Part shown: one piece after another, positions 1 through 64,000 of the stretch
Numbering within the stretch: position 1 is the first letter of the stretch
How the letters are laid out: each line of letters opens with the position of its first letter
Notes under the pieces: model-generated
What the model was told of the DNA's origin: nothing
What the model saw: only the letters and a program-made list of their open reading frames with translations
Database searches by the model: none
Translations under genes and position numbers: made by a program
NCBI RefSeq assembly: GCF_009674675.1
Contig: NZ_WKJC01000001.1
Coordinates: forward strand, 496,001 to 560,000
DNA from: Kangiella sp. HZ709
GTDB lineage: Bacteria; Pseudomonadota; Gammaproteobacteria; Enterobacterales; Kangiellaceae
Direction: 5' to 3'
DNA length: 64,000 nt

Positions 1-2480
1 CGCCAAATCGACTTTACTTATCCATAGAAGAACTGAATCAAAAATTAAAAACTAGCCTACGGATACATTTTGAACCAACTCAATCGGATAGTGATTTTTT
101 AACTGCACCAATTCCTCCTTTAACTATCGAGCATAAAGCACAAGATCCATTAAAAGCATTACGTAGTTTCTTAAGTCATTGGTCCGGTAAAACCTACATT
201 GCTAGTGAATCAGCTGGCCGTAGAGAAGCTCTGAAAGACTTATTTGCAAGACACGATATAAAAGTGACTACCTTAGAAGTACTAGCTGATCTAATGACAT
301 TAGCCGATCATGAAGTAGCTATTGGCGTTGCACCTTTACATCAAGGCTTTGCATACCGCAATATTGCCGTGATCACAGAAGAAGAATTATTCGGCGAACA
401 GGTACTACAAAAAAGAAATCGTGAAGATAAAGCAAGTCCTCAAGCAGAAGATGTCATTCGAAATCTTGCAGAGCTAAAAGAAGGCGATCCAGTTGTACAC
501 TATGAACAAGGTATAGGTCGCTACCGTGGCATGATAAAGCTTGATTCTGGTGACATCGAAGCTGAATATTTAATGCTTGAATATTCTGGTGGCGACAAAT
601 TCTACTTACCTATTCAATCGTTACATTTAATTAGCCGTTATTCAGGTTCAAACCCGGAGCTTGCGCCATGGCATAAATTAGGCACCGATTCATGGGATAA
701 AGCCAAGAAAAAAGCCGCAGAAAAAGCGCGCGATGTTGCTGCAGAATTGCTCGACGTTTATGCTCGCCGAGCCGCCAAAGAAGGCATTTCCTATGAATTA
801 GATGAAGTGGATTATCATCGATTTTCAGCCGAGTTTAGGTTCGAAGAAACCGTCGATCAAACCACCAGTATTAACTCTATTATTCGCGATATGACTTCGA
901 ACCAACCAATGGATCGCCTAGTCTGCGGTGACGTCGGCTTTGGTAAAACTGAAGTTGCCTTAAGAGCGGCATATATTGCCGCGCAAGCTGGGAAACAAGT
1001 GGCAGTTTTGGTTCCAACAACCTTACTGGCACAGCAGCACTTCGAAACTTTCTCAGATAGGTTTGCTGACTGGCCAATCAAGATAGCCCAGCTATCTCGC
1101 TTTGCAACAGGAAAAGAAACTAAACAAACATTAGCGGGGTTAAAAGCTGGTACCGTTGATATCGTTGTAGGCACCCATAAATTAATCCAAGGCGATATTG
1201 AATTTAAACGCTTAGGCCTGCTGATTATCGATGAAGAACATCGTTTTGGTGTGCGACAAAAAGAACAACTAAAAAAATATCGTAGCGAAGTTGATATTTT
1301 AACCTTAACAGCGACTCCTATTCCGAGAACTCTCAATATGTCCATGTCGGGCATGCGCGATTTGTCGATTATTGCAACGCCGCCAGCTAAACGCTTATCG
1401 GTGAAAACTTTTGTTCGGGAATATAACAAACCTTTGATCAGAGAAGCTATTTTAAGAGAAATATTACGAGGAGGTCAGGTTTATTTTCTGCATAACTCTG
1501 TTGAATCTATCGAGCGTGCGGCAAATGAATTACAAGAACTATTACCCGAAGCAAGAGTACGATTTGCTCATGGTCAAATGCGAGAAGCACAGCTAGAGCA
1601 AGTAATGCGCGATTTTAGCCACCAGCGCTTTAATGTTTTAGTTTCTACCACTATTGTCGAAACTGGAATTGATAACGCCAATGCCAACACAATGATTATC
1701 GAGCGTGCCGATAAATTTGGTTTAGCTCAACTCCATCAACTGCGTGGACGTGTGGGACGTTCTCACCATCAAGCCTATGCTTATTTGTTAACTCCCGCTG
1801 AGCGTAAAATTAGTCGAGATGCAGAAAAACGCCTTGATGCGATCTCACAGCTGGAAGATTTGGGTGCTGGCTTTACTCTTGCCACTCACGACTTAGAAAT
1901 TCGTGGGGCGGGTGAACTATTGGGAGACGAACAGTCAGGGCAGATGCAAGCGGTTGGCTTTAACCTCTATATGGATATGCTTGAGTCTGCGGTGCAAGCA
2001 TTAAAAGATGGCAAAGAGCCTAGCTTACAGCAGTCTTTGAAGCATAAAACTGAAATTGATTTAGATGTAGCCGCATTAATTCCAGATGATTACGTCGGCG
2101 ATGTAGCCACGCGATTATCCCTATATAAACGCATTGCCAGTGCTAAAACTCAAGAACAATTAGAAGCCTTGCAAGTAGAGTTTATCGACCGCTTTGGTCT
2201 ATTACCCGATGCATTGAAAAACTTATTCGTTATTACTCAACTAACTCTAGACGTTGCTAATCTAGGCATTTCTAAAATTGACTTAGTGAAATCAGGGGTG
2301 CGGATTGCCTTTACCCAAGATACTCAAGTTGACCCAACCAAACTCATTCGCCTTATTCAAATGAATCCTGCTCTATATAGATTTGAAAATAATGTGATGT
2401 TAAAAATACTCACAGAAGAAGAAGAATTAGAACCTTTGCTGAAAATTATCCGCTTGGTGATCGAAAAAATTTCAGAATAA
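1..2480 (+). CDS. mfd: Transcription-repair coupling factor Mfd (5' end outside window)
   Basis: Mfd is a DNA translocase that removes RNA polymerase stalled at lesions and recruits UvrA. The frame is open from base 3, so the start codon lies before the window; about 825 C-terminal residues of a protein usually near 1150 are visible. In order one sees the tail of the UvrB-like module, the CarD-like RNA-polymerase-interacting domain (GDPVVHYEQGIGRYRG), the helicase core with Walker A (GDVGFGKTEVALRAA), DEEH box (IIDEEHRFG) and TATPIPRTL, a second RecA lobe with the translocase region (QLRGRVGRSHHQAYAYLL), and the TRCF C-terminal domain. All motor motifs look intact. A csiV-like gene follows after about 97 bases with no obvious terminator. 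Identification is secure. Confidence 0.97.
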   Translation, partial: PNRLYLSIEELNQKLKTSLRIHFEPTQSDSDFLTAPIPPLTIEHKAQDPLKALRSFLSHWSGKTYIASESAGRREALKDLFARHDIKVTTLEVLADLMTLADHEVAIGVAPLHQGFAYRNIAVITEEELFGEQVLQKRNREDKASPQAEDVIRNLAELKEGDPVVHYEQGIGRYRGMIKLDSGDIEAEYLMLEYSGGDKFYLPIQSLHLISRYSGSNPELAPWHKLGTDSWDKAKKKAAEKARDVAAELLDVYARRAAKEGISYELDEVDYHRFSAEFRFEETVDQTTSINSIIRDMTSNQPMDRLVCGDVGFGKTEVALRAAYIAAQAGKQVAVLVPTTLLAQQHFETFSDRFADWPIKIAQLSRFATGKETKQTLAGLKAGTVDIVVGTHKLIQGDIEFKRLGLLIIDEEHRFGVRQKEQLKKYRSEVDILTLTATPIPRTLNMSMSGMRDLSIIATPPAKRLSVKTFVREYNKPLIREAILREILRGGQVYFLHNSVESIERAANELQELLPEARVRFAHGQMREAQLEQVMRDFSHQRFNVLVSTTIVETGIDNANANTMIIERADKFGLAQLHQLRGRVGRSHHQAYAYLLTPAERKISRDAEKRLDAISQLEDLGAGFTLATHDLEIRGAGELLGDEQSGQMQAVGFNLYMDMLESAVQALKDGKEPSLQQSLKHKTEIDLDVAALIPDDYVGDVATRLSLYKRIASAKTQEQLEALQVEFIDRFGLLPDALKNLFVITQLTLDVANLGISKIDLVKSGVRIAFTQDTQVDPTKLIRLIQMNPALYRFENNVMLKILTEEEELEPLLKIIRLVIEKISE

Positions 2481-2576
2481 AATCAGAAACCATGAGGTAA
2501 TATTTCGAAAAGTCAAGACTACCTATTTTAATTGGTCGTGCTAAACTTTCTGTTCCAAAAGAGTACTAACGATACT

Positions 2577-3362
2577 ATGAAAAGAATAATTACATTAATA
2601 GCCCTGGTTTGTGGCTTATTAATCACAAACTTTACTTTTAGCAATAGTGCAAAAGCACAAACTGTTTTTGATGTGGAGTTCGTATTTTTTAAACGTTTAG
2701 ACGCAGACGGACAATTAAACTATTTGGCCAAAGATGAAAATTTAGTTTTCCGTCAAAATTACACTTTAAATCAGCCCATTTCTTTGCCTGAAGGTTATCA
2801 AAGTTTAAAACGTTCAGAAAGAAGGCTAGAAGGTGTTTTTAAGCGTTTAAGAGCGAGTGCGAATATGCGCCCATTATTACATTTGGGCTGGCGTCAACCA
2901 TTAGAGAACAAAGAAAACGTCGCTTGGTTATCGTTTTCTGTATCTGATGAACCTGAGCAAAAAGGCTTATTGGATTTCATTGGAAAGATTCGATTTAGTC
3001 GCAATAAGGGGTTATTAATTGAAAGCCAAATCAATGGTTTTCGAGCTACCCTTCCAACAAACTTTACCGAAGATGATGATAATACGTCTGGAACTTCAGG
3101 TTTAGATTCTGAAAACACTAATGAAGAATCTGAAGAGGACCTTTCTGAAGTTCAGATACCAGATCCTTTAGCTGGTCACTTTTTATTAGAAGAAAATCGG
3201 AAGATAAAAATTAACGCTTTGAATTATTTTGACCACCCAACAATGGGTATACTAATCAAAGTCACGCCATATCAGGCAACTATCGAACAGCAAGACGCGC
3301 TAGAAGCTGAGCAAGCTTTACAGACATCAGAAATTAATAAAACCAATAAGGAATCAGAATGA
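2577..3362 (+). CDS. csiV: CsiV-family periplasmic protein (peptidoglycan-binding, PBP1A pathway)
   Basis: A 261-residue exported protein. The ATG at 2577 is preferred over an upstream TTG (2532), because it puts a normal signal peptide at the N-terminus (MKRIITLIALVCGLL, cleavage after AKA). The mature part begins with the family-typical F-x-VE-hhhF-K-R pattern (VFDVEFVFFKRL) and has an acidic Ser/Thr/Asn linker around residues 160-195. In Vibrio, CsiV binds peptidoglycan and acts with LpoA to activate PBP1A, and it is encoded next to mfd, as here. The assignment rests on that neighbourhood plus the N-terminal motif; overall similarity could not be measured. The stop overlaps the next start (ATGA), so the two are probably co-translated. 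Confidence 0.7.
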   Translation: MKRIITLIALVCGLLITNFTFSNSAKAQTVFDVEFVFFKRLDADGQLNYLAKDENLVFRQNYTLNQPISLPEGYQSLKRSERRLEGVFKRLRASANMRPLLHLGWRQPLENKENVAWLSFSVSDEPEQKGLLDFIGKIRFSRNKGLLIESQINGFRATLPTNFTEDDDNTSGTSGLDSENTNEESEEDLSEVQIPDPLAGHFLLEENRKIKINALNYFDHPTMGILIKVTPYQATIEQQDALEAEQALQTSEINKTNKESE

Positions 3363-4498
3363 GTAGTATCATCGTTTTAGGTGCAGGGATGGTCGGCAGT
3401 GTTATGGCTCGCGACTTATCAGAAAAATATGATGTTACAGTAGCGGACATCAATAAGCTGACTTTAAGCGCCTTAAAAAAGCGTCAACCGCAACTCAACA
3501 CCCTTGAATTAGACTCTACCGATTTAGAGGCGCTACGAAATGCTATCGCGCCTTTTGATTTGGTTGTATGCGGTGTGCCAGGTCATTTAGGCTTTGTTAC
3601 TTTAAAAAACATTATTGAAGCCGGCAAAGATGTGGTAGACATTTCTTTTGCCCCAGAAAACTGTTTGGAGCTCGATTATTTAGCTAAAAAGAACAATGTT
3701 ACCGCCGTTATCGATTGCGGCGTTGCTCCAGGTATGGATAACCTATTATTAGGCTTTCACAATACTCGGATGGAAATCGAGTCCTTTGAATGCTTGGTAG
3801 GCGGTTTGCCTAAAGCGCGCCGCCGTCCGTTTGAATATAAAGCGCCTTTTTCACCAATTGATGTCATTGAAGAATACACACGCCCTGCTCGATTTATTTC
3901 ACACGGACGCATGGTAACTCGCGAAGCATTAAGTGATAGAGAATTAGTCGAGTTTGACCGAATAGGTACTTTAGAAGCGTTTAATACCGATGGACTTCGA
4001 AGCTTAATGTTTACCATGAAAGACATTCCTCATATGAAGGAAAAGACTTTACGTTATCCTGGTCATGTTGAATCCATCAGAACCTTAAAAGCCAGTGGTT
4101 TTTTTAGTGAAGAGCCCGTACAAGTTAACGGTATGGAAATCACTCCTTTAGAGTTCACTTCTAAAGTTTTAATTAACGAATGGAAGCTAAAACCTAAAGA
4201 AGAAGAATTTACCGTTATGCGAGTCACTATTCGTGGGCAGGAAGGTGGCAAGACCAAAGAATACATCTACGATTTGTATGACGAGTATGATGTCGTTAAA
4301 AACGAAACCTCTATGGCTCGCACTACTGGCTTTACTGCTACGGCCATTGCACAACTGCTCCTTAAGAATAAATTCGATAAAGAAGGCGTATTTGCACCTG
4401 AGCATATTGGCGGCCATGCCGACTGTTGCAAAACAGTCATTGACTATCTAGAAGAACGTCGTGTACGTTACCGTTTAGATGAAAACACTTTAAGTTAA
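3359..4498 (+). CDS. Saccharopine dehydrogenase / lysine dehydrogenase family protein
   Basis: A 379-residue NAD(P)-dependent oxidoreductase of the saccharopine dehydrogenase family. An N-terminal Rossmann fold is visible (IIVLGAGMVGSVMARDL, glycine motif at residues 8-14, then an acidic residue after the second strand), followed by the family's C-terminal domain. Length fits single-domain L-lysine 6-dehydrogenase or saccharopine dehydrogenase. An ALDH7-type aminoadipate-semialdehyde dehydrogenase lies less than 1 kb downstream, so a role in oxidising lysine or saccharopine to aminoadipate semialdehyde is likely. Exact substrate and cofactor cannot be told by eye; carboxynorspermidine dehydrogenase is the main alternative in this fold. 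The start overlaps the csiV stop by four bases. Confidence 0.8.
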   Translation: MSSIIVLGAGMVGSVMARDLSEKYDVTVADINKLTLSALKKRQPQLNTLELDSTDLEALRNAIAPFDLVVCGVPGHLGFVTLKNIIEAGKDVVDISFAPENCLELDYLAKKNNVTAVIDCGVAPGMDNLLLGFHNTRMEIESFECLVGGLPKARRRPFEYKAPFSPIDVIEEYTRPARFISHGRMVTREALSDRELVEFDRIGTLEAFNTDGLRSLMFTMKDIPHMKEKTLRYPGHVESIRTLKASGFFSEEPVQVNGMEITPLEFTSKVLINEWKLKPKEEEFTVMRVTIRGQEGGKTKEYIYDLYDEYDVVKNETSMARTTGFTATAIAQLLLKNKFDKEGVFAPEHIGGHADCCKTVIDYLEERRVRYRLDENTLS

Positions 4499-4523
4499 GA
4501 ATTCAAAATTTAAGAGAATAACA

Positions 4524-4763
4524 ATGAAACCATTATCAGAAGAAAGCTTAAACGAAGTACGCAAGAACTTTACCTTTTTTGACCGCGATGGCAATGGCGA
4601 AATCGACGTTGAAGAGTTTGAAAAGCTACTCCAAGTTTTAAGCCCAGATGCTACAGAAGAACAAGCCAAACGTGGCTTTGAAATTATCGATGAAAACAAC
4701 GACGGTCATATCGATTTTGAAGAATTCTTAGAATGGTGGCAAACCTGCTGGTGGGAGTTCTAA
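4524..4763 (+). CDS. Small double EF-hand calcium-binding protein
   Basis: A 79-residue soluble protein with no signal peptide, hence probably cytoplasmic. Two canonical 12-residue EF-hand loops are visible: DRDGNGEIDVEE at residues 20-31 and DENNDGHIDFEE at residues 56-67, both with acidic residues at positions 1, 3 and 12 and Gly at position 6. It is essentially a calmodulin half-molecule. The tail is unusually tryptophan-rich (EWWQTCWWEF), which could be a binding or membrane-contact surface. It sits 25 bases behind the saccharopine-dehydrogenase gene, suggesting co-transcription. No enzymatic domain is present; calcium sensing or buffering is inferred from the loops alone. Confidence 0.85.
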   Translation: MKPLSEESLNEVRKNFTFFDRDGNGEIDVEEFEKLLQVLSPDATEEQAKRGFEIIDENNDGHIDFEEFLEWWQTCWWEF

Positions 4764-4800
4764 AACCATTTGCTTAAAATGACTGCTGAAGAACCTACTC

Positions 4801-5121
4801 TTGTTTATTGTCGTTCTTGAATTTAACGTGAAGCCAGGCTTAGAAAATAAATTCTTAAAGTACTGGCAACTCACCACCGATATTATCTATAAGAACTTCG
4901 GAAGCTTAGGTTCGCGACTTCATATCTCTGATACAAACACCTATATTGCATACGCTCAATGGCCTAGTTTAGACGTGTACGAAACTGAACAAGATTGGTC
5001 TGAAGTGGATATAGAAATACGAAACAAAATGCGAGAAACCTTAATTGACGGACAAGTTAAGGTCATTAATAAATTCGCAGTTATGTCAGATCTTACTAAA
5101 TCAAAACCGTATCAAGAATAA
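4801..5121 (+). CDS. Antibiotic biosynthesis monooxygenase (ABM) domain protein
   Basis: A 106-residue single-domain protein with the alpha/beta ferredoxin-like ABM pattern: an opening strand (FIVVLEFNVKPGLE), a long helix with aromatic residues, and a strand (TYIAYAQWPSLDVYE). The family includes small heme-degrading or quinol monooxygenases and many uncharacterised proteins, so the substrate is unknown. Translation probably starts at the TTG at 4801, preceded by a purine-rich GAAGAA; no ATG is available near the first strand. It follows the EF-hand gene by 37 bases and ends the group. There are 240 non-coding bases between it and the aldehyde dehydrogenase gene. Confidence 0.7.
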   Translation: MFIVVLEFNVKPGLENKFLKYWQLTTDIIYKNFGSLGSRLHISDTNTYIAYAQWPSLDVYETEQDWSEVDIEIRNKMRETLIDGQVKVINKFAVMSDLTKSKPYQE

Positions 5122-5361
5122 TAATTTCGACCTTTTAATTACTTTTACTAATCCAATCCCCCTTGTTCAATAGCTTATCTAAACCACTTATCCGACCAGC
5201 TTCAAAACTGCTCATTTCTTAGTCATAACCGTTAAAATTCACTGGCGAAAATGCCCTTCTGGTGGTAAGGTAGCGCCGCATATTACTTCGGGTAAATAGC
5301 TATCAAATCTGATGGTTTTAATCAATATTTGCCCTACTTTATTTAATTTTAGAGGTTTCCT

Positions 5362-6882
5362 ATGGATTTCTTAAAAGAACTTGGTATCCAAGACATCAAT
5401 CAATCAGCAAGTTGGGGCGAAGGCTACACTGACACTCAAGACGCTGGAGTTATTGAATCTTATAACCCTGCTACTGGCGAATTAATCGCTAAGGTTTATG
5501 CATCATCAGCCACTGACTACGAAAAAGTGATGTCAGAAGCAGAAACTGCATTCGCAGAGTGGAAAAAAGTTCCAGCACCATTACGTGGTGAGTTAGTTCG
5601 TAAGATTGGTGATGCTTTAAGAAAACATAAAGACGCATTAGGTAGCTTAGTCGCGGCTGAAATGGGCAAAATCAAAGCTGAAGGCGATGGTGAAGTTCAA
5701 GAGATGATCGACATGGCCGATTTCGCCGTCGGTCAAGGTCGTATGCTTTATGGTAAAACCATGCACTCTGAGCGTCCAGAACACCGTATGTACGAGCAGT
5801 GGCACCCTCTTGGTATTACTGGCGTTATGTCAGCGTTTAACTTCCCTGTAGCGGTTTGGTCTTGGAACGCATTCATCGCCGCTATTTGTGGTAACACTAC
5901 GGTATGGAAACCTTCTCCAAAAACGCCTTTGTGCGCCATTGCAGTACAAAACATCTGTAACCAAGTTTTAGAAGCTGAAGGCCTTAAAGGCATCTTCGGT
6001 TTATTCATCGACACTGATGAAAACAAATTAGCCAATACTTTCATTGAAGATAAGCGCGTTAAGAAAATGTCTTTCACAGGTTCTAGCGTAGTTGGCCGTA
6101 TGGTTGGCGTTAAAGTTGCTGAGCGTATGGGTAAAGTCTTGTTAGAACTTTCAGGTAACAACGCATTAATCGTTGACGAATCTGCTGACTTGAACTTAGC
6201 GGTACCTTCAATCGTATTCGGCTCAGTTGGTACTGGCGGTCAACGTTGTACCACTACCCGTCGTTTAATCGTTCACCGTAGTCGTATGGATGAAGTGGTT
6301 AACGCTATTGTTAAAGGTTATGGTCAAGTTAAGATTGGTAATCCGTTAGATACAGAGACATTGATGGGTCCATTAATTGACGAGCAGGCAGTTCAAAACT
6401 TTGAAGCTTCCGTTGCTGCAGCCAAAGAAGCTGGCGGCGAGATTCTATTCGGTGGTAAGCGTATTGATGGTCCAGGTCACTTCATCGAGCCAACCATTAT
6501 TCGTGCAGAAAACGATTGGGATGTAGTGCAGTCAGAAACTTTTGCTGCGATCTTATACGTGATGCCTTTCGATACGATCGAAGAAGCTATCGCGATTCAA
6601 AACCATTCAAAAGCAGGTCTTTCATCTGCAATCTTCACTAACCACGTTCCAAACGCAGAAAAGTTCTTATCTTCTGTAGGTTCTGACTGCGGTATTGCAA
6701 ACGTCAATATTGGTACTTCAGGTGCTGAAATCGGCGGTGCATTCGGCGGCGAAAAAGAAACTGGCGGCGGTCGTGAAGCTGGTTCAGACGCTTGGAAAGC
6801 ATACATGCGTCGTCAAACCAACACTATCTTCTGGGGCGACACCCCTACTCTAGCCCAAGGCATTACTTTCGACCTAGGCTAA
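5362..6882 (+). CDS. amaB: ALDH7-type L-aminoadipate-semialdehyde dehydrogenase
   Basis: A 506-residue NAD(P)-dependent aldehyde dehydrogenase. The N-terminal pattern ([18 protein letters not shown]), the catalytic cysteine in [10 protein letters not shown] (about residue 296), the general-base glutamate in [11 protein letters not shown] (about 261) and the C-terminal [18 protein letters not shown] are characteristic of the ALDH7/antiquitin clade. This clade oxidises L-2-aminoadipate 6-semialdehyde (or piperideine-6-carboxylate) to aminoadipate in lysine breakdown. AGAGG lies shortly before the ATG. The lysine/saccharopine-dehydrogenase-type gene upstream supports this over other aldehydes. 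A clear terminator follows, so the gene ends its own transcription unit. The symbol follows Pseudomonas usage. Confidence 0.88.
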
Positions 6883-6892
6883 GCTTATTTCA

Positions 6893-6929
6893 GGCCACAT
6901 AAACTGTTATTAGTTTAGTGGCCTTTTTA
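6893..6929 (+). terminator. Rho-independent terminator after the aldehyde dehydrogenase gene
   Basis: An inverted repeat GGCCAC-A-TAAAC / GTTTA-GTGGCC (11 bp with one bulged A) is followed directly by five T residues. It lies 10 bases after the stop codon, oriented for the plus strand. Confidence 0.85.
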
Positions 6930-6996
6930 ATTATTTTGTTGTCCAATTTTATATAGAGTGACGAGAAAAACTAATCTCTAGAATAAGGAGAATTTT

Positions 6997-8028
6997 ATGG
7001 CAGTTTTTAACCTAAGAGCATACGACTCACACGAACAAGTGGTTTTTTGTCGTGATGTTGATTCTGGTTTAAGAGCAATTATTTGTATCCACAATACCAA
7101 CCTTGGCCCTGCTGTTGGCGGTTGTCGCATGTGGGACTATAACTCTGACGAAGGCGCTTTGATTGATGCTTTGCGTTTGTCACGCGGTATGACTTATAAA
7201 AACGCTATGGCCGGTCTGAAAATGGGCGGCGGTAAATCAGTCATCATTGGTAACTCTAAAACCATGAAGTCTGAAGAGCTATTCCGCGCTTTTGGACGCT
7301 TCGTTGATAAATTAAGCGGCAAATACATTACTGCTGAAGACGTGGGCATCAACCCTAAAGATATGGCTGTGGTTAATAAAGAAACCAACCACGTTTTAGG
7401 ACTGGAAGGTAAATCAGGTGACCCTTCTCCTGTAACTGCTTACGGCGTTTATAAAGGCATTAAAGCAGCAGCCAAGCATAAACTAGGTCGTGATGACTTA
7501 GATGGCTTAAAAATCTCTGTACAAGGCCTAGGTCACGTTGGTTATTACCTATGTGAACACTTGCGTAAAGAAGGCGCTGAATTAATCGTTACCGATATTA
7601 ACCAAGACAACATTGATCGTGTGGTTGATAACTTAGGCGCTACAGCCGTAGGTATCAATGAAATCTACGAGCAAAGCGTTGATATTTACGCACCATGTGC
7701 TTTAGGCGCAACGGTCAATGACAACACTTTAAAGCGTCTTGATACAAAAATTATTGCAGGTGCGGCGAATAACCAATTAGCAGAAGATCGTCATGGTGAT
7801 ATCTTAATGCAACGTGGCATCTTGTATGCGCCTGATTATGTGATCAATGCTGGTGGTATTATCAACGTATCATTCGAAGAGAACTACGACCAAGCTGCAG
7901 CGTTAGAGAAAGTAGACGAAATCTATGGCACGCTAACTGAAGTATTTGAAGCGTCTGATGCTGAAAAACGTCCGACTAACGTTATCGCTGATGAATTAGC
8001 TCGCCAGCGTGTGGCAGCGGCCAAATAA
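6997..8028 (+). CDS. ldh: Leucine dehydrogenase (Glu/Leu/Phe/Val dehydrogenase family)
   Basis: A 343-residue NAD-dependent amino-acid dehydrogenase. The catalytic-lysine region is intact (GLKMGGGKSVIIG, about residue 77), as are the substrate-binding region (MTYKNAMAGLKMGGGK) and the C-terminal Rossmann domain (KISVQGLGHVGYYL). Length and motifs fit leucine dehydrogenase, which reversibly deaminates leucine, valine and isoleucine to 2-oxo acids. A strong AAGGAG lies before the ATG. A branched-chain catabolic start (liuR, liuA) is at the other end of the window. Phenylalanine or valine dehydrogenase are closely related alternatives. It has its own upstream terminator and a strong downstream one, so it is probably monocistronic. 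Confidence 0.88.
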   Translation: MAVFNLRAYDSHEQVVFCRDVDSGLRAIICIHNTNLGPAVGGCRMWDYNSDEGALIDALRLSRGMTYKNAMAGLKMGGGKSVIIGNSKTMKSEELFRAFGRFVDKLSGKYITAEDVGINPKDMAVVNKETNHVLGLEGKSGDPSPVTAYGVYKGIKAAAKHKLGRDDLDGLKISVQGLGHVGYYLCEHLRKEGAELIVTDINQDNIDRVVDNLGATAVGINEIYEQSVDIYAPCALGATVNDNTLKRLDTKIIAGAANNQLAEDRHGDILMQRGILYAPDYVINAGGIINVSFEENYDQAAALEKVDEIYGTLTEVFEASDAEKRPTNVIADELARQRVAAAK

Positions 8029-8049
8029 TCAGATAGATTAGTGTTAAAT

Positions 8050-8079
8050 AAAAAAGCGGACATAGTGTCCGCTTTTTTT
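8050..8079. terminator. Bidirectional terminator between ldh and the giant GLUG/TSP3 gene
   Basis: Arms AAAAAGCGGACA and TGTCCGCTTTTT enclose a TAG loop. A runs on one side and T runs on the other make it usable from both converging genes. Confidence 0.9.
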
Positions 8080-8084
8080 ATAAC

Positions 8085-11000
8085 TTAATTCCTTATTTTT
8101 CTTACCCTAGCGAAGAACAACAACAGCAGCAGCCCTAAAATATTCCAACTACCGCCTCCTCTTGTGTCACGAGTATTATCTAACGGGAAGTCGTCATCTG
8201 TGTCAGAAGTTCCATCGTTGTCGTCATCATTATCCACACCATTATCACACAAGCCATCGCCATCCGTATCGGTAGGAAGAGAAGCTGCATCTAACGGATC
8301 AGTACCACAAGTGTCCTCATCCACATCAGAGAAAGTATCGTTATCGTCGTCATCATCGATACCATTATCACATAAGCCGTCACCATCCGTGTCGGTAGGA
8401 AGAGAAACTGCATCTAATGGATCACTACCACAAGTGCCCTCGTCCAAATCGGTAAAAGTATCGTTATCGTCGTCGGTATCGGCATTGTTACCAGTGCCAT
8501 CTGAATCCGTATCTAACCATTCAGTTGGATCCAATGGGAAAGCATCAATGCTATCTAAGAAGGTATCGTTATCGTCGTCATCATCAACGCCATTGTCACA
8601 CAGCCCATCAGAATCCGTATCCGTAGGTAGAGATAACGCATCAAGTGGATCACTGCCGCAAATGCCCTCATCCACGTCGGTAAATGTATCGTTATCGTCG
8701 TCCGTATCGGCGTTATTACCGATACCATCATTATCAGTATCGGTGTCCTCAGTAGGATCGAATGGGAAAGCATCTAGGGCATCTGGCGTTCCATCGTTAT
8801 CATCATCGTCGTCAACTCCATTGTCACATAATCCATCACCATCCGTATCCGTTGGTACTGAGCCGTTGTCTAAAGGATCAGAACCACATACGCCTTCATC
8901 AAGATCCGAATAGTTATCACCATCATCATCTGTATCGGCGTTATTACCGGTTCCGTCAGAATCTGTATCCAACCATTCCGCTGGGTCCAATGGGAAAGCA
9001 TCGTTAGTATCTAAAAAGTTGTCGTTGTCATCATCCAGATCAACACCGTTATCACAGAGACCGTCACTATCCGTGTCAACAGGAACAGAAACAGCGCTTA
9101 ATGGGTTGGAACCACAAATATTTTCGTCTATATCCGAGAAGGTATCACCATCATCATCCGTATCGGCGTTATTTCCAATACCGTCCGAATCCGTATCCAA
9201 CCACTCTGCCGGATCCAATGGGAAAGCATCATTGATGTCTAAGTAGGTATCATTATCATCGTCATCATCAACACCGTTATCACAAAGACCATCAGAATCG
9301 GTATCCGTTGGTAACGATAACTCATCAAGCGGATCACTACCGCAAGTACCCTCATCAACATCTGAGAAGGTATCGTTATCGTCGTCGGTGTCCGCATTAT
9401 CGCCAGTACCATCGCCATCGGTATCAGTCGTTTCATTAGGATCTAGTGGGAAAGCATCATTAGCATCATCAACCCCATCTCCATCGGTATCCGCATTTCT
9501 TGGATCGGTTTCACCTGCATCGACAATGTTGTTGAAGTTAGTATCTTCGTGAATATCTAAAATACCGTCGTTATCGTCGTCTTGGTCACCAAATTCAATC
9601 GCACCTGAAGCATCAATCACGCCATTAACGCGCCCATCACCGTCCGGATCATTTGCCCAAATTAGTGTTGGATATTCAGTATCAGTTCCAAAATCCCAAA
9701 TCGCCGGATCCCAGTCTTTAAAGATAGTGGAACCGGGCTTACAAGCTGTATCATCAGGCGCAGTCGGACACTGGATTTCGGCGGTGGTTAAACCAAAACT
9801 GTTGGTTCCGGTAAAGAAACCTTCATTTCTACCCATCATCTGTAATTGGGTTGAGGCCTCTTGATCCCAATAACTTGAATTTACATTCGCAACCTGTTGG
9901 TTTACTCCAATTAAAGCCCCAGTAGTAAAATTTCCAATAACTTTTCCATAGACGTAACTATTGTTATAGGAGTTATCACCCCGATCCAGCGCTATAATTC
10001 CGCCTACCCTTTGAGGGCCAAAAACCTCTCCAGCAGCATAAACGTTAGAAAAATCGATCTCAGAGCCCTCACCGACAATACCTCCTACCCAATCATTACC
10101 GGAGACTCGTCCTGAAAACACCACCTGCTTAATCAACGAACGGTCAAAAATAATGCCAACGATACCTCCAATATTGGAAAAATTGCCACTTACTTGGCTA
10201 CTGACTTTTAATCTGCCGATACTTGTATTGCGTGCTCTTCCGACTACCCCTCCAACATAAGATCCACCTACAACTTGAGACAAAGAACCTGATAGTTCTA
10301 AATTCCTAATGACAGCGCCTCTAGAAGCTCTAAAAAATCCAACATAATCTTCATTGGCTCGGGCAATATATAAGTTTCGAATAGTTTGATAATTGCCATC
10401 AAAAATCGCTGTAAATTCTGCTTGTGCCATAAACAATCTGAAAATGCCTATTGGCTCCCAGCCTTCTCCGCCATTCCAATAAGTATCATTGGCATTCATC
10501 ACACCATCGCCATTGGTATCGAAATCCAAGTCATTCATTAGCTCATAGCCGGTACAAGGACTAGAACCATCAGCAACGCCATTACAACCGCGCGAATCCT
10601 CAGCGCTCATGTGGGCATAACGTAAACCAGCACCATCTAACGCATAACGAATCGCATCTAAATCTTCTAAGGTATCAATTTCGATCAGACCGTCATCATC
10701 TAAATCCACATCATCAACCACACCAACTAAGTTGGGTTTATGATCTTCCGCGTCATTAACGCTGTCACCGTCCGTATCCGCTTCTAAAGGATTGGTATTA
10801 TGGATATTGACTTCATCAAAGTCAGACAAGCCATCATTATCCGTATCTGAGTCAAAAGGATCCGTGCCTAAAGTTGCTTCTTCGCTATCGGTTAAACCGT
10901 CGTTATCGTCGTCATCATCATTGACATCTAAAATACCATCGCCATCGGTATCTCGCTGTGGCACTCCGTTAAAGATTAACACCGGATACTGTTTATCAGT

Positions 11001-13469
11001 TCCAAAATCCCAAATCGTAGGATCCCAATCTTTAAATATCGTAGAACCCACTTTACAACTGGTGTTATCAGGAGCCGTAGGACACTGAATCTCAGCAGTC
11101 GTCAAACCAAAACTGTTGGTAGCTTCAACAGTAGTACTACCGCCATCCGCAATTAAATTCGATTGGGTCGAAGTATCTTGATCCCAATAACTGGAATTTA
11201 CCTTTTCAGGGTCAATTGGTGGACTGCCATTTCCGATTAATGCGCCGGCTCCTCTATTGCCTGAAACTTTTCCATGGACATAACTGTTATTATAGGTATT
11301 TGCAATAGTACCACTGGGGTTCCCCATAATTCCGCCAACAGCTTCAGAACCTTTTACCTCTCCAGCGGAGTAAACATTGGAAAAAGTTGTATTATAGCCG
11401 TTAGCGACAATTCCTCCTACGGAGGTGGAGCCAGATACTGTTCCTAAAAAAACAGCTTGTTCTATCGTAGATTGGTCTAGAGCCGAAGCAACAATTCCTC
11501 CAGCTTGGAAATAAATGCTAGTTACTTGGCTATTGACTTTCACTCTGCTGATACGGGTGTTATCAGTTGCTTGCCCGACTAATCCTCCAACTCTAGTTGA
11601 ACCAGTAACTCGAGATAAAGAACCCGATAATTCTAGGTTTCGAATAACAGCACCTTTAACCGCGCCAAAAAAACCAACAAAATCTTGTGTTGTCCTAACA
11701 ATATATAAGTTTCGAATCGTGTGATAATTGCCATCGAATGTTGCTGAAAATGGTACTGCTGCTCCAAACCCTGTCGTACCTACTGGATCCCAGCCTTTTC
11801 CGCCATTCCAATAAGCATCACTGCTACCCATAACGCCATTGCTATTGGTATCGAAATCCAAGTCGTTCATCAATTCATAGCCGTTACAAGGGGTAGAACC
11901 ATCAGCAACACCATTACAGCCTCGCGAGTCGGCTGAGCTCATGTGAGAATAGCGTAAACCAGTACCATCTAGGGCATAACGCATGGCATCTAAATCTTCT
12001 AAGGTATCAATCTCAATTAGACCATCATCGTCTAAATCCACATCATCAGTCGCATTAGCATCATTCGGATTAGAATCAGCGCCATCTAGTTGACCATCGC
12101 CATCAGTATCGGAATTAAAGGGATCAAGTCCTAACTGATTTTCAACTAAGTCAGAAATTCCATCATTATCATCGTCATCATCGTTCAGATCAGAAATCAA
12201 GTCGCCATCGTTATCCGGCGGCGTACTGGCCGCATCCACGGGATCCGTACCATTAGCATTTTCATCATCGTCACTGTAGCCATCATTGTCGTCATCGGTA
12301 TCGTCAACATCCAAAATACCGTCGTTGTCGGAATCACGTTGCGATACGCCATTGATGATTAAAACCGGATATTGCTTACTCGAACCAAAGTCCCAAATGG
12401 TATCGAGCCATAATTGATAAATGGTGCTACCGCTTTTACAAACGGTATCGTCCGCTGTAATAGGGCATTGCATTTCAGCAGTCGTTAAACCAAAAGTATT
12501 GCTTCCGACAAAGTTATTACCAGTAGCTTGAGTCTGTTGAGTCGTTTGTGTATCCCAGTGACTATTGGTAATGGTGAAAGTGCCGCTATTGTTATTGAAA
12601 TTGCCGACTAAACCACCAGCTGATGAAGAACCATTGACTTGACCATATGCATGGCTATTAATAATAGACTTTTCATAAGTTTCGCCGACTAAACCGCCTG
12701 CAGTGGCTCCCGAAACTTCAACATTCGCCCAGTTATTTCGATTAAACTTTACTGATGCGGCGCCTTGCGCAAAACCAATTAAGCCGCCAGCAATGTTACT
12801 TGATTGCACTCGGCCTTCCGCGTAGGAAGCTGCCACAACTCCTAAATCGACACCAACTAATCCACCAACAAAGTTTACACCCTCAACACGACTGCTTGCG
12901 GTTGTTCGCATTCGAATAAAATTTCTACTGACAGAGCCATTGTTATATCCGACTAATCCACCGACTGCCTGATTACCGATTACTCCATAGATATTGGTAA
13001 GACCTATATTTACAATAAGAGCATTAATACTAGTCGAACCAAATAAGCCAACATAGTCTTCAGTGGGTCGATTGATTAATAAAGCATTAATAACAAAGCC
13101 ATTACCATTAAAAGTAGCATTGAAGGGAGTATTGAAATCACCTATAGGAACCCAGCCTGCTCCGTTATTCCAATACCATTGAGAAGCATCAAAAGGATCA
13201 AAGTCCAGATCATTCATCAACTCATAGCCGTTGCAACCCGATACGGGACAACCGGTGCTATTGTTAACGTTATCTGCGCCATCCGAAAATGCAGAGCCAT
13301 CCAAGTGATTACGCATCGCATTTAAATCTTCAATGGTATAGATCTCTATCCACCCATCATCATCGATGTCAACATCGGCTCGTGACGCCGCATTAATCGC
13401 CACCGAGAAATTCAAGATTAATGCTGTTAGCACTGTAATTAATAACACTTTATTTAAGTTGGTATACAT
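8085..13469 (-). CDS. Giant secreted GLUG / thrombospondin type 3 repeat protein with GlyGly-CTERM anchor
   Basis: A 1794-residue exported protein. A signal peptide occupies the first 28 or so residues (ending INAAS). Three large homologous blocks follow, starting near residues 33, 476 and 921, each opening with a Dx(D)DDGxIEIxTxEDL motif, passing through GLUG-type glycine-rich beta repeats (VGGLVG, VGGIVG) and ending GLTTAEhQCP...WDFG. Asp-rich thrombospondin type 3 calcium repeats lie between blocks and from about 1300 to 1765. In the last stretch six units of about 76 residues carry CGSDPL...DGLCDNG cysteine pairs. The tail (TRGGGSWNILGLLLLLFF then basic residues) fits a GlyGly-CTERM sorting signal, normally cleaved by rhombosortase. 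A calcium-stabilised surface adhesin or matrix protein is inferred. GGGGAG precedes the ATG. Confidence 0.88.
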   Translation of the reverse strand: MYTNLNKVLLITVLTALILNFSVAINAASRADVDIDDDGWIEIYTIEDLNAMRNHLDGSAFSDGADNVNNSTGCPVSGCNGYELMNDLDFDPFDASQWYWNNGAGWVPIGDFNTPFNATFNGNGFVINALLINRPTEDYVGLFGSTSINALIVNIGLTNIYGVIGNQAVGGLVGYNNGSVSRNFIRMRTTASSRVEGVNFVGGLVGVDLGVVAASYAEGRVQSSNIAGGLIGFAQGAASVKFNRNNWANVEVSGATAGGLVGETYEKSIINSHAYGQVNGSSSAGGLVGNFNNNSGTFTITNSHWDTQTTQQTQATGNNFVGSNTFGLTTAEMQCPITADDTVCKSGSTIYQLWLDTIWDFGSSKQYPVLIINGVSQRDSDNDGILDVDDTDDDNDGYSDDDENANGTDPVDAASTPPDNDGDLISDLNDDDDDNDGISDLVENQLGLDPFNSDTDGDGQLDGADSNPNDANATDDVDLDDDGLIEIDTLEDLDAMRYALDGTGLRYSHMSSADSRGCNGVADGSTPCNGYELMNDLDFDTNSNGVMGSSDAYWNGGKGWDPVGTTGFGAAVPFSATFDGNYHTIRNLYIVRTTQDFVGFFGAVKGAVIRNLELSGSLSRVTGSTRVGGLVGQATDNTRISRVKVNSQVTSIYFQAGGIVASALDQSTIEQAVFLGTVSGSTSVGGIVANGYNTTFSNVYSAGEVKGSEAVGGIMGNPSGTIANTYNNSYVHGKVSGNRGAGALIGNGSPPIDPEKVNSSYWDQDTSTQSNLIADGGSTTVEATNSFGLTTAEIQCPTAPDNTSCKVGSTIFKDWDPTIWDFGTDKQYPVLIFNGVPQRDTDGDGILDVNDDDDDNDGLTDSEEATLGTDPFDSDTDNDGLSDFDEVNIHNTNPLEADTDGDSVNDAEDHKPNLVGVVDDVDLDDDGLIEIDTLEDLDAIRYALDGAGLRYAHMSAEDSRGCNGVADGSSPCTGYELMNDLDFDTNGDGVMNANDTYWNGGEGWEPIGIFRLFMAQAEFTAIFDGNYQTIRNLYIARANEDYVGFFRASRGAVIRNLELSGSLSQVVGGSYVGGVVGRARNTSIGRLKVSSQVSGNFSNIGGIVGIIFDRSLIKQVVFSGRVSGNDWVGGIVGEGSEIDFSNVYAAGEVFGPQRVGGIIALDRGDNSYNNSYVYGKVIGNFTTGALIGVNQQVANVNSSYWDQEASTQLQMMGRNEGFFTGTNSFGLTTAEIQCPTAPDDTACKPGSTIFKDWDPAIWDFGTDTEYPTLIWANDPDGDGRVNGVIDASGAIEFGDQDDDNDGILDIHEDTNFNNIVDAGETDPRNADTDGDGVDDANDAFPLDPNETTDTDGDGTGDNADTDDDNDTFSDVDEGTCGSDPLDELSLPTDTDSDGLCDNGVDDDDDNDTYLDINDAFPLDPAEWLDTDSDGIGNNADTDDDGDTFSDIDENICGSNPLSAVSVPVDTDSDGLCDNGVDLDDDNDNFLDTNDAFPLDPAEWLDTDSDGTGNNADTDDDGDNYSDLDEGVCGSDPLDNGSVPTDTDGDGLCDNGVDDDDDNDGTPDALDAFPFDPTEDTDTDNDGIGNNADTDDDNDTFTDVDEGICGSDPLDALSLPTDTDSDGLCDNGVDDDDDNDTFLDSIDAFPLDPTEWLDTDSDGTGNNADTDDDNDTFTDLDEGTCGSDPLDAVSLPTDTDGDGLCDNGIDDDDDNDTFSDVDEDTCGTDPLDAASLPTDTDGDGLCDNGVDNDDDNDGTSDTDDDFPLDNTRDTRGGGSWNILGLLLLLFFARVRKIRN
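8165..9480 (-). repeat. Degenerate coding tandem repeats of about 228 bp (thrombospondin type 3 units)
   Basis: The 3' part of the giant gene holds six copies of a unit of about 76 codons. Each contains the CGSDPL and DGLCDNG cysteine motifs; full copies also have DAFPLDP and GNNADTDDD, while the last copy is shortened. Nucleotide identity between copies is visibly high but imperfect (for example repeated GGATCACTACCGCAAGT-like segments), so copy number may vary by recombination. Confidence 0.8.
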
Positions 13470-13684
13470 CTTTATTTGCTCCCCAAAGGTCCCTCAAATA
13501 TGGTTTCCATAAAAATTGCCTATTACCCTTTAAAGCAAGAACTAGCGGGAAAACTGTCATTAGTTATAAATATTTATTGATAGAAACCAGTAAAGCATTG
13601 AATTAACAGGTAAATTTTTGAATTATTCGACATTTCATGGCGATTAAATTAGGATAAAACGCAGTAATCACTCTATTTTTGTAT

Positions 13685-14233
13685 ATGAATAAAGAAGTCA
13701 CTCAATTATTCAATCAATGGCAAAGTGGCGATCAAGCAGTTCAAGAGCAATTAAGCCAATTGATTTATCAAGAGCTACATCGGTTAGCCTCTTTTTATAT
13801 GCAAAAAGAAAATCAAGGCCATACGCTGCAAGCGACAGCCATCGTCAATGAAGTTTATATTCAGTTAAACAATCAGAATCTCAATGTGAATAACCGCCAA
13901 CACTTGTTTGCGTTAGTCTCTAACATGATGCGACGTTATTTGGTTAATCATGCCAAAACCAAGCTCACGCAAAAGCGCGGCGGCGATTGGTCTAAAGTTG
14001 AAATTAATAGTGAAGTCGATGGACAACAACTTAACCTTGAGCAATTACTCGACTTTGATGAGGCGCTAGATGAGTTAGCGAAAATCGACGAAAGAAAAGC
14101 ACAAATTATCGAACAACGTTACTTTGGGGGGCGAGAATTAGAAGAAATTGCTATAGCATTTGACATTTCAGAGTCTACCTTACATCGCGATATTAAAATG
14201 GCCAAAATATGGCTTATGGAAAAAATGAGCTAA
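13685..14233 (+). CDS. ECF-like RNA polymerase sigma factor, TIGR02999-type
   Basis: A 182-residue sigma factor. Region 2 is visible from about residue 8 to 95, including HTLQATAIVNEVYIQLN and FALVSNMMRRYLVNHA. Region 4, from about 125, carries the helix-turn-helix (ELEEIAIAFDISESTLHRDIKMAKIWL). This matches the sigma subfamily typically encoded beside large Ser/Thr protein kinases. The ATG at 13685 is chosen over a TTG six bases earlier; neither has a good Shine-Dalgarno sequence. It is divergent from the giant surface protein gene across 215 bases and stops six bases before the kinase start, so it forms an operon with the kinase. Control of the giant gene by this sigma is inferred from position only. 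Confidence 0.88.
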   Translation: MNKEVTQLFNQWQSGDQAVQEQLSQLIYQELHRLASFYMQKENQGHTLQATAIVNEVYIQLNNQNLNVNNRQHLFALVSNMMRRYLVNHAKTKLTQKRGGDWSKVEINSEVDGQQLNLEQLLDFDEALDELAKIDERKAQIIEQRYFGGRELEEIAIAFDISESTLHRDIKMAKIWLMEKMS

Positions 14234-14239
14234 TCGATT

Positions 14240-16804
14240 ATGGATAAATCACTTTGGAAAAAAATTGAGCCGCTGTTAATTGCTTGTGAAGAGCTGCCGA
14301 AAGAAGATGTTTTGGACTATCTAAATAGCCAAACCAATGATCAAGAGTTAATCGAACGCGTCTTACATTATTTAAATTTTTCCAATCAATCGAATACCAT
14401 TTTTTCAAGTATTATCGGTGAGGCCGTTCAATCGAGTATCGAACTTTCTGAAGAAGGCATTCCAAAAAAAGTTGGTCCCTACTCCATCATCGAAAAAATT
14501 GCACGTGGCGGCATGGGTACCGTTTATTTAGCTCAGCGTGATGATGACATTTACGATAAAAAAGTCGTTATCAAAATCGTTAATGGTATTTTAAGCGAGC
14601 AACATAAATATCGCTTCCAACAAGAGCGAAAAATCTTAGCCAAGCTGCAACATCAAAACATTGCGCAAATCATTGACGGTGGTTCCGTAGATTCTGGTCA
14701 ACATTATTTGATTATGGAATATGTTGAAGGTATTAGAATTGATCGTTATTGCGATAAAAATGATTTAAGTATTGAGCAACGCATTAAACTTTTTAAACAA
14801 GTGGCCGAAGCCGCTCGTTACGCTCATAGGAATTTAATTGTTCACCGTGACATCAAGCCTTCGAATATTTTGGTGGATAATAGTGGAAACGCCAAGCTAT
14901 TAGATTTCGGCATCGCTAAAATTTTAAACCCAGAAGAAGAGATGGATTTAGGGCTGACGCGTACTCATATGCGCTTAATGACGCCTGAGTATGCCAGTCC
15001 AGAGCAAGTCAAAGGCGAAGATATAACTCTTTTAAGCGACGTTTACAGCCTAGGGGCATTATTGTATGAGTTAATTGTTGGCGCAGCGCCAATTGTGATC
15101 ACTAGCAGTAGTCCTGCCGAAATTGAACGAACTATATGTGAAACCACGCCAGTAAGGCTTAGAACTAGCTTAAAACGCCAAGACAGCAATAGAGTTATTG
15201 ATAAGAAACTCATTAATAGCTCTTTAGTAAAAGATCTTGATAATATTTTATTGAAAGCTTTAAGAAAGGAACCAGAAAATCGTTATGAAACGGTTAAGTT
15301 ATTTATTGATGATTTAGACAATCTTCTCAATAACAAACCTGTTACAGCGAGCCCAATATCAAAGCTCTATTTGGCTTCCAAATTCATAAAACGGAATCTG
15401 TGGCAATCGTTATTAGCAGGGGTTTCAGCTACAGCTATTGCCGGCCTTATTTCCATTCAGTATATAAGTAATAAAAAGCTCCAACAAGAAAAGGAAGAAG
15501 CAGAAACTCAAGCTGAAATTTCCCGTCAAACAGCTAATTACTTTTCTAAGCTTATTGAATCAGCGGATCCTGAGTTTTTCCAAGGAAGAGAAATAACTGT
15601 AAGGGAAGCTCTCGATCAAAGCGTTGACGAATTATTGGCTACTGATGAACTCAATGGAAAAATCAAGTCGCGCTTATTGCATATGTTAGGGCGAGTCTAT
15701 AGGAACCGTAACAACCCAGAAAAAAGCTTACCACTGCAAGCTAAGGCAATTGAATTAAGAGAAGCACATGATGATGGAAAACCTAGCTATCAGCTGGGGC
15801 AAATGTATGGCGAATATGGTGATAATCTACGCCAACTTAATCGTTACGATTTAGCTCCTGAAGCGTTCGAAAAATCCATTGCGATTTTAGAACAATTGAC
15901 CGATGACCTATCGATTAAAGAAAGAGCGAACACTTATAATAATAGTGGTATCGTATATAGTCATATTGGTAATTACCAAAGAGCAAAAGAAGTTTTAGAG
16001 TATGCGATTGAATTAACCCCTGAGCCTACTGGGCAAAAAAGCAGCTATTACTTTAACTATGCGCGAAATTTTCTTTTCCAGAAAAAATTAAAACTTGCCC
16101 AAGAATTTTATCAAAAATCATATGATCTTAAATTGGATATTTATGGTCCATTACAACGCCGAACTTTAAATACACTTTACGGCATGGCTTTGACTGAGTA
16201 TGAGCTAGGGAATTATAAAAAGGCAAAAAATCAAATGGAATTAACATTAACTGAGCGAATTAAAATGTTTGGTGACGATAATAGCATTGTAGAGTCAACT
16301 CGAAGCTTCTTAATGCTTATGCATGCAAAGCTAGATGAATGGGAGCAAGCAGAAACTATTTTCAAGAGGCTTAGAAATAAAGCTTTTGATGAAGATTTTA
16401 AGTTAGTTGAAAATTCAAACCTTCCAAGAATGGCGACTTATATTGAAATAAAAAATGATAAAGAGTTAGCGTTAAATTATTGGTCACTACAACTAGATTA
16501 TTTGCAAGCAAATCAACCTCATAGAACTCGCTCAATACATATTGCTTATTATAATAAATTACGTTTATTACATGAGCTTAAAAAATCTCATGAGTTAACT
16601 GTTCTGGATAAGGCGTTTTTTCAAACGGTTAAAGACTATTATCCGAAAGATAGCTTAGAAGTTGCTCGAATTAACTACCTTGAAGCACAGTATCTAAACC
16701 GTGTTGATTCGGAATTAACCAACTCGATTCTAAAAGCTCTTAATTCTGAAATCATTGATGACTTCAAAAAGAGCTTGTTCGCATCACAACCTGAGCTTAA
16801 TTAA
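14240..16804 (+). CDS. Membrane Ser/Thr protein kinase with C-terminal TPR domain
   Basis: An 854-residue PknB-type kinase. The catalytic domain (about residues 80-370) is complete: glycine loop IARGGMGTVYLA, ATP lysine in KKVVIKIV, catalytic loop HRDIKPSNILV, metal site LLDFGIAKIL, and APE-equivalent TPEYASPEQVKG. A single transmembrane helix follows near residues 392-411 (SLLAGVSATAIAGLISI). The C-terminal half is helical repeats (TPR) that would lie in the periplasm. The kinase follows the sigma gene by six bases, an arrangement known for sigma factors tuned by a cognate kinase. The 3' end overlaps the convergent padR gene by 21 bases. Kinase identity is secure; targets are unknown. Confidence 0.92.
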   Translation: MDKSLWKKIEPLLIACEELPKEDVLDYLNSQTNDQELIERVLHYLNFSNQSNTIFSSIIGEAVQSSIELSEEGIPKKVGPYSIIEKIARGGMGTVYLAQRDDDIYDKKVVIKIVNGILSEQHKYRFQQERKILAKLQHQNIAQIIDGGSVDSGQHYLIMEYVEGIRIDRYCDKNDLSIEQRIKLFKQVAEAARYAHRNLIVHRDIKPSNILVDNSGNAKLLDFGIAKILNPEEEMDLGLTRTHMRLMTPEYASPEQVKGEDITLLSDVYSLGALLYELIVGAAPIVITSSSPAEIERTICETTPVRLRTSLKRQDSNRVIDKKLINSSLVKDLDNILLKALRKEPENRYETVKLFIDDLDNLLNNKPVTASPISKLYLASKFIKRNLWQSLLAGVSATAIAGLISIQYISNKKLQQEKEEAETQAEISRQTANYFSKLIESADPEFFQGREITVREALDQSVDELLATDELNGKIKSRLLHMLGRVYRNRNNPEKSLPLQAKAIELREAHDDGKPSYQLGQMYGEYGDNLRQLNRYDLAPEAFEKSIAILEQLTDDLSIKERANTYNNSGIVYSHIGNYQRAKEVLEYAIELTPEPTGQKSSYYFNYARNFLFQKKLKLAQEFYQKSYDLKLDIYGPLQRRTLNTLYGMALTEYELGNYKKAKNQMELTLTERIKMFGDDNSIVESTRSFLMLMHAKLDEWEQAETIFKRLRNKAFDEDFKLVENSNLPRMATYIEIKNDKELALNYWSLQLDYLQANQPHRTRSIHIAYYNKLRLLHELKKSHELTVLDKAFFQTVKDYYPKDSLEVARINYLEAQYLNRVDSELTNSILKALNSEIIDDFKKSLFASQPELN

Positions 16805-17335
16805 CTCTATAGCCTCTTCGCACCACTCTACAATCGCCCCAACTTTTTTAACCCCCATCAATAAAGTCAGCTGTGGATAAAAGCTTTCATCTGGAACATC
16901 ATAAGGAAAGTTATCGACCTCAGACTTAGCTTGCTCTAATATCCCGCACAAGTGCTGATGCCATTGATGCATTTCTTGATACAGAGCCTGCATAAAAGCT
17001 AGCTTTTGCTCAGTAGAATTTAAACTATTTAAAAAGAAGGTTTGCGCTAAATAGGCATGCCGCTCAGTATGCACGACAGGCCCCTGTTCTATCCAATCAA
17101 CTAATTCTTCTATGCCTTGTTGAGTAGTTTGATAAACTTTTTTATTAGGGCCTTTGCTAGACTCTACTTCGGTAATAGAAAGCTTGCCATTATCGGCAAG
17201 CTTTTTCAGTTGAGGATAAATTTGTGATAACTCTGCCGACCAAAAGTTACTGAAGATTTCGTCAAACATCTTCTTTACGTCATAGCCACTTTTTGGTTCT
17301 TGTAAAATACCCAGTAAAATATGTTGTAAGCTCAC
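16784..17335 (-). CDS. PadR-family transcriptional regulator
   Basis: A 183-residue PadR (subfamily s2-like) repressor. The winged helix-turn-helix is at residues 1-80, with the family pattern LLGILQEPKSGYDVKKMFD and a wing containing KKVYQTTQQG. A helical dimerisation domain follows (about 90-180). The GTG start is supported by AAGAGG eight bases upstream. It is the second gene of a two-gene operon with the membrane protein 24 bases upstream. PadR proteins usually repress their own operon and release on small aromatic or hydrophobic ligands. The promoter of this operon holds matching inverted repeats (18081-18124). The ligand is unknown. Confidence 0.9.
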   Translation of the reverse strand: MSLQHILLGILQEPKSGYDVKKMFDEIFSNFWSAELSQIYPQLKKLADNGKLSITEVESSKGPNKKVYQTTQQGIEELVDWIEQGPVVHTERHAYLAQTFFLNSLNSTEQKLAFMQALYQEMHQWHQHLCGILEQAKSEVDNFPYDVPDESFYPQLTLLMGVKKVGAIVEWCEEAIELIKLRL

Positions 17336-17359
17336 TATGTCAGCCTCTTATTCTTGCTA

Positions 17360-18070
17360 TTAAACTTCTTTGAATTTCTTCTGATAATGGCGCTTCCAAA
17401 TGAACTGTGCAGGAATACCAATTAAAGCTGGTAAAATCCAAGGAATAATCGCAATAGTCCCCTCTAAACCAATATCAAAAATTCGAGTAATACCAAATAC
17501 TGCAAAAGCAGTATGGAAAGCTATGCCTGCGCCCAGCATTGAGTTCAAGTGTTCATATAACCATGCTTTTGGAGAGCTTTGTTTACCGCGGATATACTGC
17601 AGAATTTGTAGACCGGTAAAAATACCAATTGGGCTTAAGGCCAGTAAAACTGCCATAGAACCTGGCTTAACTATTAAGGCAAAGCTTATAATGAAGATAC
17701 TGGCTGCAAAACAAATAGCTAACATTGTTTTCCAATAAGCCGTGTTCATTACCTTAGGATCCTTTTTCGAATCTAAAACTGCAACTCCAAAAGCAATAAC
17801 AACATATGTCACTATCGATAAGTAGCCTAAAAATAATAAAAAAGCATAGTTATTAGGGGATATATTCTTTTCGATGATTTGAGGAATATACAAAAATAGG
17901 CCTGCTAATGCCGATAAAACAACCACCCTACCTAACCAGGTCCAATATTTACCCGTTTGGCGATGAATCTTACCGCCTTTTTTGCTAAAGATTGGGATCC
18001 AAAATAAAAACAATCCAACAAAGCCACCAATAATGTGGGTGTATCGAAGAATTTCGTGAATGATGTCCAT
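17360..18070 (-). CDS. Multi-pass integral membrane protein, DUF2306-like
   Basis: A 236-residue protein with about six or seven hydrophobic helices, beginning with a conserved-looking HxxGG in helix 1 (RYTHIIGGFVGLFLFWIP) and a cytoplasmic KKGGKIHRQTGKYW loop. This resembles small uncharacterised membrane families such as DUF2306, which carry His residues in helices. GAGGTGAG before the ATG is a strong ribosome site. It is the first gene of a PadR-controlled operon, so it may be a transporter or a membrane stress protein for the PadR ligand. No catalytic motif is recognised and the function is unknown. Confidence 0.7.
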   Translation of the reverse strand: MDIIHEILRYTHIIGGFVGLFLFWIPIFSKKGGKIHRQTGKYWTWLGRVVVLSALAGLFLYIPQIIEKNISPNNYAFLLFLGYLSIVTYVVIAFGVAVLDSKKDPKVMNTAYWKTMLAICFAASIFIISFALIVKPGSMAVLLALSPIGIFTGLQILQYIRGKQSSPKAWLYEHLNSMLGAGIAFHTAFAVFGITRIFDIGLEGTIAIIPWILPALIGIPAQFIWKRHYQKKFKEV

Positions 18071-18080
18071 TTGCTCACCT

Positions 18081-18128
18081 CTATATAAATTTTTATATAG
18101 ATTACTATATAATTTTTTACATAGTCAA
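18081..18128 (-). promoter_or_regulatory. Candidate promoter with double PadR-type operator
   Basis: A perfect 20-bp inverted repeat CTATATAAA-TT-TTTATATAG lies at 18081-18100. A second, imperfect copy (CTATATAAT-TT-TTTACATAG, 7 of 9 arm positions symmetric) lies at 18105-18124, centre spacing 24 bp. On the minus strand a TTGACT -35 box (18123-18128) and a weak TAATCT -10 box (18099-18104) are 18 bp apart. The second repeat fills the spacer and the first lies just downstream of the -10. This is the geometry of a repressor site; assignment to the PadR protein encoded by the operon is inference. Confidence 0.65.
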
Positions 18129-18156
18129 GCTGAGCTTAATTAGAAGATGTTACTAA

Positions 18157-19029
18157 TTATGAACTCAGGCGCCTGGAACGGTAGATAATACCCGCTAAAT
18201 TGGCACTTAAGATCAAGCTTGCCCCAATAATTTTATTCGATGTCATCGCTTCATTAAGCACAAAAAAGCTTAATAGCATGGCCAATGGTACATATAGATA
18301 ATACACAATTGAGGTGACAACATGATTTAATTCGGTAGTGACTTTGACCCATAAGGTATGCCCAATGAGTGTGCTAAAAACACCCATAGCCGCAAGTCCC
18401 CACCAGGCCTCCGAGCTGAGTTCCAAAGTAGATTGGGGTAAGAATGGTAGTGCTACAGCAAACACTAACATGGCAATAAAAAACTGGCCAAATGCCCTTC
18501 TTTGATTATTAATCGTATTATATTTTTGATGCAGTAATGGTAAACAGGCATACAAAAAACCTGAAACCACCCCAAGAATTAGTCCTAAGGTCATTTCGTT
18601 TTCAAGCGAGAACTCAGGCACGATAAAATAGACGCCAATAAAAGCTGTAACCACACAAGCAAACTCAAATAAGCTGGGTTGCTGCCCTTTAAAAAACCAA
18701 CCCAGTAGCAGTAAGTGAGCACCGTAAGTTGAAACGCCAATGGCGGCTATCGCTGCGGTAGAAAACTGAATACTATAAAAATAGGTGAGCCAGTGAATAG
18801 AAAAAATGAAACCAATAATGGTGATGGGCAACCAGTTTTTCCTTTGCGACCAAACCGACTGATTGATTAATTTCGCAAAAATAAACAACCCAACGACCGC
18901 AATCGCCAAACGTACGAAACCGACTATCCAAGCGTTTACTTGAATCATTTTTATAATCACTGGAACGATTGCCATTGCAAAGACTGCAACCACTGCTAAA
19001 GAAATTAAACGCCAGAAAGAGGTTTGCAT
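18157..19029 (-). CDS. EamA/DMT-family inner-membrane transporter
   Basis: A 290-residue drug/metabolite-transporter protein with ten predicted hydrophobic helices and two internally related EamA halves (first helix LISLAVVAVFAMAIVPVIIK; second half begins near the GLILGVVSGFLYACLPLL helix). The last helix has the usual GASLILSANLAGII end. The ATG at 19029 is preferred to a TTG 39 bases upstream, since it begins just before helix 1; neither has a clear ribosome site. It is divergent from bioA, with 89 bases between the starts. Substrate is unknown; nothing in the context ties it firmly to biotin. Confidence 0.85.
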   Translation of the reverse strand: MQTSFWRLISLAVVAVFAMAIVPVIIKMIQVNAWIVGFVRLAIAVVGLFIFAKLINQSVWSQRKNWLPITIIGFIFSIHWLTYFYSIQFSTAAIAAIGVSTYGAHLLLLGWFFKGQQPSLFEFACVVTAFIGVYFIVPEFSLENEMTLGLILGVVSGFLYACLPLLHQKYNTINNQRRAFGQFFIAMLVFAVALPFLPQSTLELSSEAWWGLAAMGVFSTLIGHTLWVKVTTELNHVVTSIVYYLYVPLAMLLSFFVLNEAMTSNKIIGASLILSANLAGIIYRSRRLSS

Positions 19030-19118
19030 AGCCAAAGAAGTTTGTTTTTTTGCAGTATATCTAAGCAACTCAATTTTAGATATAATTTAAGTCATTAATA
19101 GTACCTATAAATACACAC

Positions 19119-20417
19119 ATGGATTTACTATCCCTAGATAGAAATGATATTTGGCATCCTTATACCAATACCTCTAAAGACAATCCTCTTTATTTAGTTA
19201 ATTCCGCATCAGGTGTAGAAATATACTTGGAGAGTGGCCAAACGTTAATAGATGGTATGTCGTCTTGGTGGGCTGTTATTCATGGATATAACCATCCAGA
19301 ACTCAACCAAGCGGCAAAGAATCAAATTGATAAAATGAGCCACGTGATGTTTGGCAGCTTGACGCATGAACCAGCAATTAAATTAGCTCAAAAGTTACTA
19401 TCACTCACATCAACTAACCAACAGCAAGACTTTAATAGAGTCTTTTTCTCAGACTCTGGTTCAGTCAGCGTCGAAGTGGCTATCAAAATGGCCATTCAAT
19501 ATTGGTTTGCCCAAGGAAAGTCCGAGAAAACTAAACTCCTGACTATTCGCAATGGTTATCACGGTGATACCTTCGCCGCCATGAGTGTTACAGACCCAGA
19601 CAATGGTATGCACTCAATGTTTGAAGGTATTTTAGCAGAGCACTATTTCGCTGAACTTCCTGTCTATGGTGAGAATATTGAGTGGCAAGCTAAATACCTT
19701 GATTCAATTAAGCAACAATTGGAAAAAAATCACAGCAATATTGCAGCAGTTATCTTAGAACCTTTAGTTCAGGGTGCGGGAGGCATGAAGTTTTACGACG
19801 TCGAGTATCTAAGGCAAATAAAGGCACTGTGTGATAAACATGATGTGCTATTAATCTTTGATGAAATAGCCACAGGTTTTGGCCGAACAGGCTCATTGTT
19901 TGCCTATCAAGGAGCTCAAGTGGTTCCTGATATAATATGTTTAGGTAAAGCTTTAACCGGCGGCTATATGACGCTTGCTGCGACTCTAGCTAATAAAAAA
20001 GTTGTCGCAGGTATTCATGCCGATCAATCTGGCGTACTAATGCATGGTCCAACATTTATGGCCAACCCGCTGGCTTGTGCCGTAGCCTTCAAGTCACTTT
20101 GTTTACTTGAGGAGTCTAACTGGCAGCTTAAAGTTAGATCCATCCATAATCAGCTATTGGAAGAGCTATCACCTTTAGTAGACAACCTTTTGGTTAACGA
20201 CGTTAGAATCAAAGGAGCAATAGGCGTTGTTGAAATGAAAAAGCCTGTAGACTTCAACTGGATAGTACCAAGGTTTGTAGAACTAGGAGTTTGGATTCGT
20301 CCATTTGGAAAGCTCATCTATATTATGCCGTCCTATATTATAAAGCCTGAGCAATTATCTGTATTAACTCAGGCTATTAAAACGGTTATTTATGAAATGA
20401 GTGTTAGTGAAGATTAG
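19119..20417 (+). CDS. bioA: Adenosylmethionine-8-amino-7-oxononanoate aminotransferase
   Basis: A 432-residue class III PLP aminotransferase that makes 7,8-diaminopelargonate in biotin synthesis, with S-adenosylmethionine as amino donor. BioA-specific features are the N-terminal DIWHPYT, DGMSSWWAVIHGYNHPE with its double tryptophan, and LTHEPAIKLAQKLL. The PLP lysine is in LGKALTGGYMTL (about residue 276) and the PLP aspartate in IFDEIATGFGRTG. It stands alone, without the other bio genes, and no BirA-type operator was recognised upstream. The stop codon abuts the convergent yaaA stop codon with no spacer. Confidence 0.95.
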   Translation: MDLLSLDRNDIWHPYTNTSKDNPLYLVNSASGVEIYLESGQTLIDGMSSWWAVIHGYNHPELNQAAKNQIDKMSHVMFGSLTHEPAIKLAQKLLSLTSTNQQQDFNRVFFSDSGSVSVEVAIKMAIQYWFAQGKSEKTKLLTIRNGYHGDTFAAMSVTDPDNGMHSMFEGILAEHYFAELPVYGENIEWQAKYLDSIKQQLEKNHSNIAAVILEPLVQGAGGMKFYDVEYLRQIKALCDKHDVLLIFDEIATGFGRTGSLFAYQGAQVVPDIICLGKALTGGYMTLAATLANKKVVAGIHADQSGVLMHGPTFMANPLACAVAFKSLCLLEESNWQLKVRSIHNQLLEELSPLVDNLLVNDVRIKGAIGVVEMKKPVDFNWIVPRFVELGVWIRPFGKLIYIMPSYIIKPEQLSVLTQAIKTVIYEMSVSED

Positions 20418-21188
20418 TTACTGCTTACGAGTGAAAGTCCAAGTATTGTCTTTTGATAATTTTTTGCTGAATTTATAACCTTCAAGATTAAAACTTTTAA
20501 TATCTTCAGGAGCAGTAATTCTATTATCAATAATATAACGGCTAAGCAAACCTCGAGCTTTTTTGGCGTAAAAGCTAATCATCTTATAATCGCCATTTTT
20601 ATATTCCTTAAACGCTGGCGTGATCACATCAGCATTTAATATTTTCGGTTTTACCGATTTAAAGTATTCATTAGAGGCTAAATTGATCAGCACTTCTGAT
20701 TTAAGGCTTTTCAATTGTTCATTCAAAGCATCAGTAATTTGCTCTCCCCAGAATTGATATAAGTTGCTGCCTCGCTTGTTTGCTAGCTTCTTGCCCATTT
20801 CTAAACGATATGGCTGCATTAAGTCCATTGGACGCAACAAGCCATATAAGCCTGATAAAATTCTTAGATGTTTTTGCGCAAATTTAAAATCATTGGCTTT
20901 CATAGTTTCTGCATCAAGTCCGGTATAGACATCACCTTTAAATGCCAACACTGCTTGTTTTGCATTATCGGCAGTAAATGGCTTTTTCCAAGATTGAAAG
21001 CGCTCTACATTTAAGTCTGCTATTTTCTGACTCACGCCCATCAAATCAATGACATCTTGCGATTTAAATTTTTTAAGTTGATTTATTAATTCTTGCGAAT
21101 CATCTAAAAAATCAGGTGAAGTACTAATTGAAGACTTAGATTTTGTTTCAAAATCTAAAGTCTTTGCAGGAGAAACGACCGTAAGCAT
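20418..21188 (-). CDS. yaaA: Peroxide stress protein YaaA
   Basis: A 256-residue UPF0246/YaaA protein. The N-terminus VVSPAKTLDFE is diagnostic. Further family blocks are AVLAFKGDVYTGLDA, LRILSGLYGLLRPMDLMQPYRLEMG, INLASNEYFKSV, and the C-terminal ARGLLSRYII. In E. coli YaaA lowers free iron under peroxide stress and binds DNA. It is convergent with bioA with zero intergenic bases. It appears to be a single-gene unit. Confidence 0.96.
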   Translation of the reverse strand: MLTVVSPAKTLDFETKSKSSISTSPDFLDDSQELINQLKKFKSQDVIDLMGVSQKIADLNVERFQSWKKPFTADNAKQAVLAFKGDVYTGLDAETMKANDFKFAQKHLRILSGLYGLLRPMDLMQPYRLEMGKKLANKRGSNLYQFWGEQITDALNEQLKSLKSEVLINLASNEYFKSVKPKILNADVITPAFKEYKNGDYKMISFYAKKARGLLSRYIIDNRITAPEDIKSFNLEGYKFSKKLSKDNTWTFTRKQ

Positions 21189-21264
21189 AATAAACAGTTT
21201 TTATATGTTAATGGATAAAATTATGCCTTGTTGCAAAGGTGGCTACAAGGCTTAGCTAGTAATA

Positions 21265-21654
21265 TTACTCAAACTTTCCTTCATTAAGGATTTCCCAAAG
21301 CTCAACTTTGTTGCCTTCAGGGTCCATAAACCAACCAAACTTTCCATAAGATTCTGCACATGGCTCGCCAATTAATTCGCCACCATTGGCTTGCACTTGT
21401 TTCAAACATTCACCCAAATTATCAACTATCAAATTAAACATGAAGTCATTTTTCGACGGGTTAAAGTAATCCGTGTCGCTTTTAAAGGGTCCCCAAACAG
21501 TACATGCCCCTTTCGGCGCTGCATCCAGTGCAAAGCTAGTGCCTCCATAACTTTTATCAATGTCAAAACCCAAGGTTTTTTTATACCAATCGCCTAGTGC
21601 ATCCCTATCCTTTGCCTTAAAAAACACACCGCCAATTCCTAATGCTTTACCCAT
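21265..21654 (-). CDS. VOC/glyoxalase-fold protein
   Basis: A 129-residue vicinal-oxygen-chelate domain protein. The pattern FFKAKDRDALGDWYKKTLGFDID marks the first beta-alpha-beta module, and DPEGNKVELWE with its glutamate metal ligand closes the second. This short, single-domain form is common among uncharacterised glyoxalase or bleomycin-resistance-like proteins; the substrate is unknown. AAGGAG six bases before the ATG fixes the start. It lies ten bases downstream of the rhodanese lipoprotein gene and is probably co-transcribed with it. Confidence 0.85.
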   Translation of the reverse strand: MGKALGIGGVFFKAKDRDALGDWYKKTLGFDIDKSYGGTSFALDAAPKGACTVWGPFKSDTDYFNPSKNDFMFNLIVDNLGECLKQVQANGGELIGEPCAESYGKFGWFMDPEGNKVELWEILNEGKFE

Positions 21655-21664
21655 ATTGCTCTCC

Positions 21665-22381
21665 TTACATTTTTACGCGAGTACCAAGAGTGTCATGCAT
21701 TTTATCTTGGTTAATACCGTTAATCACGTTAGTGTAGCCTTTTTCTTCTAATAGCGCTTTAGCAATACCAGAGCGACGCCCACTGCGGCAATAAACATAG
21801 ATTTTAGAATCCTTTTCTAAGTTTAAAGTACTGATAGTTTCTTCAATGGTTTTATAGTCGAGATTCTTAGCATTGGGATAGTGACCTTGCTCATACTCAC
21901 CTTTCGAGCGAACATCGATAATGACGTGTTCGGTTTTACTGAATTCTTTCTTTACGCTGACAGAGGTGGTAACCAAAAGCTCTGCTTTGATTTGAGTTCT
22001 ATCTATCCTGATGTTAGTGGCTGGATAAGGCCTAATCTTATCCAATGTGAATTGATAGCCGTTTGCCAATCCAGATTTAGGGTATTTTTCGCCGCCATGA
22101 GTATTTAGAGTCAAAGTTTGGGCTGAATCGTTTCCGGTCACTAAAAATACTGCCTGGGCATTACCTGCCCAAGAACATTGCATGCCTTTTGGGCAGCGAG
22201 AGTCACCGGCTAACTCGAGGAACTCAATATTAACTTGATTAATATTGAGTTTTTGCCCAATCTTTATTGGCAATGATATGTTCAGGTTCTCTTTTTGCTC
22301 TTTAGGTAAGCTTTCTTCTTTAAAGTTAGACTTAGAGCATGAAACCAAAACAAGCATTAAAAGTAAGGCTAAATTTCTCAT
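21665..22381 (-). CDS. Lipoprotein with C-terminal rhodanese domain
   Basis: About 238 residues. The ATG at 22381 is preferred because it gives a lipoprotein signal (LLLMLVLVSCSKS, lipidated Cys near residue 15) and has GAGGATTGAG upstream; a longer frame would run back into the preceding gene. Residues 40-130 form a small domain with GDSRCPKGMQCSWAGNA, a cysteine-bearing motif seen in uncharacterised lipoproteins. A rhodanese domain follows (HVIIDVRSKGEYEQGHYPNA) with active-site loop VYCRSGRRSG. The protein is probably a membrane-anchored periplasmic sulfurtransferase or thiol protein. It starts five bases after the stop of the 2OG-oxygenase gene. Confidence 0.85.
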   Translation of the reverse strand: MRNLALLLMLVLVSCSKSNFKEESLPKEQKENLNISLPIKIGQKLNINQVNIEFLELAGDSRCPKGMQCSWAGNAQAVFLVTGNDSAQTLTLNTHGGEKYPKSGLANGYQFTLDKIRPYPATNIRIDRTQIKAELLVTTSVSVKKEFSKTEHVIIDVRSKGEYEQGHYPNAKNLDYKTIEETISTLNLEKDSKIYVYCRSGRRSGIAKALLEEKGYTNVINGINQDKMHDTLGTRVKM

Positions 22382-22385
22382 ATTC

Positions 22386-23348
22386 TCAATCCTCTGGATT
22401 TTCTCTATACCAAATTGATAGCAGCCACTTTTCACCATCTGTCACTGGCCTGCCTTCATGTAGTGACTTTTGTAATAAGTCTCCGGATTTAGACACATTG
22501 TCGAACAATAATACGGAGTTTTTAACTGGCTTTATCATTAAATCTAACTCATTAAAGTAGGTTTCGCCATTGGTAAAATTATCATTAATATAAAACAGCA
22601 AGGTTTTTACTCTCTGACCTAGCTTTTTCTCATAGTGGTTACTATTAATGATATCTAAATCAATAAAGTCATGATGGGGTTTGAATTTCTGCCCTTTTTG
22701 ATACCTCATCAACATCGGCGGTTCAGAGTGATTCATTGGCATATTAGCTATTTTAGAGAAATAATACTTAATAATTGCAAAAGGAATATAGGGTTGAACT
22801 TGCGAAAAGTTAATAGCGTAATTGTCTCGAACACTATTGAAATTTGATACCTCCTCGCCAGGCTGATATACCTTGGAAGGTTGTAAATTATTTCCCAACA
22901 TATTAATTAGAAGTTGCCCAAGTAAATCTGGCCCTACATTAAAGATAAGGTCTATATTAGGTTCTTCATTTAATTTCTTGGATTCTAGTGTTTTGAAGCT
23001 ATAGTCTGCATCCTTTTCGATTAAAGAGCTTACAAGCTGTGCAAATGGAACCTCTGCTTTATACTGCTTTATGGTATTGGTAAAGCCCTCTGTCTCTTTA
23101 TTGATCAACCAATCGTAAAAAGCTTTAAAAACAGACCCAACACCTATTTCATTTTCGTCTAAATGTATTAAATGTTTAAAGCCTTTCTCAGGTTTTGACT
23201 CATTGAAATATATGGTAGCCAATCTAAAACTAGACTCTAAACAGCCTAATTCAGCGGCCTCTTCAAGCTGTAATATCCCTTCGTGTAAATTACCTTGTTG
23301 GAAAAAATTATCCGCTTTAATTTTCAAAGAGTTAATACTCCCAATCAT
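22386..23348 (-). CDS. 2-oxoglutarate/Fe(II) oxygenase, prolyl-4-hydroxylase type, with N-terminal Sel1-like repeats
   Basis: A 320-residue cytoplasmic protein. Residues 1-75 are helical Sel1/TPR-like repeats (LEEAAELGCLESSFRLATIYF). The C-terminal 130 residues are a P4Hc-type double-stranded beta-helix: iron ligands in KFKPHHDFID (HxD) and the distal His in SLHEGRPVTDGEKW, whose lysine would bind 2-oxoglutarate. Such enzymes hydroxylate protein or peptide side chains; the substrate is unknown. It heads a probable operon with the rhodanese lipoprotein and VOC genes, and is divergent from another 2OG oxygenase gene. Confidence 0.82.
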   Translation of the reverse strand: MIGSINSLKIKADNFFQQGNLHEGILQLEEAAELGCLESSFRLATIYFNESKPEKGFKHLIHLDENEIGVGSVFKAFYDWLINKETEGFTNTIKQYKAEVPFAQLVSSLIEKDADYSFKTLESKKLNEEPNIDLIFNVGPDLLGQLLINMLGNNLQPSKVYQPGEEVSNFNSVRDNYAINFSQVQPYIPFAIIKYYFSKIANMPMNHSEPPMLMRYQKGQKFKPHHDFIDLDIINSNHYEKKLGQRVKTLLFYINDNFTNGETYFNELDLMIKPVKNSVLLFDNVSKSGDLLQKSLHEGRPVTDGEKWLLSIWYRENPED

Positions 23349-23499
23349 TTTATTTATATTCCTTATTTTAATTATCTAGACATCAAATAAGTGTTTTTTA
23401 GATATTTTCAGACTGCCATTGAGTAAGACGATATTAAAAGCTATTATTTACAGTTAATTCAGGGGATTCCTTTAAATCTTATTAAACAATAGCATCAGC

Positions 23500-24108
23500 A
23501 TGAATTCAAATAAAATAGCCATCTCAAGAGGCGGAATTTTGCATACTGATATTTGGTGGAGCCAAATACCAGCATCGGTAAAATTAAATCAAGACTTGCT
23601 AACCGAGATACAGCAATATAAGCAGAGCAATCCAAAGAGAGATCCTTTAGCTAACCCAGGCTGCTGGAGAGGCTCTGATAGTTTTAGTGGTTGGCCTGTG
23701 ATACTTGAAAATGCTATCGGCATGATTAAGTCAATCCATCAGCACTATATTCATACCGGTGCGCCTTGCACCAATATAATGAATTATCCGGCTGATAGGT
23801 TTGAGTCTGAATTCTGGGCAAACGTTAACCAACCCGATAGCACTAATGCTATTCATTCTCACTCTAAATGGCACTGGTCCGGGGTATATTATATTCAAGG
23901 AAAAGGAACCGGCGACATTGCTTTTTATAGCAGCCAATATCTAAATCAGCAAACCAGTATCGGCTTACCTTTTGGTCAATCCTTTTCAATTTCGCCTGAA
24001 GATGGAATGCTATTAATTTTCCCAAGTTATCTTTATCATGAGGTTTTAAAAAACACTTCCTCTGCAGAGCGTATTAATATAGCTTTTAATATTAAGATTA
24101 ACTTCTAA
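23500..24108 (+). CDS. Putative 2OG-Fe(II) oxygenase, TIGR02466-type
   Basis: A 202-residue single-domain protein of the uncharacterised 2OG-Fe(II) oxygenase family exemplified by TIGR02466. The iron-site region is NAIHSHSKWHWSGVYYIQ, with an H-x-H pattern in place of the usual H-x-D. The distal segment is LIFPSYLYHEV, followed by the arginine-containing strand ERINIAFNI. The same C-terminal signature ends the 630-residue TPR protein at 27744. No reaction is known for the family. It is a single plus-strand gene, 151 bases from the divergent P4H-type gene, and ends in a strong terminator. Confidence 0.8.
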   Translation: MNSNKIAISRGGILHTDIWWSQIPASVKLNQDLLTEIQQYKQSNPKRDPLANPGCWRGSDSFSGWPVILENAIGMIKSIHQHYIHTGAPCTNIMNYPADRFESEFWANVNQPDSTNAIHSHSKWHWSGVYYIQGKGTGDIAFYSSQYLNQQTSIGLPFGQSFSISPEDGMLLIFPSYLYHEVLKNTSSAERINIAFNIKINF

Positions 24109-24112
24109 TCAT

Positions 24113-24143
24113 AAAAAAGCCGAGCAAATGCTCGGCTTTTTTT
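24113..24143. terminator. Bidirectional terminator between the 2OG-oxygenase gene and etfA
   Basis: Arms AAAAAAGCCGAGC and GCTCGGCTTTTTT (13 bp) around an AAAT loop, with T runs in both directions, between convergent genes. Confidence 0.92.
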
Positions 24144-24158
24144 AAGCTTAAAGCAAGT

Positions 24159-25088
24159 TTACAGCGCGTCATTCAACTCTGGAATCACCTTAAATAAATC
24201 TGCAACCAAACCATAGTCAGCTACTTGGAAAATTGGCGCTTCTTCGTCTTTGTTAATCGCCACAATGACTTTTGAGTCTTTCATACCTGCTAAATGCTGG
24301 ATAGCGCCTGAAATACCTACTGCGATATACAGCTCTGGAGCAACAATCTTACCGGTTTGACCTACTTGGTAATCGTTCGGTACAAAACCTGCATCTACCG
24401 CGGCACGAGAAGCTCCTACTGCAGCACCTAATTTATCTGCCAAAGCTTCTAACATGGTAAAGTTTTCACCTGAGCCCATACCCCGACCGCCAGATACAAT
24501 AACGCGAGCAGAAGTTAATTCAGGACGCTCAGATACAGTTAACTCTGCACCAACATAGCTTGAGGTTGCTGAAGCTTCTTTTGCTTCGATTGCTTCAATA
24601 GTCGCTGAACCGCCTTCTTCTGCTACAGCATCAAAACCGGTAGCACGAACTGTAATAACCTTTTTAGCATCGTTTGACTTAACAGTCGCAATGGCATTAC
24701 CTGCATACACTGGACGCTCAAACACATCATCAGAATCAATAGCAGTAATCTCTGAAATCTGTTGGACGTCCAACAAGGCTGCCACACGCGGCATAAAGTT
24801 TTTACCGAAAGTCGAAGCCGGAGCCAAGATATGACTATAATCTTCAGCGATAGCAACAACCAAACGGTCTAAGTCTTCTGCTAATAAATGAGCATAATGC
24901 TCTGCATCTGCCACCAAAACTTTACTCACGCCTTGGGCTTTTGCAATTTGCTCTGCTGTTGCTTGGCAATTATGACCTGCTACTAAAACCACCGTATCAC
25001 CTGATAATTGAGTCGCAGCGGCAATAGTACTAAAGGTTGAAGCTTGAGCTTGCTGATTATTATGTTCTGCAATTACTAAAGTCGTCAT
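24159..25088 (-). CDS. etfA: Electron transfer flavoprotein, alpha subunit
   Basis: A 309-residue FAD-binding subunit. The C-terminal FAD domain is diagnostic: [52 protein letters not shown] and [20 protein letters not shown] takes electrons from acyl-CoA dehydrogenases such as the isovaleryl-CoA dehydrogenase starting at 63636, and delivers them to ETF-QO encoded at 26048. GAAGGTGA precedes the ATG. The start abuts the etfB stop codon with no gap, so the two subunits are translationally coupled. Confidence 0.96.
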
Positions 25089-25838
25089 TTAGATCACCTT
25101 CGCATCATTTTTCAATTTATCTACTAGTTCAGCAACTGTTTCAACTTTGATACCCTCTTGACGCGCTGGAGGATTAGCTACTTTCAAAGTTTCAGTGCGC
25201 GGAGCTATATCAACACCTAAATCAGCAACAGCAAGCTCTTCAAGCGGCTTACGCTTTGCTTTCATAATATTCGGTAAAGAAGCAAAACGAGGCTCATTCA
25301 AGCGTAAATCAGTAGTGACAATTGCAGGCATCGTTAATTCTACAGTCTGCAAACCACCATCAATTTCACGAGTGACTTGTGCTTTGCCATCAGCAACTTT
25401 AACTTCTGAAGCAAAAGTACCCTGACCCCAACCTAACAAGGCGCCAAGCATCTGACCGGTTTGGTTATTATCACTGTCAATCGACTGCTTACCAAGAAGT
25501 ACCATTTGCGGCTCTTCTTTCTCAACAATATTTTTTAATACCTTTGCTACTGCTAATGACTCTAATTCTTCATCAGATTTCACTAATACCGCTTTATCAG
25601 CACCTAATGCCAAAGCAGTTCGCAAGGTTTCTTGAGCTTGTTGTGGGCCAATACAAACCGCAACAACTTCAGAGGCAACGCCCTGCTCTTTTAAACGAAT
25701 CGCTTCTTCAACAGCAATTTCACAAAATGGATTCATCGACATTTTAACATTTGCAGTCTCAACACCGGTGTTATCAGCGTTAACACGAACCTTAACATTC
25801 GCATCAATCACACGTTTTATGGCAACTAGAATTTTCAT
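25089..25838 (-). CDS. etfB: Electron transfer flavoprotein, beta subunit
   Basis: A 249-residue protein starting [18 protein letters not shown], typical for EtfB; the reading frame continues 34 codons upstream but that extension does not resemble the family. AMP-binding and signature segments are visible: [34 protein letters not shown], and [29 protein letters not shown] (written here only in part). It is the first gene of etfBA on the minus strand. The ETF-QO gene is divergent across about 210 bases that should hold promoters for both. Confidence 0.95.
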
Positions 25839-26047
25839 AAAAACCCTATCTATGTATAATTCTTGGCAAAATAGACGACCTAGCCGACTATCTTTAGTAA
25901 AATAGGTCGCAATGGTGACCTTTTCAGGGCTTAAGGTCAATAGTTAAAGCCCATTTTTTAACTCATAACAGTGCTTTTTCAGCGCATTTAGCGCTCAATC
26001 AGTCACTTACTAAAAACTATTATTGATTAGCATTAAGAGGTGGTTTC

Positions 26048-27703
26048 GTGGAACGCGAATTTATGGAGTTTGATGTAGTAATTGTTGGTGCAGGTCCTGC
26101 GGGTTTATCTGCCGCTATTCGCTTACGTCAGCTAGCCGAAGAATCGGGACAAGAACTAATGGTTTGTGTCGTAGAAAAAGGTTCAGAAGTCGGTGCGCAC
26201 ATATTATCAGGCGCGGTATTCGAACCTACAGCTTTGAATGAGCTGATACCTGACTGGGAAGATAAAGGCGCGCCTTTAAATACCAAAGTCACTGGCGATC
26301 AAATTCATTTATTCCGTACTCAAGATAAAGGCATCAAGATCCCGAACTTCTTCGCCCCAAAAACCATGCATAATGATGGTAATTACATCATAAGCCTTGG
26401 CAACTTATGCCGTTGGTTAGCTGAGCAGGCAGAAAGTCTTGGCGTAGAAATATTCCCTGGTTTTGCTGCTGCTGAAGTTCTATATAACGAAAATGGCTCC
26501 GTCAAAGGTATCGCTACAGGTGATATGGGGATAGGTCGAGATGGCGAGCAAAAAGATGGCTATATGCCAGGTATGGAATTACATGCCAAATACACTTTGT
26601 TTGCCGAAGGCTGTCGAGGTCATTTAGGCAAAGAATTGATTGCCAAATATGAATTGGATAAAGATAAAGAACCGCAACATTATGGCATCGGTATAAAAGA
26701 GTTATGGAAAATCCCTGCTGAGCAGCACCAAGAAGGCTTAGTCGTTCATACTGCAGGTTGGCCTTTATCCGAGTCTGGTTCTGCAGGCGGTGGCTTTTTA
26801 TATCATATCGAAGATAATCAAGTTGTTGTGGGCCTAATTACCGATTTGTCTTATACCAATCCATACATTAGTCCTTTTGACGAATTCCAAAGATATAAAC
26901 ACCAAGCAACCATTAAGCCATTTTTAGAAGGTGGTGAGCGCATATCTTATGGTGCTAGAGCTATCACTAAAGGCGGTATTCAATCTCAGCCAAAAATGTC
27001 TTTCCCTGGTGGTTTATTAGTTGGCGACGATGCGGGCACTTTAAACTTTGCCAAAATTAAAGGCACCCATACCGCTATGAAATCAGGCATGGTGGCGGCA
27101 GAAACTATCGTTGAAGCAATAAAAGCTGAAAGAGCCAATGATGATTTAGTTGAATACGCAAATAATTATCAAGCCTCTTGGGCCTATAAAGAATTACACA
27201 CTCAACGTAATTTTGGACCTGCACAGCATAAGTGGGGGAATTTGCTAGGTTCAGCATATGTCTTTATTGATTTGAATTTATTTAATGGCAAATTGCCTTG
27301 GACACTCAGCGATCCTAAGCCGGATCATGCTCAATTAAAATTGTCACGAGACAGTAAGAAAATTAATTACCCAAAACCAGATGGCAAGCTATCTTTTGAT
27401 AAGCTCTCGTCGGTATTTGTATCAAATACCAATCATGAAGAAGATCAGCCTATACACTTAAAGCTTCAAGATAAGAGTATTCCTATTGAAGTCAACCTTG
27501 ATAAGTTTGATGAACCAGCTCAGCGCTACTGCCCAGCTGGTGTTTACGAAGTGGTTAGAGATGATAATGGCGAAAACCCTAACTTTGTGATCAATGCGCA
27601 AAACTGCGTTCACTGTAAAACTTGTGATATCAAAGATCCTGCGCAAAATATCACTTGGGTCGTTCCTGAAGGAGCCGGTGGCCCCAACTACCCTAACATG
27701 TAA
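26048..27703 (+). CDS. Electron transfer flavoprotein-ubiquinone oxidoreductase
   Basis: A 551-residue membrane-associated flavoprotein that passes electrons from ETF to ubiquinone. The FAD Rossmann motif is at the N-terminus (FDVVIVGAGPAGLSAAI), followed by EKGSEVGAHILSGAVFEP. The C-terminal 4Fe-4S ferredoxin-like segment has CPAGVYEV and NCVHCKTCDIKDP. Translation starts at a GTG supported by AGAGGTGG five bases upstream. It is divergent from etfBA, consistent with one functional unit. Full length and all cofactor motifs appear intact. Confidence 0.96.
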   Translation: MEREFMEFDVVIVGAGPAGLSAAIRLRQLAEESGQELMVCVVEKGSEVGAHILSGAVFEPTALNELIPDWEDKGAPLNTKVTGDQIHLFRTQDKGIKIPNFFAPKTMHNDGNYIISLGNLCRWLAEQAESLGVEIFPGFAAAEVLYNENGSVKGIATGDMGIGRDGEQKDGYMPGMELHAKYTLFAEGCRGHLGKELIAKYELDKDKEPQHYGIGIKELWKIPAEQHQEGLVVHTAGWPLSESGSAGGGFLYHIEDNQVVVGLITDLSYTNPYISPFDEFQRYKHQATIKPFLEGGERISYGARAITKGGIQSQPKMSFPGGLLVGDDAGTLNFAKIKGTHTAMKSGMVAAETIVEAIKAERANDDLVEYANNYQASWAYKELHTQRNFGPAQHKWGNLLGSAYVFIDLNLFNGKLPWTLSDPKPDHAQLKLSRDSKKINYPKPDGKLSFDKLSSVFVSNTNHEEDQPIHLKLQDKSIPIEVNLDKFDEPAQRYCPAGVYEVVRDDNGENPNFVINAQNCVHCKTCDIKDPAQNITWVVPEGAGGPNYPNM

Positions 27704-27716
27704 AAAACCAAGCAAT

Positions 27717-27742
27717 AAAAAAGCGGCTAATGCCGCTTTTTT
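27717..27742. terminator. Bidirectional terminator after ETF-QO
   Basis: AAAAAAGCGGC / GCCGCTTTTTT with a four-base loop (TAAT) lies between the convergent ETF-QO and TPR-2OG oxygenase stop codons. T runs occur on both strands. Confidence 0.92.
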
Positions 27743-27743
27743 A

Positions 27744-29636
27744 TTAATTCCATTCTTTGACTTCCACATCAAAAGCTAAAGAAATTCGTTTTTCTTTAGA
27801 ATCATAAGGGACTGTGTGATGATAAAAATAAGATGGGAACAATACAAAAGTCCCTTCTTTCGGAGTAACTTTATAATGTTCATTGATAAAATCAAATCCA
27901 AGTTCATCATGCGGCTTGCCAAAAATTAATGAGCCTTCATCACCATTTAATATTTTAGGTAACTGTACGTAAAAGGCACCACTTAACCAAGAGTTTTCAT
28001 GGATATGCGATCCGACATAGCCAGACTCAGATAGCACCACTGCCCAGAAGTGAATATCAAAACTCTTAGGCTTCTTTTTAAGAAATGGATGCTTTATATT
28101 TTGGGGAATGTGATCTAAGTAATTACCTAATAATTTATGTAAATACTGTTTGAAGTAATCCAATGCCGGATAACTTGTAACATCTATATTCTCCGTCATA
28201 CTTCCGCCTTTAGTGGCTAAGCCACTAGGCTCCCACTTTAAAGTTGGCTGTTTATATATTTCTTCTACAAGTTCAGCAAGGTATCCTTGCATAGTCTTGC
28301 AAGAATTTGGTAGGGAAATTTCTTTCTGCAGCGTAAGCTCTTCAAATAGCTGTAAGCTTCTTGATTCATCAAATTTATTTTGCGCTTGCTTACAAACAAT
28401 CAGCAAAGCCAAACACTTTTGATCTGTTGAATCAAGTGATAACGAATACTGTAAGTCCTTCTCCGCTTCTAAGTATTTCCCGAGCATTATATTATTATAA
28501 CCTTTATCACGAAATACAATAGCCGACGGTTCATCCATAGCTTCCAATAAAATATCTAAGACCGCGTTAGAGGACTGGTAATTACCAGCTAAAGAATACA
28601 CTTGTTGCGCAGACATTAAGTATTGCTTGCTTTGAGTAAAAGCAGATAGTTTTTTTGCATAGTGCTGAGCAGTTTCAACAGCACCTAACTTCACCGATAT
28701 CTTTGCTAAAGTATCCATTGCTTGCAAATTATCAGATTCTTCAACTAAGACTTTGTCTAAAATATTTCGAGCTTCTATTAGTTCTCTTTCGCTTCTAGAG
28801 TAAGACAAAACGTAAGCTAGGGTTAATCGGCTGGATCTAGTACTAAATGTTTTAACCGTATTCCTTACATGATTGACAGCATCATATAATTGCCCAGTTT
28901 CAACCCAACAAGTGATTAAGGCCGTATGATACTTTTCAACTCCAGCATTAATATCAATAGCCTTAAGCAGTAGCCCTATGGCTTGCTGGTATTGTTTCTG
29001 TTCAATGTGACACTTACTTAATAGATAAAAAAGTTCTGCTTTATTTGGATACTTGGAGATAAGACTGCTAAGTATGGCTTTTGCATCTTCATGTTTATTT
29101 TGTCTTGAATATAAAATGGCTAAATTTTTCGATAATAAATAATTTTGAGGGTTTGTTGCTAATGCCTCAGAAAAAATAGCCTCCGCTTTATACGTATCAC
29201 CACTCTTAATTAACATATTCCCATAGTTATTGAGAATATCGGAGCTCAAATTATCTTGTATCAAAGAACTTTCATAAATATCTTTTGCATTGCTAAACTC
29301 GTTTGTATTTTCATAGCAAATAGCCAAATTAAGGTAAGCATGCAAATGTTGTGCATTTAATCTGCATACTACCTTATAAAAAAATATGGCTTTATCCCAG
29401 AGTTGTAGCTGATGAAATGATATTGCCGCATGAAAATTATTTTCTACTGAATTGTTTTCTTTTTGAATAAGCAACTCAAATAAAGAAGATGCCATTAGAA
29501 AGTCTCCTGCTTGTAACGAGGACATCGCAAGAGACTTTAAATTTCTAAGGGAGGGATTTAGATCATATTGCTTTTTAGCAAGTTGTTTAGCTTCAGTCAG
29601 TTTGCTCTCAGATATTGATTGTTCTAACTCATTCAT
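27744..29636 (-). CDS. TPR protein fused to a TIGR02466-type 2OG-Fe(II) oxygenase domain
   Basis: A 630-residue soluble protein. From the N-terminus to about residue 450 it consists of tetratricopeptide repeats (for example NNYGNMLIKSGDTYKAEAIF and AYLNLAICYENTNEFSNAK). The C-terminal 110 residues match the 2OG oxygenase signature: GSHIHENSWLSGAFYVQLP (H-x-H site) and LFPSYFYHHTVP followed by KRISLAFDV. TPRs probably recruit a protein or glycan substrate. It lies eight bases behind the GlyGly-CTERM gene, at the far end of the homogentisate operon with no terminator in between. Substrate is unknown. Confidence 0.85.
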   Translation of the reverse strand: MNELEQSISESKLTEAKQLAKKQYDLNPSLRNLKSLAMSSLQAGDFLMASSLFELLIQKENNSVENNFHAAISFHQLQLWDKAIFFYKVVCRLNAQHLHAYLNLAICYENTNEFSNAKDIYESSLIQDNLSSDILNNYGNMLIKSGDTYKAEAIFSEALATNPQNYLLSKNLAILYSRQNKHEDAKAILSSLISKYPNKAELFYLLSKCHIEQKQYQQAIGLLLKAIDINAGVEKYHTALITCWVETGQLYDAVNHVRNTVKTFSTRSSRLTLAYVLSYSRSERELIEARNILDKVLVEESDNLQAMDTLAKISVKLGAVETAQHYAKKLSAFTQSKQYLMSAQQVYSLAGNYQSSNAVLDILLEAMDEPSAIVFRDKGYNNIMLGKYLEAEKDLQYSLSLDSTDQKCLALLIVCKQAQNKFDESRSLQLFEELTLQKEISLPNSCKTMQGYLAELVEEIYKQPTLKWEPSGLATKGGSMTENIDVTSYPALDYFKQYLHKLLGNYLDHIPQNIKHPFLKKKPKSFDIHFWAVVLSESGYVGSHIHENSWLSGAFYVQLPKILNGDEGSLIFGKPHDELGFDFINEHYKVTPKEGTFVLFPSYFYHHTVPYDSKEKRISLAFDVEVKEWN

Positions 29637-29644
29637 TTATTAGT

Positions 29645-30883
29645 TTACATTTTTCGACGTCTAAACATCAATAAGCCAAATAATGATAACAATCCATAAA
29701 CAGTTATAGCACCACCAGAGCTGTCGCTATCGGGTTCAGAACAGTCCTCAATTGGGTCACCGGTTGGTACTAATTTAAAAGCTCTAACGTCGCCTTCATA
29801 AATTCCCACACCTACAATTTCTCCGGAATTACTAATATCATTTACTAACTGTAGATCCCAACCAGAATCACAAGCCACTAAATCATTTAATATTTGAAAC
29901 TGCCCTTCAGAATATAAAAATCCAGCATATTTTGGCACGGTTAAGGGTGATGCCAAGGTATTACCTACAACCTGACCATTATCATTTACAGCATTTGCCA
30001 CTGCATCTCTAAAGCTAGAATTTATGTAAGGAAGTTCTGTCATAGTTTCGGTTGCTAAATCATAGACGAATGCCCTAAAGAAACCATCTTCATCCTGAGC
30101 CCTTCCAACAACAATATTGTTGTTATTAATGTCAGTTGGGTAGTTCTCAAAACCACCAATTGCAGGCACTTCTAGAATTTCACTAGAAAAATTATAAATT
30201 AATGCTTTAGCTCCAACAGAATTTCTTTCTGTTAAAAACTCAGACCAACCAACAACTACACCACTATCATTAATGGCCGTTGCATAAGCATCAAATGCAG
30301 TACCCTGATCATCACCAAATGGTGGCAAAAACTCTACACCTGTATCCGAATGCACATAACCTCTGAACGCTCGAACTTCGGTACCGTCGGGTTCAGCTAC
30401 ATTAATAACACCAAAGCCGACAATTTGATTGGCATTGTTCAAATTTATTGCTCTAGAGTTGATAACGCCATCTCCCAAGTCTAATTTCTCAGGACCAGAA
30501 CTAGGAAATGTTAAAGCAAATTCCTGTAATGAATCATTACCATCGACATCTACAATATCAAATCCATATCCAATAATTAAACCAGAATCATTAATCTTAA
30601 AAGCAAAACTATTGTTTTCTCCAAATGCGCCTAAATCACTGATAACAGAATTAGTAAATGAAAAGGCATGTAAATTAAACTCCCTTTCCGTACCGCCCTC
30701 TGTTAATAACGGGCCATTGGCATAGCCGACGACATCACCTTGTAAGTTAACACCCCACCCGAAACTCTGCTCACCGCCCAAATCACCTAATTCAATAACA
30801 TCATAAGGTGCTGCCGCAACTGTTCCAATTGAGAAAGTTATTGCCGTAGCAATTAAAGTTTTTGCTAAAATTGTTTTTTTCAT
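29645..30883 (-). CDS. DUF3466/HAF-repeat exported protein with GlyGly-CTERM tail
   Basis: A 412-residue exported protein. A signal peptide is clear (MKKTILAKTLIATAITF, cleavage near VAAA). The body has HAF-type repeats, each with a G-x-N-D/N-x-G-x-V-G-ish motif (INDSGLIIGYGFD, INDSGVVVGWSEF, VNDNGQVVGNTL). The tail is SSGGAITVYGLLSLFGLL followed by FRRRK, a GlyGly-CTERM-type sorting signal like that of the giant protein at 8085. It is 18 bases downstream of maiA, so it may be transcribed with the aromatic catabolic genes, although functionally it looks unrelated. Function unknown; surface exposure is inferred. Confidence 0.82.
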   Translation of the reverse strand: MKKTILAKTLIATAITFSIGTVAAAPYDVIELGDLGGEQSFGWGVNLQGDVVGYANGPLLTEGGTEREFNLHAFSFTNSVISDLGAFGENNSFAFKINDSGLIIGYGFDIVDVDGNDSLQEFALTFPSSGPEKLDLGDGVINSRAINLNNANQIVGFGVINVAEPDGTEVRAFRGYVHSDTGVEFLPPFGDDQGTAFDAYATAINDSGVVVGWSEFLTERNSVGAKALIYNFSSEILEVPAIGGFENYPTDINNNNIVVGRAQDEDGFFRAFVYDLATETMTELPYINSSFRDAVANAVNDNGQVVGNTLASPLTVPKYAGFLYSEGQFQILNDLVACDSGWDLQLVNDISNSGEIVGVGIYEGDVRAFKLVPTGDPIEDCSEPDSDSSGGAITVYGLLSLFGLLMFRRRKM

Positions 30884-30901
30884 TATGCTTCTCTATCGAT
30901 G

Positions 30902-31549
30902 CTAAACAGCATCCGGTTGTGATTCTGGTTGTGCGTCTTTAAACGCATCTAGTGTTAAGCAGTGCTGCTCAATAGCAACTAACCGCGGATATTCGTCAAG
31001 ACTAATATTAAAGCGTCTGGCATTGTAAACTTGCGCTACAATAAATGCATCCGCTAATGTTGGCTCATTACCGAAAGCGAATGACGACTCAGTAGCAAAA
31101 TTAGCTAATTGTTTCTCAACAGCCCTGAACCCTTGCTGAATCCAGTGCTGATACCAATCGTTTTTAGCATTATCGCTAACTTCTAACTCTCCTTTCAGAT
31201 ACTGCAATACGCGTAAATTATTTAGAGGATGAATATCACAAGCAATAGCCTGGCAAAGGCTTCTGACTTGCGCTTTTAAAAAAGGTTCAGTCGGTAATAA
31301 TTCAGGACCTGCATGAGTTTCATCTAAATACTCGCAAATCGCCATCGATTGGCTTATGAGCTGGCCATTATCATCCAACAATGGTACTAAACCCTGCGGG
31401 TTTTTCTGTCGGTATGCAGGTTTATGCTGTTCTCCACCATCTTTTACCAAATGCACAGGAATCATTTGGTAAGCCACTCGTTTTAAGTTTAAAGCAATTC
31501 GAACGCGATAAGCCGCCGTTGAGCGCCAATAACTATATAATTTCAGCAT
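30902..31549 (-). CDS. maiA: Maleylacetoacetate isomerase
   Basis: A 215-residue zeta-class glutathione transferase that converts maleylacetoacetate to fumarylacetoacetate. The signature YSYWRSTAAYRVRIALNLK holds the catalytic Ser/Thr pair. Other family blocks are NPQGLVPLLDD, QSMAICEYLDE, and the zeta-class CQAIACDIHPLNNLRVLQYL. It lies 29 bases behind fahA and 18 bases before the HAF protein gene. It is the penultimate step of tyrosine degradation and belongs to the hpd-hmgA-fahA-maiA operon. Confidence 0.96.
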   Translation of the reverse strand: MLKLYSYWRSTAAYRVRIALNLKRVAYQMIPVHLVKDGGEQHKPAYRQKNPQGLVPLLDDNGQLISQSMAICEYLDETHAGPELLPTEPFLKAQVRSLCQAIACDIHPLNNLRVLQYLKGELEVSDNAKNDWYQHWIQQGFRAVEKQLANFATESSFAFGNEPTLADAFIVAQVYNARRFNISLDEYPRLVAIEQHCLTLDAFKDAQPESQPDAV

Positions 31550-31578
31550 AAACCCTCTTCACCTTTCTTTATCAATAA

Positions 31579-32562
31579 TTAAAGCTCGTACTTTTCAACT
31601 TCTTGATGAATTTGACCGAAGATAGAAGCGCCTGCTTCATCAAACATTTCAATAGTTACCGTATCTCCAAAACGCATAAATGGAGTTTTTGGAGCGCCAT
31701 CAGCAATAATTTCAAGCATACGCACTTCTGCTAGACATGATGACCCAGTGGTTTCATCAACGTTTGAAATAGTACCAGAGCCTACAATAGCACCAGCCGC
31801 TAAAGGTCTAGTTTTAGCCGCATGTGCCACTAGAGTGGGGAAATCAAACACCATGTCTACGCCACAATCAGGTTTGCCGAGTACTGTATCGTTTAAATGA
31901 GTTACCAGTGGCAAGAATACTTTTTTACCATCCCACTTATCGCCCAATTCATCTGGAGTAACGGCAACAGGCGAAAATGCTGAAGATGGCTTGGATTGGA
32001 AAAAACCAAAACCTTTAGCCAATTCGCCAGGAATTAAGTTTCTCAAAGAAACATCGTTTACCGTCATTAACAAACGAATTTCTTTCTCCGCCATTTCTGG
32101 AGTTGCTCCCATCGGAACATCACCTGTAATAACAGCCACTTCAGCTTCCATATCAATGCCGTAGTCTTCAGAAGCCATTTTAATCTTGTCACGTGGCCCC
32201 AAGAACGTATCGCTACCACCTTGATACATCAATGGGTCCGTCCAGAAAGTTTCTGGCATTTCTGCATTTCGAGCCTTGCGCACTAATTCTACATGATTAA
32301 CATAAGCCGAACCGTCAGCCCATTGATAAGCTCTTGGTAATGGTGATTCACAAGCTACTTGATCAAAATCAAATGCTTCTTTAACTTCACCAGCATTCAA
32401 GCGACCATAAAGCTCTTCTAAATCTGGCTTTGCGCTATCCCAATCATCTAATGCAGCTTGCAAGGTTGTGACATGGCATGGCTTTACTGCTTGTTTTAGG
32501 TCGCGACTTACTACCACCAAACGACCATCACGACTACCGTCTTTTATAGTTGCTAATTTCAT
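31579..32562 (-). CDS. fahA: Fumarylacetoacetate hydrolase family protein
   Basis: A 327-residue FAH-fold enzyme that cleaves fumarylacetoacetate to fumarate and acetoacetate. The divalent-metal site appears as DYGIDMEAEVAVITGDVP with conserved Glu/Asp residues. The further block is LMTVNDVSLRNLIPGELAKG and the C-terminal FGDTVTIEMFDEAG. This length fits the bacterial FahA variant found in homogentisate clusters. AGGA precedes the ATG and there are only 17 bases between hmgA and this gene, so the two are one transcript. Confidence 0.93.
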   Translation of the reverse strand: MKLATIKDGSRDGRLVVVSRDLKQAVKPCHVTTLQAALDDWDSAKPDLEELYGRLNAGEVKEAFDFDQVACESPLPRAYQWADGSAYVNHVELVRKARNAEMPETFWTDPLMYQGGSDTFLGPRDKIKMASEDYGIDMEAEVAVITGDVPMGATPEMAEKEIRLLMTVNDVSLRNLIPGELAKGFGFFQSKPSSAFSPVAVTPDELGDKWDGKKVFLPLVTHLNDTVLGKPDCGVDMVFDFPTLVAHAAKTRPLAAGAIVGSGTISNVDETTGSSCLAEVRMLEIIADGAPKTPFMRFGDTVTIEMFDEAGASIFGQIHQEVEKYEL

Positions 32563-32579
32563 TATATTTTCCTAATTTC

Positions 32580-33710
32580 TTATTCGCTGGCTTTCCAGCT
32601 ATTACAGTATTCTGGATTCTCTACTGAGGACATTTCATCAGACACTTCCAAAGCATCGCGCGTATCGATCATTACTGCCACTTCGTCAGTTTCTTTTTTG
32701 GCATATTCCATCCCAGCTTTAAAAGCTTTCGGGTGAGGCCCATGAGTAAAACCTGACGGATGGAAAGTGACCATACCCGCATCGATGTTATCGCGACTAA
32801 AAAAGTCACCTGCGTGATAGAAAAGCACTTCATCAAAATCGTCATTATTATGATAGAAAGGTACTTTTAAGGCACCAGGATCGGATTCAATAGGACGCGG
32901 CACAAAGGTACAAATAACAAATCGACTTGCCACAAAAGTAGTATGTGCTGACGGTGGTAAGTGATAACGATGTGACATCAAAGGGCGAATATCACGCCAA
33001 TTAATTCTTACTACCGATAAATCGCCATGCCAACCTATCGCATCCAATGGCGAGTAATTGTAATGTACTTTGGATAATTGACCGCGACGCTTAATTTCAA
33101 CGGTCCATGGGGTTTCATCCTGTTGCGCCTTAAATCTTTCATTAATCGAAGGCACATCCAACATGGCAGGATCAAAAATTGCTTGCGGTCCCACTAAGCC
33201 TTTATCCGGCAACTGGTAACTATCGTTAGTAGCTTCTATTAACAGCATGGTCATCGGCTCTTGCGGCTCGATACGCCACATAGTCCCGCGCGGAATGACT
33301 ACATAATCACCATCTCGAATTTCCATATGTCCGTAGTCACAAAATAAATCGCCTTTGCCCTTGTGAATAAACAATAATTCATCACCATCACCATTACGAG
33401 CTAATGCTGGCATAGCTTCATTACAATCCCAAATTCGAAATTTACAAGAAGCATTGTGTAATAGATCTTTAGCTGCCCATGGCGAGTTTGAGCTTTTTTC
33501 TAAATCATTTAAATCAAAAGCCCTAGGTCTTAAAGGACCTTCCCATTTCTCCCATGATGTTGGCGCTTGTTTATGATGAAAATGTGCTGTTGGCCCAAAA
33601 AAACCACTTCGCCCTGCTTCACGCTCATACATTCCCTCTTCAGGAAAATCGGCGTGTGCTTGACGAGAAATGGTGCCTTCTTTATGCGGGAATGAAATCC
33701 ACTTACGCAT
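32580..33710 (-). CDS. hmgA: Homogentisate 1,2-dioxygenase
   Basis: A 376-residue cupin-type iron dioxygenase that opens the homogentisate ring to maleylacetoacetate. N-terminal family pattern: RKWISFPHKEGTISRQAH. Active-site region: VLFYHAGDFFSRDNIDAG and TFHPSGFTHGPHPKAFKAG, with the histidine and glutamate ligands. The shorter length (about 380 rather than 430) is seen in a bacterial branch of the family. AAGGAG precedes the ATG. It lies 40 bases downstream of hpd. Confidence 0.94.
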   Translation of the reverse strand: MRKWISFPHKEGTISRQAHADFPEEGMYEREAGRSGFFGPTAHFHHKQAPTSWEKWEGPLRPRAFDLNDLEKSSNSPWAAKDLLHNASCKFRIWDCNEAMPALARNGDGDELLFIHKGKGDLFCDYGHMEIRDGDYVVIPRGTMWRIEPQEPMTMLLIEATNDSYQLPDKGLVGPQAIFDPAMLDVPSINERFKAQQDETPWTVEIKRRGQLSKVHYNYSPLDAIGWHGDLSVVRINWRDIRPLMSHRYHLPPSAHTTFVASRFVICTFVPRPIESDPGALKVPFYHNNDDFDEVLFYHAGDFFSRDNIDAGMVTFHPSGFTHGPHPKAFKAGMEYAKKETDEVAVMIDTRDALEVSDEMSSVENPEYCNSWKASE

Positions 33711-33750
33711 ATATTTCTCCTTTCTTAGCTAAGCTGGGAATGGCTATCAA

Positions 33751-34863
33751 TTAAATCACACCACGGTCAATTTGATCTTGTTCAATCGATTCGAATAAAG
33801 CTTTAAAATTACCTTCACCAAAACCTTGGTTGCCTTTACGTTGAATAATCTCAAAGAAAATTGGACCGATTACAGTATTGGTAAAGATTTGCAATAAGAT
33901 CCCTTCTTCATGATCTAAAGATCCATCAATCAAGATTTGGTTTTCGCGTAACTTAGCAACATCTTCATTGTGCTTAGGAATGCGACGCGGAATCATATCG
34001 TAATATGCGCCTGGAGTAGGCATAAAGTCCATGCCACCAGCACGTAAACGCTCAATGGTGTCGTAGATGTCTGGCGTCGATAACGCTATGTGCTGAATCC
34101 CTTCGCCTTTGTATTCTTTTAAATATTCTTCGATTTGCGACTTTTCATCTGCTGATTCATTAATTGGAATACGAAGTTTATTACAAGGGCCTGTCATCGC
34201 TTTAGAGAATAATGCAGTTTGCTTACCTTTGATATCGAAGTAACGAATTTCACGGAAGTTAGCGATATTTTCATAAAAACTTGCCCACACATCCATACCA
34301 CCACGCTTAACGTTGTGGGTCAGGTGGTCTAAAGTTTGCAAGCCCATACCTACTGGGTATTCATCAACACCATCAATAAATTCAAACTCTTCATCATAAA
34401 TACTGGCTTCTTTCCCCCAAGTATCAATGAAATAGAGTACCGAACCGCCAATTCCATACACTGCTGGATGCGCTTTATGCTCAGGTTTATCGAATGCCTT
34501 AGCACCATTAGCAACTGCGTGTTCAAAAGCTTTTTTCGCGTCTGCTACACGCCAAGCCATAGCGCAGGCACAAGGGCCATGTAATTTACTAAACTCGTTA
34601 AAGTAACCTTCTGTTTCAGCATTAATTACAAAATTAATATCGCCTTGACGATATAAAGACACTTTTTTGCTTCTATGATTTGCTACGTGAGTAAAGCCTA
34701 ATAATTGAAATAAGTCTCTAAGCTTTTGAATACCTTCAGCATTGGGTGCTGAATATTCAACAAATTCAAATCCATCCGTGCCCATTGGGTTTGCTACAGG
34801 TTCGGTTGGCGTTGGTGCACTGGTGACTTTTGCTTGCATGTTTGATGCTTGTAAATCTGACAT
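33751..34863 (-). CDS. hpd: 4-hydroxyphenylpyruvate dioxygenase
   Basis: A 370-residue VOC-fold Fe(II) dioxygenase that converts 4-hydroxyphenylpyruvate to homogentisate. The three metal ligands are recognisable: His in LDHLTHNVKRG, His in GIQHIALSTPDI, and Glu in GPIFFEIIQRKGNQGFGEGN. The N-terminal domain starts at GFEFVEYSAPNAEG. TGAGGAAAA precedes the ATG. It is the first gene of a minus-strand operon hpd-hmgA-fahA-maiA, separated from phhA by a terminator and a 319-base region with its own candidate promoter. Confidence 0.96.
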   Translation of the reverse strand: MSDLQASNMQAKVTSAPTPTEPVANPMGTDGFEFVEYSAPNAEGIQKLRDLFQLLGFTHVANHRSKKVSLYRQGDINFVINAETEGYFNEFSKLHGPCACAMAWRVADAKKAFEHAVANGAKAFDKPEHKAHPAVYGIGGSVLYFIDTWGKEASIYDEEFEFIDGVDEYPVGMGLQTLDHLTHNVKRGGMDVWASFYENIANFREIRYFDIKGKQTALFSKAMTGPCNKLRIPINESADEKSQIEEYLKEYKGEGIQHIALSTPDIYDTIERLRAGGMDFMPTPGAYYDMIPRRIPKHNEDVAKLRENQILIDGSLDHEEGILLQIFTNTVIGPIFFEIIQRKGNQGFGEGNFKALFESIEQDQIDRGVI

Positions 34864-34901
34864 TTTATTTTCCTCAGTATTTTAAGAGGTTAATTTCATG
34901 A

Positions 34902-34917
34902 TGTTTGAAGTTAAACA
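34902..34917. promoter_or_regulatory. Palindrome upstream of hpd, candidate regulator site
   Basis: TGTTT-GAAGTT-AAACA, perfectly symmetric 5-bp arms around a 6-bp centre, about 40 bases before the hpd ATG. Its form resembles TyrR-type sites (TGTAAA-N6-TTTACA) only loosely, so the protein that binds is unknown. Confidence 0.35.
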
Positions 34918-35065
34918 AACTTAAACACCTAATTTGGTTTGAACTAGCTGGTAATTTTTGCAAACTACAATCGCTAGGAAAGGCATTTGGGGAACTATTG
35001 GCTCCATTGAGCACGGACTTGCACCGCAACAAGGTAAGTTGGTATGTGATGTTTATTTAAAATCA

Positions 35066-35094
35066 ATAACATAGATAAATTCTTAATAGGTCAA
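35066..35094 (-). promoter_or_regulatory. Candidate sigma-70 promoter for the hpd operon
   Basis: On the minus strand TTGACC (35089-35094) and TGTTAT (35066-35071) are separated by 17 bases. The match is moderate and unsupported by expression data. Confidence 0.4.
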
Positions 35095-35146
35095 ATCAAC
35101 CCGAATAATAGCGTTCTATTATGCTACAAACCGATTTTTTTGACAA

Positions 35147-35172
35147 TAAAAAGCCCACTTTATAGCGGGCTT
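35147..35172 (-). terminator. Terminator of phhA
   Basis: On the minus strand AAGCCCGC-TATAAA-GTGGGCTT forms an 8-bp stem with one G-T wobble, followed by a T run. It ends 11 bases after the phhA stop codon. Confidence 0.85.
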
Positions 35173-35182
35173 CAAAGGAATT

Positions 35183-35986
35183 CTAACTGGCTAGTTTTTC
35201 TTCTTTTGGCGGATAGACCGGAGCATGTAAACCAAGCTTTTTTGCCTCTTCGACCATGCCCATAACATCGGCATGCGCCAATTCATAAAGCTGCTTTAAA
35301 TCTTCTAACACAAAATATTGTGGCTGCATTATATCGATTCGATAAGGCGTTCTTAACATATCCACTGGATCGAATGGTTTACGAATAACTTCTGGGTTAT
35401 CTAAACTATGAGGCGTTTCGCCAATCGAAGAGAGAATACCACCGCCATAAATACGATTACCTTCATTAGATTGCATCAATCCAAACTCCACTGTAAACCA
35501 ATACAAACGAGCTAAGAAGACTCTATCTTCTTTTGAAGCGTTATACCCTAACTTGCCATAAATACTGGTGAATTCGGCAAAATAAGGGTTGGTTAGCATC
35601 GCACAATGACCAAAAATTTCATGGAATACATCAGGCTCTTGTAAATAATCCATTTCTTCTGGGGTACGGATAAAAGTTGCACATGGGAATTTTTTGTCCG
35701 CTAGCAATGCAAAAAATTTATCGAAGTTAATTAACGCAGGAACCCAGGCAACTTCCCAACCCGTTTCTTTACGTAAGACACTAGAGACTTCTTCTAATTG
35801 AGGAATTCTGTCTTTAGGTAATTGTAGCTTATCTAATCCTTCAAAATACTCAGCACAAGCGCGCCCTTGAATAAGCTTTTCCTGACGAGAAATTAGCTTA
35901 TGCCAAGTTTCATGCTCAACATCCGTATAGTGGATAAAACCATTGTCATCCATTGGCCGAGCCTTGTATTTGCTACTTTTACCCAT
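35183..35986 (-). CDS. phhA: Phenylalanine 4-monooxygenase (phenylalanine hydroxylase)
   Basis: A 267-residue pterin-dependent aromatic amino-acid hydroxylase of bacterial length, which turns phenylalanine into tyrosine. The iron ligands are in PDVFHEIFGHCAMLTNP (two His) and YWFTVEFGLMQ (Glu). The family block YGGGILSSIGETPHSL is also present. It sits alone upstream of the homogentisate operon and feeds it. The pterin recycling partner (phhB) and a tyrosine aminotransferase are not in the window. Confidence 0.97.
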   Translation of the reverse strand: MGKSSKYKARPMDDNGFIHYTDVEHETWHKLISRQEKLIQGRACAEYFEGLDKLQLPKDRIPQLEEVSSVLRKETGWEVAWVPALINFDKFFALLADKKFPCATFIRTPEEMDYLQEPDVFHEIFGHCAMLTNPYFAEFTSIYGKLGYNASKEDRVFLARLYWFTVEFGLMQSNEGNRIYGGGILSSIGETPHSLDNPEVIRKPFDPVDMLRTPYRIDIMQPQYFVLEDLKQLYELAHADVMGMVEEAKKLGLHAPVYPPKEEKLAS

Positions 35987-36343
35987 TGCTTCACCTGTTG
36001 CTGGTTAATTTTTCTACAATATTAGTGCCTTTTTGAACAGCGCCATTATTATCTTAGCTTATTTTGTAAAAACAAGTAAAAAATGTCTGATACTGAGCTT
36101 ATAAGCTTGAAGTCGGAGCAGTTTCGATTTTTAATCACTTTAAATAAATCTTTATGGAACGCTGTCTATAGATACTTGTCTTACAAAGTAAGAGAGCGGT
36201 TTCATAATATTATAAATAAAAAAATCAACAAGATTTTGACTTTGTTCAATTCATAATATGGTTATGGCTTGAATACTAAACTGAAGAAAGTTAAATCTTA
36301 AATTACAACTGTTTCATTACAGGTTAAAGGACTAGTTTACAGA
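35987..36343. other. 357-base divergent intergenic region between phhA and slt
   Basis: The sequence is very AT-rich, with no coding frame and no recognised RNA. It holds a candidate minus-strand promoter for phhA (36048-36075). On the plus strand a TTGACT at 36236 might be the -35 of slt, but no -10 at good spacing was found. AAAGGA at 36326 is a possible slt ribosome site. Confidence 0.5.
36048..36075 (-). promoter_or_regulatory. Candidate sigma-70 promoter for phhA
   Basis: On the minus strand TTGTTT (36070-36075) and GATAAT (36048-36053) are 16 bases apart, about 60 bases before the phhA start codon. No convincing TyrR/PhhR box overlaps it. Confidence 0.35.
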
Positions 36344-38365
36344 ATGCGAATGATTATTAAGCCACTACTTATGATTAGTGGATTAGCATTAACTATTGCT
36401 ACGAGTGACTTATACGCAAACAATTTACCAACAAAAAATCAGAAAAATTATAGCTCTTCTCAAAAAATATTTTTGCAAGCGGAAAAAGCGCTCAAAGAAA
36501 ATAAATTTAATGAATATCGGAAGATTCGAGCAAAGCTCGATCACTACCCTTTGGCCTCTTATCTAGATTTTGATTTCTTATCTAAAAATTTGACCCTATC
36601 CAATCGAGCAGAAATTGATAAATTTATAAAATTCCAACGGGATTCTCCTTTAGCAAATCGACTTAAGTATCGATATATCGATAAACTAGCCAAAGACAAA
36701 GAACTGTCAGTATTTAGCGATTATTATAAAGATCACTTAGCTAGCAGTAGTAATGCTAAGCATAAGTGTCTGTATCTGAGTCACCAAATTACAAAAGGTG
36801 TTGCTGTCAATAAGCTCTACTCTGAAATCAAGAAGCTCTGGCTAGTTCCAAAGTCACAACCTCAAGAGTGCGATTCATTGTTCAAAGCATGGACAGCTGA
36901 TGGACAGTTAACTCATGCTGTCGCATTCAAGCGTTTCAATAAAACTGCACAAAGTGGTTCTGTTGCTTTAATGAATTACTTAAAACGCTATTTACCAACA
37001 AAACAACAATATCTAGCAGAACTGTGGTCAAAAGTCAGAAAAGATCCAGGGGCTATAGCTAAACGTAATTTTTTCCCGCAGAAAGATTATAAATATCAAG
37101 AAGCAGTGATTGCGGTCTTTGCCATCAAAAAGCTGGCCTGGGGTGATCGCGATTCAGCCTACAAAACCTGGCGTAATGTACAAAAACGCATTGTCATTCC
37201 AAAAGAGTTAAAAACTGATGCTGAAAGAACACTATTCCTAGCCCAGGCTACCGAAAACAAACCTGGTGCTCTTACTTGGGCTAAGCGTCACATTAATCGA
37301 TATCTAAGTGATAGTTTGGTATCTCATTGGAAACTCGCTACCTTTTTAAGGGCTGAAGATTGGTCTTCAGTTATCGAGCAATATGACTTATTGTCAGAAA
37401 ATATTCAAAAAACCAATCAATGGCGTTATTGGTACGCGATCGCTTTGGAAAATAAAAAGGTTTTTCAAAAGTCTGCTCCAATTTTAGAGCAGCTTGCTAA
37501 TGAACGTGATTACTATGGCTACAAGGCGGCAGTCAGATTGAAACAGCCATTGCAACTTAACCACCAGGACTCAGCCATCAGTTCTGATGTTATCAAAAGA
37601 GTCAGCGCTTTTTCAAACGTCGAAAGAGCTAAAGAATTATTTGCCCTTGAGCGTTATCGTGACGCTAATCGAGAATGGCGAAGCTTGCAAAAAAGATTAG
37701 CCAATAAGGATGAAATAAAAGCTGCCGCTCAAATCGCTCATGACTGGGGCTGGTATAACCAAGGGATATTAACAATCGCCAAAGCTAAAGAATGGGATGA
37801 CACCAATTTACGTTTTCCTACAGCTTTTAAGTATGACTACCAAGTCATGGGCAAAAAAGTTGGATTACCCGCTGAATGGCTAATGGGGATTACTAGACAA
37901 GAAAGTGCTTACGGACCTTTTGCAGTGTCCGGTGCTGGCGCATACGGTTTAATGCAGGTGCTGCCTTCAACTGCAAAAATTTATTCAAAAAAGCTCGGCG
38001 TAAAATATGGCAAACGCTCAGATTTGTTTGCACCTAGCACCAACATTGAAATGGGATCTAATTATTTAAAACTTCGCTACGATGAGCTGGATAACAACCC
38101 AATTTATGCTTCCGCCGCCTATAATGCTGGCAAACATCGTATTGATCAGTGGAAAGGATTTGGGCGCTTCCCCACGGAAGTTTGGATTGAAGCTATTCCT
38201 TATACAGAAACTCGCGATTACATTAAGAAAGTAATGACCTACCGCGCGATTTATGCTTTAAAACTTAATAAGAAAGATACGGTGTTTGAGTATATTTTAA
38301 ATACCAACACAGGTGACGATTCAATTGCACAATGTGCTCCAGTTACTTCTGGAGCAGTATGCTAA
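36344..38365 (+). CDS. slt: Soluble lytic murein transglycosylase
   Basis: A 673-residue periplasmic enzyme that cleaves peptidoglycan with 1,6-anhydromuramic acid formation. It has a signal peptide (IIKPLLMISGLALTIATS), a long alpha-helical superhelix domain like that of Slt70 and, from about residue 500, the lysozyme-like catalytic domain. The catalytic Glu is in GITRQESAYGPFAVS (about 521), followed by GAYGLMQVLPSTAK and SAAYNAGKHRIDQW. Either of two in-frame ATGs (36344, 36350) could start it. A terminator follows the stop codon. Confidence 0.94.
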   Translation: MRMIIKPLLMISGLALTIATSDLYANNLPTKNQKNYSSSQKIFLQAEKALKENKFNEYRKIRAKLDHYPLASYLDFDFLSKNLTLSNRAEIDKFIKFQRDSPLANRLKYRYIDKLAKDKELSVFSDYYKDHLASSSNAKHKCLYLSHQITKGVAVNKLYSEIKKLWLVPKSQPQECDSLFKAWTADGQLTHAVAFKRFNKTAQSGSVALMNYLKRYLPTKQQYLAELWSKVRKDPGAIAKRNFFPQKDYKYQEAVIAVFAIKKLAWGDRDSAYKTWRNVQKRIVIPKELKTDAERTLFLAQATENKPGALTWAKRHINRYLSDSLVSHWKLATFLRAEDWSSVIEQYDLLSENIQKTNQWRYWYAIALENKKVFQKSAPILEQLANERDYYGYKAAVRLKQPLQLNHQDSAISSDVIKRVSAFSNVERAKELFALERYRDANREWRSLQKRLANKDEIKAAAQIAHDWGWYNQGILTIAKAKEWDDTNLRFPTAFKYDYQVMGKKVGLPAEWLMGITRQESAYGPFAVSGAGAYGLMQVLPSTAKIYSKKLGVKYGKRSDLFAPSTNIEMGSNYLKLRYDELDNNPIYASAAYNAGKHRIDQWKGFGRFPTEVWIEAIPYTETRDYIKKVMTYRAIYALKLNKKDTVFEYILNTNTGDDSIAQCAPVTSGAVC

Positions 38366-38382
38366 TTTATTATTAATGAAAT

Positions 38383-38406
38383 CTAGTAACACTTATTAGT
38401 TTTTTT
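38383..38406 (+). terminator. Terminator of slt
   Basis: CTAGTAA-CAC-TTATTAG, a 7-bp stem with one G-T wobble, is followed by a run of seven or more T. The stem is AT-rich, so strength is uncertain. Confidence 0.6.
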
Positions 38407-38408
38407 AC

Positions 38409-39626
38409 TTAGAAGTATTTTTCTAAACTAATCCCAATATAGTCATCGTTACGGAAAGGATAAAAAATTGATTCCGTCGGATTGTTATCATCGAAGCCGG
38501 TAAAGTAACGTGCTTCTAAAATGATTTTCCAACTATTACCAATACGGCGACTGGCTTCTAAATTCAAAAACTTTTGCCCTTCTTCGCTATAAGAAAAACC
38601 AAACAATGCTTCGGTTGATTGCTCATCATTCAAAGCTAAACGAAAGCCACTAACAATCGAATCTTGAGTCTGAAAGCCACCAGCAATCAATTCGCGACTG
38701 TCTGTTTGGTATTCAAGAATAATACCTAAATCGATGCCTGATTCTTTGATATCATAAAACGAATACTCTAAACCGCCCACAGCAGCCCAGTAACGATCGT
38801 TACCAAAACCTGAACGACTGATAGCTTCAAGTTTCCATAGCCAAGCATTAATCGTTGCTTGAACATCTAAACTAGTTTGATCAATAGTTTGATATAAAGG
38901 TCTTAAAGTTGGACTAAGTGGATTAGAGGTATCTAGTACAAATTGCGGTTCACGGCTGGTACCCGAAAAGTGCGCTAAACCTATTTCCCAATCCCCAATG
39001 GAACGTGACCAACGAATAGCGGCATCAAGATTGTGCTCTTCGTCATCGCTTTCATAAATAGGATTATCCACATCGATTGCTAGTGGGAAGCGTAAGCGGC
39101 CATCCTCCCCAGCAAATGTCCTTTCTCTGAAATAAGGCAATAAATAAAATTCAAACAAACCCCATTCTTGTTCAGTTGAAAAGCGCAGCATGGGCTGACC
39201 AAGCTTGTCTTCACCGTCAATATTTTCAACAAAGTCAGTTTGGTTAATCACATCAACTAAATGTTGTGACTCTGCTACTCCCCAAAAAACTTTGCCAATG
39301 CCAGCTTTGACTTCCCAAACATCACCCACATAGGTGAACATGAGCTCACGAATATCAGCATGAGTGCGCTCTTCATCTTCACTATCCCAGCGATAGAAAG
39401 GCTTAAAATCAAAGCTCCAGTCGCTATCGTCAAATTGATGGTAATACTCTGGCTCAAATGCTATTGAAAAATTACTATCTGATTGGCCGAAATCCGCCTC
39501 TTGCGTAAAAACTCTTGTTTCAAATTGAACTTGGCCTGAGAGTTCGCCAGCTGAGGATTCATATGAAATAGACGAGGTTAGAATCGAGATCAAAGTAGCA
39601 AGAGTTAGCTTAGTGAATGAAGGCAT
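38409..39626 (-). CDS. Outer-membrane beta-barrel protein, uncharacterised
   Basis: About 405 residues if started at the ATG at 39626, which puts the signal peptide (FTKLTLATLISILTSS) near the N-terminus; an ATG at 39668 would add 14 residues. The mature chain has alternating amphipathic strands rich in aromatic and acidic residues (SFDFKPFYRWDSEDEE, GIDLGIILEYQTDS) and ends in phenylalanine (YIGISLEKYF), the classical outer-membrane assembly signal. The N-terminal part has EVKAGIGKVFWGVAESQHLVD, which resembles a recurrent motif of uncharacterised porin-like proteins. No cargo can be assigned. It converges with slt. Confidence 0.75.
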   Translation of the reverse strand: MPSFTKLTLATLISILTSSISYESSAGELSGQVQFETRVFTQEADFGQSDSNFSIAFEPEYYHQFDDSDWSFDFKPFYRWDSEDEERTHADIRELMFTYVGDVWEVKAGIGKVFWGVAESQHLVDVINQTDFVENIDGEDKLGQPMLRFSTEQEWGLFEFYLLPYFRERTFAGEDGRLRFPLAIDVDNPIYESDDEEHNLDAAIRWSRSIGDWEIGLAHFSGTSREPQFVLDTSNPLSPTLRPLYQTIDQTSLDVQATINAWLWKLEAISRSGFGNDRYWAAVGGLEYSFYDIKESGIDLGIILEYQTDSRELIAGGFQTQDSIVSGFRLALNDEQSTEALFGFSYSEEGQKFLNLEASRRIGNSWKIILEARYFTGFDDNNPTESIFYPFRNDDYIGISLEKYF

Positions 39627-39822
39627 ATTAGTCACTTTACATACCATTTGGTTTGTTTGTTCTGACATTGTATTTTTTAAGGCTCTAAAAATCTAGCTTT
39701 ATTCTTAAGGATAAAGTTTTCCTATTGACCTGTTCACAAATTGATCAATTATAATCGTGCATTTTTTGACCAATATGGTAAATTAAGATTGGTAGTACGA
39801 ATTAATGAATATGGCTTAAGTA

Positions 39823-40122
39823 ATGGCTAAACTTTTAACTCCACGCCGAGGTCATTGGTATAAAAGACCTGACCTCAACGATGTATTTGAAGTCGTCGCG
39901 ATTGATGATGATGAGGGTACTATTGAAATTCAATACTTCAATGGAGAGATAGAGGAGTTAGATTTAGCAAGTTGGCAGGAACTTTATATCGCTGAAGCCG
40001 CAGCGCCTGAAGACTGGTCTGGTGCTTTGGAGGTTGAATCCTATGCTATTAACGATCGCATGAAAGAATCTCCTGGAAATCTTTCCGACGCCTTAAACCA
40101 TTTGGATATTAATGAAAACTAA
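39823..40122 (+). CDS. Small conserved acidic protein, DUF6763-like
   Basis: A 99-residue cytoplasmic protein with the pattern GHWYKRPDLNDVFEVVAIDDDE and IEIQYFNGEIEELDLASWQE, typical of a small gammaproteobacterial family (DUF6763-like, recalled from memory). The first 55 residues look like a compact beta fold resembling an SH3 or KOW barrel; the rest is acidic and probably flexible. It precedes ung by 38 bases and may share its transcript. No function is known. Confidence 0.75.
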   Translation: MAKLLTPRRGHWYKRPDLNDVFEVVAIDDDEGTIEIQYFNGEIEELDLASWQELYIAEAAAPEDWSGALEVESYAINDRMKESPGNLSDALNHLDINEN

Positions 40123-40160
40123 GCTATCTTGTTGTTTTTAGAATAGAAAACATTATATCA

Positions 40161-40823
40161 GTGGAATCGGCAAAAACTTGGCAAGAAGCCCTATCTGGAT
40201 TAAAGGCAACGGATTTTTATAAGGATATAACTCAATTTGTAGCGGATGAAAGAGCCGCTGGCAAAGTTATCTACCCTCCTGAAAATGAAGTTTACAATGC
40301 TTTAACCTCGACACCCTTTAATAAAGTTAAGGTCGTCATTCTAGGACAAGATCCTTATCACGGTGAACACCAAGCTAATGGAATGGCTTTTTCAGTGAAC
40401 CCTGGGATTAAAATTCCCCCATCGCTTCGTAATATTTACAAAGAAATCGAAAATGATCTGAAGTGTAATATGCCTAATAATGGTGATCTTACTCTTTGGG
40501 CTAATCAAGGCGTCTTGTTGTTAAACTCTGTATTAACCGTAGAGAAATCCTTAGCGGGTTCTCATGCCAACAAAGGGTGGGAAAAAGTAACAGACCAAAT
40601 TATTTGCAGCCTTAATCAAAAGCCTGAGCCTATAATTTTTCTATTGTGGGGAGCTTATGCCCAAAAGAAAGCATCGCTTATCGGCGAACAGCACATAATT
40701 TTGAAGGCACCACACCCCTCGCCTTTATCGGCTCATAGAGGTTTCTTTGGGTGTCAACATTTCTCAATAACAAACCAAAAACTTATAGAGAACAAACAAT
40801 CGCCTATAAAGTGGCAACTATAA
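40161..40823 (+). CDS. ung: Uracil-DNA glycosylase, family 1
   Basis: A 220-residue base-excision repair enzyme. The catalytic water-activating motif is VVILGQDPYHGEHQANGMAF (about residue 60) and the DNA-insertion loop is HPSPLSAHRGFFGC (about 190). LWANQGVLLLNSVLTVEK is the uracil-binding block. Translation starts at GTG: no ATG lies near the expected N-terminus, and the encoded ESAKTWQEAL aligns with where other Ung proteins begin. All catalytic residues are present. Confidence 0.96.
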   Translation: MESAKTWQEALSGLKATDFYKDITQFVADERAAGKVIYPPENEVYNALTSTPFNKVKVVILGQDPYHGEHQANGMAFSVNPGIKIPPSLRNIYKEIENDLKCNMPNNGDLTLWANQGVLLLNSVLTVEKSLAGSHANKGWEKVTDQIICSLNQKPEPIIFLLWGAYAQKKASLIGEQHIILKAPHPSPLSAHRGFFGCQHFSITNQKLIENKQSPIKWQL

Positions 40824-40850
40824 GCATCGATAACGGATTAATTAAAGATA

Positions 40851-42584
40851 ATGCAATCGTTAAAGAATAAACACACAACAAGGAAATTACTAAGATACGC
40901 AGTGTTTGCATTAGTCATGCTTATATTATTCAACATTTATATATGGATCGACAATAAACAAAATTATAATACCCGCCAGAAAAACTCCACTGATACGCTT
41001 TTTGTAATGCTGCAGTCAAAAGTGGAAGTCCCAATGTTAGTGGCCGATAACGAAGCTGTGCAACGTGAGTTATCAACTATTGATTTTGATCCGGTCATTA
41101 TTAGCGTGAGTATTTATGATAAAGAAGGAGCTTTAGTTGCCGAGCGCAGTACACAAAACGTTATAAATCGTGATGAACTTAAGGTGTTTAGCAAAGACAT
41201 AATCAATCAATTATTAAATTCTGAGATTAATATTTATATAGATAGTGGCGATAACTCCAGCAATACTCAAAGCATTGGTCAAATCAAAGCTCTTGTTCAA
41301 CCTTATTCATTTACAAATGAACTTATAGTGAATAAGTTAGCTATAATTTTTAATATTATATTAGCCACTATTCTTATAGTCTCTGGCTTTTGGCTTTATC
41401 AAAGCATAAAAGTTAAGCGCAATCGCATATCGATCATTAGCAATATTTTAGAGAGCGAAAAAATCATTTATCAAGATTCCGCTAAGTTTAGTGAATATAA
41501 AAACCTCTATTACAATGCCAGCAAGGCTGTTGATAAAATTTATAAACAAAATTCCCAACTGGCAAACTTGCATAAAGAAATTCAATATGCTCGCGAGGAT
41601 TCCAACTTAGAGCTCAACCGCTTCCTTGAGTTCTTAATGGCGTCTAAAACTTTTAAGTTGGATTCCAGTTTGGAGGTTTTCATCGATGCAGTTCTAGCCA
41701 GTAAAAGTGATGAAAAGTCTTTCATTGATATTCGAAAAGAATTCTCATGGGTTATAGCTCATCATTCTGATTTGATGCAAGAAAATAACCTAATCATTTT
41801 TGATAAAGTTCTAGGAATGCTCGATGAACACAGTGTATTTATTGATAAAGAACTATTCCATAGTTTCTTAAAGCTTTTTATCAAACAACTAGCTTTGTTA
41901 TGTAAAAACTCTGAATTGAGTATTAGTGCTGATATTAATAATATTCATGACCAAACTCATATATTAAGATTGTCCTTCGAGTCAAGTTCGCCAAGTTTCA
42001 AGCACGTCCTAGAGCACCAAAGTTTATTTGATTTTATTCCAGGGTCTCAAATATCAATTGAAACTAACAACCCCTCTTTTATTGCTTGTAAGCATCTAGT
42101 GCAGAAAACTGGCGGTGATTTTATATTTTTAGAAAATGAAATTCGTTTTGAATTTCCTGTTTCTATTATAAAAAAACAAGATAAATCAAAAGCAAATCAC
42201 TCAATCTCAGCATTAAATGCGCAGCATTCTTTATTGGTATATGACTCAGATCCAACCGAACGAATTATACTAATGGGCTATCTTGAGAAATTTGCACAAA
42301 AAGTTGATAAAGCCACTACCAAACAAGTGACTTTGCAGAAGCTTCGTCGGAATCATTATGACGCCGTTTGCGTCAATTCAAATTTCTTTTCTTCGCAAGA
42401 TCCTTATTTTCTTGCTAACTTTAAAACTGAGTATTATGCAAAAGAAATGCCGCCTAAACTTTTAGTGTTTTCAAAGCACTCCGAAATTGTCGAGAATGAG
42501 AATTACCAATCGCTAGATGCAAAATTAATAATAAAGCCCATTAATTTAAAAGAATTAGAGGATACGCTCAATGATTTACCTTAA
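40851..42584 (+). CDS. Degenerate membrane hybrid sensor protein (pseudo-histidine kinase with pseudo-receiver)
   Basis: A 577-residue two-helix inner-membrane protein. TM1 spans about 15-32 and TM2 about 163-183, enclosing a periplasmic sensor segment. After TM2 there is helical material (about 190-330), then a region resembling a worn HATPase_c fold (about 330-435) in which no N box or G boxes are recognised, though a late KHLVQKTGGDFIFLENEIRF resembles the end of kinase ATPase domains. Residues 460-577 look like a receiver: LLVYDSDPTERI, YDAVCVNSNFF (the phospho-acceptor Asp replaced by Asn) and LIIKPINLKELE (conserved Lys). Organisation recalls BarA-like sensors, but without catalytic residues. 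No clear H-box was found. Follows ung by 27 bases. Confidence 0.65.
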   Translation: MQSLKNKHTTRKLLRYAVFALVMLILFNIYIWIDNKQNYNTRQKNSTDTLFVMLQSKVEVPMLVADNEAVQRELSTIDFDPVIISVSIYDKEGALVAERSTQNVINRDELKVFSKDIINQLLNSEINIYIDSGDNSSNTQSIGQIKALVQPYSFTNELIVNKLAIIFNIILATILIVSGFWLYQSIKVKRNRISIISNILESEKIIYQDSAKFSEYKNLYYNASKAVDKIYKQNSQLANLHKEIQYAREDSNLELNRFLEFLMASKTFKLDSSLEVFIDAVLASKSDEKSFIDIRKEFSWVIAHHSDLMQENNLIIFDKVLGMLDEHSVFIDKELFHSFLKLFIKQLALLCKNSELSISADINNIHDQTHILRLSFESSSPSFKHVLEHQSLFDFIPGSQISIETNNPSFIACKHLVQKTGGDFIFLENEIRFEFPVSIIKKQDKSKANHSISALNAQHSLLVYDSDPTERIILMGYLEKFAQKVDKATTKQVTLQKLRRNHYDAVCVNSNFFSSQDPYFLANFKTEYYAKEMPPKLLVFSKHSEIVENENYQSLDAKLIIKPINLKELEDTLNDLP

Positions 42585-42586
42585 AG

Positions 42587-43984
42587 CTAATTCAGAAGCT
42601 TTTGTATTACTCTTTGATAATTTTTAGTTATCAAATCTTGGTTGGCATGCTGCGATTTTTCGACAAGCTTATTACCTGATACCCAAACCGAAACCAAAGG
42701 TTCACTTAGCTGCTGGTTAAAAATATAAGCATCTACAAGTTGATTACCTGTCTTACCTGCTAAAGTTATATCCTTATTATTCAAAACCAAAAAGTCAGCT
42801 TTTTTATTAATCGCAATTTCACCCGAACGACCACCCAAACTTTGTGAGCCACCTCTTGCAGCGTTGCGCCATAACCAATAACCATTGGAGCTATTATCAC
42901 CATCAGTGAAAACAGTTCTTGAATTCGATATTAATCGGTTTTGATACTCTAACCAACGCAGCTCTTCAGTGGCATTCACCGATATATGACTATCACTACC
43001 AATTCCCCAGACTCCTGAATGAGCCTTGTAATCTGGCATGGCAAAAAAACCATCACCTAAGTTCGCTTCTGTGGTTGTGCAAATGGAAGTTACCGCTTTA
43101 GATTTAGCGACTTTCTTTACTTCACTATCATTCATATGTGTGGCGTGAACCAAACACCAGCGACTATTTAGTTCAAAGTTTTCTGATAACCAGTTTACCG
43201 GTCTGTCACCGTAATGGGCCAAACAATCATTCACTTCTTTGAGTTGCTCAGCGATATGAATATGAACAGGTGCCTGAATCGACGATTGCCCAGTTAACTT
43301 ATCTAGGTGGTTAATCGCGAATTCTATGTCTGAATAGTTCACAGCGCGTAACGAATGAGGCGCTATGCCAAAATTTTGCTGATAATCCCCTGCTAACTTA
43401 GAAATCACATCGAGTAATTGCGCATACTCACCTTGAGTATGAATAAAGCGTTTTTGCTCATCACTGGGAGGCTGCTCTCCAAAGCCACTATAGCGATAGA
43501 ACACAGGTAATAATGTCAAATTAATTCCTGAGTTCTTAGCGGCCTCGAAAATACGTTGCGACATTTCAGCTTGGTTGGAAAAGTGCTCACCATTAGCATC
43601 ATGGTGAAGGTAGTGAAACTCACCTACGGAAGTATAGCCAGCTTTTAGCATCTGCATATAAAGTGCTGTCGCAATGATTTCTAAATCATCTGGAGTGATT
43701 TTAGATACAAAATCATACATGATTTTACGCCAAGACCAGAAACTATCACTCCCCTTACCGCTTTGCTCGGCGAGACCAGCCATAGCCCACTGAAAAGCAT
43801 GAGAATGGTTATTGACCATGCCAGGGATAATCGAATTTGCAATTAATTCTCCCTTAAAATCATTCCGTATAGTTGATTTTTCTTCGATCGCAGTGATATA
43901 CCCTAAATCGTCAATCGTCAATAAAACGTTTTCAGCCCAGCCTTCAGCGAGTAGAATGTGTTTTGCAAATATTTGCTTAGCCAT
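42587..43984 (-). CDS. hutF: Formimidoylglutamate deiminase
   Basis: A 465-residue amidohydrolase-superfamily enzyme that deaminates N-formimino-L-glutamate to N-formylglutamate. The metal site begins with IPGMVNNHSHAFQWAMAGL, and further ligands lie in HIHIAEQ, LVHATHM and WGIGSDSHISVN. The ATG at 43984 is used rather than a TTG six bases earlier. It is divergent from hutI, with just 44 bases between the starts. Its presence defines the HutF-HutG two-step version of histidine degradation. It converges with the sensor gene with two bases between. Confidence 0.94.
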   Translation of the reverse strand: MAKQIFAKHILLAEGWAENVLLTIDDLGYITAIEEKSTIRNDFKGELIANSIIPGMVNNHSHAFQWAMAGLAEQSGKGSDSFWSWRKIMYDFVSKITPDDLEIIATALYMQMLKAGYTSVGEFHYLHHDANGEHFSNQAEMSQRIFEAAKNSGINLTLLPVFYRYSGFGEQPPSDEQKRFIHTQGEYAQLLDVISKLAGDYQQNFGIAPHSLRAVNYSDIEFAINHLDKLTGQSSIQAPVHIHIAEQLKEVNDCLAHYGDRPVNWLSENFELNSRWCLVHATHMNDSEVKKVAKSKAVTSICTTTEANLGDGFFAMPDYKAHSGVWGIGSDSHISVNATEELRWLEYQNRLISNSRTVFTDGDNSSNGYWLWRNAARGGSQSLGGRSGEIAINKKADFLVLNNKDITLAGKTGNQLVDAYIFNQQLSEPLVSVWVSGNKLVEKSQHANQDLITKNYQRVIQKLLN

Positions 43985-44028
43985 GCGCAATGCACTTTAG
44001 AATCAATAGTTAATATCGAGATAATAAT

Positions 44029-45276
44029 ATGAGCCAGCTGGAAACGAAACCTTTTACACCATTAAATTTAGACCAGTTGCCTAATAACACTGTATTCGAC
44101 ACTTTACTTATCAACGTCAACATTGCCACTATGGCTGATACTAACAGCTTTGGAATTATTAATAATGGCTCTCTGGGCATAATTGATGGAATCATTGCCT
44201 ATATCGGTGAAGTCAATAGTCAGTACCCAGCCAAAGAAACCGTTAATGCCAATGGTCAATGGATATTGCCAGGCTTAATAGACTGTCATACCCACCTTAT
44301 TTATGGCGGCAATAGGGCCAATGAATTTGAGATGCGTTTGAATGGTGCAACCTATGAAGAAATCGCCAAAGCCGGAGGCGGAATTATTTCAAGTGTTACA
44401 GCAACGCGAGACGCTTCTCCTCAAGAGTTGTTTGATTCTGCATCAAAACGCCTAGAATGTTTAATCGAAGAAGGTGTCACGACAATAGAGATCAAGTCAG
44501 GTTATGGGCTGGATTTAGAGACTGAATTGAAAATGCTACGAGTTGCTAACAAACTTAGAGAGGAATTTCCGATTCGAGTCATCCCTACTTTTCTTGGTGC
44601 TCACGCCCTGCCACCAGAATATCAAGACAATAGCGACGGATACATTGATCTAGTTTGCGATGAAATGATTCCTGTTATTGCTAATGAAAAGTTAGCAACT
44701 TCTGTTGATGTTTTTTGTGAAAATATTGGTTTTAGTTATGAGCAAACGGAAAAAGTATTTCGAGCTGCTAAAGCGCATGGCTTAAAAGTTAAACTGCATG
44801 CAGAGCAATTGTCCGATCAAAGCGGCGCAGCCTTAGTGGCGCAATACAATGGACTTTCTGCAGATCACTTGGAGTACTTGTCTCAAGCATCCATTGAACA
44901 AATGGCAAAGGCTGGCACTGTGGCGACTTTATTGCCAGGAGCTTTTTATTTCTTACGAGAAACTAAACTACCACCGATACAAGCATTGCGCGATGCAGGC
45001 GTGCCCATAGCAATTGCCACCGATCACAATCCTGGTACTTCGCCTTGCTTATCAATTATTTTGATGATGAATATGGCCTGCACCCTATTTAAGATGACTC
45101 CATTAGAGTCGTTGCAAGGTGTAACCATTAATGCGGCCAAAGCATTAGGTTTAGACAAAGAGATTGGCTCTATTGAAATAGGCAAAAAAGCCGAGTTGGT
45201 ACTTTGGGATATTGAACACCCGAACCAGTTGAGTTATCAGTTTGGTACTAGTTTTAAAAACGAAGCTTTAACCTAA
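44029..45276 (+). CDS. hutI: Imidazolonepropionase
   Basis: A 415-residue metal-dependent amidohydrolase that opens 4-imidazolone-5-propionate to N-formimino-L-glutamate. Metal ligands are in LIDCHTHLIYGGNRANEF, a family hallmark, and in FLGAHALPPEY, KLHAEQLSD and IATDHNPGTSPCLS. The start is the ATG at 44029, with a modest GAGA upstream. It converges with the GNAT gene with seven bases between stops. No HutC-type palindrome was found in its short upstream region. Confidence 0.97.
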   Translation: MSQLETKPFTPLNLDQLPNNTVFDTLLINVNIATMADTNSFGIINNGSLGIIDGIIAYIGEVNSQYPAKETVNANGQWILPGLIDCHTHLIYGGNRANEFEMRLNGATYEEIAKAGGGIISSVTATRDASPQELFDSASKRLECLIEEGVTTIEIKSGYGLDLETELKMLRVANKLREEFPIRVIPTFLGAHALPPEYQDNSDGYIDLVCDEMIPVIANEKLATSVDVFCENIGFSYEQTEKVFRAAKAHGLKVKLHAEQLSDQSGAALVAQYNGLSADHLEYLSQASIEQMAKAGTVATLLPGAFYFLRETKLPPIQALRDAGVPIAIATDHNPGTSPCLSIILMMNMACTLFKMTPLESLQGVTINAAKALGLDKEIGSIEIGKKAELVLWDIEHPNQLSYQFGTSFKNEALT

Positions 45277-45283
45277 ACTTTTA

Positions 45284-45700
45284 TTATAAACTCAGGTCTT
45301 TTTTCATATAAAAGCAATTCAGCTTTGGATTAGTATTTTCTACTGCCCCAAAAACTTTGAAATCATTTTTCTGATAAAACGCTTTAGCCTGAAAACCCAT
45401 GGTTTCCACTACCATTGTTTGGCACTTCCTTTCTTGAGCTATAGACTCTGCTTTGGCTAAAAGCTTTGCACCTAACGAGCGGCTTCGATAATTTTGGTGT
45501 ACCCATAAGATTTCAATGAGCAAGCTGCCCCATTGAGTTTTACCCGTTAAGCCTGCAATGATTTCCCCATTCTCATCCTTGTAATAGAGCGATACGGGCT
45601 CATTGTCCCTTTTAATAATTTCAGAGTTGTGTTTTTTAAGTTGCTCATAAAGGTACTTATCGTCATCTTTTGAGTGTTTATCTGAAAATTTAAGTTTCAA
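45284..45700 (-). CDS. GNAT-family N-acetyltransferase
   Basis: A 138-residue GCN5-related acetyltransferase. The acetyl-CoA loop is NYRSRSLGAKLLAKAESIA (motif A, R/Q-x-x-G-x-A-type with Leu in place of the usual G), after strand LLIEILWVHQ and before CQTMVVETMGFQAKAFYQKNDF (given only in part). Its start lies 11 bases inside the end of hutG, so it is translationally coupled to hutG in the same operon. The substrate is unknown; co-expression with histidine degradation genes is the only hint. Confidence 0.85.
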   Translation of the reverse strand: MKLKFSDKHSKDDDKYLYEQLKKHNSEIIKRDNEPVSLYYKDENGEIIAGLTGKTQWGSLLIEILWVHQNYRSRSLGAKLLAKAESIAQERKCQTMVVETMGFQAKAFYQKNDFKVFGAVENTNPKLNCFYMKKDLSL

Positions 45701-46919
45701 ACGAATGCTCCTTTAACTGGGCAAGCAACTCCTTTAACTTTGCGCTAAGGCTTGTTGCTGCTTCAGGTAAAACTTGATTCTTAACTTGATCAAGATAATT
45801 TGCCTGCGATAGCTCTAATTGAATGGTAAATATATTTTCTTCAGGCTTAGCGTAATGACGGGTAATAAAGCCGCCTTTAAAGCGAGCATTAATCACTTTT
45901 GAATAATGCCCTATGTCAAAACTTTCCAATACTTTAGTTAAGGACTCATCAACTGTTTTACCATCATTAGTACCAAAATTAAAATCAGGTAATTTGCCGT
46001 CAAAAAAGCGAGGTACTTCTTGTGCGATCGAATGAGCTTCAAACAAAATTGCATAACCGAACTTGTCTTTAGCTTTTCTAATCTGCCGCTGTAACTCTTG
46101 ATGATAGGGTTGCCAATAGGTTTCCATTCTTATTTTTATTTCTTTGACATCTGGCTGATCATCCTCTTGATACAAGGGCTCTAAATCAAAGGTTGAAGTA
46201 GGACATAACTCCGTATTATCTGCACTTTTGTATAGTGCTTTGCCACTAGAATCACGATTTAAGTCGATCAGATAGCGTGAGTAATTTGCAATAATCGAAG
46301 TTACTTCAAGTTCGTCAAGAAAACTATATAACTGAGATAAGTACCAATCAGTATCTCTACTATCTAAAGCGCTCGGCAACATCGTTTTTAATACATAATG
46401 CGGAATCAGTTGACCGTTGTGTGGAATGGAGACAATCAGTGGCGAATCATATTCTGTTAATTTGAAAACAGCTGGCTCTTCTATGGTTAATTTTAAACTG
46501 GCCCTATCAAGCGCTAGTATATCTGGTTCTAAATAAGTTGATTTAGCCTTATCAGACCAAATCACTTTATCGCTGTAATAGAAACTTATGAGCTTTTTAG
46601 CGTCTTTAACAATTAACAATGACTCTTCTTCTAATCGCTGCCAACAATCACTACCAAGATATGCCCTGAGATGAAATAAGTAATCCAGCATAAAATCAGT
46701 CAAAGTTCGATGGTATTTATTCTCTGCTCCCAGTTTTTTAACTAGAGCCATTACATTGTTATGAAATTTTTCTTTGGCAACACTTAAACTCTCATTACAA
46801 ATATAATGCCACGCTACTTTGAGATGTTCTAAGTGATGAAAGTCATCCCCTTTAAATTGCTGTTGTTCAAATTTTTCAATAAGTTGACTAATCATCATCT
46901 CTTCTTTTGCTATTTGCAT
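45690..46919 (-). CDS. hutG: N-formylglutamate amidohydrolase (HutG type) with extra N-terminal domain
   Basis: A 409-residue protein from the ATG at 46919 (AAGAAG six bases upstream; ATGs 21 and 24 bases further in are alternatives, and a TTG at 46964 is rejected because it lies in the HutC operator). The C-terminal domain, from about residue 147, is an N-formylglutamate amidohydrolase (PLIVSIPHNGQLIP, NYSRYLIDLNRD, ILFEAHSI) that releases glutamate and formate. The N-terminal 140 residues form a separate helical domain with DDFHHLEHLKVAWHYI and KYHRTLTDFMLDYLF. These resemble a stand-alone uncharacterised bacterial family of small F-x-H-x-x-H proteins. The fusion is unusual for HutG. Confidence 0.88.
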   Translation of the reverse strand: MQIAKEEMMISQLIEKFEQQQFKGDDFHHLEHLKVAWHYICNESLSVAKEKFHNNVMALVKKLGAENKYHRTLTDFMLDYLFHLRAYLGSDCWQRLEEESLLIVKDAKKLISFYYSDKVIWSDKAKSTYLEPDILALDRASLKLTIEEPAVFKLTEYDSPLIVSIPHNGQLIPHYVLKTMLPSALDSRDTDWYLSQLYSFLDELEVTSIIANYSRYLIDLNRDSSGKALYKSADNTELCPTSTFDLEPLYQEDDQPDVKEIKIRMETYWQPYHQELQRQIRKAKDKFGYAILFEAHSIAQEVPRFFDGKLPDFNFGTNDGKTVDESLTKVLESFDIGHYSKVINARFKGGFITRHYAKPEENIFTIQLELSQANYLDQVKNQVLPEAATSLSAKLKELLAQLKEHSFET

Positions 46920-46950
46920 GCGATTCTTCTTGATCTTCAGCTGTTTTTTT

Positions 46951-46966
46951 GGTTGTATATACAACC
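46951..46966. promoter_or_regulatory. HutC operator between hutG and hutC
   Basis: GGTTGTATATACAACC is a perfect 16-bp palindrome that matches the known HutC core (TTGTATATACAA). It lies 54 bases before the hutC start and 32 bases before the hutG start in the divergent spacer. A TTGTAT -35-like element for hutC lies inside it, so binding should repress both directions, including HutC itself. Confidence 0.88.
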
Positions 46967-47019
46967 CAGTTTACAGTAATTACTAGAGATATCTAGCAAG
47001 TTTAAGGTAATTAAACTAA

Positions 47020-47748
47020 ATGGCTCAAGAAGAACCCCGCTATCAGTTAGTTAAAGACTTTATTCTAAATGGCATCAACGCCAAGCAGTGGAAAGAGCAT
47101 AAACGCGTTCCATCTGAAAATGAATTGGTAGAAATGTGTAAAGTCAGCAGAATGACAGCACGACGTGCTTTGGATGAATTAACAGAAGAAGGCGTACTAT
47201 ACAGGGTTCAAGGTCGGGGAACTTTCGTTGCTCCAAAAAAATTACACTCTCCCCTTTTAGAAATCCGAAATATTGCCGAAGAAATTCAAAATCGTGGTTC
47301 TAGTTATTCCAATGAGCTAATTCTGCTGCAAAAAGAATCATGTCCAGTGCACCTCCTAAAGCACTTTTCACTTAATGAAGGTGATGAAGTGTACCACTCA
47401 ATTATGGTGCACAAAGAAGATGGAAAGCCTATCCAAATTGAGCAGCGCTATGTCAATCCAACAGCAGTGCCAGAATATTTAAAGCAAGATTATAAAAGTA
47501 TCACGCCAAATGTGTATCTTTCAAAGGTTGCTCCGTTAACCGAAGCCGAACATGAGATTCAGGCTAAAGAAGCTGATCCTTTTATGAAAGTCACTCTAAA
47601 GTTGCAAGAGTTAGAGCCGGTACTTTGCATTGATCGTATTACTTGGTCTGACACTACTCTAGTAAGTTACTGTCAGCTTTATCACCCTGCTAGCCGTTTT
47701 AGTCTGACAGGTCGCTTTAAAACCAAGCACCAATTAACCGAATTATAA
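47020..47748 (+). CDS. hutC: Histidine utilisation repressor HutC (GntR family)
   Basis: A 242-residue GntR/HutC regulator. The winged HTH has VPSENELVEMCKVSRMTARRALDELTEEG and RVQGRGTFVA (the first given only partly relevant: residues 28-56). The UTRA effector domain follows (about 90-235), with SIMVHKEDGKPIQIEQRYVN. In other bacteria HutC represses the hut genes and is released by urocanate, the product of HutH. Here hutC is the first gene of a hutC-hutU-hutH run (22- and 18-base gaps) and has a HutC-type palindrome just upstream, which implies autoregulation. Confidence 0.95.
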   Translation: MAQEEPRYQLVKDFILNGINAKQWKEHKRVPSENELVEMCKVSRMTARRALDELTEEGVLYRVQGRGTFVAPKKLHSPLLEIRNIAEEIQNRGSSYSNELILLQKESCPVHLLKHFSLNEGDEVYHSIMVHKEDGKPIQIEQRYVNPTAVPEYLKQDYKSITPNVYLSKVAPLTEAEHEIQAKEADPFMKVTLKLQELEPVLCIDRITWSDTTLVSYCQLYHPASRFSLTGRFKTKHQLTEL

Positions 47749-47770
47749 AAAACAGTTTTGAGGAAAGTTC

Positions 47771-49465
47771 ATGTCGTCTTATTCTAATGATTCTCGCTTT
47801 GATGCCAGTCGAGTTATCCATGCACCAACGGGCACTAAATTAAATGCAAAATCATGGCTCACTGAAGCGCCACTGCGTATGCTGATGAATAACTTAGATC
47901 CTGATGTGGCTGAACACCCACAAGGACTAGTAGTTTATGGTGGCATTGGCCGCGCAGCTCGCAATTGGGAGTCGTATGATAAAATTGTTGAATCTTTAAA
48001 AAACTTAAATGACGACGAAACTTTATTAGTACAGTCTGGTAAACCTGTAGGTGTATTTAAGACTCATTCGGATGCGCCAAGAGTGTTAATTGCTAATTCA
48101 AACTTGGTTCCACATTGGGGTAATTGGGAACACTTTAATGAGTTAGATCAAAAGGGCTTAATGATGTACGGTCAAATGACTGCCGGCTCATGGATTTATA
48201 TTGGTTCACAAGGCATCGTTCAAGGCACTTACGAAACGTTTGTAGAAGCTGGTCGTCAACACTTTGATGGCAATACCAAAGGCAAGTGGGTATTAACCGG
48301 CGGACTTGGTGGCATGGGCGGCGCACAACCGCTAGCGGCTACTATGGCAGGTTATTGCATGATTGCGGTTGAATGCGACGAAAGCCGTATCGACTTTAGA
48401 ATGCGTACTCGCTATGTGGATAAAAAAGCTACATCAATTGATGAAGCCATGCAAATGCTTAATCAAGCTCTAGACAATGGGGAAGCTATTTCAATTGGTT
48501 TATTAGGTAATGCCGCTGAAATTTTCCCAGAAATGCAAAAACTTGGAATTAAACCTGACTTAGTAACGGACCAAACTTCTGCCCATGACCCAGTTAATGG
48601 TTACCTACCCATCGGCTGGTCAATGGATGAGTGGCGAGACAAAGCTAAAACTGATCCGGCCCTTGTGACTAAAGCATCTAAAAAGTCCATGGCCATTCAA
48701 GTTCAAGCCATGCTCGACTTTTGGAACCAAGGAATTCCAACTGTAGACTATGGAAACAATATTCGCCAAATGGCACTCGAAGAAGGCGTCACCGATGCCT
48801 TTGATTTCCCAGGTTTTGTTCCAGCCTATATTCGCCCACTTTTCTGTCGCGGCGTTGGTCCATTTCGTTGGGCAGCACTTTCAGGCGATCCTGAAGATAT
48901 TTATAAAACCGATCAAAAAGTAAAAGAAATTATTGCGGATGATCCACACTTACATAACTGGCTCGATATGGCTAAAGAGCGTATTAGCTTTCAAGGTTTG
49001 CCAGCGCGTATTTGCTGGGTCGGTTTAGGCCTTCGACATAAACTAGGTTTGGCATTTAATGAAATGGTTCGCAATGGTGAACTTTCTGCACCCGTAGTGA
49101 TTGGTCGCGATCATCTAGACTCAGGCTCGGTTGCCAGCCCTAACCGTGAAACTGAAAGCATGATAGATGGTTCAGATGCCGTGTCAGATTGGCCATTATT
49201 GAATGCTATGTTAAATGTTGCCGGCGGCGCCACTTGGGTTTCACTGCATCATGGTGGCGGTGTTGGAATGGGATTTTCGCAGCACTCAGGTGTTGTGATT
49301 TGTTGCGATGGATCAGAAGCCGCAGATAAACGTATTGAACGAGTATTATTTAATGACCCAGCAACAGGTGTTATGCGTCACGCTGATGCAGGTTACGATA
49401 TTGCTAAAAAGTGCGCTAAAGAACAAGGCTTAAACTTGCCGATGATCGATAGCAGTAACAATTAA
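47771..49465 (+). CDS. hutU: Urocanate hydratase
   Basis: A 564-residue NAD-dependent urocanase that hydrates urocanate to 4-imidazolone-5-propionate. Family blocks are abundant: [66 protein letters not shown] (NAD binding), and [17 protein letters not shown]. The conserved cysteine region near the C-terminus ([14 protein letters not shown]) is intact. GAGGAAAG precedes the ATG. It is full length and shows no damage. Confidence 0.98.
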
Positions 49466-49483
49466 ATTATCGAGAATAAAAAC

Positions 49484-51031
49484 ATGAAAAATTTCACTTT
49501 AACTCCTGGCTCATTATCGTTAAAAGATTGCCGAGCAATTTATCAGTCAGCAGTTCGCATTGAGCTTGATAAAAGCTTTTATCCTTTAATCGATAGAGCT
49601 GCGCAAACAGTTGCAGATGTAATTAGCAATGATCAGACGGTTTATGGTATTAATACTGGCTTTGGCTTGCTGGCATCTACTCGTATTCCAAAAGAAAAGC
49701 TGGAACTATTACAAGAGTCATTAGTTCTATCGCATGCTGCTGGGATTGGCGAACTTCTGTCAGATCAAGTTGTTCGATTATTAATGGTATTAAAACTTTC
49801 AAGTTTAGCCCAGGGCCACTCTGGAGTTAAAAGAGAAACAGTAGATGCCTTAATAAGCTTAGTGAATCACGAGGTTTACCCTTGTATTCCAGAAAAAGGT
49901 TCCGTCGGAGCTTCTGGTGATCTGGCGCCGTTAGCACATATGAGCTGTACTTTAATAGGCGTTGGTAAGGTTCGTCATCAAGGCAAAATCATGACAGCAA
50001 TAGAAGGTTTAACAATTGCTGGCTTAGAGCCATTGACTCTTGCAGCTAAAGAAGGACTTGCGCTATTAAATGGAACTCAATGCTCGACAGCTTTAGCGTT
50101 AGCAGGTTTGTTCGGAGCAGAAAATAATTTTGCCTCGGCAATTGTTGCCGGAGCACTATCGGTAGACGCTGCTTTGGGTTCAACCGCACCTTTTGATGCT
50201 AGAATTCATCAAGTTCGAGGCCATAAAGGACAGCAGCAAGTTGCCCTTAATTTATTAAACCTGGTTAAGGATTCTGAAATCAATCAATCGCACCTTGGCT
50301 GCGAAAAAGTGCAGGACCCCTACTCTTTGCGTTGCCAACCACAAGTTATGGGGGCTGCATTGGATCATATGCGCTTTGCGGCATCAGTATTACTAACCGA
50401 AGCTAATGCCGTGTCCGATAACCCTTTAGTATTCCCTGATGATAATGCTGAAAAAATAGGTGACATTATTTCTGGCGGTAATTTTCATGCTGAACCAGTC
50501 GCTATGTCTGCCGATTTATTGGCCATTGTTATTTCTGAAGTCGGCGCCATTGTGGAGCGCAGAATAGCTTTATTGCTGGATAAACATTTGAGTGGTTTAC
50601 CTGCATTTTTAGTCCAAGACTCAGGGGTTAATTCTGGCTTTATGATTGCTCAAGTCACTGCAGCAGCTTTAGCCTCGGAAAATAAAACTCTAGCCCACCC
50701 TGCATCAGTGGATTCTTTGCCAACGTCTGCAAATCAAGAAGATCACGTTTCGATGGCAACCTTTGCAGCACGTCGTTTAAAAGATATGAACTATAATACC
50801 GCTGGCGTCATCGCCGTGGAATTGCTGTCCGCAGTTCAAGGCATCGACTTTAGAGCACCTTTGAAAACATCTCCTTTGTTACAGAAAGCGTACGATTTAA
50901 TTCGCTCTAAAGTACCGTATTACGAAAAAGATCGTCATTTTGGTCCAGATATTGAAGCCATCCAAAATTTAATTGCTAATGGTGAGTTTAATGACTTAGT
51001 CGTTGAGTCAGAGCTTCCTAGTTTGTCATAA
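49484..51031 (+). CDS. hutH: Histidine ammonia-lyase
   Basis: A 515-residue MIO-dependent lyase that deaminates histidine to urocanate. The self-forming MIO prosthetic group comes from Ala-Ser-Gly in [16 protein letters not shown] (about residue 143). Further motifs are [12 protein letters not shown] at the N-terminus, [18 protein letters not shown] and [11 protein letters not shown]. It follows hutU by 18 bases in the hutCUH operon. No terminator was recognised after it. Confidence 0.98.
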
Positions 51032-51076
51032 TGACTCTAAGAAAATTCAAATAACTGCAATTAGAATACATAACCT

Positions 51077-51955
51077 ATGAATGCTAAAGACTGGTTTGCA
51101 TTAGGCTCTTACCATCAAATCGAGGGCCACAAAGTTTTTGTTATAGACACTTCGCCTGATAACGATAAAAGCTTACCAGTTTTATGTATTTTACATGGCT
51201 TTCCTACTTCATCTTATGATTACTGGAAAGTCTTGCCTATTTTGCAACAACACTTTCGGGTGATACTTCATGATCACCTAGGTTTTGGTTTTTCCGATAA
51301 GCCCAAAGATTATTCTTATTCATTTTTCGAACAAACGGACATCGCTCAAACGCTATGGCAAAAGCTTAATGTACACAAAGCTTATTTATTAGCACATGAT
51401 TATGGTACTAGTGTATTAACTGAAATACTCGCTCGAGATAATGCTAACGAATTTCCCGTAGCCATCGAAAAAGTTGCTGTTTGTAATGGCTCTATGCATA
51501 TTGAGTTAGCCAAGTTGCTATTAATGCAAAAACTTTTGCGCAGCCCAATAGGTTCTTTAATCGCTAAGTTTTCTTCTAAGCGATTAATGGATAAAAATTT
51601 GCGAAAGATCTTTGTCGATCCAACTCAGCTATATGATTCGGAACTCGACTCAATCTGGTTTATGGCAAATTATAATCAAGGCAAAAATGTTTTGGCAAAA
51701 ATCAGTCGCTATACTTATGAACGAAAACAATATTGGGACCGATGGATTGGCGCTCTACAACAAACACAACTACCATTAGAAATTATTTGGCCCGATGAAG
51801 ACCCTATAGCAGTGGCCAAAATGGCTACGACTATCAAGAATGAAACTCAAAACTCAAATTTAACTTGGCTAAATAACCTAGGTCATTTTCCAATGATTGA
51901 AGCGCCTGATTTATGGGCCAATACAGTGGTTGAGCGTTTATTACAACATAAATGA
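51077..51955 (+). CDS. Alpha/beta hydrolase, haloalkane dehalogenase/MEST-like
   Basis: A 292-residue alpha/beta-fold enzyme. The oxyanion block is ILHGFPTSSYDYWKVLP. The nucleophile elbow is LAHDYGTSVLTE, which has Asp rather than Ser, as in haloalkane dehalogenases, epoxide hydrolases and MEST-like proteins. The third triad residue may be an acid in IIWPDEDP, and the catalytic His is in NLGHFPMIEAPD. Substrate cannot be predicted. It lies 45 bases after hutH and may be co-transcribed, though no link to histidine metabolism is evident. Confidence 0.82.
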   Translation: MNAKDWFALGSYHQIEGHKVFVIDTSPDNDKSLPVLCILHGFPTSSYDYWKVLPILQQHFRVILHDHLGFGFSDKPKDYSYSFFEQTDIAQTLWQKLNVHKAYLLAHDYGTSVLTEILARDNANEFPVAIEKVAVCNGSMHIELAKLLLMQKLLRSPIGSLIAKFSSKRLMDKNLRKIFVDPTQLYDSELDSIWFMANYNQGKNVLAKISRYTYERKQYWDRWIGALQQTQLPLEIIWPDEDPIAVAKMATTIKNETQNSNLTWLNNLGHFPMIEAPDLWANTVVERLLQHK

Positions 51956-52067
51956 ACTAAGCTTTTTGTTGTTGTAATGCTAGTCTAAAGCACTAGGTTT
52001 TGCGCAATTAACCCTTTTCGGCTAGTCTGTCGTTACTAGGGATAAGTATTTTTTAAAGGTATTCATA

Positions 52068-53582
52068 ATGAAAAAACATATACTCCCCTTATCTATCGCT
52101 TCAGCTCTTGGGCTAAGCCTTTTTTCCACAGGAGTTGTTATGGCAAAAGATAAAGACGCTATTACTATCTATTCAAGCGCTCAACCAGGTTCAATCTCAC
52201 CGGATATTTATCGACCGGTGCCAGGTCAGCACCGTGGGTATTATAATGTTCCGGGATATGCGATGGTTAAATCCACACGTCAATACAACATCAGCAAAGG
52301 CGTTAACGCCTTAGAAGTATCCGATGTTGCTGCTTTACTTGATCCAACAACAGTTCAATTTCGTTCTGAAGATGATCAAGATGCCAGAGTGCTTGAGCAA
52401 AACTATCAATTTGATTTAGTCAGCCAACAAAAACTACTACAAAGATACCTTGGCCAAAGCATTACTGTTGAGCAATTGATTGGTGACAAAATCCACAAGA
52501 AAACTGGCGAGTTAATTAGCGCCGATGGTGGCTTAGTGATCAAAGATTCGCGCGGCGGAATCCATAGCATTAATAGCTACCACAATATTAGTTTTCCAGA
52601 GTTGCCAGGAGGCTTAAGAACTAAGCCGACCCTTGTTTGGTCTTTGTTTTCAGATAAGCCTGGTAAGCAAGACATTGAACTAAGTTATCAAACCAATGGC
52701 ATGACTTGGTGGTCAGATTATAATATTACTTATTCTGAAACTGGAAAGAATAATTGCGAAATGGACTTAGCTGGCTGGGTCAGCATTATTAATCAGTCAG
52801 GTGCTAGTTTTGAAAATACGAAATTAAAATTAATTGCTGGTGACGTAAACCGGGCGCAAGCATCACCTTCTCCAAGAGCCATGCGTCAAGTGACAATGGA
52901 AAAGATATCTGACTCAGCTGGCTTTGAAGAAAAATCATTCTTTGAATATCACCTTTATACGTTAGGTCGTCCTGCTGATTTACCCAATAACTCAACCAAA
53001 CAACTGGAATTATTTCCTGCAGTTAAAGGTATTAACTGCAAGAAAGAAATGGTTTTTGATGCCTCTAGTCAATTTTATGGTTACGGCGGTTTAAATACTG
53101 GGGAAAGTTACGGTAAAAACTCGCAAAGTGACGTGAATGTTTATTTACGCTTTAAAAATGACAAGTCTAATGGTATGGGGATACCTATGCCAGCCGGTAG
53201 AATTAGAGTTAATCAAAGGGATTCTGATGGCTCTTTGGAGTTTATTGGCGAAGACATCATTGACCATACACCGAAGAATGAAGATGTATTGATCAAAATG
53301 GGCAATGCTTTTGATATCAAAGGTGAGCGCAAGCAAACCGACTATCGTATTGATACTTCTAAAAAGACAATGTCAGAGACTTTTGAAATCACCCTTAAAA
53401 ACCATAAAGACAAGGCAGAAGAAATAGTTATCAGAGAAACGTTATATCGATGGTCGAATTGGAAAATTAGCAGTAAGTCGCATGATTTTAGCAAAGAAGA
53501 TTCTCGACATATCCACTTTAACGTCAAAGTTCCAGCTAATGACAAAATAACGGTTAAATATAAAGTCGATTACTCTTGGTGA
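52068..53582 (+). CDS. Exported DUF4139-domain protein
   Basis: A 504-residue protein with a signal peptide (LPLSIASALGLSLFSTG, cleavage near VMA-KD). Residues about 190-500 resemble the DUF4139 beta-rich domain: SYQTNGMTWWSDYNITY, LAGWVSIINQSGASFENTKL and the closing VKVPANDKITVKYKVDYSW. Function of this family is unknown. AAAGGT lies before the ATG. The last 13 bases overlap the end of the convergent CAP-lipoprotein gene. Confidence 0.8.
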   Translation: MKKHILPLSIASALGLSLFSTGVVMAKDKDAITIYSSAQPGSISPDIYRPVPGQHRGYYNVPGYAMVKSTRQYNISKGVNALEVSDVAALLDPTTVQFRSEDDQDARVLEQNYQFDLVSQQKLLQRYLGQSITVEQLIGDKIHKKTGELISADGGLVIKDSRGGIHSINSYHNISFPELPGGLRTKPTLVWSLFSDKPGKQDIELSYQTNGMTWWSDYNITYSETGKNNCEMDLAGWVSIINQSGASFENTKLKLIAGDVNRAQASPSPRAMRQVTMEKISDSAGFEEKSFFEYHLYTLGRPADLPNNSTKQLELFPAVKGINCKKEMVFDASSQFYGYGGLNTGESYGKNSQSDVNVYLRFKNDKSNGMGIPMPAGRIRVNQRDSDGSLEFIGEDIIDHTPKNEDVLIKMGNAFDIKGERKQTDYRIDTSKKTMSETFEITLKNHKDKAEEIVIRETLYRWSNWKISSKSHDFSKEDSRHIHFNVKVPANDKITVKYKVDYSW

Positions 53583-54202
53583 TTGGGCTTAGCTAAGTAA
53601 ACAACCCAATAGTCAACATGGGGACTGTGCCATTTATAATAATGGCCTACCCCAATTTCCGTTTGTTCTCTAAACATGTCATGCTCACCTAACAAATGCC
53701 TTTTGTGACCAAAGGACATTTGAAATCTAGTCCAGGCATCATCTGCAGTTTTTTCACCTCCCAAAATAGCTTCTACAGTGTTCGCCATATTTCGTCTATC
53801 TTTTACTAAATCGAAACCGGAGGCCACTAAGCGCTGATTTGGCGGACCGCCTACAAAGTGATCGATTACCCCGGCATTAGCAAGCTTTTTAGCTTGTTCT
53901 GATGCCACTTTTGATAGCAAGCTATTACATCTTATAACAGGCCTTTGTTGTCCATGAGAACTTATAATTAACTTTGCAAGTTCTTTTGATTTTTCATTTA
54001 AACCACAATTAACAAATGAGCTAGGTCTTATTATCTCAGGCTCTGCTATAGCTTCTTGCATTAATATACTTTTTACTAAGTTTTGCTTAGGTCTAGTAAA
54101 GTCTGCATGTTTGGATACTTGCGCCGACGGCGATGTTGCTTGATCTTTTATTGAGCAACTCAAAAAGAACAATAAAAGAAGCAGGCTAAGAAATGTCTTC
54201 AT
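53570..54202 (-). CDS. CAP-superfamily (SCP/PR-1-like) lipoprotein
   Basis: A 210-residue lipoprotein with signal and lipobox (LLLLLFFLSCSIK, Cys at about 16). The C-terminal 140 residues show a CAP fold: ISSHGQQRPVIRCNSLLSKVASEQAKKLANAGVIDH (only outlined), NMANTVEAILGGEKTADDAW, and GVGHYYKWHSPHVDYWVVYLAKP. The His residues and the Glu that form the CAP cavity look plausible. Bacterial members are mostly uncharacterised. Its start overlaps the end of the MscS gene by 17 bases, so it is co-transcribed with it. Confidence 0.8.
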   Translation of the reverse strand: MKTFLSLLLLLFFLSCSIKDQATSPSAQVSKHADFTRPKQNLVKSILMQEAIAEPEIIRPSSFVNCGLNEKSKELAKLIISSHGQQRPVIRCNSLLSKVASEQAKKLANAGVIDHFVGGPPNQRLVASGFDLVKDRRNMANTVEAILGGEKTADDAWTRFQMSFGHKRHLLGEHDMFREQTEIGVGHYYKWHSPHVDYWVVYLAKPNHQE

Positions 54203-55340
54203 CTATTCGCTTAATATAGAGATCTTGTTTGGCATAAGGAATTTCAATGCCCTCATCGCGGAATCTTTTATGGACAGCCAAAATCAAGTTATGTTTTACG
54301 CGCCCTCTAAACTCAGGCTTATCTATCCAAAATTGCAATTGAAAATCGACACTCGAGGCCCCAAAAGCTTTAGCACGAATTCTTGGTTCAGGATATTTTA
54401 AGACCAAATCATTTGTTGCAGCCTCTTCTTTGAGCACCGTCACGACATGATCTAAATCCGTATCATAAGCAACACCGACAGGTAGTCTTACGCGAGTTTT
54501 CTCTGATGGGCCACCACTTTCATTAACTATCTTAGCATTACCCATCACTGAATTTGGAATTGTAATTTCTATATCATCACGAGTCATTAAGCGAGTGGAA
54601 CGGATTCCTACATGCGTTACCTGGCCTCTTTCACCAGAGTCGAGAACAATATAATCGCCAATTTTATAGGGTGAATCAGCCACGATGAAAAAACCTGCAA
54701 ATAAATTGGCTAAGGTGTCTTTTGCTGCAAAACCCACAGCGATACCAACAACACCTGCTGAAGCCAGCCAAGCAGTCGGATCTTTACCCCACAGTAGTAT
54801 TAAAAAATAAGAAAACGCGCCTATCAATAAAATTTGGCTAGCGATATTTAATATCGGCAATGTTCTTTCTTCAATAAAAGAAAAACGCTTTCGATTATGG
54901 CTAATAGCTTGAAGAACAATTTTTGAACCTTTTAAAGATGAAATCATTACCGAAATCACCAATATACTCATCACCATTCTTTTGAGTAACTTCTCAGTTG
55001 TTGATTCAAAGATCAAAGCATCCACAGCCAACATCAAAGAGATAAAGAAAATAACACTAAAGACAGTTTTCGATACTATAGCAATGATCTTATCGTCAAA
55101 TTCATTGGTAGTTTTAGAGGTTACATAATTCGCAATTTTCTTAAATACCCATTGCACAATTTTTGCTATCACATAACCTGCAGCAATAACCACAATGAAT
55201 AACAACCAAGGGTATTCTTGTAATTGCTGCCAATAAGGCTGTAAAAATTCGGGTAACCAAGATTTACTATTAAGAAAAGCTTCTTCGACTTGCTTAAGTG
55301 CTTCTACGTCTGCGGGGATTGTTTTTTCTTGTTCTGCCAT
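54186..55340 (-). CDS. MscS-family mechanosensitive ion channel
   Basis: A 384-residue inner-membrane channel that releases solutes on hypo-osmotic shock. Four or five hydrophobic helices lie in the N-terminal 200 residues. The pore helix and beta domain carry the family signature GVVGIAVGFAAKDTLANLFAGFF (in outline, residues about 200-222) and PYKIGDYIVLDSGERGQVTHVG, then ITIPNSVM. The N-terminal 40 residues, before the first helix, are a longer extension than in small MscS. It is preceded on its strand by the secDF terminator. Confidence 0.92.
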   Translation of the reverse strand: MAEQEKTIPADVEALKQVEEAFLNSKSWLPEFLQPYWQQLQEYPWLLFIVVIAAGYVIAKIVQWVFKKIANYVTSKTTNEFDDKIIAIVSKTVFSVIFFISLMLAVDALIFESTTEKLLKRMVMSILVISVMISSLKGSKIVLQAISHNRKRFSFIEERTLPILNIASQILLIGAFSYFLILLWGKDPTAWLASAGVVGIAVGFAAKDTLANLFAGFFIVADSPYKIGDYIVLDSGERGQVTHVGIRSTRLMTRDDIEITIPNSVMGNAKIVNESGGPSEKTRVRLPVGVAYDTDLDHVVTVLKEEAATNDLVLKYPEPRIRAKAFGASSVDFQLQFWIDKPEFRGRVKHNLILAVHKRFRDEGIEIPYAKQDLYIKRIDEDIS

Positions 55341-55355
55341 AGTTATTATAAAATT

Positions 55356-55393
55356 AAAAAAAAGGCTTAGAGTAATTTATTCTAAGCCTTTTT
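55356..55393 (-). terminator. Terminator of the queA-tgt-yajC-secDF gene run
   Basis: AAAGGCTTAGA (55361-55371) and TCTAAGCCTTT (55381-55391) form an 11-bp stem. On the minus strand it is followed by eight T residues. It separates secF from the MscS gene. Confidence 0.88.
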
Positions 55394-55431
55394 GAATGAA
55401 TTTAATATGAAAAGATTCTCTTCGCGGAATT

Positions 55432-56370
55432 CTAAGGAAGATCGAATTCAGCACCTTCTTTTTCAACTTCAGGCGGCATCAAATCTTCTTTCTTAACCCC
55501 TAATGCTAAAGCAACAATACTTGCAACATAAATGGATGAATAAGTACCAATAAAAACACCAACAATTAAGGCTGTAGCAAATGCGTGGATGGTTTCACCG
55601 CCAAAGAAAAACAATGCTAATAATACTAACAAAGTTGTTATCGATGTCATTAAAGTTCTTGCCAGGGTTTGATTCAAAGAATTATTGATAATATCTTCGG
55701 ACGTACCTTTACGCATTTTCAAAAAGTTCTCACGTATCCTGTCGAACACAACAATGGTATCGTTTAGGGAGTAGCCAATAACAGCTAGAAGCGCCGCTAA
55801 AACCGTTAAATCAAACTCCATCTGAGTGATCGAGAAAAAGCCTAGGGTAATAATGACATCGTGTGCCAATGCCGCTACCGAGCCTAGTGAAAACTTCCAC
55901 TCAAAACGTAAAGCTACATAGATCATGATACAGATCAAAGCCACGATCATAGCTAATACGCCCTGCTCTTTCAGCTCTTCACCCACCACAGGACCAACAT
56001 AACCTTTATATTTTTCAACAACACTAGCATCGTTAGACTTCAATAAATCAATCACCGCAACGCCAACTTGATCGCCAGGCATAAAGTCTTGATCTGGGAT
56101 ACGGATTTTCACATCTTGTGAAGTACCGAAGTTTTGAACAACAGCACCTTTGAAATTACCATCTGAAAGCTGCTGACGAATACTGCTTAAATCTGCCGTT
56201 TGTCCATACTGGATTTCGACCGATGTACCGCCAGTAAAATCTAGGCCAAAATTTAGACCACGCATTACTAACGAACTAATAGAAGCAATAATTAAAAGCG
56301 CAGAGAAAACCATCGCTATCTTGCGAAGTTTCAAAAAGTTGATCTTGGTATTTTGATTTAAAATTTGCAT
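55432..56370 (-). CDS. secF: Protein translocase subunit SecF
   Basis: A 312-residue RND-type membrane subunit of the SecDF-YajC complex, which uses the proton gradient to assist SecYEG export. Six helices are visible. The periplasmic domain starts after GLDFTGGTSVEIQYG, and the later family blocks are YSLNDTIVVFDRIREN and [20 protein letters not shown]. It follows secD by 14 bases. A terminator lies downstream. Confidence 0.97.
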   Translation of the reverse strand: MQILNQNTKINFLKLRKIAMVFSALLIIASISSLVMRGLNFGLDFTGGTSVEIQYGQTADLSSIRQQLSDGNFKGAVVQNFGTSQDVKIRIPDQDFMPGDQVGVAVIDLLKSNDASVVEKYKGYVGPVVGEELKEQGVLAMIVALICIMIYVALRFEWKFSLGSVAALAHDVIITLGFFSITQMEFDLTVLAALLAVIGYSLNDTIVVFDRIRENFLKMRKGTSEDIINNSLNQTLARTLMTSITTLLVLLALFFFGGETIHAFATALIVGVFIGTYSSIYVASIVALALGVKKEDLMPPEVEKEGAEFDLP

Positions 56371-56384
56371 AATTATTTACCGCC

Positions 56385-58301
56385 CTATATCGAAATTTTA
56401 TTCACGGCTTTGCCACCGTAAATCAAGTTAACAATTCCTCGACTTACAAAAATAGCAGTAAACATAGAGGTTAAAATACCGACAAATAATGTAATCGCAA
56501 AGCCTTTAACTGGCCCTGTACCTATTGCATATAAAATAATTGCAGCAATCATAGTCGTAATATTAGCATCAGCAATAGTTGATAGAGCTTGTGCATAACC
56601 TTTGTCAATAGCTTGCGCTGGCTTGGTTCCTGCTCGTAACTCTTCTCGGATCCGTTCAAAAATAAGTACATTAGCATCAACCGCCATACCAACAGTTAGA
56701 ACGATACCTGCGATACCAGGAAGCGTAAGCGTCGCTCCTAAAATAGACATAATCGCAGTGATCAACACAAGATTTAAAGTCAAAGCAATATTTGCCACAA
56801 AACCAAACAATTTGTAATACACCAACATGAAGATAAGCACTAAAGCAAAACCTATAATGACGGAAGTCATACCCTTTTCAATATTTTCCGCGCCTAAGGT
56901 TGGCCCTACCGTTCTTTCTTCAATAAAAAACGTTGGCGCTACCAATGCTCCTGAACGAAGGTTAAGTGCTAAATCTTTAGTTTCGGCTGGCGTGAATTGC
57001 CCTGTGATATAAAAGTCAGTACTAAATTGACCATTAATATTTGGCGCGCTAATCACTCGCTCTTTTTGATTAGAGCCAACTAACTTTCTCTCGCCATCAA
57101 TAATTTCAAACTCTGGTTGCGATTCAACCAATATCATTGCTAGACGATTACCAACATTCTTAACGGTAGTCTCAAGCATTTTTCCACCGCCTATTGAGTC
57201 TAACTTAACATTAACAATAGGTTGCTGATTTTCAGGATGTTGCCCTGGGAAAGAATCAATTAAATGCTCTCCAGTAACTTTAACTTCATCATAGATTAAT
57301 ATTGGAAATCCATTTTCATCAGCGAATTCAGTCGTACCTGCTGGTGGTCTCTGACCGGCAGTAAAACCAGCCATCGCCTCTTCATTCACTAACCTAAACT
57401 CTAACGTAGCCGTTGCTCCTAAGACTTGTTTGGCTAAGGCTGAGTCTTGTACACCAGGCAGTTGCACGACAATACGATCTGCGCCCTGACGTTGAATTTG
57501 CGGTTCAGCTACCCCTAGTGAGTTAACCCGTTCGCTTAAAATCAAACGGTTTTGATCAACCGCAGCGTCGCTAATTTCCTGTAAACGAGTAGGAGTAAAG
57601 GTTGCGCGAATTAAATCGATGCCATTACGGGTTATTCGCTCTAACAACACACGGTCTTGATAAGCTTGATACAAGTTACCATAAGCACGCTCAATATCTT
57701 TTGGTTTAACTTGAAGTAAAACGCCATTTTCAATGGTTTCGATACGACCGCGAATACGACCTTCGTCATCATCTAAAAGAGTTCGTTTAAAATCACTAGA
57801 AATCTGTTCAATTTGCTTTTCAATGGCTTTATCCATATCTACTTGCATTAAAAAGTAGATACCGCCGCGCAAATCTAAACCCAGTTTCATCGGCTTGCCA
57901 CCTAAACCACTCAACCAATCAGGAGTAGCTGGCGCTAAATTTTGTGCAACCACATAATCAGCATTTTTTGAATCAGGATTTAACAAATCATTAGCAGACT
58001 TTTGCGCCTTCAATTGACTGTCTATATCGCTAAAACGAGCAACCACTTTTTGATTATTTTGCTGCTCAATAGCAATCAAGTTTAGATTTTCTTGCTGCCA
58101 CTTCTCCTCAACACTTTTTAACTGGTCACTAGTTACTTCTGTATCACGTAAACCTGTTAATTGTACCGCTGGGTTTTCGCCAAAAATGTTAGGCAGTGCA
58201 TACAAAGCCGCAATGGCAATCACCATTACAATCACAAAATACTTCCACTTTGGGTAAGTATTGATTGGTCTTTGCACTTGATTTGGTTGATCAAAAATCA
58301 T
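56385..58301 (-). CDS. secD: Protein translocase subunit SecD
   Basis: A 638-residue membrane subunit with a large periplasmic P1 domain between TM1 and the five C-terminal helices. Family blocks are MKLGLDLRGGIYFLMQVD, RIVVQLPGVQD, NIEKGMTSVIIGFALVLIFM and GMAVDANVLIFERIREEL. It is coupled with secF. The upstream yajC gene ends 161 bases before; that spacer holds nothing recognised. Confidence 0.97.
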   Translation of the reverse strand: MIFDQPNQVQRPINTYPKWKYFVIVMVIAIAALYALPNIFGENPAVQLTGLRDTEVTSDQLKSVEEKWQQENLNLIAIEQQNNQKVVARFSDIDSQLKAQKSANDLLNPDSKNADYVVAQNLAPATPDWLSGLGGKPMKLGLDLRGGIYFLMQVDMDKAIEKQIEQISSDFKRTLLDDDEGRIRGRIETIENGVLLQVKPKDIERAYGNLYQAYQDRVLLERITRNGIDLIRATFTPTRLQEISDAAVDQNRLILSERVNSLGVAEPQIQRQGADRIVVQLPGVQDSALAKQVLGATATLEFRLVNEEAMAGFTAGQRPPAGTTEFADENGFPILIYDEVKVTGEHLIDSFPGQHPENQQPIVNVKLDSIGGGKMLETTVKNVGNRLAMILVESQPEFEIIDGERKLVGSNQKERVISAPNINGQFSTDFYITGQFTPAETKDLALNLRSGALVAPTFFIEERTVGPTLGAENIEKGMTSVIIGFALVLIFMLVYYKLFGFVANIALTLNLVLITAIMSILGATLTLPGIAGIVLTVGMAVDANVLIFERIREELRAGTKPAQAIDKGYAQALSTIADANITTMIAAIILYAIGTGPVKGFAITLFVGILTSMFTAIFVSRGIVNLIYGGKAVNKISI

Positions 58302-58462
58302 AAATTATCCGTTTGATATAAATGCATATTATTATGTAATAAACTTCCAAAGAAAGTTTGTTCAGAATCACTTTAAATGACTTTGAGATATGGAGCTTTA
58401 TACTATTGAATCGAATCTCGAAAAGTCATTTAACAAATAATGCTGACAAAATAGCTAGGAAA

Positions 58463-58777
58463 CTAGGCTTCGATGTCCTTAATAGTGCCCTTAGGTAACG
58501 TCTGAGCAATCGAAGACTTTTGAAACTTAATTTCAACGCCTTCACTAATCGTTAATACGATAAATTGATCATGGATCTTGGCGATACGGCCTACGATTCC
58601 ACCAGTAGTCATCACTTCATCACCCTTTTCTAAACCTGCAGTCATCGCTTGGTGCTGTTTCATTTTCTTTTGTTGTGGACGGATCATCATGAAATACATG
58701 ATTAACAACAAAGGAACAAACATAATGAAAAATTGCATTAAACCACCACCTTGTGGCGCTGCTGTCGCTAAAAACAT
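58463..58777 (-). CDS. yajC: Preprotein translocase subunit YajC
   Basis: A 104-residue single-span membrane protein. The transmembrane helix is near residues 15-33 (FFIMFVPLLLIMYFMMIRPQ), followed by the family signature QQKKMKQHQAM and the KGDEVMTTGGIVGRIAKI beta domain. It belongs to SecDF-YajC. It lies 24 bases behind tgt. Confidence 0.95.
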   Translation of the reverse strand: MFLATAAPQGGGLMQFFIMFVPLLLIMYFMMIRPQQKKMKQHQAMTAGLEKGDEVMTTGGIVGRIAKIHDQFIVLTISEGVEIKFQKSSIAQTLPKGTIKDIEA

Positions 58778-58801
58778 GGATATAACCTCTTAATATTTAT
58801 A

Positions 58802-61058
<2,257 letters not shown>

Positions 61059-61124
61059 TCTGACCTTACGGGGTCATAAGTAAAAGTGCGCCTAGTTTAA
61101 CGATTTAACTTCAAAAGGCAAGAT

Positions 61125-62471
61125 TTACGACTTTTTGGACAGTTCTTTGTAGCGCGTTAAGCTATCACGCATCTTTTTTGGTAATTTACCAAATTTTTTC
61201 ATGATTTTATTAGCTTCACGTTGATTAGCATATGCTTCTTTTGTTAAGCCTTGTTTTGAATAATTCATAGCCAATAATTCATAATAAGTTACCACGTCAA
61301 GTATCTCTTCCTCATTTATTGATTTTAAAAGCTTTATAATTTCGGAAGGTTGGAATATATCTTCAGCAGACATATACTTTGCTAAATCTAAAGCAATAGT
61401 TTTGTCGTTGGACTCTAAAGCTTTTTTTATCCAAAAGTGTCTTTTATTTTCATGGTTCTCTATTTGAGTTTCCTTGTAGTATTCGTACAGCGCCAATTGT
61501 GCTCTACCTAAATTTGCAGACGCTGATCTTGTCAGCCAATTAAGACCTTTCTTTTTGTCAGCTTCACATCCAACCCCATTTAATAAGTTCTTGCCTAACT
61601 CATATTGCGAATTAGCAATACCTTGAATTGCCGACTGATAATACCATTCAGTAGGGTTTACCTTTTCGTCTAGATAGCTCGCATGCCTAGCATATAGATA
61701 TTGGGAAGCTGCATTACCACTTTCAGCTTGTTCTTTTAATTCGCTCAACTTATTAATAACTTCAGAAGAAACCTTGACTTTATAATTAGGTGACTTATTA
61801 AATTGATAAATAAGCTTATAAGTATAATAATTTTGATCATTCTCTTGATTCAACTTAAACTTCCAATTTCTTATAGCTAAGATTGAAGATCTGTCAAAAA
61901 TGCCTCTTGGATGAGATCCCAAGATTTTAATATTATGAGGCACACCGCTTCTATCAAGATTAAATTGGACCTTCGTAAAACCCTCTATACCCTTGCGGCT
62001 AGCAACGATTGGATAAATAGCTGGAGAAGTCTTGAGAGGTATTGCCAAAAATTCTTCAGCTTGATTTTTTTCAAATAGTGGCTTTAAATCCTTCGCAATT
62101 ATTGAATTACTATAAGTCTTGTAGATTTCTGAATAGACACCTTCTGAAAGTGCAGATTGCTCTTCACTAAAACTTTCTACAAGTTGCTCTATAATAATTT
62201 GAGTTTCTGAACTTTCTTTATGTTCATCGGATAACTTTAGCCATGCAAAAGCTTTATGCATATCTTTTTTAGTCCCCAATCCGTCTAAATACATCATTCC
62301 AAGATTGAATTGAGCATCTTTGTTGCCAATTTCAGAAAGGGATTTAAATTCGGCGTATGCTTCTTCATAGTCACCGTTTTGATAATTTTTTACGGCATCA
62401 TTAAAAGCGGCATTTGATTCGTTAGCGAAGAACAAAGCCGAACAGAAGATAAGAGAAATTATTATTTTCAT
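61125..62471 (-). CDS. Exported Sel1-repeat protein with TonB-like C-terminal domain inserted
   Basis: A 448-residue protein with a signal peptide (IIISLIFCSALFFANESNAA). The first Sel1-type repeats are at about residues 25-80 (FNLGMMYLDGLGTKKDMHKAFAWLKL). A TonB C-terminal-like module follows at about 150-215 (IEGFTKVQFNLDRSGVPHNI then DRSSILAIRNWKFK). More Sel1 repeats come at about 245-350 (NSQYELGKNLLNGVGCEADKKKGLNW in part). No TonB transmembrane/Pro-rich region exists, so this is a periplasmic scaffold using a TonB-like fold, not an energy transducer. Role unknown; Sel1 proteins often act in envelope assembly or signalling. Confidence 0.78.
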   Translation of the reverse strand: MKIIISLIFCSALFFANESNAAFNDAVKNYQNGDYEEAYAEFKSLSEIGNKDAQFNLGMMYLDGLGTKKDMHKAFAWLKLSDEHKESSETQIIIEQLVESFSEEQSALSEGVYSEIYKTYSNSIIAKDLKPLFEKNQAEEFLAIPLKTSPAIYPIVASRKGIEGFTKVQFNLDRSGVPHNIKILGSHPRGIFDRSSILAIRNWKFKLNQENDQNYYTYKLIYQFNKSPNYKVKVSSEVINKLSELKEQAESGNAASQYLYARHASYLDEKVNPTEWYYQSAIQGIANSQYELGKNLLNGVGCEADKKKGLNWLTRSASANLGRAQLALYEYYKETQIENHENKRHFWIKKALESNDKTIALDLAKYMSAEDIFQPSEIIKLLKSINEEEILDVVTYYELLAMNYSKQGLTKEAYANQREANKIMKKFGKLPKKMRDSLTRYKELSKKS

Positions 62472-62578
62472 GAGATTCCTTAATTTATTATTAGTTTCTG
62501 GACTGATATTAAATTATGAACCGCCTCAGTTTCAAGGTTAAGAATCAATTTTTACTCAATGATTACTTTCATTGACAC

Positions 62579-62602
62579 AAAAAAGCCGGCAAATGCCGGC
62601 TT
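62579..62602 (-). terminator. Terminator of rmf
   Basis: On the minus strand AAGCCGGC-ATTT-GCCGGCTT followed by a T run, starting about 18 bases after the rmf stop codon. Confidence 0.9.
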
Positions 62603-62620
62603 AACTTTGACTTACTTCAG

Positions 62621-62803
62621 CTACATATAGCTTTTCATCCCTGTATTATGAAATTGCTCCCTGCCTTCTCGCCAGCCCCCAAGCCATTCTTCTTTGGCGT
62701 TAATTTCTTCATAAGGACACACTTCTTTTGATTGACCATGCAAGGCAGCATTGAATCCTTTTGAGTGAGCTCTTTGAAGCTTATCTCTTTTTTGTCTTTT
62801 CAT
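62621..62803 (-). CDS. rmf: Ribosome modulation factor
   Basis: A 60-residue basic protein that pairs 70S ribosomes into inactive 100S dimers in stationary phase. It starts MKRQKRDKLQRAHSKGF and has the conserved SKEVCPY and EEWLGGWREGRE, closely following E. coli Rmf. AAGAGGAAA precedes the ATG. A strong terminator-like hairpin ends 48 bases before the start codon on the same strand, with no gene in between, so expression may involve attenuation or readthrough. Confidence 0.97.
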   Translation of the reverse strand: MKRQKRDKLQRAHSKGFNAALHGQSKEVCPYEEINAKEEWLGGWREGREQFHNTGMKSYM

Positions 62804-62850
62804 GTTGTTTCCTCTTATTGTTGACGAGAAGTAAAACTTAAAATTTTTGC

Positions 62851-62888
62851 AAAAAAAACCGACTGCCTCTTACGAGACAATCGGTTTT
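62851..62888 (-). terminator. Terminator-like hairpin in the upstream region of rmf
   Basis: On the minus strand a 15-bp uninterrupted stem (two G-U pairs) closes a GUAA tetraloop (62870-62873) and is followed by eight T residues. On the plus strand the two wobbles become C-A mismatches, so the element is built for the minus strand. There is no minus-strand gene upstream of it in the spacer: it either attenuates rmf or ends a small RNA. Confidence 0.8.
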
Positions 62889-63109
62889 ATTTAATCTGTT
62901 TGACTAAGTCTTACCATAGATAATCATTTATTCTTGCTTACCTACACCTTACTATTTCTAGCTCCTTTATCAAGTAAAATCGGTTATTAATCGGTCGAAA
63001 TATAAACAATCAATAAGTTATCAGTTACAAATAAATCAACCAGTAAATAGTTGAACTAGTAATGAACACTAAACTGGTCTTACCTGAATTGATTTGATAA
63101 ACCATCAAG

Positions 63110-63138
63110 TTTACGTTTGCGTAAAGGTAAGGTATATT
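63110..63138 (+). promoter_or_regulatory. liuR promoter with LiuR-type inverted repeat
   Basis: TTTACG-TTTG-CGTAAA (63110-63125) has perfect 6-bp arms. Its left arm is a -35 element, with TATATT (63133-63138) 17 bases downstream. The site lies about 50 bases before the liuR ATG, which suits autorepression by the MerR-family product. Confidence 0.65.
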
Positions 63139-63172
63139 AATGCCACTTCACTTTTATACGATTAGTTGATTA

Positions 63173-63538
63173 ATGACGGTAGCGGAAAAAGAATACACAA
63201 TCAGTGATTTAGCAAAAGAATTTGAGATCACTTCTCGCTCAATTCGTCATTATGAAGACGAGAAACTCATAAGCCCAGAGCGACGCGGTACTCACCGTAT
63301 ATACTCTTCTCGTGATCGTGTCAGATTACAACTAATTTTACGGGGTAAGCGACTTGGCTTTTCTCTAGCTCAAATTCGCCAAATTATTGATTTATACGAT
63401 CTGCCTGAAGGTAAGCAAAAGCAAACTACTTTATTACTGGGATTAATCCAAGAACGCCGTGATGCCCTATTGCAACAACGTAAAGATATTAATTTTATGT
63501 TGAAAGAGTTGGAAATGCTTGAGTCGAAGCTCGACTAA
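63173..63538 (+). CDS. liuR: MerR-family regulator of leucine/isovalerate catabolism
   Basis: A 121-residue MerR-type regulator. The N-terminal winged HTH is EYTISDLAKEFEITSRSIRHYEDEKLISPER (residues 6-36, partial motif EITSRSIRHYEDEKL), followed by RIYSSRDRVRLQLILRGKRLGFSL and a short coiled coil (about 85-120) with no metal-binding cysteines. An isovaleryl-CoA dehydrogenase gene follows 97 bases downstream, the usual liu arrangement. LiuR in related bacteria represses branched-chain amino-acid genes. Confidence 0.9.
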   Translation: MTVAEKEYTISDLAKEFEITSRSIRHYEDEKLISPERRGTHRIYSSRDRVRLQLILRGKRLGFSLAQIRQIIDLYDLPEGKQKQTTLLLGLIQERRDALLQQRKDINFMLKELEMLESKLD

Positions 63539-63635
63539 CCAAGACCATACTTCTTAAAAGCACATTAAATATAACGAGATTAACTGTAATACCGAATTAA
63601 CTATTTAGATAATAAAGAACCATTGAGGAACAACC

Positions 63636-64000
63636 ATGTACCCATCTTTGAATTTTGACCTTGGCGAAACAGCCGACATGATCCGCGATATGGTTCGCGG
63701 TTTCGCTGAAAAAGAAATTGCTCCAATTGCTGAAAAAACAGACGAAGACAACCTTTTCCCACATCATTTATGGAAAAAGCTTGGCGATTTAGGTTTATTA
63801 GGGATTACCGTTGAAGAAGAGTATGGCGGTTCTGGCATGGGTTATTTGGAACATGTAGTGGCGATGGAAGAAATCAGCCGTGCCAGCGCTTCAATTGGTC
63901 TAAGTTATGGCGCTCACTCAAATCTTTGTGTTAATCAAATTCGTCGTAACGCTTCCGAAGAGCAAAAGAAAAAATATTTACCTAAGCTGTGTTCAGGTGA
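63636..64000 (+). CDS. liuA: Isovaleryl-CoA dehydrogenase (3' end outside window)
   Basis: The first 121 codons are visible, starting at an ATG preceded by GAGGA. The N-terminal acyl-CoA dehydrogenase domain is clear: LNFDLGETADMIRDMVRGFA, APIAEKTDEDNLFP, GLLGITVEEEYGGSGMGYLE and SIGLSYGAHSNLCVNQI. These match isovaleryl-CoA dehydrogenase, an ETF-dependent flavoenzyme in leucine degradation. Position behind liuR supports liuA. The rest of the gene, and probably liuBCD, lies beyond the window. Confidence 0.93.
   Translation, partial: MYPSLNFDLGETADMIRDMVRGFAEKEIAPIAEKTDEDNLFPHHLWKKLGDLGLLGITVEEEYGGSGMGYLEHVVAMEEISRASASIGLSYGAHSNLCVNQIRRNASEEQKKKYLPKLCSG

What the first reader, a model, noticed from the sequence alone, without database searches (positions are those of the whole stretch)
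62851..62888. Terminator-like 15-bp hairpin with GUAA loop immediately upstream of rmf
Seen directly: on the minus strand a 15-bp stem with a GNRA-type tetraloop and a T8 tail, 48 bases before the rmf start codon, with no minus-strand gene upstream of it in the spacer. The remaining 47 bases have no good promoter. Either rmf carries a 5' leader whose terminator must be overcome, or a small RNA ends here. A structured RNA upstream of rmf is known in Pseudomonas (Rfam rmf motif); this element looks different and may be an analogue. Stringent or growth-phase control of ribosome hibernation by attenuation would be new.
Basis: partly seen in the sequence, partly recalled or inferred. Interest (0 to 1): 0.62.

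Follow-up and report, generated by a model that had tools for sequence, protein, structure and literature searches.

The report
Conserved terminator in the rmf leader
In the marine bacterium Kangiella, the gene for the protein that puts ribosomes to sleep sits behind a conserved transcription stop signal, so the cell may switch the gene on by letting RNA polymerase run past that stop, perhaps when a ribosome on a short leader reading frame gets in the way.

Summary
Minus strand 62888-62851 forms a 15-bp hairpin with a GUAA loop and a U tract (four of the eight U's also belong to the stem), 47 nt before rmf; the next gene is divergent (MerR). It is not chance: 20 of 20 Kangiella genomes searched carry a covarying hairpin plus a run of at least 7 T here, and 0 of 86 divergent gene starts sampled in the same genome have one. 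Of 18 other Kangiellaceae loci, one has a weak AT-rich hairpin. Conserved promoter-like blocks lie upstream of the hairpin; nothing is conserved between it and the ribosome-binding site. So rmf most likely has a leader of about 90 nt with an internal intrinsic terminator. No competing antiterminator was found. A short leader ORF ends at the stem foot in 16 of 20 genomes, and a long-range helix can close in read-through RNA. Best mechanism: pyrBI/pyrE-like antitermination by a leader ribosome. Termination and control are inferred; there are no RNA data. Weak start signals of the ORF (none in the window) count against it. Rivals: an mRNA-stabilising hairpin, a small RNA, an unregulated throttle, an insulator. 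No match to Rfam rmf (RF01755). New variant of a known kind.

The parts
62621..62803 (-). rmf, ribosome modulation factor, 60 aa
   Evidence: PF04957, 70.7 bits
62855..62888 (-). terminator hairpin: stem 62888-62874 with 62869-62855, loop 62873-62870
   Evidence: present in 20 of 20 genus genomes, covariation
62851..62858 (-). U tract of eight, four of them also in the stem
   Evidence: six T columns invariant and a seventh nearly so in 20 rows
62891..62917 (-). candidate leader ORF MVRLSQTD, stop codon ends 2 nt before the stem
   Evidence: no Shine-Dalgarno sequence here
62904..62915 (-). 5' strand of the long-range helix P1 (12 bp)
   Evidence: L003 is the window's own locus
62830..62841 (-). 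3' strand of P1, between U tract and ribosome-binding site
62946..62951 (-). predicted -10 TAAGGT; transcription start predicted near 62939
   Evidence: conserved island in clade A, hexamers read by eye; not listed by the scan; not tested by experiment
62968..62973 (-). predicted -35 TTGATA, 16 nt from the -10
   Evidence: as above
63008..63020 (-). conserved block TAACTTATTGATT upstream of the predicted promoter; resembles an IHF site by a recalled consensus
   Evidence: clade A identity 0.85; the IHF consensus comes from no call
62810..62816 (-). rmf ribosome-binding site AAGAGGA
   Evidence: conserved island; -6.0 kcal/mol with the rRNA tail

Best explanation
This is an intrinsic terminator inside the 5' leader of rmf. 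Transcription starts about 50 nt upstream of the hairpin in the window's clade (predicted near 62939). Most RNA polymerases stop at the U tract and release a leader RNA of about 90 nt; rmf is made by read-through. INFERRED mechanism: a ribosome translating a short leader ORF, whose stop codon lies at the foot of the stem, covers the base of the 5' arm and keeps the hairpin from closing, so polymerase runs on into rmf. By default a ribosome does not catch up over so short a distance and the terminator wins; a slow or paused polymerase would favour read-through. The read-through RNA can then close a long-range helix around the hairpin, which may protect the mRNA. Shown by comparison: the element, its conservation and covariation, its place downstream of the conserved promoter-like blocks, the ORF pattern, and P1 in most of clades A and C. 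Not shown: termination, promoter activity, translation of the ORF, and any regulation.
For: Element in 20 of 20 genus genomes with covariation. 0 of 86 divergent gene starts carry such a terminator. Islands of conservation upstream of it: clade C -35-like 0.96 and -10-like 0.88, against 0.37 between terminator and ribosome-binding site; clade A 0.78 and 0.78 against 0.29 (7 of 8 and 5 of 6 members used, clade B not scored). Leader ORF ending at -6 to +3 of the stem foot in 16 of 20 genomes, shuffled leaders 0.04 to 0.23 each; chosen frame open in 19 of 19, other frames 0 and 8 of 19. No antiterminator: leader against 5' arm, Fisher 18.7 on 40 df. In E. coli, moving a stop codon to 5 bp from a terminator cut termination from about 90% to below 10%, and terminators in the first 100 bp of a coding region still work well (PMC4824070, abstract and passages).
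Against: The ORF has weak start signals: mean -1.8 kcal/mol against -6.0 for rmf and -0.8 for other ATGs; the window's own ORF -0.7. Only the Q-L-K codons of clade C look coding; the codon-position test over codons 2-13 gives p 0.11. L008 has no comparable ATG ORF, and in L005 and L007 the ORF runs through the hairpin. The ATGs were chosen by eye. The window's predicted promoter matches the sigma70 consensus in only 8 of 12 bases (my count) and the scan did not list it. Related genomes are not independent. Hairpins at rmf in other families sit at the predicted start of the mRNA, which fits a stability role.
Confidence: 0.4

Rival explanations
1. The hairpin is an mRNA-stabilising, and with its U-rich tail perhaps translation-enhancing, element near the 5' end of rmf mRNA; termination is weak or incidental, and rmf starts at or just before the hairpin foot.
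For: In 10 of 20 loci looked at from other families, chosen because they or relatives have such hairpins, a sigma70-like promoter (8-9 of 12) ends 0-2 nt before the foot of a hairpin next to the rmf ribosome-binding site (no background rate computed). Clade B has ATGACA-N16-TAGAAT in a like place (read by eye). E. coli rmf mRNA is long-lived, about 24 min (PMC8778775, passage).
Against: In clades A and C the conserved promoter-like islands lie further upstream. The run of at least 7 T is kept in all 20 genus rows, while L205, L206 and L207 of other families have broken or short T runs.
Confidence: 0.2
2. A separate small RNA of about 90 nt ends at this terminator and acts in trans; rmf read-through or an own rmf promoter is secondary.
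For: Size, promoter-like block and T-rich end fit. In clade A the segment ATGGTAAGACTTAA is more conserved (0.71) than its surroundings.
Against: The leader body is poorly conserved in clade C (0.49). No Rfam small RNA family reaches its gathering score in the window. No conserved promoter island between terminator and rmf. Targets were not searched.
Confidence: 0.15
3. The terminator is a fixed throttle: a constant small fraction reads through and nothing regulates it.
For: No antiterminator found; leader ORF start signals are weak.
Against: The ORF pattern at the stem foot in three clades would be accidental; a weaker promoter would do the same with less.
Confidence: 0.15
4. The terminator insulates rmf from transcription coming from the divergent side, and rmf has its own promoter in the 44-131 nt after the U tract.
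For: In clade C that spacer is long enough for a promoter.
Against: Spacer identity only 0.37 (clade C) and 0.29 (clade A); no promoter listed there in the window; as little as 44 nt in L014 and L015.
Confidence: 0.1

Closest known systems
E. coli pyrBI (and, recalled, pyrE) attenuators: a ribosome close behind polymerase blocks the terminator hairpin
   Same: Leader ORF reaching the terminator, no competing antiterminator found. Tight coupling across the pyrBI leader peptide prevents the terminator (PMC5021804, passages).
   Different: Different gene, much shorter ORF with weak start signals, no known polymerase pause, no shown regulation.
Rfam rmf motif RF01755 (Pseudomonas)
   Same: RNA element upstream of rmf (PMC2864571, passage).
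   Different: No match here at E <= 10. The passage mentions no terminator.
Leader ORF plus terminator sensors of translation stress, such as the Listeria case mentioned in PMC8297930 (passages)
   Same: A short ORF before a leader terminator.
   Different: Those are described as responses to antibiotics by ribosome stalling; no stalling motif or signal was identified here.
E. coli rmf regulation
   Same: Same gene; promoter control by ppGpp, CRP and other factors (PMC8778775, passages).
   Different: The passages I read mention no leader terminator.

Membership tests
intrinsic (Rho-independent) terminator | stable hairpin followed directly by a U tract | tested here: met
intrinsic (Rho-independent) terminator | polymerase release at the U tract | not testable with these tools
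   needs transcription assay or 3'-end mapping
pyrBI/pyrE-type coupled attenuator | leader ORF that reaches the terminator | tested here: met
   16 of 20 stop at the foot, 3 more run into or through the hairpin
pyrBI/pyrE-type coupled attenuator | the leader ORF is translated | tested here: inconclusive
   frame open, weak start signals, little codon constraint
pyrBI/pyrE-type coupled attenuator | read-through varies with a signal | not testable with these tools
   no RNA data
trp/his-type attenuator | alternative antiterminator pairing with the terminator 5' arm | tested here: not met
   Fisher 18.7 on 40 df
Rfam rmf RF01755 | match to the covariance model | tested here: not met
   absent at E <= 10 in the region; own genome none at E <= 10
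Hfq-type small RNA | conserved pairing segment and an independent transcript | tested here: inconclusive
   one segment conserved in clade A only; transcript and Hfq binding not testable

The most novel reading that the evidence does not exclude
Ribosome hibernation in Kangiella is set by ribosome-coupled transcription attenuation: the state of a ribosome on a tiny leader ORF decides whether the gene for ribosome modulation factor is transcribed, a direct loop from translation status to ribosome shutdown.
Probability: 0.3. Interest if true: 0.75.

Novelty: new variant of a known kind. Interest (0 to 1): 0.55.

Why it matters
As far as the passages I read go, rmf control in E. coli is described at the promoter and by mRNA lifetime (PMC8778775). 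A conserved terminator between promoter and rmf would add a control point that reads the transcription-translation machinery itself, and it is cheap to test with reporters and 3'-end mapping. Nine searches of the open PMC library listed no report of a leader terminator at rmf; this is judged from titles, beginnings of abstracts and passages, three of the listings were capped (46, 58, 59), and subscription papers are mostly not held.

Tried and rejected
Rfam membership: no family at gathering score in the window; the 12 matches at E <= 10 in the region are all far below gathering scores. Antiterminator against the 5' arm and leader pairing with the rmf ribosome-binding site: no excess. Bidirectional terminator: set aside by eye because the plus-strand T run is broken. 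Relic of an upstream co-directional gene: of 109 outgroup loci 67 have a terminator within 300 nt of rmf, and in 65 of these the nearest upstream ORF is co-directional (recount); but in Kangiella the neighbour is divergent, 15 family loci with a divergent neighbour have none, and the element covaries, so rejected. Leader ORF as a conserved peptide: only Q-L-K in clade C looks coding (6 of 7 species compared); clade A and B peptides differ. A special role of the GNRA loop: the loop varies. In one search the hairpin of L008 was missed because 160 nt were scanned; one search used 260 nt and found it. In one search the row L012 was misaligned, so P1 was judged instead. RF01755 across the order gave nothing and had no positive control, so it shows nothing about absence. 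A sigmaE-like reading of the clade C promoter (GTGAAC...TCWAA) rests on a recalled consensus and was not tested. Two order loci (L090, L093) were dropped because no rmf start was recognised, and L176 was left out as a duplicate of a family locus (L028).

Full report
OBSERVATION. The hairpin is present as described, with one correction: four of the eight T's also form the lower stem. The rmf call holds (PF04957), it is the only copy found in the genome, and the upstream gene is a divergent MerR regulator (the name LiuR-like is recalled, not tested).

CHANCE. A uniform detector found a stem-loop with a T run upstream of rmf in 20 of 20 genus genomes; the T run ends 44 to 131 nt before the start codon. 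On the 20-row alignment (18 distinct rows) the stem shows 33 both-side changes in 8 of 15 pairs. 0 of 500 shuffles reach the number of both-side cells, the paired percentage or the covariation score, 4 of 500 reach the number of both-side pairs, and the number of further pair types is not raised. As a control I scanned the window plus 400 kb of the same genome: 0 of 86 divergent gene starts had a terminator pointing at the gene, while 22 of 56 convergent gene ends had one. Genes there were simple ORFs of 90 aa or more, so rmf itself was not counted. In the other genera of the family all 18 main rmf loci were checked and one (L045) had a weak AT-rich hairpin. Of 109 outgroup loci 67 have a terminator within 300 nt of rmf; in 65 of these the nearest upstream ORF is co-directional, in one (L139) none was found, and in one (L159) it is a divergent ORF of 75 codons.

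ANATOMY. I sorted the genus by eye into clades A (6 genomes, with the window), B (5) and C (8), with L008 apart. Alignments within clades show conserved islands. Clade C, 7 of 8 members: GTGAACTTTTACT (identity 0.96), a variable spacer (0.46), CTCWAAA..GGTGTAA (0.88), the P1 5' strand (0.81), a variable leader (0.49), the terminator (0.86), the U tract with the P1 3' strand (0.85), a variable spacer (0.37) and the ribosome-binding site (0.89). Clade A, 5 of 6 members: TAACTTATTGATTGT (0.85), TTGNNN-N16-TANNGT (0.78 each, spacer 0.35), ATGGTAAGACTTAA (0.71), a variable stretch (0.22), the terminator (0.90), the U tract (1.00), a variable spacer (0.29) and the ribosome-binding site (0.83). By conservation the rmf promoter lies upstream of the terminator. 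This is a prediction; no start is mapped, and the simple scan did not list it.

LEADER ORF. In 16 of 20 genomes an ATG ORF of at least 7 codons ends within -6 to +3 nt of the stem foot; shuffled leaders do so at 0.04 to 0.23 per genome. In L005 and L007 the ORF from the homologous ATG runs through the hairpin, and in L019 it ends 12 nt inside it. L008 has only a 9-codon GTG ORF ending at the foot and an ATG ORF starting 7 nt before it. The chosen frame has no earlier stop in 19 of 19 genomes, against 0 and 8 of 19 for the other two frames; the ATGs were chosen by eye, which inflates this, and relatives are not independent. In clade C only the Q-L-K codons vary in a coding manner (26 synonymous against 12 other differences); the codon-position test over codons 2-13 is not significant, p 0.11. 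Start signals are weak, in the window absent. The ORF is a serious but unproven part.

LONG-RANGE HELIX. A segment before the hairpin pairs with the segment after the U tract. In 12 of the 14 genomes of clades A and C (not L005, L011) the best contiguous helix has 8 to 16 bp at similar places, and in 10 of the 14 it is stronger than with any partner strand from the other groups. Inside a clade, partners of other species often pair as well or better, so species-specific pairing is not shown there. The shuffle test summed over 20 genomes gives chi2 84 on 40 df, but only 6 of 20 reach p <= 0.05 alone. Clade B does not support it. Because its 3' strand is transcribed after the U tract, it cannot decide termination; it may shape or protect the read-through mRNA.

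MECHANISM. No antiterminator was found. Moving a stop codon to 5 bp from a terminator cut termination in E. coli from about 90% to below 10%, more than 27 nt were needed for full termination, and terminators in the first 100 bp of a coding region work well because ribosomes lag (PMC4824070, abstract and passages). Tight coupling across the pyrBI leader prevents its terminator (PMC5021804, passages). I therefore favour default termination, relieved when a leader ribosome reaches the stem foot in time. Each step from termination to regulation is inferred.

RIVAL FROM OTHER FAMILIES. In 10 of 20 loci from other families, picked because they or relatives have such hairpins, a sigma70-like promoter (8 or 9 of 12 matches) ends 0 to 2 nt before the foot of a hairpin that directly precedes the rmf ribosome-binding site. 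There the hairpin would be the 5' end of the mRNA, which suggests mRNA stability. In Kangiella the unbroken T run and the upstream islands argue for a terminator, but a stability role is not excluded.

KNOWN SYSTEMS. The Pseudomonas rmf motif (PMC2864571, passage) does not match here. P. aeruginosa 3'-end mapping (PMC8297930, passages) discusses leader attenuation for other genes; the main text holds neither 'hibernation' nor 'PA3049' and the listing shows no 'rmf'; its supplements were not seen. Nine literature searches listed no report of a leader terminator at rmf.

Noticed in passing
L022, L023, L024, L025, L027, L031 (another genus of the family), about 35-325 nt upstream of rmf: A different structured rmf leader: a 13-pair consensus helix GUGGAUGURAGG / CCUURCAUCCGCAC with an invariant GAACGAGC inside, little covariation yet; none of the five of these loci other than what was scanned (all six were) has an Rfam match at E <= 0.5. 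A candidate new leader RNA.
   Followed up: partly
L087, L088, L095, L098, L201-L204, L207, L209 (other families), 20-75 nt upstream of rmf: A terminator-like hairpin just before the rmf ribosome-binding site with a sigma70-like -10 ending 0-2 nt before its foot, so the mRNA would begin with the hairpin.
   Followed up: partly
window 63107-63127 (+): Palindrome AAGTTTACGTTTGCGTAAAGG next to the divergent MerR gene, kept in most genus loci printed; looks like its operator (recalled, not tested).
   Followed up: no
G037:C9:811877-811996 and G038:C2:187429-187554 (family genus g6): A second, weaker PF04957 match in each of these two genomes, the one in G037 inside an open frame of 1107 aa.
   Followed up: no
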